This document shows positions 1 to 32,181 of a stretch of 32,181 bases of DNA, piece after piece. The DNA is from Elusimicrobia bacterium LH_S2 (lineage in GTDB: Bacteria; CG03; SLGR01; JAGXOG01): contig JAGXOG010000010.1 in NCBI GenBank assembly GCA_023660015.1, forward strand, positions 1 through 32,181, in the 5' to 3' direction. Each line of letters opens with the position of its first letter. The first letter of the stretch is position 1. The position numbers were made by a program, and so were the translations under genes. A model generated the notes under the pieces. It saw only the letters and a list, made by a program, of their open reading frames with translations. It was not told the origin of the DNA and did not search any database.

Positions 1-3000
1 CCTGGACACTGGCCAATCCGCCTCAGGCATTTACATTTGACAACGTTACAAAAAGCACGGCAGGTATATCCTGGGATCCAAACAGTAACCCGAATTATAC
101 AAGGTATGGCCTGGCAAAATCCACAGACATTTCTTTTAGCGTGGCGGTAGATACGTTTGTCACCCTTTCCGATAATTTTATCGCTAATACAACTGTTGCC
201 TATAACTTAGAGCAAGGCACAACTTATTATTTCAGGATATGGGCGTATAACGGCGAAGATGAAATGACCGATTACATAGAAAAATCCACCCGCACCCAAA
301 AGGTGGATATAAGAATAAACGAAGTTAACTTCAGCGGCAGCCCCGACTGGGCGGAGATATACTGTGTTGATGACGGAAATAAAGGCAATGGTGTAGATAT
401 TTCTTCCTATGTATTAACGGATGAAGACGGTACTGATCCGCAGTTAAGCACTAATACGGCTGTGATAATAGAAACCAGAGAGTATGCCGTTATATATAAT
501 TCTGTATATAGCACAAAGACCGAAACCGCCTCTTCAGATGATAAAAACAATAACGGAATATTTGATATTTATATTGACTGGGGAGGATTTTCATCTACCG
601 ACGACCAGTCGGTATTGAGAGATGAAAATAACAGTATAATTGACGCAGTTTGTTGGGCAAACAATGATGCCACGTGGATAGAAGATGTGGATGTTGACAT
701 AGTTACTAAAGCCGGAGAATGGAGCATTGCTTACGGCATAACTACAAGCACTGAACAGATAGATTGTGTGGATTCATCAACAAGTACAGTTATACGAAGA
801 GATGAAGTATCGACAGATACTAATGATAAATCCGACTGGATGGTAGAGGCTGATCCCACACCGGGTTATATTAATGCCCACCCGGCCGTTATATCCATGG
901 ATAAAAAAATTTATCCGGGGACAGCGGTGAGGGCTGTAGTAACTTTTGAAGATTCGGATTTAAATACAGACGCGGGCAATACCGATACAGTGGTAGTAAA
1001 AGTAACCTCTACGGTTGATTTAACGGGAATAAATTTTGATTTGGAGGAAACAGATATAAATTCAGGAATTTTTACTTCTGAGGCTGCCGGTTTGAACCTC
1101 GGGTTTACCCGGGGGGAAAGCATTGACTGTGATAAAATTCAAGTAGACGACGGCTGTGAGTTTACCGTTTCTTATACGGACCCGCTCTATGGAGAGCGAA
1201 TGTCAACGGCTGTCTGGGTAACTGCCTCAATATCGTTTAGCGAGGTATATGTAAATGCGCCCGCTGACGATAGGTGGGTCGAACTGAAAATAAATAAGGA
1301 TGCTGATCTCAACGGATTCGTAGTAAATGATTTAGATCACAGCACCAAGACAGCGACCTATCTTTGGGATTCAACCCTCAGCGTTTCCAGCGGCAGTTTT
1401 GTGGTTTTACATTTTTCAGACCACACTTCTTCGACTACTGCAAACGGTTATCTTGAAATATGGCAGGATTATTCGGATGAAATTGCTGCGACGGATGATC
1501 AGCTAGTAATTGATACAGATAAAGATTATAAAAACGGTGGGTACCTGGACGCTGTTGTATGGACCGACGGAAGCGGCAGTCTTTCTGACGATGCCAAAAA
1601 AGATGTCGACGGCACGGGAAGGGATTACGATTCTTTGGTTGAACTCGGCGAATGGGAAGTGAACGGCACTGAATATGAGCAGAGCGATGGAGTGCTTCTA
1701 GGCGGTGAGAAGACATCAATAGCCCGTAATCTTTCAACTGCCTATGATAATAATAATAAAGATGACTGGAACATAAGAACAGCTCCGTCCCCGGGGGAGG
1801 AAAACGGCTCCGACGGCTATGCCTATCTTGACCGGACAGACTATTACGGCACTTCCGATACCGCTGCGGTCAAGGTAGCGGACATAAATTTAAACCTGGA
1901 TTCGGGAGCCATCGAGCAGTCAACCGTCCAGGTCCATTCTTCAAGCGACACCACCGATATCAATATTACACTTACTGAAACGGACTTGAATACAGGTATA
2001 TTTATTTCTACCTATTCGGCTTCTCCGGATGATTATATAAGATTTAAAGAGACATGGACCGGCGGTTCGGAAGACGGAACAAATACATTAATAGTCAGAA
2101 ATGGCTCGACCGTAACAGTTACCTATAATGACATCCCGGACAGTTCAAACTCCACGGCTATCAGAAAAGATACTGCTACCTATCACCTTACTGGAGTGGG
2201 AGCGGTATATTTCGATAATTCATCTTACAGGGGCCTGGGAGACAGGGCACGAATATGGGTGATAGATGATGATTTAAATACAAATAACGGGGTACAGGAA
2301 TCTACCGATGTCGTGGTAAATTCGGCTTCGGACGGGTCCGGAATAGATCTTATCCTCTATGAAGACGGACAGGACAATAATATTTTTTATTCTTCTGGTA
2401 CCGGCAGTGGCTTTGACCTTTCTTTTTCAACCACAGCTTCGGATGGCTCTTCGGGAACAATAAAGGTTGCCGACGGGGACTGGATTAAGGTCAGGTATAA
2501 TGATTATGACGACCACGGCACGGGAAGCACCTATACCATAGATACGGCATCCTGGCAGATTACAGATACCGGCAGAGTTTGGTTTAACGAATCTCTCCAT
2601 TCTTCTACGGATACCTATGCGGAAGGTCCGGAAAAAATTAACATTACTTTAAAAGATAAGGACCTTATAGGGTCTGCGACGGCAAGCGTATTAGTTTATG
2701 CCGTAGGCGGTGACACCATCGGTTTTACTCTGGAATTATCAACAGTGTCAGTAAACGGTTCTTCTTTCACACTTACAGCCGCGGGAAGTTATTTAATGTT
2801 TTCTTCAACTATTACCGCAAGTGATGCATCTGCCGGTCTGCTTAAGGTTATTGAAGGGGATACGGTGACTGTTCGTTATACTGATGCGGAAGACATATAC
2901 GGTGACGAAATATATGCTTACGATTACACAATATGGTATTCGTCGCGGCCGCCGGCGACAGTTACCAGCCTTAACTCAGTTCCCGGTGCCAGAGACGGTG

Positions 3001-4469
3001 AAATAGATTTAAGCTGGACTGCGCCCGGAGATGACGGAACAATAGGGGATATTGCCGGCGGAGCTTTCTGGATAAAGTATGCTACAAATGCTATAGCCGA
3101 TTGGGAAAGTCCCCCCAAGCCGTCTATTTCCATTATCTGGACGGTAGCTGTAATAGAGGCCGGGTCGTTTAATATTAAGACCATATCTAATTTAGTGCCG
3201 GGGGACACATATTATTTTAAAATTAAAACGAGAGACGAAGAATTCTGGTCCGGGGCATCCAACTCTACTTCAACTTATGCAGAGGATTTAGTTCCTATAT
3301 CGCCGCTTGGCCCGGCGGCCGCGGCGGGAGATGAAGAAGTAACCCTTTCCTGGAGCGCTCCGAATATACCTGACATAGATCACTATAAAATTTATCAGGA
3401 TTCTGTAACTCCCGCCGGACCTGACGACGATTATATAGATATTATTTCTACTTCCGCTACAAATTATACAGTTACCGGTCTTATTAATTTTAATACCTAT
3501 TATTTTCGGTTAACTACGGTTGACTGGAATCTGAATGAGAGTACCTGGTCGACGGTAGTATCGACTGTGCCATATCCGGATTTATCCGACAGAATAGAAT
3601 TAATTCAGGAAAAGAAAGGTGATTATATCCAGGGGACACCCGGCAGCGTAAAACCGGGTTCTGAAATTAAAGTAACTAATTATGCCAAAAATCAGATTGA
3701 ATTTAGTACTAATGCATTAGAGGACGGAAGTTTTAGAATAGATATAAATGAGGATTTCAATTATGACGACGACTCTCTTGACAGCAGCGGTAATACGCCT
3801 CTATATGTCAAAGAGGTGGAGCTTTCTTATGATGTTAAGTGTATTATGGATGAAGATAAAATAAATTTTGAATATTCACCGTGGGGAGACGGAAAGGATT
3901 ACTTGGTGGGGAGTAAGGGTGCCGTTGAACCGGACTCAACAATTAAAATCTATCCCGATATCGCATCTTCAGAAGCAGATACAGATAATATGAAAGTTTC
4001 AGCAGCGGCTTATTTAAACAGCATCACAGAAACGACGGTGGGTGCAGCAGGAAGTTTCAGGGTGGCCGTCGGTGACAAATATAAAAAATATTCTGTTATT
4101 ACCGCGACCGTTACGGATACTAATTACAATCATGAGATAATTAAAGCTTCGGCCCGGCCGGCTGAATTTAAACTTCTGCCCGCCGCACCTAACCCGTTTG
4201 TAGTAAGCGAGGAAGAATATACGGTTATAAACTATGATATAGCGCAAGCCGGAAATGTTTCTATAAAGTTATATAATATTGCCGGAGAATTAGTTAAAAC
4301 CTTAGTGGATAGGGAGTATAAGGTGGTCAGGTCATATCATAAACGGTGGTTCGGAGATAACGGCGGCCCGGGTGAGGATACCGGACAAAAGGTGGGAAGC
4401 GGAGTATATATTTATGTTATTTCAGTTCGGGGATTTAATGATTCCGGAAAGGTTATACTGGTAAGATGA
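1..4469 (+). CDS. Giant secreted LTD/FN3 surface protein with FlgD-like C-terminal tail (5' end outside window)
   Basis: The reading frame is open from base 3 with no stop, so this is the 3' part of a longer gene. The GTG at 141 is internal, inside an FN3 domain. About 1,488 residues are visible. In order by base position: end of an FN3 domain (to ~300), a lamin-tail domain (~303-870, with INEVNF and WAEIY), an Ig-like repeat (~885-1220), a second lamin-tail domain (~1226-1800), three more copies of the Ig-like repeat (~1818-2940), two FN3 domains (~2950-3580), two small beta modules (~3585-4130) and a FlgD-Ig-like tail (~4158-4469, with APNPF, KLYNIAGELV and SGVYIY). The Ig-like repeats share a D-L-N-T-(D/N) motif and an N-(S/T)-GIF motif. 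No catalytic domain is visible. A surface or adhesive role is inferred. The stop overlaps the ATG of the next gene (ATGA), so the barrel downstream is probably co-translated and may export or anchor this protein. Confidence 0.9.
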   Translation, partial: WTLANPPQAFTFDNVTKSTAGISWDPNSNPNYTRYGLAKSTDISFSVAVDTFVTLSDNFIANTTVAYNLEQGTTYYFRIWAYNGEDEMTDYIEKSTRTQKVDIRINEVNFSGSPDWAEIYCVDDGNKGNGVDISSYVLTDEDGTDPQLSTNTAVIIETREYAVIYNSVYSTKTETASSDDKNNNGIFDIYIDWGGFSSTDDQSVLRDENNSIIDAVCWANNDATWIEDVDVDIVTKAGEWSIAYGITTSTEQIDCVDSSTSTVIRRDEVSTDTNDKSDWMVEADPTPGYINAHPAVISMDKKIYPGTAVRAVVTFEDSDLNTDAGNTDTVVVKVTSTVDLTGINFDLEETDINSGIFTSEAAGLNLGFTRGESIDCDKIQVDDGCEFTVSYTDPLYGERMSTAVWVTASISFSEVYVNAPADDRWVELKINKDADLNGFVVNDLDHSTKTATYLWDSTLSVSSGSFVVLHFSDHTSSTTANGYLEIWQDYSDEIAATDDQLVIDTDKDYKNGGYLDAVVWTDGSGSLSDDAKKDVDGTGRDYDSLVELGEWEVNGTEYEQSDGVLLGGEKTSIARNLSTAYDNNNKDDWNIRTAPSPGEENGSDGYAYLDRTDYYGTSDTAAVKVADINLNLDSGAIEQSTVQVHSSSDTTDINITLTETDLNTGIFISTYSASPDDYIRFKETWTGGSEDGTNTLIVRNGSTVTVTYNDIPDSSNSTAIRKDTATYHLTGVGAVYFDNSSYRGLGDRARIWVIDDDLNTNNGVQESTDVVVNSASDGSGIDLILYEDGQDNNIFYSSGTGSGFDLSFSTTASDGSSGTIKVADGDWIKVRYNDYDDHGTGSTYTIDTASWQITDTGRVWFNESLHSSTDTYAEGPEKINITLKDKDLIGSATASVLVYAVGGDTIGFTLELSTVSVNGSSFTLTAAGSYLMFSSTITASDASAGLLKVIEGDTVTVRYTDAEDIYGDEIYAYDYTIWYSSRPPATVTSLNSVPGARDGEIDLSWTAPGDDGTIGDIAGGAFWIKYATNAIADWESPPKPSISIIWTVAVIEAGSFNIKTISNLVPGDTYYFKIKTRDEEFWSGASNSTSTYAEDLVPISPLGPAAAAGDEEVTLSWSAPNIPDIDHYKIYQDSVTPAGPDDDYIDIISTSATNYTVTGLINFNTYYFRLTTVDWNLNESTWSTVVSTVPYPDLSDRIELIQEKKGDYIQGTPGSVKPGSEIKVTNYAKNQIEFSTNALEDGSFRIDINEDFNYDDDSLDSSGNTPLYVKEVELSYDVKCIMDEDKINFEYSPWGDGKDYLVGSKGAVEPDSTIKIYPDIASSEADTDNMKVSAAAYLNSITETTVGAAGSFRVAVGDKYKKYSVITATVTDTNYNHEIIKASARPAEFKLLPAAPNPFVVSEEEYTVINYDIAQAGNVSIKLYNIAGELVKTLVDREYKVVRSYHKRWFGDNGGPGEDTGQKVGSGVYIYVISVRGFNDSGKVILVR

Positions 4470-6484
4470 TAATCTTTAAGAAAAAAATATTCCGGATTTT
4501 ATTTTGCTTAATTACAGTAGCAATTATAGAACCGCTTAATTTACATTCGGCTGATATATATAGTAATGCCGGGACAACCGGTGCTGACTTTTTAAAGATT
4601 GTTCCCACTCCCCGAGCGGCGGCAATGGCCGGTGCTTTTACCTCCGTGGATAATGATTTGTCGGGACTTTATTATAACCCCGCCGGCCTGGCTGCAATAA
4701 ATAATTTCAGAGGCACTTTTGCCCATAATATATGGTTTGAAGATATAGCTTATGATTTTGTGGGAGGGGCTTATTATACCCCGTATGGAGTCTTTGGTTT
4801 GCAGACACGGTATCTATATTTAACCGAAAGTATTCCGGGAACAGAACTGGATAAAGAGAGCATGAAACCAAAACTTACCGGAAAAGACCTCTCTGCTTCC
4901 GATTTACTGGCCGGATTAAGTTACTCACGGAATTTTAAAGAGGGATTAATATCTGCCGGATTAAATTTAAATCTTATATCCCGTAAACTGGCTTCTTACG
5001 GGGCTAATGCTTTTTCGGCTGATGTAGGGTTTAGATGGGCTCCGCCCTATATGAACAATATGTGGACGGCGGGATTATCAGTGCTTAACCTGGGAACGCC
5101 AATAAATTTCAGAAATAAAAATGAGGCTCTTCCTCTTACAGTTAGAACCGGAGTTTCCGGGAATTACAGTATAAATAATTTTAACGGGTTGATTTTCTCA
5201 CTGGATACGGCTAAATCCTTAGACAGCCGGGTAAGGTTAAGTTTAGGACTGGAATATAATTTTAAAGATATGCTTTTTGGCCGGGCCGGGTATAAAATTA
5301 TAGGAGACGGGTTGGACACTTTAAGCGCCGGTGCCGGATTTCAGATGAAAAGAATCAGGATTGATTATTCTTGGGTGCCTTATGGAGATTATTTTTCAAA
5401 TACTCACCGCATAGCGGTCACATTCCCGATCGGTGATAAAAAGAAGGGAGCTCTTTACGGAACAATTAAGCCCCGTAAGGTTCCTTATTCCCCTGATGTG
5501 GGAGAAGAAATTTTTGATACGGAATTTGAAACCGGGGAAGGGACCAGACTTGTATCATGGGAAGTATGGATAGAGGATAAAAATTCTAATCTTATACAAT
5601 CATGGGATGGAGACAAAGATGATTTCCCTGATAGGGTAGTATGGGACGGGAAGAACTATTCGGATAATACCGTGAAAACCGGTCAGTACTATTATTTTAT
5701 GCGTCTGGTCGGCAACGGTGATGAAATATTTTTTACCCCGGGCAAAAAACTATTTGTAGACAGAGAGCCGCCGGTTATAGAAATTACCAATGAAGAAGGC
5801 CCCTTTAATCCCCGGGATAACGATTTTAAATTTAATGTAAGCGGTGGGGACGAACATTCTGATATTACCTGGTGGAAACTTAATATAGCTTTTAAAGCCA
5901 GAGATAAACTTGCAAAAGTAATAGAGAGCGAAGGGAAATTGCCATCAACAATAAAATGGGAAGGCCGGGATGATTATTACGGAACTATCGTTCCGGACGG
6001 GGAGTATACATATCGTCTTTACGCAAGGGATGAAGCCGGCAATGAAGGGCATACCGACCTTGGCGAATTTACGGTAAAAGTTCCTCCGAAAGTTAAGGTT
6101 GAAAAAATAAAAGTTGAATCAACAGAGAAGGGATTAAAAATTAATTTGGCATCAAAAGTTTTATTTGGTTCCGGCGAAAGCAAACTTAAATCTGCAAGCA
6201 GAGAAGTTATGGACAATGTTGCTAAAGTATTAAAGGCCTATCCGGAAAACAACGTTTTAATTGAGGGTCATACGGACAGCGTAGGCAGCGCCTCTTATAA
6301 CAAAAATCTATCTCAGTTAAGAGCGCAGTCAGTTGCAGACAGACTTACAGAGGACTATGGGATAAACCCGTCCAGGTTTAATATAGTAGGCTACGGAGAG
6401 TCCAAACCGGTAGCAACCAACAAAACAGAAATGGGCAAAGCAAAAAACAGAAGAGTGGAGATAACGATTTTAAAAGCCCGATAG
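4466..6484 (+). CDS. PorV-like outer-membrane barrel fused to FlgD-like segments and an OmpA peptidoglycan-binding domain
   Basis: 672 residues. A signal peptide (about 1-29) is followed by a PorV/UPF0164 barrel (about 30-325) with the family hallmarks AMAGAFTSVDND and YYNPAG. Residues about 350-540 hold two FlgD-Ig/CHU_C-like modules (VVWDGKNYSDNTVKTGQYYY and a similar one near 495-525). Residues about 555-672 are an OmpA C-terminal domain with GHTDSVGS and LSQLRAQSV; D604 and R619 are the expected diaminopimelate-contacting residues. The OmpA part should tie the barrel to peptidoglycan. In type IX secretion, PorV (barrel) and an OmpA-like protein are separate subunits, so this fusion is notable. 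The start codon overlaps the stop of the upstream giant protein, and no second in-frame start is needed. Translational coupling and function with that protein are inferred. Confidence 0.9.
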   Translation: MIIFKKKIFRILFCLITVAIIEPLNLHSADIYSNAGTTGADFLKIVPTPRAAAMAGAFTSVDNDLSGLYYNPAGLAAINNFRGTFAHNIWFEDIAYDFVGGAYYTPYGVFGLQTRYLYLTESIPGTELDKESMKPKLTGKDLSASDLLAGLSYSRNFKEGLISAGLNLNLISRKLASYGANAFSADVGFRWAPPYMNNMWTAGLSVLNLGTPINFRNKNEALPLTVRTGVSGNYSINNFNGLIFSLDTAKSLDSRVRLSLGLEYNFKDMLFGRAGYKIIGDGLDTLSAGAGFQMKRIRIDYSWVPYGDYFSNTHRIAVTFPIGDKKKGALYGTIKPRKVPYSPDVGEEIFDTEFETGEGTRLVSWEVWIEDKNSNLIQSWDGDKDDFPDRVVWDGKNYSDNTVKTGQYYYFMRLVGNGDEIFFTPGKKLFVDREPPVIEITNEEGPFNPRDNDFKFNVSGGDEHSDITWWKLNIAFKARDKLAKVIESEGKLPSTIKWEGRDDYYGTIVPDGEYTYRLYARDEAGNEGHTDLGEFTVKVPPKVKVEKIKVESTEKGLKINLASKVLFGSGESKLKSASREVMDNVAKVLKAYPENNVLIEGHTDSVGSASYNKNLSQLRAQSVADRLTEDYGINPSRFNIVGYGESKPVATNKTEMGKAKNRRVEITILKAR

Positions 6485-6485
6485 T

Positions 6486-6515
6486 TTGACATAAATATTT
6501 GAAAAATGATATTAT
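6486..6515 (+). promoter_or_regulatory. Candidate sigma-70-type promoter
   Basis: A perfect TTGACA at 6486-6491 is followed, after 18 bases, by TATTAT at 6510-6515. It lies just after the stop of the barrel/OmpA gene and about 90 bases upstream of the start at 6607. It would drive the LTD protein at 6607 and the PorV gene at 9857. The sequence downstream is AT-rich, so the exact -10 register is uncertain. Confidence 0.55.
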
Positions 6516-6590
6516 ATATTAATAAATTTGAAGTATAGAGCAAAGACAAAAGACGAAACAAAATACGGCTCCATAGTCATAGCCAAATAA
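6510..6590 (+). pseudogene. Scar of the 3' end of a lost LTD/FlgD-tail paralogue
   Basis: Read in frame to the TAA at 6588-6590, this stretch ends KYGSIVIAK-stop. That is identical in protein to the last nine residues and stop of the LTD gene ending at 9819. At the DNA level five of the ten codons differ, each only at a synonymous third position. That pattern indicates descent from a coding sequence rather than chance or a recent DNA copy. The frame is open back only to a TGA at 6507-6509 and has no start. The GGAGG of the next gene (6596-6600) begins six bases after the scar's stop. The likely origin is deletion of most of a tandem LTD gene, with the scar now serving as 5' leader. It overlaps the proposed -10 region. 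Confidence 0.65.
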
Positions 6591-6606
6591 ACAACGGAGG
6601 CAAAAA

Positions 6607-9600
6607 ATGAAGAAATTAATAACGGTAAGTTTATTTATAATATTATTAGTTGGTATGAATACTGCGGGATTGTTTGCTGCATCAAAAGGAGAGGTAGTAA
6701 TAAACGAAGTTGGCTGGGCTGGTACGTTGGCATCATCTTCAGATGAGTGGATAGAGCTTTATAATAGCAGTTCTTCGGCAATAGATTTAACAGGATGGGA
6801 AATTACTGGCAGCGGATTGGATGTTGACGGGCTTTCGGGTTCCATATCCGCAAATGAATATTACTTAATTGAAAATGATGAAGATGTAGTTAGTGATGTT
6901 GACGGGGATAATTTAGATTCTTCTATATCCTTAAGTAATTCCGGAGAAACTTTAATTTTAAGAGATGATTCTGATAATGAAATAGACCAGGTGGACTGTT
7001 CAGCGGGCTGGTTTAACACAAGAACATCAACGGATACTCCATCCATGGAAAGAATTACACCTACAAGATTGGGGAATGACCCGGATAACTGGGCGGATGT
7101 AAGTTCAGATACGAATACATGGAACGGTCATGATGCTGACGACAGGATATTAGCCGGGTCGCCGAAACAGCAAAATACTATCTATGCTGATGATATAACA
7201 AATCCGGCAGCTATTACGGACTTAACCGCCTTAACCGGGGCAGTTGAAGGTGAGATAAATTTAAAATGGACAGCGCCGGGAACTGATGGCACAAAAGGTT
7301 ACTGCGGCTATTTATCTACATATACCGTAAAGTATGCGACATTTCCTGTTGATGATTTGGGGGGTGATACTACGGCCTGGTGGACTGATACAAATACCAG
7401 CTTATATACTCAAAGTTGGGATGTTTCTCCCCAGGGTACTTTGGAGGAATTTACTGTAGAGGGACTTACCCCGGGAGATACATATTACTTTGCTGTAAAA
7501 ACAACAGACGGAGCGGGTAATACTTCGGTAATTGACCAGCGCACAAAAGATTCAAACCAGGATAAAGCCTATTCATCTACAAATGTCGATAATATTGCTC
7601 CCGGTTCTGTAACTGATTTAGCAGCTCAGCAAGGGACAAACCCAAAAGAAGTAGAGTTAACCTGGATTGCTCCGGGGGACGATGGTTATACGGAAGACAA
7701 TGTTGCATTATCAACTTATACCGTTAAATATGCCACTTTTTCTATAACGGATTTATCTAACGATACAACGGATTGGTGGCAGAAGGCAACTATATACAGC
7801 CAGGACTGGTCGGTTTCAGCCCAGGGAACTGCTGAAGTACATATTGCTACGATGCCGTTTGCGGGAACAACATATTATTTTGCCGTAAAAACTACAGACG
7901 AAGGGGGGAACACATCTACAATAGATGATAACGCAGACAATGGTGCAGCACAAGCTACAGCTCAGTCAGTGGATTATTCAAGAACAGTGGTAATAAATGA
8001 AATTGCCTGGATGGGGACTGATGCGTCTTATGCCGACGAGTGGATAGAATTATATAATAATACGGGTGGTGTTATTGATTTTACTTTAAATTCAGGTTGG
8101 ACAATAGAAACTGAGGATGGTCTCGATGTAAGTCTTACGGAAAGCATTTCCTCAGAAGGCTATTACATTATTGAAGATAGCACTGAAACAATATTTGACT
8201 TAACAGAAGATCAGCAAGAGGGGATAAGTTTAAATAACGATGATGAAAAACTTGTATTAAAAGATGGAAATGGAGTTATTATAGATCAGGTTGACTGTAC
8301 AGAAGAGAGAATTGTAAGCGGGGATTGGTATGCGGGAAATAATGATACCAAAACTTCAATGGAAAGAATTAAAACAACTGTTACCGGGGACTCTGCCTCA
8401 AACTGGGCAACGGCGACTTCAACTAATGGACATGTAGATGACGGAGGCAATATAATAAACGGTACTCCGGCAGCGCGGAATTCCGTATGGAAATCTAATC
8501 CGGACACGGCCCGGCCCGGTCCGGTAACCGACCTGGTAGCAAGTTCCACGCCCACGGCGGAAGGACTGATGCTTAACTGGACGGCTCCCAGCGATGATTA
8601 TGATGCTACCGTCGATAATTCTGGTGGGTATTACTATGTAAAATACGCTACCTGGTCAATGGCTGACCTGGGAAATGATACAACAGCATGGTGGAATAGT
8701 ATATTAAACTCCGATAGAGACCGCTATAAAGGAACGTGGAGTACAGATAATCCCAAAAATGTAGGAAATACAGAGTTAAGATTATTGGATAATCTTTATC
8801 CTTATACTGCATATTATGTTGCAGTTAGAGTATATGATGAAGAAGATAATGAATCTTATCTAGTAGGCGGGTCAACTTCTATGGGATATGTAAAGACAAA
8901 TTTTACCCCTGCTGCCCCAGAATGGATTGTTACAGAGCCGGTTGTTAGAAGTTCAGGGGAAATAGAATTGGACTGGAAGGATAATTCAGAGTTAGACTTA
9001 GCGGGATATATAATCTACAGAGCATCAGGAACAGACCAGAGTAAGGCAAATAATACTGCTAACAGGAGAAAGATAGATACAATTGGAGACAATTCTTCCT
9101 ACAATGATTCATCAGTAGAAAATGAAAAGTACTATTCGTACTGGTTAAAGGCATATGATAATTTTAATAGTACTTCAAATTTTTCGGGAATGCAAGAATC
9201 TCCTTCATCTGATATAGATGCTCCTGAAATTAAAGAAGTTTATCCGGGAATATTTAAAGCCCAAAGCAGCAGGGTGATGGCTTTTGATAAATTAATTGTG
9301 AGGGTGAGAGTTCCTGATGAGGATGTGGCAAGTGTTAAGTTGGAATGGAGGACAAATCCTGCCGGGAGTTCGGGCAGCATTAATTTTGAAGAAGAAAGTA
9401 AGAACATTGATGGTGTTGAATATACCCATAAGTGTGTTATAAAAATTTCTGATATTTCTTCTACAAATGGGTTTGATGCAAAAATTATAGCCCAAGACCA
9501 AATGGAAAACCAGCGGAAGTATCCCGGGGATTACGAAGCCTATGAATGGCTCAAAATAAGACCACCTGAAGAAAATGAGCCAGAGCAGAAATTTATAACT

Positions 9601-9819
9601 CCGTCAAATCCGGAAGTGGTTTTTGGCAAAGATGTAAATAAAGTAATGATTACAGATGTGAGGGGAAATGAAGTTTTCAGTAAATCCAAAGGAAGCGATA
9701 ATTTCATTATCTGGAATCCTGATGAGAACGGAAGTGTTAAGTTAGAATCGGGATTATACATATATCAGATTGATACTGACGAGGGAATGAAATACGGTTC
9801 TATTGTAATAGCTAAATAA
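6607..9819 (+). CDS. Secreted protein with two lamin-tail domains, FN3 repeats and a FlgD-like tail
   Basis: 1,070 residues. A GGAGG six bases before the ATG supports the start. A signal peptide (about 1-24, ending GLFAAS) is followed by a lamin-tail domain (about 25-190: VVINEVGWAG, DEWIELYNSS), two similar FN3 repeats (about 195-320 and 325-455, both with YTVKYATF and TYYFAVKTTD), a second lamin-tail domain (about 460-620: VVINEIAWMGTD, DEWIELYNN), two more FN3 domains (about 630-865), a further beta domain (about 870-985) and a FlgD-like tail (about 990-1070: VMITDVRGNEVF, SGLYIYQI, KYGSIVIAK). The tail lacks the usual PNPF motif. No enzyme signature is seen. A role in surface adhesion or matrix is inferred. 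It pairs with the PorV barrel 37 bases downstream. A GC-rich block at about 8461-8580 contrasts with the AT-rich remainder. Confidence 0.9.
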   Translation: MKKLITVSLFIILLVGMNTAGLFAASKGEVVINEVGWAGTLASSSDEWIELYNSSSSAIDLTGWEITGSGLDVDGLSGSISANEYYLIENDEDVVSDVDGDNLDSSISLSNSGETLILRDDSDNEIDQVDCSAGWFNTRTSTDTPSMERITPTRLGNDPDNWADVSSDTNTWNGHDADDRILAGSPKQQNTIYADDITNPAAITDLTALTGAVEGEINLKWTAPGTDGTKGYCGYLSTYTVKYATFPVDDLGGDTTAWWTDTNTSLYTQSWDVSPQGTLEEFTVEGLTPGDTYYFAVKTTDGAGNTSVIDQRTKDSNQDKAYSSTNVDNIAPGSVTDLAAQQGTNPKEVELTWIAPGDDGYTEDNVALSTYTVKYATFSITDLSNDTTDWWQKATIYSQDWSVSAQGTAEVHIATMPFAGTTYYFAVKTTDEGGNTSTIDDNADNGAAQATAQSVDYSRTVVINEIAWMGTDASYADEWIELYNNTGGVIDFTLNSGWTIETEDGLDVSLTESISSEGYYIIEDSTETIFDLTEDQQEGISLNNDDEKLVLKDGNGVIIDQVDCTEERIVSGDWYAGNNDTKTSMERIKTTVTGDSASNWATATSTNGHVDDGGNIINGTPAARNSVWKSNPDTARPGPVTDLVASSTPTAEGLMLNWTAPSDDYDATVDNSGGYYYVKYATWSMADLGNDTTAWWNSILNSDRDRYKGTWSTDNPKNVGNTELRLLDNLYPYTAYYVAVRVYDEEDNESYLVGGSTSMGYVKTNFTPAAPEWIVTEPVVRSSGEIELDWKDNSELDLAGYIIYRASGTDQSKANNTANRRKIDTIGDNSSYNDSSVENEKYYSYWLKAYDNFNSTSNFSGMQESPSSDIDAPEIKEVYPGIFKAQSSRVMAFDKLIVRVRVPDEDVASVKLEWRTNPAGSSGSINFEEESKNIDGVEYTHKCVIKISDISSTNGFDAKIIAQDQMENQRKYPGDYEAYEWLKIRPPEENEPEQKFITPSNPEVVFGKDVNKVMITDVRGNEVFSKSKGSDNFIIWNPDENGSVKLESGLYIYQIDTDEGMKYGSIVIAK

Positions 9820-9856
9820 GATAATGAGAAAATTTAAAAATATAAACGGAGGCAAT

Positions 9857-10804
9857 ATGCATAAAAAAATATTAACAATGCTTATCGCGGGTGTCTTAGC
9901 CGGGGCTGCGGCAAGTAACGCCGCTTTTATGGATCTCGGCTGGGGAACAAGAGGGGCAGGCAAGGCCGGAGCGTATGTGGCTACAGTTGACGACGCTTCT
10001 TCAATTATGTGGAACCCCGCCGCTCTTTCTCAGATTTATATGAGGGAGGGGATGTTCTCATACCATAAACCTTATGCGGGCCTTGACGGGCTGGACCTGT
10101 CTATGGGATATTTCTCGTTTGTATATCCTTATCCGGGTATAGCTAATTTCGGCGCAGCGGGTACAACCTATAACGGGGACGGGGTATATAAGGAGAGCAC
10201 TTACCGTTTTACTGCGGCCAGAGAACTGTCGGATTTAATAAATATGGGAAATATGCAGCTGGCCGCCGGGCTTAGTTTTAAATATTTATCCCATTCTTAT
10301 GAATGGGACGAGGAAATAAAAGGTTTGGACGACCCCGTAGTAAACGCCGCCAGTGATTCGGCATCGGCCCTGACCATGGATTTCGGCGTTCTCTTTCAGC
10401 CAATCTACAAAGCGCCGATAGGGTTAACGGTTAAAAATATTCTTCCGGCCGATGTGGGGCTTTATTATGAAGATATAGTTCCCCTGGAAGCAAATTTCGG
10501 TGCCGCTTACCGGGCTGGGACTATAGGAAAATTTGAGGAGATTACACCGGAAATTAAAGTAGGGTTTAGAAATATTGAAGATAACCGCAGCCCTATAAAT
10601 TATGGCATCGGTGTAGAGAGCTGGTTTGCTATGCATACTTTCGGTGTAAGGATGGGCTATAATAATAACGAGATAGCAACCGGCCTGAGTTTTGAAAAAT
10701 ATTTCGGGAATGTCGGCCTTCGCATAGATTATGCCGCGCTTCTTTCAACATCTATAGGAGATAATTTGGGCAGCCACAGAGTTTCTACGTCTGTTAAATT
10801 TTAA
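9857..10804 (+). CDS. PorV/UPF0164-like outer-membrane barrel
   Basis: 315 residues. The ATG at 9857 is preferred over the in-frame ATG at 9824: GGAGG at 9848-9852 sits four bases before it, and the protein then opens with a clean signal peptide (MHKKILTMLIAGVLAGAAAS). Starting at 9824 would put the ribosome site inside the coding sequence. Residues about 30-60 carry the family motif (GAGKAGAYVATVDDASS, then MWNPAAL). The protein ends in SVKF, with the terminal phenylalanine expected for a BAM-assembled barrel. PorV proteins of type IX secretion are outer-membrane shuttles for C-terminally tagged cargo. Here the likely partner is the LTD/FlgD-tail protein just upstream. The specific cargo link is inferred from position. 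Confidence 0.85.
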   Translation: MHKKILTMLIAGVLAGAAASNAAFMDLGWGTRGAGKAGAYVATVDDASSIMWNPAALSQIYMREGMFSYHKPYAGLDGLDLSMGYFSFVYPYPGIANFGAAGTTYNGDGVYKESTYRFTAARELSDLINMGNMQLAAGLSFKYLSHSYEWDEEIKGLDDPVVNAASDSASALTMDFGVLFQPIYKAPIGLTVKNILPADVGLYYEDIVPLEANFGAAYRAGTIGKFEEITPEIKVGFRNIEDNRSPINYGIGVESWFAMHTFGVRMGYNNNEIATGLSFEKYFGNVGLRIDYAALLSTSIGDNLGSHRVSTSVKF

Positions 10805-10973
10805 TATCTACTCTATTAAAACTTGATTGCACCGACGACAAAAAAAGATAGATGTTGAAGTAAAAATATAATTTATTTTTTAAAAAAGAAAACGGATAAA
10901 TTCAAAACTTAAAGAAAATAACATAAGGCGGATAAAATTATTAAATGTAAATGCCGTTGATTACATAATAATA

Positions 10974-11060
10974 GGGGCAAGCTTTTTCTCTTAGGGCAAA
11001 AGACAGGAAAGATTTAAAGGATTGAACCTGTCTGCATCAAAAGAGAAAAGTTGCTTTTTT
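10974..11060 (+). ncRNA. Candidate structured RNA or elaborate intrinsic terminator
   Basis: A long stem pairs 10977-10992 (GCAAGCTTTTTCTCTT) with 11041-11054 (AAGAGAAAAGTTGC). It gives 14 pairs with two bulged bases. Inside is a second perfect 7-bp hairpin, AGACAGG at 11001-11007 with CCTGTCT at 11027-11033. Six T residues (11055-11060) follow directly. A possible promoter precedes it: TTAAAT at 10941-10946, 17 bases, then CATAAT at 10964-10969, which would place transcription start near the GGGG at 10974. It does not match any riboswitch consensus I can recall; AGGGCAAA at 10993-11000 recalls GEMM-I, but the rest does not. It may be a small RNA of about 87 nt or the terminator of the 6607-10804 unit. 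Confidence 0.45.
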
Positions 11061-11094
11061 ATAAGTTTATCTTTTAAAATTCAGTTTAATTTAG

Positions 11095-11100
11095 TATAAT
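11095..11100 (+). promoter_or_regulatory. Candidate -10 box for the SpoVG-like gene
   Basis: A perfect TATAAT lies 47 bases before the ATG at 11147 and just after the T-run of the candidate terminator/RNA. The -35 region (about 11071-11077, TTTTAA-like) is poor. A promoter here would make the SpoVG-like gene independent of the upstream unit. Confidence 0.4.
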
Positions 11101-11146
11101 ATAATGTCTGGAATATAAGGTAATTAAGAAAAAACAGGTTAAAATT

Positions 11147-12292
11147 ATGAAAAGATTATTAACATTACTGTTTATATTATGTTCTTTTGCCGGTGGGCTT
11201 ACGGCCGGGGAGATATCGGTTACCGATATTAAAATAATCGGCAAGACCGCTTCGGTTCAAATAAATAACGTCATCCGTATAAAAGAGATTGAAATTGACG
11301 GGAAAAAAGTAATTTTTCCCTATTACAAGTCAAAGTCGGGCAAAATTTATCCGCAGTTGAAGTTTTTAACCGACGAATCAAGAAAAGTAGTTAAAGACGC
11401 GGTCTTAAATAATAAAGAAACACCCAAAGCCATACGTAAAATTAACTATAAAATAACAAAGATGGACCCCAGCGGAAAGAAAGGTACGGTAAAAGCTTTT
11501 ACCGCGGTGACTTTCAACGGTGTTCTTGAAATAAAGTGCAAAGTTATGGAATCTTCCCATAAAGAAGGGAGTTATTGGATTGCTTGGCCTGCCCGGCCAC
11601 CTAAAAAAGGCGAGAAAGGGTGGAAGGACCAGGTGGTGATATCTAACCACAAAGTTAAAAAAATTGTAGAAGAAGCCCTCATTAAAAAATATGAATCCGG
11701 AGATAATTCCGGTTCAAGTTCAAGTAAATATACCGATGTTGACATTACGCTGGTCAATGAAACAATATCCGAGCCGCTGACGGTCACGGCGGTAAGTTTT
11801 AAAGAACGCAAAGGCGAAAACGGTCTTATAGGCCTGGCTTCAGTTGATTTAAACTATTCTTTCAGGATTAATGATATAAAAGTTTATTCTAAACTGGGAC
11901 AATCGTTAATGGAGATGCCTAAATATGTCTCTTCAAGCGGCAACGAATATGACCAGATACGGATTTTTGATAGTAAGCTCCGCAAGAAGATAAAAGAGGC
12001 CATAGAGAGCCGCACGCCGTCCCGGGTTAAATCCAGCCGGTTGGGGTATAAAATAACTAATTTCGAGAAAAACCAGTGGGGCGGGGCTATAAAATATAAC
12101 GGAGCACTAACCTTAAATGACGCAGTGGAGATACAGTTTAAAATAATCGACGGAGAATCCTATCACGCTTTTGTTGCCTGGCCTTCACTTAAGGAAAAAG
12201 GTGAATATGTGGATAAGATTTTCCCCTGTAATAAAGAAGTTAAAAAGGTTCTCGAGGATACGCTTAAAAAAAGATACTACGAGGAAGACTGA
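11147..12292 (+). CDS. Exported protein made of four SpoVG-like domains
   Basis: 381 residues with a signal peptide (about 1-20). The rest is four SpoVG-like domains: A1 about 22-90, B1 about 100-182, A2 about 210-289, B2 about 300-378. Each shows the SpoVG pattern: an initial I-T-x-(V/M/F) strand, a hydrophobic strand, a (F/M/W)P segment, and a final amphipathic helix such as VKKIVEEALIKKY or VKKVLEDTLKKRY. The A copies resemble each other (PYYKSKSGKIY, PKYVSSSGNEY). The B copies also match (WIAWPARPP, FVAWPSLKEKG, each preceded by YKIT). The protein therefore arose by duplicating an A-B unit. SpoVG of Firmicutes is a single-domain cytoplasmic DNA/RNA-binding regulator, so export and tetrad architecture are unusual. 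Function is unknown; nucleic-acid binding outside the cytoplasm is a hypothesis. It has no FlgD-like tail. Confidence 0.8.
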   Translation: MKRLLTLLFILCSFAGGLTAGEISVTDIKIIGKTASVQINNVIRIKEIEIDGKKVIFPYYKSKSGKIYPQLKFLTDESRKVVKDAVLNNKETPKAIRKINYKITKMDPSGKKGTVKAFTAVTFNGVLEIKCKVMESSHKEGSYWIAWPARPPKKGEKGWKDQVVISNHKVKKIVEEALIKKYESGDNSGSSSSKYTDVDITLVNETISEPLTVTAVSFKERKGENGLIGLASVDLNYSFRINDIKVYSKLGQSLMEMPKYVSSSGNEYDQIRIFDSKLRKKIKEAIESRTPSRVKSSRLGYKITNFEKNQWGGAIKYNGALTLNDAVEIQFKIIDGESYHAFVAWPSLKEKGEYVDKIFPCNKEVKKVLEDTLKKRYYEED

Positions 12293-12328
12293 CGGAAAAG
12301 TTTAGCAGCAAGTTAGAGAGCAATACTT

Positions 12329-13762
12329 ATTTTATATACAAAAATAAAAATAACGGTAAAATCCGCTATAGGAATACTCCTGGTCGCAGCATTAAATTTA
12401 AACGCTGCGGATGCAACTGATTATATAAAAGTTTTCTTTAACCAACCGGAAAAGTCAACATCCACATCCGAAATAACCAATCCCGATAAGGGTATCGATG
12501 GTGCCTTGATAGATTTTGTCGGCACTGCCCAAGCCGGGGATAAAGTCTATCTTGCTTTTCAAAGCAGCTCCACTCAAAAAATTACCGATGCATTTAAAGA
12601 CACCCTGGATACGGTTGGGCAAGACAGCATTTATCATATTATGGAGCAAGAATATGGAACGGGGTATAGCTTTCTTAATAATTCTATTGACGACGGCACG
12701 GATGGTTATCCTTTAATGCATAATAAGTTTGCCGTGGTTATAAATACAACATCTGAATATGGAAGGGTATGGACCGGTTCGTATAATCCAAATGCTTACG
12801 GCACCGTACAGAGCAATGAAAATGCCATTTGGGTGGAATCTTACGAACTTGCCCAAATATATAAAAATGAATTTATGCACATGTATGATATTGGTTTTTC
12901 TACAAATAAAAACTTGTCTTATAACAGTGCTCAGACTGTAACGTTACCGGACGAGAATAAAATAACTGTATATTTTTCACCTTATCCTTTATCAGGTGCC
13001 GGTGTTTATGATACTGATACCCGTTATGCTATTATGGATTTAATAGATTGCGCAAAATATTCAGTATTTTTTAATATTTTTACTTTTACTTCTTCTGAAA
13101 GAGACTATATACAAAAAAAGGTTGAAGAGGCCTATGATAGAGGAGTGGAAGTAAAGGGAGTTGTAGAAGCCAATCAGTCCAGAACGGTACAAAGCGAGTT
13201 AAGAGAGTATGGAATAGATGTTTTTCTTGACGCAAATGCTGAAAATTTACACCATAAATTTGCTATTTTAGATTACGGCTCGGCCAAACCTATTGTTATG
13301 ACTGGGTCTTACAATTGGACATCGTCGGCTCGTGATACTAATGACGAAAATTTTTTTGTTATTCATTCAAGAGAAGTAGCAGAATTATACTGGCGGGAGT
13401 TTCAGAAAAACTACGCCCTCGCCGCAGGCCGCAGTATTTCGAGCCTTTCGGAGGCTTCGGTAAGAAATGTGATTGCCTACCCATCTCCGGCAAAGAATGT
13501 TGATGAAGTTACTATAGGTTACGAGCTTTCGCCCGCCGTGACAGATGCCGGGATAACCGTATATACGCTGTCCGGTGAAATAGTCAGGAGTTTTGACCTC
13601 AAATCCGGAGAATTTTACCCGGGGACATATAATGAAAAAAGATGGGATTTACAGAATAAATCGGCGGACGATGTTGCTCCAGGCCTTTACATTATTAAAG
13701 TTGAAGCAGAGACCGGCGACGGGACATTCTTTGACACCGGCAAATTTGCGGTTATAAGATAA
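12329..13762 (+). CDS. Secreted phospholipase-D-family protein with FlgD-like tail (start codon uncertain)
   Basis: The frame is open from 12317 and contains no ATG, GTG or TTG until the TTG at 12506, which is plainly internal. Upstream residues form a signal peptide (KIKITVK, AIGILLVAALNLNA, ADA) followed by YIKVFFNQP. I place the start at ATT 12329, eight bases after AGAGAG; ATA 12344 or ACG 12353 are alternatives. Two PLD repeats follow. The first has HNK (H131, K133) and GSYN but lacks the aspartate of HxKx4D. The second is complete: HHKFAILD (H308, K310, D315) then GSYNWT. PLD-family enzymes cleave phosphodiesters of lipids or DNA, and the substrate here cannot be told. The C-terminal tail is FlgD-like (YPSPAKN, VYTLSGEIV, PGLYIIKV). 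It is 1 base into a 90-aa gene and near a PorV barrel, its probable export partner. Confidence 0.75.
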   Translation: MLYTKIKITVKSAIGILLVAALNLNAADATDYIKVFFNQPEKSTSTSEITNPDKGIDGALIDFVGTAQAGDKVYLAFQSSSTQKITDAFKDTLDTVGQDSIYHIMEQEYGTGYSFLNNSIDDGTDGYPLMHNKFAVVINTTSEYGRVWTGSYNPNAYGTVQSNENAIWVESYELAQIYKNEFMHMYDIGFSTNKNLSYNSAQTVTLPDENKITVYFSPYPLSGAGVYDTDTRYAIMDLIDCAKYSVFFNIFTFTSSERDYIQKKVEEAYDRGVEVKGVVEANQSRTVQSELREYGIDVFLDANAENLHHKFAILDYGSAKPIVMTGSYNWTSSARDTNDENFFVIHSREVAELYWREFQKNYALAAGRSISSLSEASVRNVIAYPSPAKNVDEVTIGYELSPAVTDAGITVYTLSGEIVRSFDLKSGEFYPGTYNEKRWDLQNKSADDVAPGLYIIKVEAETGDGTFFDTGKFAVIR

Positions 13763-14034
13763 TGAACCGGGATATTAAAAAAGTTATAAACGGATGGAAA
13801 ATGGCGGATAAATTTATAAATGAAGAGCAAAAAAAACGACTTCCTGAAATGAGTCCGGAGGAATCAAAAAATATTTATACTGTTTTAATGGAAGGCTGGG
13901 AAAAGAATAAAAAAGATAACGGCAATATTGATAAAATAAAAAAAATGCGAATTAACGAAATAGTTTCATTAAGAAAAAAACTGGATAAACTTTATTGGGA
14001 AAAATATGTGGCCGGCGGTAAAAACATAAAATGA
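13762..14034 (+). CDS. Small charged protein of unknown function
   Basis: 90 residues, rich in Lys and Glu, with no signal peptide or membrane segment; probably a short helical cytoplasmic protein (NGWKMADKFINEEQKKRLPE; EIVSLRKKLDKLYWEKYV). Its ATG overlaps the stop of the PLD-family gene (TAATG) and its stop overlaps the start of the next barrel gene (ATGA). That tight coupling is the main reason to accept it as real. I do not recognise the family. Confidence 0.65.
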   Translation: MNRDIKKVINGWKMADKFINEEQKKRLPEMSPEESKNIYTVLMEGWEKNKKDNGNIDKIKKMRINEIVSLRKKLDKLYWEKYVAGGKNIK

Positions 14035-14963
14035 AATCCGTAAAAACAAATTACATTAAAATTGGGTTACTGTTTATAGCGGCTGTAGCGCTCCCGGCGG
14101 CGATTTTTGCCACCCCGGGGACTACTGCGGCTAATTTTTTAAAGCTTCCCCAGGGTAACCGGGCTGTGGCCATGGGGTCAAACTATACAGCATTCGCAAA
14201 AGGCCCCGAATCACTCTACTGGAACCCGGCGGGAATTGCTTCCGGTGTATTTAACAAAGGACGCTTAAATTACAACAGGTGGATAGAGGGGACCTATTAT
14301 GGTTATGCGGGTTACCGCCATAATTTACGGGGCGGAGGATTGGCTGCTTCGGTTACTTATCTTGATTCCGGCTCTATTACGAAGAGAGAATCTGGCAGAG
14401 AAAGCTCAGGTTCATATTATATGCGAGATATATCTTTTGATATAGGCCAGGCCATGACTATAACCGGTAATTTCCGCGCCGGCGTCTCTTTAAAATTCAT
14501 ATACGAAACAATTGACAAAGAGAGCGCAAATTCTCTCGCCGGAGGTCTGGGCGCCCAGTATTCCAAGAAAATAGAGGAACATTATTTAAACGCAGGACTT
14601 GCGGTTATGAATTTAGGCACTAAAATGGGATACGGCTCTAAATATCCGCTTCCCGCGGTTATAAAGTTTGGTGTAGGGGACGAACTTTTTGACGGCCGTC
14701 TTAGGGGCTCTATTCAGGGTGATTATTATATTTCTGGCCGGACAATAAACGGCGCAGCGGGAATTGAATTTGTGGCTTCGCCTACTCTAAAATTAAGAGG
14801 CGGATATAATTTCGGGCAAAAGGAAGTATCGTTCCCTTATGGCCTTACAGCCGGGTTCGGACTTAAATATACGGAATACTATGAATATCTCTTTGACTAC
14901 AGCGTAAGCATGTCCGGAGATTTGGGATGGTCTCATAGCGTAGGAGTAGGCATACAGTTCTGA
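14031..14963 (+). CDS. PorV/UPF0164-like outer-membrane barrel
   Basis: 310 residues. The signal peptide runs to about residue 27 (IGLLFIAAVALPAAIFA) and is followed by the PorV start: PGTTAANFLKLPQGNRAVAM, then YWNPAGIA. Alternating beta strands follow, with a terminal GIQF. The last phenylalanine fits BAM recognition. The start overlaps the upstream 90-aa gene by four bases. The end overlaps the CTG start of the secreted MBL gene by four bases. It therefore sits between two exported hydrolases, the PLD-family protein (FlgD-like tail) and the MBL protein (no such tail). Whether it exports either one is inferred only from order. Confidence 0.85.
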   Translation: MKSVKTNYIKIGLLFIAAVALPAAIFATPGTTAANFLKLPQGNRAVAMGSNYTAFAKGPESLYWNPAGIASGVFNKGRLNYNRWIEGTYYGYAGYRHNLRGGGLAASVTYLDSGSITKRESGRESSGSYYMRDISFDIGQAMTITGNFRAGVSLKFIYETIDKESANSLAGGLGAQYSKKIEEHYLNAGLAVMNLGTKMGYGSKYPLPAVIKFGVGDELFDGRLRGSIQGDYYISGRTINGAAGIEFVASPTLKLRGGYNFGQKEVSFPYGLTAGFGLKYTEYYEYLFDYSVSMSGDLGWSHSVGVGIQF

Positions 14964-15919
14964 ATAAAATAATTAAAAATATAGTTATTGTTATATTTCT
15001 GACAGCGTTTGCAGTTCCTGTTTTAGGTTTGGCCGGAGGTAATGGCGGCGGAGCGCAACCCTTGGTAGCCAGAAGGATTCCCCCTGTAAAATATGAAAAA
15101 TCTTCAAACGACATGGTTGTTTCTTTTATAGATGTGGGGCAGGGCAATGCGATTCTTGTCGAATCGCCGACCGGTGAGACTATTCTTTATGACGCGGGGG
15201 GAAATCCGGTATGGATGAAGTCTTCCTGGGACCCGGGGATGCAGTTAACTGTGCCGTACATAAAGTCCCGGGGAATAAACCGGTTGGATTATGCCATGAT
15301 TTCGCATGGACACGGGGACCATTCCGGTGGGATGAAAGCAGTTATATATAATTTTGATATCGGTATGTTTTACGATCCGGGATATAAATATACCGGCGGC
15401 CCCTATTTGGAGATGCTCCAGGCAATAAAAGCTAAAAATATAAGTTACGGCTACCTTAAAGCAGGCATGAAAAATAAGTTTAATATGGGAAAAGATATTG
15501 TGACTAAGGTATTCAGCCCGCCGAAGGATTTTTATTTTCAGGGTACTAATTCAGATACTAACAACAGTTCTATAGTGCTAAAGATAAAATATAAGGACGT
15601 AAGTTTTTTGTTTCCCGGCGATTTAGAATCCCGGGGAGAGATATATTGCGCGAAAAAATACGGGCACCAGCTGGAATCCAATATTCTGCAGGTGTGTCAC
15701 CACGGTTCGTTTACTTCTTCCTCCATTCCGTTTTTAAAACAGGTTATGCCTGAAGTGGCGGTAATTCCGGTAGGGAGGAACAATCCTTTTGGACATCCCC
15801 GCCCGGTGGCCTTAAATAACCTTAAAAATGTAGGTGCGGAAATTTTCAGAACTGATTATGACGGCAATGTAGTAGTTTATACAAACGGCAAACAATTTAT
15901 AGTTGAGACGGAAAAATAA
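14960..15919 (+). CDS. Secreted ComEC-type metallo-beta-lactamase-fold hydrolase (CTG start)
   Basis: 319 residues if translation begins at CTG 14960, which overlaps the upstream stop (CTGA) like the ATGA joins elsewhere here. GGAGTAGG at 14943-14950 is a good ribosome site nine bases before it. This start gives a signal peptide (NKIIKNIVIVIFLTAFAVPV). An ordinary start at TTG 15029 would delete it. The MBL domain matches the ComEC C-terminal type: FIDVGQGNAILV, LYDAGG, HGHGDHSGG (H116, H118, D120, H121), FPGDLE, CHHGS and FGHPRP, so the metal site looks complete. Relatives are phosphodiesterases/nucleases or are uncharacterised. The product should act outside the inner membrane. The ComEC encoded at 26985 has lost these residues, so this free enzyme may supply the activity; that is inference. 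Confidence 0.82.
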   Translation: MNKIIKNIVIVIFLTAFAVPVLGLAGGNGGGAQPLVARRIPPVKYEKSSNDMVVSFIDVGQGNAILVESPTGETILYDAGGNPVWMKSSWDPGMQLTVPYIKSRGINRLDYAMISHGHGDHSGGMKAVIYNFDIGMFYDPGYKYTGGPYLEMLQAIKAKNISYGYLKAGMKNKFNMGKDIVTKVFSPPKDFYFQGTNSDTNNSSIVLKIKYKDVSFLFPGDLESRGEIYCAKKYGHQLESNILQVCHHGSFTSSSIPFLKQVMPEVAVIPVGRNNPFGHPRPVALNNLKNVGAEIFRTDYDGNVVVYTNGKQFIVETEK

Positions 15920-15920
15920 A

Positions 15921-15950
15921 TGAGAGAGGTTTAACCCCTCTCACTGTTTT
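15921..15950 (+). terminator. Probable intrinsic terminator
   Basis: TGAGAGAGGT (15921-15930) pairs with ACCCCTCTCA (15934-15943) with one mismatch and a three-base loop. CTGTTTT follows at 15944-15950. It starts right after the MBL gene and before the RBS (GGAG, 15952-15955) of the LTD gene at 15968. The T-run is short, so termination may be partial. Confidence 0.6.
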
Positions 15951-15967
15951 AGGAGTATAAAATAATT

Positions 15968-16927
15968 ATGATAAGAAAAAGAGTATTATATTTAACGGCG
16001 ATGATGATAATGCTGACGGGCGCTCTTTTTGCGGCCGGCCCGGGCGATGTGGTGATAAACGAAGTTGCCTGGATGGGTACGGATGAGTCTACGGGGCATG
16101 AATGGCTGGAGTTATATAATAATACCGGTTCTGATGTTGATTTAACTGATTGGACCATAGAAAGTGACGGAGAAGTTATTGCTGATTTATCCGACACGAG
16201 TGATATGAATAATAGCACAATATCGGCTTCCGGATATTATCTTATAGAGTATAAAAACACAGATGGAGAAACTTCAATAAAGGATATTGTCGGAGATTTC
16301 CAGGGTTTGGGTTACCAAGAGTTAGGTAACAATCCTATTGGAGAAAGAGTACTACTAAAAAATTTTTCAGGCAATATTATTGATGAAATAGATTGTTCAT
16401 CAGTTGACTGGTTTGGTGGTGATAGCGATGAAAAAGCAACTATGGAACGACGATTTCCTGAGCAGGATTCAAATGATGAAGCGAACTGGGGGACAAATAA
16501 TAGGATGATCAGGAACGGGTGGGATGCGGATGGGAATCCCATAAACGGCACACCGAGGGCCAAAAACAGTATTTATGCCGCCGCGATGGAAGATCTGGAG
16601 GGGGTTTTAACCGTGGAAGATTCTCCTTTTTTCCCGCACGGAGATATCCCCGACAGGACCACAACCAGCATAGGGTACAAAATTGAAAATGATGCGGAAG
16701 TTTCTATAAGAATATATAATGTAGAGGGCAACCTAAAAGCTAATATACTGGAAAATGAATCTGTATCCGGCAGCGTTTCCCCGCACACCAAAGTATGGGA
16801 CGGTACCGGAAAAGGTGGGGATATAGTCCCCGTCGGGATTTATATAGTGCATATAAAAATTGTTGAAGATGATACCGGGGATATAACAACCGAACAGGCG
16901 ACCGCCGTGGTGGGGCGCAAATTTTAA
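15968..16927 (+). CDS. Secreted lamin-tail protein with FlgD-like C-terminal domain
   Basis: 319 residues. A signal peptide (about 1-23, ending GALFAAG) leads into one lamin-tail domain (about 25-200: VVINEVAWMGTDE, EWLELYNN, DEIDCSSVDWFGGD). The C-terminal FlgD-Ig-like domain is at about 225-319 (VSIRIYNVEGNLKA, KVWDGTGKGG, VPVGIYIVHIKI). It ends in VVGRKF rather than the usual Lys/Arg ending, and the PNPF motif is replaced by FFPHGD. Its lamin-tail domain closely resembles those of the protein at 6607 (VVINE-(V/I)-AWMGTD). Bacterial lamin-tail domains are known to be associated with extracellular ComEC-like and other hydrolases, which fits this locus. It lies 23 bases before the barrel/HhH gene and may be displayed by it (inference). 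Confidence 0.88.
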   Translation: MIRKRVLYLTAMMIMLTGALFAAGPGDVVINEVAWMGTDESTGHEWLELYNNTGSDVDLTDWTIESDGEVIADLSDTSDMNNSTISASGYYLIEYKNTDGETSIKDIVGDFQGLGYQELGNNPIGERVLLKNFSGNIIDEIDCSSVDWFGGDSDEKATMERRFPEQDSNDEANWGTNNRMIRNGWDADGNPINGTPRAKNSIYAAAMEDLEGVLTVEDSPFFPHGDIPDRTTTSIGYKIENDAEVSIRIYNVEGNLKANILENESVSGSVSPHTKVWDGTGKGGDIVPVGIYIVHIKIVEDDTGDITTEQATAVVGRKF

Positions 16928-16950
16928 AATAATAAAAATCTGGAGGAAAA

Positions 16951-18336
16951 ATGGAAATAAAAATATATAAAAAATGTTTTATGGTTACGCTAGCTCTTCT
17001 TACGACGGGCGTAATGACGTTGAAGGCCTCATTCGAGTTTAAAGAAGCCGGCGTCAGGGGCGCGGCAATGGGCGGCGCTTATACCGCCGTAGCAGATGAT
17101 GTGGAAGCCATTTGGTGGAATCCGGCGGGGTTAAGATTAATTAAGGGTGTAGAATTTACGTCAACTTATACCAATCTTTACGGTATGTCCGACCTTGGGT
17201 ATAATAACGTCGTACTTGTAGTACCCACGCTTATCATAGGAACCTGGGGTGTCGGATATTCGGGGTTTGGCCCCAGCGAGTACAAAGAAACGGACATACG
17301 CCTGAGTTTCGCATCAGGGCTGGGTCATGGTTTTTATCTGGGAACAAATCTTAAAAACCAGACCGTTGATATTAATTACGGGGGAAAAGCTTCAACTTTT
17401 GGTTTTGACGTGGGAGTTATCTCTAATGTAGGGGAAAAATTACGGCTCGCATTCAGCGGCATAAATATTAACAGTCCTACACTCGGCGATACGGTGGACA
17501 ATACCGCCCAGAGATTTCTTGTTGGCGTACAATGGAAACCCCAGGCGGAGGTGAGCGCTTCTTTGGATTTTCAGAAACCCATTGATGAAGAGATGCAAGT
17601 ACGTTTTGGAAATGAATTTCGGCTTAATGAGAATTTTGTCATCAGGGGGGGGGTACAGTCATTTCCAGTGAGATTTTCGGTTGGCTTCGGGGTGAACTGG
17701 GCTCTTTTCAATTTTAATTATGCTTATCAGACTCACGAGGTACTTGCCGGTCAGCATCTTTTTTCTCTGGGAGGCAAATTCAGGGGAGAAGGAAGGCAAA
17801 GAGCGGCGTATGAAGGCGCGTCAAGAGAAGAAGAAAGATTCAGCGGAAAAGTCAATATTAATACGGCAACTGTGGAGGATTTAACAAAACTTCCCGGAGT
17901 CGGAAGCATAACGGCAAAACAGATTATAACTTACCGGCAAAAAGCAGGTGAATTCCGGTCGGTTCAGGAGTTAAGAGATATATACGGTTTTTCCAGGACT
18001 ACGTATGATAAGATAGAAAAATATGTGACGGTTGATAAAGCGACGGATGTTAAAAGTTCGTCGACCGGAAGATCTCAGCAGCAAAGAAGGTCGGAACCTG
18101 AGCCCGAGCCCGAACCTGAGTCGGAACCAGTGAAGGAAATTGAGAAAATTAATATAAATAAGGCGGGAATAAGGGATATCGCAGGAATTTCCGGTGTCAG
18201 TTCACTGCTTGCCCGCAATATCGTTAGCTACCGTAACCGGCAGGAAAGCTTCAACAACTGGGACGATTTATTAAAAATTCCCGGAATAAATAACAGAGTA
18301 TTGAATAATATAAAAGAGGAAGCCGTATTTGAATAA
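16951..18336 (+). CDS. PorV-like outer-membrane barrel fused to two ComEA-like helix-hairpin-helix modules
   Basis: 461 residues; GGAGG at 16942-16946 supports the start. After a signal peptide (about 1-26) comes a PorV barrel (about 28-278) with AAMGGAYTAVADD and WWNPAG. Next are two ComEA-type (HhH)2 modules: 300-361 (VNINTATVEDL, LPGVGSITAKQI) and 397-461 (ININKAGIRDI, ISGVSSLLARNI, IPGINNRVL). Between them is an EPEPEPEPE-rich spacer (about 381-396). ComEA (HhH)2 domains bind double-stranded DNA during natural transformation, normally in the periplasm or on the membrane. Here DNA-binding modules are attached to an outer-membrane barrel. Their side (periplasm or surface) depends on barrel topology, which the sequence does not settle. 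The next gene starts on the base after the stop and also carries HhH modules. Confidence 0.88.
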   Translation: MEIKIYKKCFMVTLALLTTGVMTLKASFEFKEAGVRGAAMGGAYTAVADDVEAIWWNPAGLRLIKGVEFTSTYTNLYGMSDLGYNNVVLVVPTLIIGTWGVGYSGFGPSEYKETDIRLSFASGLGHGFYLGTNLKNQTVDINYGGKASTFGFDVGVISNVGEKLRLAFSGININSPTLGDTVDNTAQRFLVGVQWKPQAEVSASLDFQKPIDEEMQVRFGNEFRLNENFVIRGGVQSFPVRFSVGFGVNWALFNFNYAYQTHEVLAGQHLFSLGGKFRGEGRQRAAYEGASREEERFSGKVNINTATVEDLTKLPGVGSITAKQIITYRQKAGEFRSVQELRDIYGFSRTTYDKIEKYVTVDKATDVKSSSTGRSQQQRRSEPEPEPEPESEPVKEIEKININKAGIRDIAGISGVSSLLARNIVSYRNRQESFNNWDDLLKIPGINNRVLNNIKEEAVFE

Positions 18337-20589
18337 ATGAAATTTCTTAAAAGTGCAATAATTATAACTCTACTGACGACAGCTTTTACGGATAAGCCCG
18401 CCCGTGCCCGGCGGCGAATATCGCTGGTAGATATCAACCGTGCTATCCGGCAGAAATTTGTCCGGCTGCCCAGTATTACTGCTGAACTTGCCGGGAATAT
18501 CGTAGAATATCGCGCACAACATAATTTCTTCAATAAGTTAGAGGATTTGCTAAAAGTAGAGGGTATAACAGAGGATATATTTGAAGAAATAAAACCGTAT
18601 CTGACTATGACCCCCGCAAACGAGATTGAAACGGAAGAGGCGCTTGAAAGATTCGAGGATATACATGAAGAGGACACGGGGGGTGGCTATTACGATATTG
18701 ATATAGAGGAAATTCAGAAATATGTAACGAGGCCGCTGGATTTAAATACCGCGAATAGAAGCCAGTTTCTTGAGTTTCCCTACATTACAGACGAACTGGC
18801 TGATGAAATAATTAAATACAGAAGGGAAAACCGCGGTTTTTCAAATGTTGATGAGCTGAGAGAAATTATGGCCGATGACATTGTAGACGAGCTTCAGTCG
18901 TTTTTTACCGTTCTTGAAGAAGATGCGGTTGAGGAATTTCACGGAGACCTTAGATTCAGGTATTATGTGGGACCCATGCCTATTGATGATGATTATGTCG
19001 ATGCCGACGAAAAATTTCACCATCCGGAATATTTCTATACACGGTACCGTATGTTTTACGGCAATAAAGCAGAATTTGGAATTAAGTCAATACACGATGA
19101 TGGGGGAATAAATTACAATTACAGGAACGCTAGAGATTATTTTATCAGGGAAAATTATCTCCTTATGAGGAACGTTCTGTCGCTGGATACGCTGGTGCTG
19201 GGAAATTACAAATTAGATTTCGGACAGGGGCTCCATATTCAGCCCAATTGGTTTTATATAAGACCCTGGATAAGGAGACCGAGGGGAATAAAAGACGGCG
19301 GTAATAAATTCTACGGGATCGCCGGTAGCAAGAGGGTCGGTAGCTGGGAGTTTTTTGGCTTTTATTCTGACAATGATATTCCGGTGAGCAGTGTAAATAT
19401 AGACGGGTCGGTTGACTCAACATTGTTTAAAATACGCAGTAGTTTCGTGGCATGGGATTACAAAGATGCCAACAGCGATTATTTTGACGGTCATACTTTA
19501 AATGACAGATCTTACGGCACCAGAGTAAAACATAATCTTACGGCATCAATAAATATCGGATGCATTTATTCAGAACATTTACTTGACCCCGTATTGGACC
19601 CCGGCAGCAGCACGGAATATTTAGAGTCGGGTCGGGGAGACAAGGTAAGGCTCATAGGGCTTGACGCTGAATATATGTATAGGAACATGAGGCTGCTTAC
19701 TGAATGGGGCAGAACCTATTATCACAGCTTTACTTCCACTTCGGATTTTACGGTAGACGGCAGAAACAGGGAATGGGACTGGGGCTACGGTGACGGCATG
19801 CAGATTCTCTCGGTCTTTAGTTACGAAAAGATTAGATTTCTGCTGAAGTATGTCCGGTTGGGAGAGGAATATTCTGCCTATTATGCCAGGCCATATATAG
19901 CGCACTGGTGGAAAATAGAAGAAGATACGTTTAGTAATTTTGAGAACCGTGAAATAAGCGTTGAATATGACGGCAAAAATACAGAAACAAGCCTCTCCTT
20001 CACTAACAATATTGTTCTTGATACCCAGGAATCGGAATATAGCGTTTATATATCACAGTTAATATCGCCCCATAAAAAGATTGATATAAAGGCAATTTAT
20101 AATCCCAGATGGGATGGCGACAGTTTTGAAAATATATGGGTCGGAAAAAGGCTGGAGATGATATATGCTCCTGTTGACCATTTAAGATTAAAATATAGGT
20201 ACCAAATAAATTCCTGGACAGATAAAAAGGACAATACGGAAGAAAATGCCGTAATTAATTTTGCCGAGCTGAAATATAATCCCAATTCGGCGCTGACTAT
20301 ATATTCCCGGTTAACTTTTTGGAATAATGCCCCCGGGACATACCACAGGATAAGCGCTCTGGAAACCAGGTGGCCAAATTTTTTGGACAGCGTACCGGGT
20401 ATGGCCGATCCTAAATATCCGGGCGGTTATATGAGGTGGTATATTATGCCCACTCTCAAACTTTCCCGGAACGTTAAATTTTGGACTAAATTTGAGTACT
20501 GGCCTGTTTGGCAGGGGGATTATGTAGCCAGCAGCGGGAGCCATAAAGACCAGGTCCTGTTCAGGACGCAGCTTGATATGTCATGGTAA
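18337..20589 (+). CDS. Outer-membrane protein with two N-terminal ComEA-like HhH modules and a large beta barrel
   Basis: 750 residues, with its ATG immediately after the upstream TAA. A short signal peptide (about 1-24) is followed by (HhH)2 modules at about 28-92 (VDINRAIRQKFV, LPSITAELAGNIVEYR) and 131-193 (LDLNTANRSQFL, ITDELADEIIKYRR), separated by an acidic linker. Residues about 200-750 are a large beta-rich domain with alternating aromatic strands (FRYYVGPMP, YKLDFGQG, YRYQINSW), ending in LDMSW; the last Trp fits an outer-membrane barrel. Similar HhH-plus-barrel proteins occur in Bacteroidetes genomes, usually labelled ComEA family. A role in binding and importing DNA at the outer membrane is inferred from the domains, the preceding HhH barrel and the downstream comEC. 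The hairpin GxG residues are less perfect here than in the gene at 16951. Confidence 0.85.
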   Translation: MKFLKSAIIITLLTTAFTDKPARARRRISLVDINRAIRQKFVRLPSITAELAGNIVEYRAQHNFFNKLEDLLKVEGITEDIFEEIKPYLTMTPANEIETEEALERFEDIHEEDTGGGYYDIDIEEIQKYVTRPLDLNTANRSQFLEFPYITDELADEIIKYRRENRGFSNVDELREIMADDIVDELQSFFTVLEEDAVEEFHGDLRFRYYVGPMPIDDDYVDADEKFHHPEYFYTRYRMFYGNKAEFGIKSIHDDGGINYNYRNARDYFIRENYLLMRNVLSLDTLVLGNYKLDFGQGLHIQPNWFYIRPWIRRPRGIKDGGNKFYGIAGSKRVGSWEFFGFYSDNDIPVSSVNIDGSVDSTLFKIRSSFVAWDYKDANSDYFDGHTLNDRSYGTRVKHNLTASINIGCIYSEHLLDPVLDPGSSTEYLESGRGDKVRLIGLDAEYMYRNMRLLTEWGRTYYHSFTSTSDFTVDGRNREWDWGYGDGMQILSVFSYEKIRFLLKYVRLGEEYSAYYARPYIAHWWKIEEDTFSNFENREISVEYDGKNTETSLSFTNNIVLDTQESEYSVYISQLISPHKKIDIKAIYNPRWDGDSFENIWVGKRLEMIYAPVDHLRLKYRYQINSWTDKKDNTEENAVINFAELKYNPNSALTIYSRLTFWNNAPGTYHRISALETRWPNFLDSVPGMADPKYPGGYMRWYIMPTLKLSRNVKFWTKFEYWPVWQGDYVASSGSHKDQVLFRTQLDMSW

Positions 20590-20604
20590 AATGAGGAGAC
20601 AGTA

Positions 20605-21837
20605 ATGAAAAAAATAATTATAAATACAATGATGATAGTGGTCGCCTTTACGGCGACGGCTTTTCCGCAGACCTATGTGGGAAATATTCTTGGTGTAGGG
20701 GATGAGGTTTTAAGCGTATCGGCAAGAGAGTCCGCCATGGGTAATACTGGCGTGGCCTCGAGCGTCGGTCCGGCTTCAATGTTTTACAATCCGGCAAATA
20801 TAGCGGGTATGCAGAGAGGCATGCTTAATATTTCCGCAGGCCTTTATCCGATTAAAGAGCGGGTTGAGTATGCTGATGAGCAGTACTTCATAAATTCAAA
20901 CAATTATCTTGAATTATCTGATTTTTCAATAAGTTATCCACTCGGAACGGCAGTTACGATCGGGCTGGGAAGGTTTCCGAAATACAGGATGCAATATCAG
21001 AGAGACAAGTCAGATTTAATTGATGAACAAAAAACATATGATTTTACCGGGGGGGTCAGCGCCATAGATATCGCGGCGGCTTTTTCTTTAGGGTATCTCA
21101 TTGACCTCGGGTTCGGGTATAATATTTTAAGCGGCAAAAATAGCCGGGAAATCGTTTATGTGATTGATGAGGAGACACGGACTACAACTACCGATACGCT
21201 GGATATAAGCGGCGGTAGCTTTGATATAGGCCTCCGGCTGAAACCCGGCGATTTTATAAAAGTGGGATTTTTAATAACTCCTTCATTTGAAACCGATACG
21301 GTGACAGAGCCTCAAACTAAAAAGGAAGTTTGGGACAGCGCGGGTAAAGAGTGGAATAAAATATCAAACATTACTTCCGATGAAACAGATAGAATATATA
21401 AATATCCCCAGAAAGTAGGGGTAGGGTTAAGTTATGAATTCTGGGAGATGCACCGTGCCATTTTTAATATAGATATAGTCAGGACAAACTGGGAAGATTT
21501 TCGGGTTATCGATCCTGACAGCGACACCGAGGTTGATCCTGGATACAGAAATACCACAAGAGTCAGCATAGGGGTTGAGCATTATCTTGACCAGGTAATG
21601 GCCCTCAGGTACGGCTTTGCCCATGAACCTTTTTATGGTGATACATCGTGCTATGCGATGGATATTACCGCCGGGGTGAGGTTTCCCATTACTATAAATA
21701 TTGATATAGATATTGCCGGCCAGTATGGATTAAGAACAGATTTTGAAAAATATTTATACGGCAGAAAAGATGAAGAAGTAAAGGAAGTTAATGAGCGCCT
21801 TGGCATGTTGCTTGCAACTATGTCGTGGACTTTTTAA
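20605..21837 (+). CDS. PorV/OmpP1-like outer-membrane barrel
   Basis: 410 residues. GAGGAG at 20591-20596 precedes the ATG by eight bases. A signal peptide (about 1-22) is followed by a PorV-like opening (SARESAMGNTGVASS, then FYNPANIAG), with Asn in place of the usual Gly in NPAG. The length exceeds the roughly 300 residues of the other PorV-like proteins here. It may be closer to the OmpP1/FadL or TraF-like branch. The terminal residues MSWTF end in Phe as expected for a barrel. The stop is directly followed by the ATG of the C10 protease, so the two are probably co-transcribed. Cargo or transport substrate is unknown. Confidence 0.8.
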   Translation: MKKIIINTMMIVVAFTATAFPQTYVGNILGVGDEVLSVSARESAMGNTGVASSVGPASMFYNPANIAGMQRGMLNISAGLYPIKERVEYADEQYFINSNNYLELSDFSISYPLGTAVTIGLGRFPKYRMQYQRDKSDLIDEQKTYDFTGGVSAIDIAAAFSLGYLIDLGFGYNILSGKNSREIVYVIDEETRTTTTDTLDISGGSFDIGLRLKPGDFIKVGFLITPSFETDTVTEPQTKKEVWDSAGKEWNKISNITSDETDRIYKYPQKVGVGLSYEFWEMHRAIFNIDIVRTNWEDFRVIDPDSDTEVDPGYRNTTRVSIGVEHYLDQVMALRYGFAHEPFYGDTSCYAMDITAGVRFPITINIDIDIAGQYGLRTDFEKYLYGRKDEEVKEVNERLGMLLATMSWTF

Positions 21838-23340
21838 ATGATGTTTAAGTTACGCAACACATTATTAATAATAACGGTTATTATGCTGGGCCGCATGGCG
21901 GCCTGGTCGGAGCCTGTTGAGCTTCTTACAGCTGAGAAAGTTGCTTTTATCAGGGCGCAGAACGTTGATATTGTCTCTCCATCAGGATTGGCCGCACTCT
22001 CTGCGGTGGAGTATAGCGTAGCGGAAATGTCCGTTATAGAAAATAAAGAAACTTCCCAGCCGCTTGCCTATGTTGCACAGCTTAACCCCCGGGGGTTTAT
22101 CGTTACTTCGGCGGATGACCGGGTCACGCCGGTAATCGCATATTCGTACAGGGAAAATTTTAGTTTTTCTGATACCGGTTCAAATATACTTCTTAAATTA
22201 CTTAAACAGGATATGAGATTCAGATACAGCGCGATAGATATAATTGACAAGAAAATCACTGAAAAAAATAAGGAGGAATGGGGCTATTACCTTAATTTTG
22301 AAAATAGTGACAGTGAGTCTGATTATACGGCTTTGTCCCAGACCCAGTGGCCGGCTGATGACGCTACGGGCTGGTTGGATACTACCTGGGATCAGGGCGC
22401 GCCGTATAACAATTATTGTCCTATTGACCCGGATACAAACAACAGAAGTGTGGTGGGCTGTGTGGCTACGGCTATTGCGCAAGTCATAAATTATCATCAA
22501 TTTCCACCGTCTATAAGGTTTGACGAGGATGACAGTTATACAACTTCTACCAGGGGCATAGATATTGATGATGATTACGTAACGGCTGATTTTCCGTCTT
22601 TCTCGGAATTAAATAGACGCTTAGCATCAATTGATTATAATGATACTGCCACCTACGCTCCGCTGCTTTCTTTCGCTGCCGGTATTGTAGTCGAGATGAA
22701 TTATAAATCCGATGGATCAGGTGCTTATGTTACAAGAGAGCATTTTGTTGAAAAATTAAGATTTTCCGACGCACTCGTTGTAGAGTATGCTTATTATGAT
22801 AAGATAAGAGAGAATATAAAAGACGCCTATCCCGTGCTTTTGGGCATAACGGATGAAGACGGAGATTCAGCTCATATGATTGTTGCTGACGGATATAAAA
22901 CAAAAGGGGAGTATCATCTTAATTTCGGGTGGGGCGCCGATGAGCCGGATGCGATAAGCGATTGCTGGTATTCTCTTCCTGAGGAGTTGCCGTCCGATTA
23001 TTCTGTTATACGAAAAACTTATGTTGATTTAATTCCCGGATACCACGGTGCGGCTTTAGCCGACCATCCAGTGAGTTATCCTAATCCGTTTAATCCGGCG
23101 GAAGCTAAAGAGGTTATAATTATTTTGCCTGAAGATGAAGTTGAAGATGGTGTAGGCATAAAAGAGGTCAGGATATTTAATTTGTCCGGCGAATTGGTAA
23201 AAAAGATTGAGGGCGGAATTTCGGCTCGCTGGAATGGAAAAAATGATAAGGGAAAGACCTGCGCTTCCGGTTTATATTTATATGCGATAGAAACCCAGAC
23301 CGGGGATATTTTGCGAGGAAAGCTAACGCTGATAAAATAA
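21838..23340 (+). CDS. Secreted C10-family (streptopain-like) cysteine protease with FlgD-like sorting tail
   Basis: 500 residues. Signal peptide about 1-24; a pro-region (about 30-160) shows the C10 inhibitor-like pattern (PRGFIVTSADDRVTPVIAYS). The mature C10 domain (about 165-400) holds the nucleophile in VGCVATAIAQVINYH (Cys208), the catalytic His in SAHMIVADGY (His346), and the following LNFGWG. The FlgD-like tail (about 412-500) has YPNPFNP, VRIFNLSGELVKK, RWNGKNDKG and SGLYLYAI, and ends LTLIK. C10 enzymes are secreted peptidases activated by propeptide removal. The tail resembles sorting domains that are cleaved or recognised by type IX machinery. The gene abuts the barrel upstream and is 42 bases from another PorV barrel downstream. 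Two tandem ATGs (21838, 21841) are both possible starts. Confidence 0.9.
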   Translation: MMFKLRNTLLIITVIMLGRMAAWSEPVELLTAEKVAFIRAQNVDIVSPSGLAALSAVEYSVAEMSVIENKETSQPLAYVAQLNPRGFIVTSADDRVTPVIAYSYRENFSFSDTGSNILLKLLKQDMRFRYSAIDIIDKKITEKNKEEWGYYLNFENSDSESDYTALSQTQWPADDATGWLDTTWDQGAPYNNYCPIDPDTNNRSVVGCVATAIAQVINYHQFPPSIRFDEDDSYTTSTRGIDIDDDYVTADFPSFSELNRRLASIDYNDTATYAPLLSFAAGIVVEMNYKSDGSGAYVTREHFVEKLRFSDALVVEYAYYDKIRENIKDAYPVLLGITDEDGDSAHMIVADGYKTKGEYHLNFGWGADEPDAISDCWYSLPEELPSDYSVIRKTYVDLIPGYHGAALADHPVSYPNPFNPAEAKEVIIILPEDEVEDGVGIKEVRIFNLSGELVKKIEGGISARWNGKNDKGKTCASGLYLYAIETQTGDILRGKLTLIK

Positions 23341-23382
23341 TTTCATAAAATGAGAGTAACGGTTAATTAAATAAAGGGAAAT

Positions 23383-24273
23383 ATGAATAAAAAAAGAATA
23401 ATAAAAAATATTATAATTACTGCCTGCTTTATAGCGGTAGCAGTTTCTTTTTCTAATGCCGTCGACGGATTTGGCAGTACCGGGGCGCAGATTTTGAATC
23501 TCAACAGTTCGGCGCGGGTTACAGCTATGGGTAACGCAAACGCCGGCCTTGCCGATGACCTTAATGCAGTTATCTATAACCCTGCGGGGCTTGTTCAACT
23601 ATATGGCACAGAGTTGCAGTTTTCACATTTAATGTATTTTATGGATTTAAATATGAACTCGGTTACTTTCGGCCAGAGAATAGGCAAAGCAGGAGTCGGA
23701 TTTAAATGGAAGGGTTTTTCAACCGAAGATACCGCCCGGAGTGATATTGGAGTTGAAATCGAGGATTTCGACGTAAAATTTTCACAGCTTACTTTCGGGT
23801 TGGGTATTCCTCTTTCCGACAGGTATAGTTTTGGGGCCAGTATAAATTCGGTATCGGAAAAGCTTTATGATGAAAGCGCCGGTGCTGTCGGGTTTGATCT
23901 GGGATGGTATATAAAAGGCTACCGGGGAGATTCTTTCGGCATAGTGGTAAGAAATATCGGGGCGGGAATAGAGCATATGGAGGTCGAGGATAAACTTCCG
24001 TTAAAATTTGTTCTTGCCGGCGGTCATAACATGGATAAATTTCTTTTTGCCTGGGAAGCTTTTGCCGGCCGGGAAACGGATTTCGGATGGAACTGCGGCC
24101 TGGAAGCGGACATGAGTGCTTTGAAACTTCGCGCCGGGTATATATATAAAAACAAAGTTGACATTACTGTGGGTTTCGGAATTCCGTATAAGAATTGGAC
24201 CCTTGATTATACTTTTTCTCCCCATCAGGATCTTGGGCTGGCGCACAGGGTATCGTTGGGCTATTATTTTTGA
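23383..24273 (+). CDS. PorV/UPF0164-like outer-membrane barrel (paralogue of the gene at 25879)
   Basis: 296 residues with a signal peptide (about 1-25) and PorV motifs AMGNANAGLADDLNAV and YNPAGL. It ends in SLGYYF. It is clearly the nearest relative of the barrel at 25879: both share DDLNAV, YNPAGL, IYGTE/LYGTE, FGQR/YGQR, GFKWK and SPHQDLG/FPHQDMG near the end. It follows the C10 protease by 42 bases, with AAAGGGA before the start. The likely partner is that protease. The paralogue follows the subtilisin in the same way, pointing to duplication of a protease/barrel cassette, or of the barrel alone. Confidence 0.87.
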   Translation: MNKKRIIKNIIITACFIAVAVSFSNAVDGFGSTGAQILNLNSSARVTAMGNANAGLADDLNAVIYNPAGLVQLYGTELQFSHLMYFMDLNMNSVTFGQRIGKAGVGFKWKGFSTEDTARSDIGVEIEDFDVKFSQLTFGLGIPLSDRYSFGASINSVSEKLYDESAGAVGFDLGWYIKGYRGDSFGIVVRNIGAGIEHMEVEDKLPLKFVLAGGHNMDKFLFAWEAFAGRETDFGWNCGLEADMSALKLRAGYIYKNKVDITVGFGIPYKNWTLDYTFSPHQDLGLAHRVSLGYYF

Positions 24274-24352
24274 CCGTATCCTCGGCAAGCCCGTCGGGAC
24301 CCGGTATAGCTTTACTATGGTTTTTCTCTAAAAAAACAGGGCCGGTTAAATT

Positions 24353-25882
24353 ATGAAAAAGTTGATTATAATATCTATTCTTGTTCTATCTGTAACTGCG
24401 GTTTCCCGTTCAGCAAAAAAAACTTTTTTCACCATATCTTCCGGGAAGACCGTGCGGGTTGTAGAAGGGGAGATACTCATTAAGTTTAAAAGAGGGGTTA
24501 AAGAGAGGGCAAATTTTCATAAATCTATGGGAGTAAGTATGGTAAGAGAGAATAAAGCCATAGGGTTTGAGAAGGTAAAGATACCTGCCGGAAAGAGTAT
24601 AGAAGAAACGATAGAAAAGTATCAAAGAAGCGGTAAAGTAGAGTATGCCGAGCCTAACTATATTTATACCGCTTTTAAAACACCGTCCGATGCCGGATAT
24701 TCAAAGCAGTGGGGACTGAGGAAAATAAACGCGCCCGGCGGCTGGGATATTACAACCGGAGGCAATGTTACGGTTGCAATACTGGATTCCGGGATTGACT
24801 ATAATCACGAAGATATTAAAGGTAATATGTGGATTAATCCCGATACTTCATCCTATACCGCTTCAGGGTATGAAATCCAATATGATACTTACGGCTGGGA
24901 TTTTGTAAATGATGACAATGACCCGGACGACGATTATTTCCACGGGACACATGTGGCCGGCATTGCCGGGGCGGTGACCGATAACGGGACGGGTATAGCG
25001 GGAACTGGATGGAAGTCCCAGTTAATGGCGGTAAAGGTTATAGACAGCAGCGGTGGCGGTAATGTTGTTAATATTATTGACGGCATAATATATGCCGCTG
25101 ATAACGGTGCGGACATAATAAATATGAGTTTCGGTGAGTGGAAGGAATCAAATACTTTAAAAGATGCCATAAACTACGCATACAGAAAGGGGGTATTTCA
25201 GGTAGCGGCATCGGGTAATTCAGATGATTATGTTTTATATCCGGCCGCTGACGATAATGTTATGGCGGTGGGGGCAACCGACGAGAACGATAACCGGGCG
25301 TCTTTTTCCAATTACGGGACCCAGCTTGATGTTATGGCCCCAGGAATAAATATTTATTCTACAATTCCGGACGGATATGATAAATACAACGGTACATCTA
25401 TGGCCAGTCCTTTTGCCGCCGGTTTGGCGACGCTTATAATTTCATATTGGGAAGAAAATAATATATACTATATCCCGCGGGATATAAAGAATTTAATTAT
25501 ATACGGCTGCGATGATATAGGTGCTTATGGGAGAGACGACTATACCGGGCACGGCCGGATAAACGCGGAAACTTCACTGACTTTAGCACGAGACGGAGTC
25601 GTAAAAATTGATGAAGAAAAAAGTATAGTCTATCCGAACCCGTTTAACCCGGAGAAAAATGATGCTCTTTTTATTATGCCGGCGGATACTTCGGAAAAAA
25701 TTCAGGAATTAAATATATACGACCTCGCCGGCGAAAAAGTCCGCACCTACAGTGATGGAGGGAAAAGAATATTCTGGGACGGTAAGAATAATGACGGCAA
25801 ACTTTGTTCTTCCGGGCTTTATTACTATTATATGGCCACCAGCGCCGGTAGTCAAAAAGGAAAGGTAACTTTATTAAGATGA
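24353..25882 (+). CDS. Secreted subtilisin-family (S8) serine protease with FlgD-like sorting tail
   Basis: 509 residues. Signal peptide about 1-20; an I9-type propeptide (about 35-108, ending YAEPNYIYTAF); then the S8 catalytic domain (about 115-410). The complete triad is visible: Asp145 in AILDSGIDYNHED, His197 in HGTHVAGIAG, Ser349 in GTSMASPFAAG, with oxyanion Asn289 in AASGN. The FlgD-like tail (about 424-509) has YPNPFNP, LNIYDLAGEKVR, FWDGKNNDGK and SGLYYYY, ending VTLLR. It should be an exported broad-specificity endopeptidase, possibly surface-held or released. The tail is similar to that of the C10 protease, so the two probably use the same export route. Its stop overlaps the ATG of the next barrel (ATGA), implying coupled translation. 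The 79-base leader (24274-24352) has no clear promoter. Confidence 0.95.
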   Translation: MKKLIIISILVLSVTAVSRSAKKTFFTISSGKTVRVVEGEILIKFKRGVKERANFHKSMGVSMVRENKAIGFEKVKIPAGKSIEETIEKYQRSGKVEYAEPNYIYTAFKTPSDAGYSKQWGLRKINAPGGWDITTGGNVTVAILDSGIDYNHEDIKGNMWINPDTSSYTASGYEIQYDTYGWDFVNDDNDPDDDYFHGTHVAGIAGAVTDNGTGIAGTGWKSQLMAVKVIDSSGGGNVVNIIDGIIYAADNGADIINMSFGEWKESNTLKDAINYAYRKGVFQVAASGNSDDYVLYPAADDNVMAVGATDENDNRASFSNYGTQLDVMAPGINIYSTIPDGYDKYNGTSMASPFAAGLATLIISYWEENNIYYIPRDIKNLIIYGCDDIGAYGRDDYTGHGRINAETSLTLARDGVVKIDEEKSIVYPNPFNPEKNDALFIMPADTSEKIQELNIYDLAGEKVRTYSDGGKRIFWDGKNNDGKLCSSGLYYYYMATSAGSQKGKVTLLR

Positions 25883-26784
25883 TAAAAAAAATACAGTTAA
25901 CGGTTATAATATTTTTATTTTCTGCGCTTACTAAAATAACTTACGCCGGTCCGGGTACGGTTTCCGGCCAGCTCCTGGGGATTGAAAACGCAGCTAAAGT
26001 TTCCGCTCTCGGGGGAGCCTATGCCGGGTTGAGCGATGATTTAAACGCCGTTTCGTATAACCCAGCGGGACTGGCACAGATATACGGTACGGAGTTTCAG
26101 TTTACCCATGTTTTATACTACCTCGATACAAGAATCAATTCTTTTACCTACGGCCAAAGGCTCGGTAAATTAGGCATAGGGTTTAAATGGAAGATGTTAA
26201 GCGCTGAGGATACAGGGAGGAAATCTTCGGGGGCCAAGATAGAGAATTTTGACATAACTATGTCCCACTATGCTTTTGGGGTGGGATTTCCGGTCGCCGA
26301 AAGATACCGCGTTGGGTTTACTATGAATATAATTTCGGAAAAGTACGAGGTAGAAGGGATAAATAATTTTACTGAAGATTTATCCGACAGTGGTGTAGGA
26401 TTTGATATCGGTTGGCATTATACCGGTTTCAGAGGCAGTTCATACGGTATGGTTATCCGGAATATGGGTTCCGGCTTAAAACCGGCGGATGAAGAAGCAC
26501 CGCTTCCCCGCCAGTATGTCGTAGGGGGAGCCCACCGGATGAACCGGTTTAATTTTTTATGGGAAGCTTATATTTCAAACCAGACAAACTTTGCCTGGAA
26601 ATGCGGGATAGAGGCTAACTTAAGCGACAATTTTAAAGCAAGAGCGGGATTAAGTGTTATAACCAAGACGGATTTTACACTGGGGTTCGGAATACCTTAT
26701 AATAACTGGGATATGGATTATGCTTTTTTTCCCCATCAGGATATGGGTATAGTTCACAGAATATCTCTGGGGGTGCATTTTTAA
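25879..26784 (+). CDS. PorV/UPF0164-like outer-membrane barrel (paralogue of the gene at 23383)
   Basis: 301 residues; signal peptide about 1-23 and PorV motifs ALGGAYAGLSDDLNAV and YNPAGLAQIYGTE, ending SLGVHF. The four-base overlap with the subtilisin gene makes that protease its likely partner. It is colinear with the barrel at 23383 over its whole length, with conserved YGQR, GFKWK, ISEK and NNWDMDYAF-type strands. The loop near residues 150-160 is longer here (VEGINNFTEDLSD). In a cargo/shuttle model, such loop differences are where cargo specificity could lie; that part is inference. Confidence 0.88.
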   Translation: MIKKIQLTVIIFLFSALTKITYAGPGTVSGQLLGIENAAKVSALGGAYAGLSDDLNAVSYNPAGLAQIYGTEFQFTHVLYYLDTRINSFTYGQRLGKLGIGFKWKMLSAEDTGRKSSGAKIENFDITMSHYAFGVGFPVAERYRVGFTMNIISEKYEVEGINNFTEDLSDSGVGFDIGWHYTGFRGSSYGMVIRNMGSGLKPADEEAPLPRQYVVGGAHRMNRFNFLWEAYISNQTNFAWKCGIEANLSDNFKARAGLSVITKTDFTLGFGIPYNNWDMDYAFFPHQDMGIVHRISLGVHF

Positions 26785-26970
26785 ATGAGAGCAGCAACAT
26801 CAAAATTTGTTTTTGCTCTGATTATAGGAGCATATATAATAGGAAGAATCTATATGTTCTTTACGCCCGCCTATACAATAGAAAATAATCTTGAGCTTAA
26901 CGCCGGATATTATTCTTCAATTACGGAGAGTACTTCTACGGTAAAAACTGCGACCGAAAGTAGGAATTAG
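26785..26970 (+). CDS. Small single-span membrane protein, unknown function
   Basis: 61 residues, with an ATG immediately after the barrel's TAA. One hydrophobic segment (about 8-28: FVFALIIGAYIIGRIYMFF) is followed by a polar Ser/Thr-rich tail (SSITESTSTVKTATESRN). There is no strong ribosome site, so it would depend on translational coupling. It precedes comEC by 14 bases. I do not recognise a family. It could be a real small inner-membrane protein or a chance reading frame. Confidence 0.45.
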   Translation: MRAATSKFVFALIIGAYIIGRIYMFFTPAYTIENNLELNAGYYSSITESTSTVKTATESRN

Positions 26971-26984
26971 GGGGAAATTAACTG

Positions 26985-29942
26985 TTGCGTAAAGACCGTT
27001 TTATAATAACTTTAATTAAATGGGGTTGTTGGTCTTTTGTGGCCGGGGTGGGTATAGCAAATATACTCGGGCCCCAGCCCCACGAATTTATGCTTAAGAT
27101 GTGGTTGCTTAGCAGCGTATTTTTTCTGCTTTCCGGATTTCTTTTCTTTGCCCACCGTGAGCTTGTACGCTACACTTTAATCCCGGCGGTAGTAGTTTTA
27201 GGTCTGGCCTCCTACCAGTGGCGGTTTGATACCTCAAATCCCGATCACATAAAAAATTTCAAAGATAAAACTCGTTGGAATTCAACTGTTGTAGAAGGAA
27301 CCATAGTAGCCGACCCCGATGTCAGGGAATGGATAACACATATAGTAATAAACCCCGAAAAGATAATTAAGAACCCGGAGAGCAGTTCCCCTGATATACG
27401 CGAACTTTCCGGTAAGACGGGGTATTTAATAAGTTTTGTATCCGAGAGCATAGAAGAAAAAAATCCTTATTACCGTAACATGGAATTTGGTGACAGAGTC
27501 AGGGTCTCCGGAGCGCTTACCGAGCCTATGCCCCTTACTAATCCTTATGGGTTCAATTATGCCCAGTATCTGAAAAACAGAAACATCTATGCCAGTCTCT
27601 ATGTCGGTGAGCCGGAAAATATTAAATATATTGAAAAAAGTAAGCTTAATTTTTACAGCCGGCTCAAGAAGATGTCTTTTAAGATTAAAAAAAAGATGAT
27701 TTTAGGCCTTAAAAAGACTGTGCCTCCCCCCGCATCGGCATTTATAGGAGGAGTTACCGTAGGTGCCAGGGGAGGAGTTCCCGAAGTCCAAAAGTTTGAT
27801 TTCCAGGCTACCGGCGTAGCTCATGTTTTGGCGCTGTCCGGGCTTCACGTCGGATTTTTGGCAATAATGCTCATTATGATATTTAATAATTTCTTTAAAT
27901 CTCCTCTCTTATTTTATAAAATTCCGTCAAAAATTTTCGGCCGGGAGGTAGACCTGACCCCTTATTCATTAAAGCTCATACCTATTTTTGTTATTTTTGT
28001 GCTTTTTGTATTTACCATTATTACCGGGGCTCGCGCGGCGACTATACGCGCAGCGATGATGTTCAGCATAGGAATAATATTTGCCAACTGGCTGGGAATG
28101 AACCTGAACCGGGCGGGAAGCGTTACGATTCCCATGGCGGCGGCTATAATGCTCAGCGCGAATTCTTTTCTTATATACGATGCGTCTTTTGCTCTTTCTT
28201 TTGCCGCGGTCTGGTCTATAATATATCTTTCAGGTCCCTTAAGGCAGGTTTTTTCGCGGATAATAGTAGGTTGGGGCCAGCTTGTTTTTCTTATATTTTT
28301 AATCTTTGCTGTGGCTGTGCTTGTAGTATCGCCCTGGCTTTTTACCAGTGTACTATTTAATATCTATATGGCCGGGTTTTTCGGATTTGCGGCCTTGGCG
28401 GCTTACCTGCTTGAAAAGAAATTTCCTCTTACAGGATTTGAATTTGAGGGGTGGTGGCCGTATATCGCAGGCTTTTTCTGCGTCCAGCTTTCTATTCAGA
28501 TAGGTATGATGTGGCCGCTTTCCGGAGTTTACTTTAATCGTTTCCCGATTGCCGGCGTGGTAGCTAATTTTATAGCCATTCCGCTTATCGGTATCATAGT
28601 CCCACTGGGGCTTATCGGCCAACTTTTTACTTTCTGGCCCGGGGTTGGTGAGCATATAGGTCTGGCTATAGGGGCCACCAATAATATGCTCTCTAACTTT
28701 TTCCTATGGATGGCCAGGTTTTTCAGGACTTATTTTCCTTATCCCGTACATTCCGCACCACCCGCAAAATGGATGGCTACCTATTATCTTATGATAATTA
28801 TCTTCGGATTTAACAGGTCTATAAGGGATTTTTTAAAGGATAAACTTAAGTTTTCCGGGAAGGCTTCCGTATGGGCGACAGTAGGCCTTCTGATTTTTAT
28901 ATTTTCCTCTGCTTACTGGGCTCACGACCTGGTAAAAGGCAAGGTTAAAGCGGAGAACGAATTACTGGTTACTTTTCTTGATGTAGGTTACGGAAACTCT
29001 ATCCTTATCCGGACCCCCGGAAAGAAAAACATACTTATTGATGCCGGTGCGCGGGGAGACAAAAGATACTGGACTATGGGTAAATGGGGTAAAGGCAACA
29101 GTGTGGTTATCCCCAATTTGTCGGGATATAATATATCAAAACTTGATAAAATCATAGTATCAAATCCTCTTCCCGAAAATATAGGCGGTATGATATATCT
29201 ACTGAAATATTTTAACATAGAGGAAGTCTGGGATTCTTTGAATCCGGAAAAATTCACTCAAAATATGCATTATCGGGATTTTCTGAAAAAATTCAATGAT
29301 ATACGTCTGCTTATAAGAATGAATCAGCCCCTGCCAATAGGCATTTATTTAAATTATTACGACTTTTTAAATATGAACCTCGCCCGCCCGGAAGAGGCAG
29401 ATAAGAAAAATATTAAAGAACATATCTTTAAAGAAAATTTTATTCCTCACAGGTGGGCGCATGAAGGCACTCTCATATATGAAGAGGAATATAGCGGACA
29501 GTCACTTAAATTGGAATCTTTAAATCCGCCGCTCGAAAGAATTACCGGAACAGGCAATGATCTATTAAACAATTCCCTTGTTTTAAAATTGACATACGGA
29601 GACATTTCTTTTCTTATGCCATCCAATATTCAAAGAGAGGGAGAGTATATACTTGTTGATAAATACGGGGACAGTTTAAAATCAAGCGTGCTGGTTATGC
29701 CGGATCACGGAAGCAGCATGGCTTCTTCGGACAGGTTTCTAAAAGCGGTTAATCCTATTTTTGCTGTTGCCCAGTACGGTTACCTAAAGGGTAGGAGTTT
29801 TTACGATACCGAACTTGACAGGACAATACGGAAATACGACGATAATAAAATAAAAGTTTACCGTACGGATAAATCCGGCGCCATAGAGATGAGAACAGAC
29901 GGCAAAATAATTAAGATAGATACTGTAATGGAGGCTTTTTAA
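26985..29942 (+). CDS. comEC: ComEC/Rec2 DNA-uptake channel with degenerate MBL domain
   Basis: 985 residues from TTG 26985, with GGGGG at 26970-26974 as a possible ribosome site. N-terminal membrane spans (about 8-75) are followed by an OB-like soluble domain (about 100-210: EGTIVADPD, VRVSGALTEP). The Competence membrane domain (about 250-590) has the hallmark ALSGLHVGF and the RAATIRAAMM segment. A last span lies near 630-650, then an MBL-fold domain (about 660-985). ComEC carries single-stranded DNA across the inner membrane during natural transformation. The MBL domain opens normally (FLDVGYGNSILI, LIDAG), but the metal motif HxHxDH is replaced by SNPLPENIGG near residue 725. HHGS has become PDHGS and the GHPHP segment is missing. 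The domain is therefore probably not a metal-dependent nuclease. A membrane channel role remains likely. Confidence 0.93.
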   Translation: MRKDRFIITLIKWGCWSFVAGVGIANILGPQPHEFMLKMWLLSSVFFLLSGFLFFAHRELVRYTLIPAVVVLGLASYQWRFDTSNPDHIKNFKDKTRWNSTVVEGTIVADPDVREWITHIVINPEKIIKNPESSSPDIRELSGKTGYLISFVSESIEEKNPYYRNMEFGDRVRVSGALTEPMPLTNPYGFNYAQYLKNRNIYASLYVGEPENIKYIEKSKLNFYSRLKKMSFKIKKKMILGLKKTVPPPASAFIGGVTVGARGGVPEVQKFDFQATGVAHVLALSGLHVGFLAIMLIMIFNNFFKSPLLFYKIPSKIFGREVDLTPYSLKLIPIFVIFVLFVFTIITGARAATIRAAMMFSIGIIFANWLGMNLNRAGSVTIPMAAAIMLSANSFLIYDASFALSFAAVWSIIYLSGPLRQVFSRIIVGWGQLVFLIFLIFAVAVLVVSPWLFTSVLFNIYMAGFFGFAALAAYLLEKKFPLTGFEFEGWWPYIAGFFCVQLSIQIGMMWPLSGVYFNRFPIAGVVANFIAIPLIGIIVPLGLIGQLFTFWPGVGEHIGLAIGATNNMLSNFFLWMARFFRTYFPYPVHSAPPAKWMATYYLMIIIFGFNRSIRDFLKDKLKFSGKASVWATVGLLIFIFSSAYWAHDLVKGKVKAENELLVTFLDVGYGNSILIRTPGKKNILIDAGARGDKRYWTMGKWGKGNSVVIPNLSGYNISKLDKIIVSNPLPENIGGMIYLLKYFNIEEVWDSLNPEKFTQNMHYRDFLKKFNDIRLLIRMNQPLPIGIYLNYYDFLNMNLARPEEADKKNIKEHIFKENFIPHRWAHEGTLIYEEEYSGQSLKLESLNPPLERITGTGNDLLNNSLVLKLTYGDISFLMPSNIQREGEYILVDKYGDSLKSSVLVMPDHGSSMASSDRFLKAVNPIFAVAQYGYLKGRSFYDTELDRTIRKYDDNKIKVYRTDKSGAIEMRTDGKIIKIDTVMEAF

Positions 29943-29947
29943 ATAAG

Positions 29948-31798
29948 ATGAATTTCATAAGTAATTTATATAAAAAAGGTATTAAACTGACGGGGGATAC
30001 TTACAGGTTCTTTTTCAGACCTAACGTTACTATGAGTAATTCTCGGCTGAATCAATATTCTACCTGTCCGTTAAAATATAAGTATCATTACGAAATGGGA
30101 TTAAAAGGTCGTCCGTCTTCTCATCTGCATTTAGGGAGCACTATTCATGACGCCCTCTTTGAATTTCACTCAAAATTTGATTTAAGGGGCAACCAAGGAA
30201 CGTTTGACGATTTAATGAGAGAATACGAAAAAGCTTGGGAAGAAAATAAAGAGGATATGATTATCTCTGTCGCCGGTCCGTCGACTAACCGTTGGAGAGT
30301 AGCGCTTTCCGAAGCTAAAGTCGGAAAAAAGGAATCAGATGAGACATTGAAAAAGTTAAGAACCATCTATTACTCTCCCCAGGTAGAAGAAGAGTTTAAA
30401 AAACGCGGAGTTAAGATGCTTGAGGACTATTTTAAAGATAACCAGACAAACCCTAATAAAATTATAGCCCTGGAGAAACCCATTACTATTACTCATAAAG
30501 GAATAGATATTCTCGGGTATGTAGATAGGGTAGAAAAGACCCCTGAAGGGGAAATAGAAATAGTAGATTACAAAACCGGAAAAAGGACCAAAGACGAAGA
30601 AGCTATAATGCTTGGCGGCGATACCCAGGCAAAGATATATACTATGATGTTTGAAAAAAAATGGAAGAAAAAATTAAAGAACTTTTATTTTTATTATCTC
30701 TCCAACAGGACAAAAGTGCCCTGTAATCCCCAAAGAAGATTAATTAAACAAACTTTTGTAGATATAGAAGAAACCATGAAAAATATTAAATACGAGAAAT
30801 TTGACTTTGACCAGAGTCCGCTTTGCGGATGGTGCGATTACGAAGTAATATGCCCCGCCTGGAAGGGCTCTCAGGCTCCCTACCGAGGAATTTTCAGAAA
30901 AGCAAGGGATAGGGGGCAGATGACATTTTCGTATTCAAAGATGGGAGCTTACAAGAAATGCCCGTATAACTACCGCAAGCTTTATATAGATAAAATATCT
31001 CCGAAACCAAAGCATTTCTTTGCCATAGGCCATTCCTGTCACGAAACTTTTGAGGAATTTTTTAAATATCCCTATCAGCCCTCGAAAAAGCAGCTTAGAA
31101 AGATATTTGAAGACAACTGGCACAGCGAAGGGTACAGATCAATTGAGGAAGAAGAAAGATACAAGAAAGATGGGTGGCAGTGGTCTTCTAAATATTACGA
31201 TAAGTTCATTGATGGCCACTATATACCGGCGGAAGCCGTAGAGCTTTATTTTCAGCTGCCCATAGGCAACGACTATGTAATTATAGGATATATGGACAGG
31301 CTGGAAAAGAGGCCGGACGGCAGTTTCCATATTCTTGATTATAAGACCGACCCCAAAATGAGATATCAGGAAGCCATTGATAATGACCTTCAGCTAACCT
31401 CGTATTACTGGGCCATGAAACAACTCGGTATTGAAGTGGAATCTCTCTCCCTGGAATTTCTAAAATTTACCGAAAGATTGACTACTACCCGGACCGAAGA
31501 AGACATTCCCGAATTTATAAATGAAGTTAATACTGTTATCAGGGAGATGGCTGCCAAGGAAAAAGAACTGGAAAAATACGACAATTACCCGCCGGAAAAA
31601 AGAGAAAAGAAAGCAGTAGAGCTTTTTCCTGCGACATGGAATAAATACTGTGGGGGATGCGATCATCTTGTAGGCTGTCCGATAGAACAGGAAATACGTA
31701 CCATACATAAGGATGAGGTTATGAACCTGCAGGAGAACGAGCCTATGCCAGAACCTGAAGACAGACAAGAGTCTGAAGAGGAAAAATACGAAAGATAA
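29948..31798 (+). CDS. Tandem PD-(D/E)XK (RecB/Cas4-like) nuclease with two iron-sulfur-type cysteine sets
   Basis: 616 residues containing two copies of the same nuclease fold. Copy 1 (about 28-305): SRLNQYSTCP (Cys40), GSTIHDAL (His67), GYVDRVEK (Asp193), IVDYKTGK (Asp207, Lys209), Gln227, then CGWC and a third Cys (293, 296, 302). Copy 2 (about 326-580): YSKMGAYKKCP (Cys338), GHSCHETF, GYMDRLEK (Asp450), ILDYKTD (Asp464, Lys466), Gln482, then CGGC and a third Cys (568, 571, 577). In RecB/AddB/Cas4 relatives this layout gives a DNA nuclease with a [4Fe-4S] cluster per domain. No helicase motifs and no signal peptide are seen, so it should be cytoplasmic. The acidic C-terminus is low complexity. 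It follows comEC by five bases. Processing of incoming or broken DNA is inferred. No adjacent cas1/cas2 is visible. Confidence 0.88.
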   Translation: MNFISNLYKKGIKLTGDTYRFFFRPNVTMSNSRLNQYSTCPLKYKYHYEMGLKGRPSSHLHLGSTIHDALFEFHSKFDLRGNQGTFDDLMREYEKAWEENKEDMIISVAGPSTNRWRVALSEAKVGKKESDETLKKLRTIYYSPQVEEEFKKRGVKMLEDYFKDNQTNPNKIIALEKPITITHKGIDILGYVDRVEKTPEGEIEIVDYKTGKRTKDEEAIMLGGDTQAKIYTMMFEKKWKKKLKNFYFYYLSNRTKVPCNPQRRLIKQTFVDIEETMKNIKYEKFDFDQSPLCGWCDYEVICPAWKGSQAPYRGIFRKARDRGQMTFSYSKMGAYKKCPYNYRKLYIDKISPKPKHFFAIGHSCHETFEEFFKYPYQPSKKQLRKIFEDNWHSEGYRSIEEEERYKKDGWQWSSKYYDKFIDGHYIPAEAVELYFQLPIGNDYVIIGYMDRLEKRPDGSFHILDYKTDPKMRYQEAIDNDLQLTSYYWAMKQLGIEVESLSLEFLKFTERLTTTRTEEDIPEFINEVNTVIREMAAKEKELEKYDNYPPEKREKKAVELFPATWNKYCGGCDHLVGCPIEQEIRTIHKDEVMNLQENEPMPEPEDRQESEEEKYER

Positions 31799-32181
31799 TG
31801 GTTGAAGTAAAAAAAGGCAGCAGAAAAAAAGCAGTTATATTAACCGTAGTTTTCGTGGTTTTTACGGGGTTTCTTACCGGGATTCTTATATTGAGCCCCC
31901 GGTTTGAAAGATTTAGGAAAAAATTATTTTCAAAAACAAAATTCGGTAAACCGCTCATAAAAGTAACTTATCTCTATGTAGGTCAGGGGGATGCTACGCT
32001 GATAAGGGAATTAAGGCCGCAAGGTAAGGTCATGCTTATTGATGGCGGGCCGTCCAGATACGTTACCGAGTTTATGTCCCAGGGGCGGGAATCAAAAAAT
32101 TTTGCCCAAAGTAGAATTATTCCTTATTTGGAGTCGGAAGGAATAGATAAAATTGATTATATGGTAGGTACTCATAAAGAC
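31798..32181 (+). CDS. Membrane-anchored ComEC-type MBL-fold protein (3' end outside window)
   Basis: 128 residues are visible and the frame runs off the window. The ATG at 31798 overlaps the nuclease stop (TAATG). Lysine-rich residues 1-11 precede one transmembrane segment (about 12-32: AVILTVVFVVFTGFLTGILIL), which would leave the rest outside the inner membrane. The start of an MBL domain follows: TYLYVGQGDATLI, LIDGGP, RIIPYLESEGIDKIDYMVGTHKD. The THKD at the edge begins the metal-binding motif. Whether the site is complete cannot be seen. This is a third ComEC-type MBL domain in the window. Confidence 0.8.
   Translation, partial: MVEVKKGSRKKAVILTVVFVVFTGFLTGILILSPRFERFRKKLFSKTKFGKPLIKVTYLYVGQGDATLIRELRPQGKVMLIDGGPSRYVTEFMSQGRESKNFAQSRIIPYLESEGIDKIDYMVGTHKD

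Follow-up and report, generated by a model that had tools for sequence, protein, structure and literature searches.

How does DNA cross the outer membrane of diderm bacteria without a pilus or a secretin? This is an open question, and the genetics of R. anatipestifer hints at machinery that has yet to be described (PMC8459023). Two abutting genes of the uncultured Elusimicrobia bacterium LH_S2 (genome G000; 1.04 Mb, 67% complete) raise the question anew, one encoding an outer-membrane barrel and the other a putative one, and both carrying ComEA-type HhH modules; a conserved two-barrel pair of this kind is a concrete and genetically tractable candidate for outer-membrane DNA entry. The reading frames, of 461 aa (product P0001) and 750 aa (product P0002), abut at the coordinates first noted for them and lie on contig C11, which is our window, i.e. 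the whole 32,181-nucleotide stretch that was analysed. The features of the pair are as follows.

16951..18336, forward strand: PorV/FadL-type outer-membrane barrel with two C-terminal (HhH)2 modules, 461 aa (Pfam, model, Foldseek, NCBIfam)
17029..17784, forward strand: 14-strand PorV/FadL-like barrel, aa 27-278 (AlphaFold2 model, Foldseek)
17845..18036, forward strand: HhH module 1, aa 299-362, hairpin PGVGS (HHH_3, 2.1e-21)
18136..18318, forward strand: HhH module 2, aa 396-456, first hairpin GVS (HHH_3, hairpin table)
18337..20589, forward strand: HhH-barrel protein, 750 aa, with signal peptide, two HhH modules and a large beta-rich domain (Pfam, profile, hhalign)
18421..18609, forward strand: HhH module 3, aa 29-91, degenerate hairpin PSIT (HHH_3, 1.2e-16)
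18736..18906, forward strand: HhH module 4, aa 134-190, degenerate hairpin PYIT (HHH_3, 5.4e-10)
18934..20586, forward strand: putative beta-barrel of the outer membrane, HhH-barrel family (relatives found by profile in many phyla; Saprospiraceae relative L089)

The initial annotation read the gene at 16951 as a PorV-like barrel joined to two ComEA-type modules, and its reading is borne out, domain boundaries included. Pfam HHH_3 matches P0001 in two stretches (2.1e-36), and the protein scores well over the cut-off of the NCBIfam model TIGR00426, "ComEA HhH repeat region" (90.7 bits vs 53.1). The AlphaFold2 model (mean pLDDT 71) has 14 strands between E67 and E277 as well as well-modelled HhH modules, and a Foldseek search of the PDB with it returns FadL and chain 8gl6_F, the PorV of a T9SS (TM-score 0.46 relative to query length). 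The match to the PorV/PorQ family in NCBIfam (6.8e-20) lies under that family's cut-off; both PorV models are in fact missed, the equivalog NF033710 at 16.9 of 250 and the family NF033709 at 71.9 of 90. In other words, P0001 resembles PorV, PorQ and FadL (UPF0164) in its 14-strand FadL-type barrel and NPAG motif region but differs from them in that it adds a C-terminal HhH extension, probably periplasmic, and in that it sits on a branch apart from the other PorV paralogues of the loci examined.

For the abutting gene at 18337, two further modules ahead of a large barrel had been claimed. The modules are present (Pfam HHH_3, 3.3e-26, two stretches; 44.4 bits for TIGR00426, under the cut-off of 53.1), and the barrel is putative, resting on predicted strands and family resemblance. 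Structure prediction of the single proteins, which had been suggested as a check, gave a 14-strand barrel for P0001 and a poor model for P0002 (mean pLDDT 42), the latter too weak for a fold search. By profile, tblastn and hhalign, P0002 fits a family of HhH-barrels in which one or more HhH modules precede a homologous barrel. HhH-domain barrel proteins of Bacteroidota, such as L089 from Saprospiraceae, belong to the same family by tblastn and profile; L089 differs in that no PorV partner stands next to its gene.

Is the pair a peculiarity of one contig? Relatives were sought with an alignment of 7 rows; a single-sequence scan of the genome contigs had given no match, and an alignment of 13 rows had no conserved stretch. 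The named relatives are MAGs called "Elusimicrobia bacterium" (L082-L086, L088), one called simply "bacterium" (L087) and a Saprospiraceae contig. Among 16 genomes of the phylum, G000 included and families f5 and f6 represented, the gene pair is present in 14, and the PorV-HhH fusion runs in unbroken frame in independent MAGs. An assembly or annotation artefact, the explanation that the initial annotation had allowed for, can be dismissed on these grounds and on the presence of the fusion in other phyla. The modules themselves vary: in f5 and f6 a segment that matches TPR below threshold stands in place of the second module of P0001, and in f6 the barrel protein has a single HhH module, with extra, separate HhH proteins encoded besides the pair. 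In G014 the PorV barrel lacks HhH altogether and its barrel partner has one weak module. G011 and G012 lack the pair, and a scan with HHH_3 found no such domain in them. The same scan places every HHH_3 module on the pair in G000, G010, G013 and G015, and detected no soluble ComEA elsewhere in these four genomes (G000 and G010 being 67% and 94% complete, respectively).

The main new point is that the two-barrel gene pair occurs across phyla. A profile search with P0002 finds HhH-barrels of ~600-900 aa to be widespread, and a PorV-type barrel stands directly before the HhH-barrel in 13 of 19 loci from other phyla, a figure that is no census, since the 20 loci fetched (19 of them readable upstream) were picked for strong barrel scores. 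PorV-HhH fusions recur at L066, L073, L107, L108, L110, L112, L113, L114 and L115, so that uniqueness to the window is ruled out; the fusion had been flagged as unfamiliar, and we found no earlier description of it, of the HhH-barrel family or of the gene pair in the open-access literature searched. At L112 and L114, from two genomes, the barrel that comes after the fusion is devoid of HhH, and yet hhalign identifies it as a homologue of the HhH-barrels (E 3.7e-16). Fused, unfused and HhH-less-partner arrangements are thus all found; the paired barrels are the constant element, and the HhH modules are exchanged between them, sitting on either partner or on both. Additionally, in a FastTree phylogeny built on a small and uneven sample, PorVs that adjoin a barrel or bear HhH group apart from 15 other PorV paralogues with a local support of 0.966.

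What might such a pair do? We give an even chance to the idea that it serves as an outer-membrane-tethered substitute for ComEA in DNA uptake. ComEA acts in the periplasm; it is soluble in Gram-negatives such as V. cholerae, and in B. subtilis it combines a transmembrane segment, an oligomerization domain and HhH. The HhH region of P0001 is like ComEA in that it passes TIGR00426 and aligns with the solved ComEA structures 8dss/8dfk (module 1 also matches EEPD1, 9yi2), which argues for the substitute; the difference is that the modules here ride on barrels, whereas ComEA is soluble in the periplasm or anchored in the inner membrane. On which side of the outer membrane would they sit? Both termini of a 14-strand barrel emerge on one side, which in FadL and PorV is the periplasm, and so the periplasm is where the modules at the C-terminus of P0001 should lie; those at the N-terminus of the poorly modelled P0002 would be expected there too. 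This topology, to the extent that it holds, speaks against taking the DNA receptor that was first envisaged for a surface receptor.

The description of four DNA-binding modules was also overstated. All four pass the HHH_3 cut-off in a genome-wide scan, and the canonical GxG hairpin (as GVG) is kept in module 1 only. In V. cholerae, ComEA depends on its GIG hairpin region being intact and on the lysine pair K62/K63 (PMC3879209); by position, the two lysines correspond to I/T in module 1. Across the loci compared, the first hairpin is GxG in 20 of 30 PorV-borne modules vs 0 of 51 barrel-borne ones. Module 1 is thus a plausible DNA binder from its sequence, whereas the barrel-borne modules, given that none of the 51 keeps the hairpin, are more likely structural. 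The missing hairpin counts against a ComEA substitute and in favor of a different view, in which the HhH modules act as adaptors that bind protein, the pair is part of a type IX-like machinery for secretion or surface attachment, and DNA has no role; we consider this possible, if rather unlikely. The same modules do match the structural HhH relatives GspK and PsbU, and the barrel of P0001 belongs to the PorV/FadL family and finds the T9SS PorV among its structural matches; the predominance of GxG in PorV-borne modules and the score of P0001 against the ComEA-HhH model point the other way.

The neighboring genes bear on both views. Those of the window with recognizable domains include the following.

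11147..12292, forward strand: repeated-SpoVG protein with a signal-peptide-like N-terminus (SpoVG, 7.3e-27, three stretches)
12506..13762, forward strand: PLD-like protein with two PLDc_2 stretches (1.1e-27) and a weak C-terminal sorting-type tail
15029..15919, forward strand: exported, stand-alone equivalent of the C-terminal metallo-beta-lactamase of ComEC, HGHGDH intact (TIGR00361 positions 441-663, 1e-39)
15968..16927, forward strand: exported lamin-tail-domain (LTD) protein whose C-terminal tail weakly resembles FlgD_ig/CHU_C, encoded directly upstream of the pair (LTD, 6.6e-12)
20605..21837, forward strand: FadL-type barrel (Toluene_X; Pfam), a conserved downstream neighbor in the phylum
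26985..29942, forward strand: long ComEC, 985 aa, with DUF4131, Competence (4.8e-35) and a degenerate Lactamase_B

SpoVG normally binds nucleic acids in the cytoplasm, and the repeated-SpoVG protein is conserved near the pair (for example, at L047 14157-15317, 1.1e-23). With exported neighbors that act on nucleic acids, the DNA entry device first suggested is plausible in its core idea of uptake; a receptor at the surface and an independence from pili are unproven. Linkage to comEC, another of the checks first suggested, is found both here, with comEC 6.4 kb downstream of the pair, and in the unrelated G256 (L110), where the order is LTD, PorV-2HhH, HhH-barrel, ComEC, so that comEC directly follows the equivalent trio. 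Few of the loci have comEC in the vicinity of the pair, which weighs against the ComEA substitute. The nuclease function of ComEC is seemingly split in the window: the HGHGDH metal-binding motif of the protein at 15029-15919 was sought in the metallo-beta-lactamase domain of the long ComEC (26985-29942) and is absent there. The protein directly downstream of comEC (29948-31798) has two PD-(D/E)XK nuclease-family stretches.

Could the cluster instead feed the cell? Surface nucleases might cut extracellular DNA and the HhH barrels pass the fragments as nutrient, with ComEC incidental. The PLD-like protein, whose second HKD motif is intact when read by eye, and the exported metallo-beta-lactamase with its intact HGHGDH would suit this scheme, as would the proteases with similar tails in the window, which suggest a degradative surface lifestyle. 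We nonetheless find scavenging doubtful, as ComEC is present in 15 and DprA in all 16 of the phylum genomes, and as G014, the sole genome without a ComEC match, has no PorV-borne HhH.

Separately, over 141-26784 PorV/FadL-type barrels take turns with exported proteins whose tails resemble FlgD_ig/CHU_C (LTD, PLD-like, C10 and S8 peptidases), as though each cargo came with a PorV. Under the adaptor view, PorV-like barrels would carry cargo with such tails or hold it in place, and the large barrel would be a protein anchor or channel, a division of labor that we hold to be conceivable without thinking it probable. The FlgD_ig/CHU_C/Por_Secre_tail-like tails of the exported neighbors fit it, and together with the many nearby PorV paralogues they make T9SS-like surface attachment compatible with the locus, to the detriment of the ComEA substitute. 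Six phylum genomes, G000 among them, match SprA_N weakly, which also favors the adaptor view, but a Pfam scan of the whole protein does not recover the match; against this view, too, are the abundance of nucleic-acid domains among the neighbors and, in G108, a PorV of the same kind that carries OB-folds as well as HhH.

How, then, would a tethered ComEA substitute work? P0001 and P0002 would form a paired outer-membrane complex, with the ComEA-type modules tied to the barrels on their periplasmic side and not free in the periplasm. Incoming double-stranded DNA may be bound outside by exported neighbors, here the lamin-tail protein and in other phyla lamin-tail, OB-fold or DUF5689 proteins, and would enter via PilQ or via the barrel pair itself; the PorV-borne module 1 could then hold it against back-sliding, while ComEC would process the DNA and bring it into the cell, with help from the exported ComEC-type metallo-beta-lactamase. 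This proposal draws on the presence of the pair in 14 of 16 genomes, in four of which it is the sole HHH_3 carrier, and on ComEA-like proteins that have SLBB and no HhH beside canonical comEC in G010 (L105 7137-7553) and G004 (L106 4371-4766), which would fit a ComEA whose HhH part may have moved to the outer membrane. It draws as well on the three arrangements of the pair and the split in the PorV tree, on the G256 gene order ending in ComEC, on the PorV of G108, and on G014, in which ComEC and PorV-borne HhH are missing together. The separate HhH proteins of f6 and G205, which has the pair and no ComEC match, count against it.

Genetics lends a further argument, as DUF5689 and HhH proteins are essential in R. 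anatipestifer: its transformation needs an HhH protein (RA0C_RS02645), a DUF5689 surface protein (RA0C_RS04920), a predicted outer-membrane barrel (RA0C_RS04915) and ComEC (PMC8459023). The likeness is that, when other phyla are considered, LTD, OB-fold and weak DUF5689 matches are frequent in the gene upstream of the pair, the DUF5689 matches being sub-threshold in most upstream genes of distant loci. The difference is that RA0C_RS02645 is predicted to be periplasmic and RA0C_RS04915 has a carboxypeptidase-regulatory domain; the likeness of these two to the pair is one of description.

Does the pair replace the pilus? The device had been called distinct from the pilus/secretin route, a claim left unsupported by G000, which has pilMNOPQ on contig C44 (L100) and a pilus-type ATPase (PF00437), and by the phylum, in which all 16 genomes have a secretin. 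Outside the phylum, G068 (100% complete) encodes both the pair and ComEC; no secretin was found in it, and its PF00437 matches are marginal at best. A pilus-independent role is therefore possible. A further, separate frame of 185 aa in this genome resembles HhH. In G144 the secretin search gave no match, but ATPases are numerous. A bolder idea, which strikes us as improbable, is that PorV-type barrel and HhH-barrel together make up an outer-membrane channel for DNA entry, widespread and so far undescribed, that can do without type IV pili or secretins and has HhH ratchets built into its proteins. If true, such a channel would explain DNA uptake in ComEC-bearing diderms without pilus machinery, G068 being an example.

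Three observations stand beside this argument. Most phylum genomes have two types of ComEC, of ~700 and 800-990 aa. Contig C37 of G000 (L101 2050-7128) encodes a 1692-aa protein, possibly a T9SS-like translocon in an Elusimicrobia-like genome; its weak SprA_N match is over the cut-off in a 1702-aa frame. Finally, in G108 (L073 8136-12404) a PorV joined to two OB-folds and a single HhH adjoins a five-HhH-module protein and a further HhH protein, all of them near an HhH-barrel.
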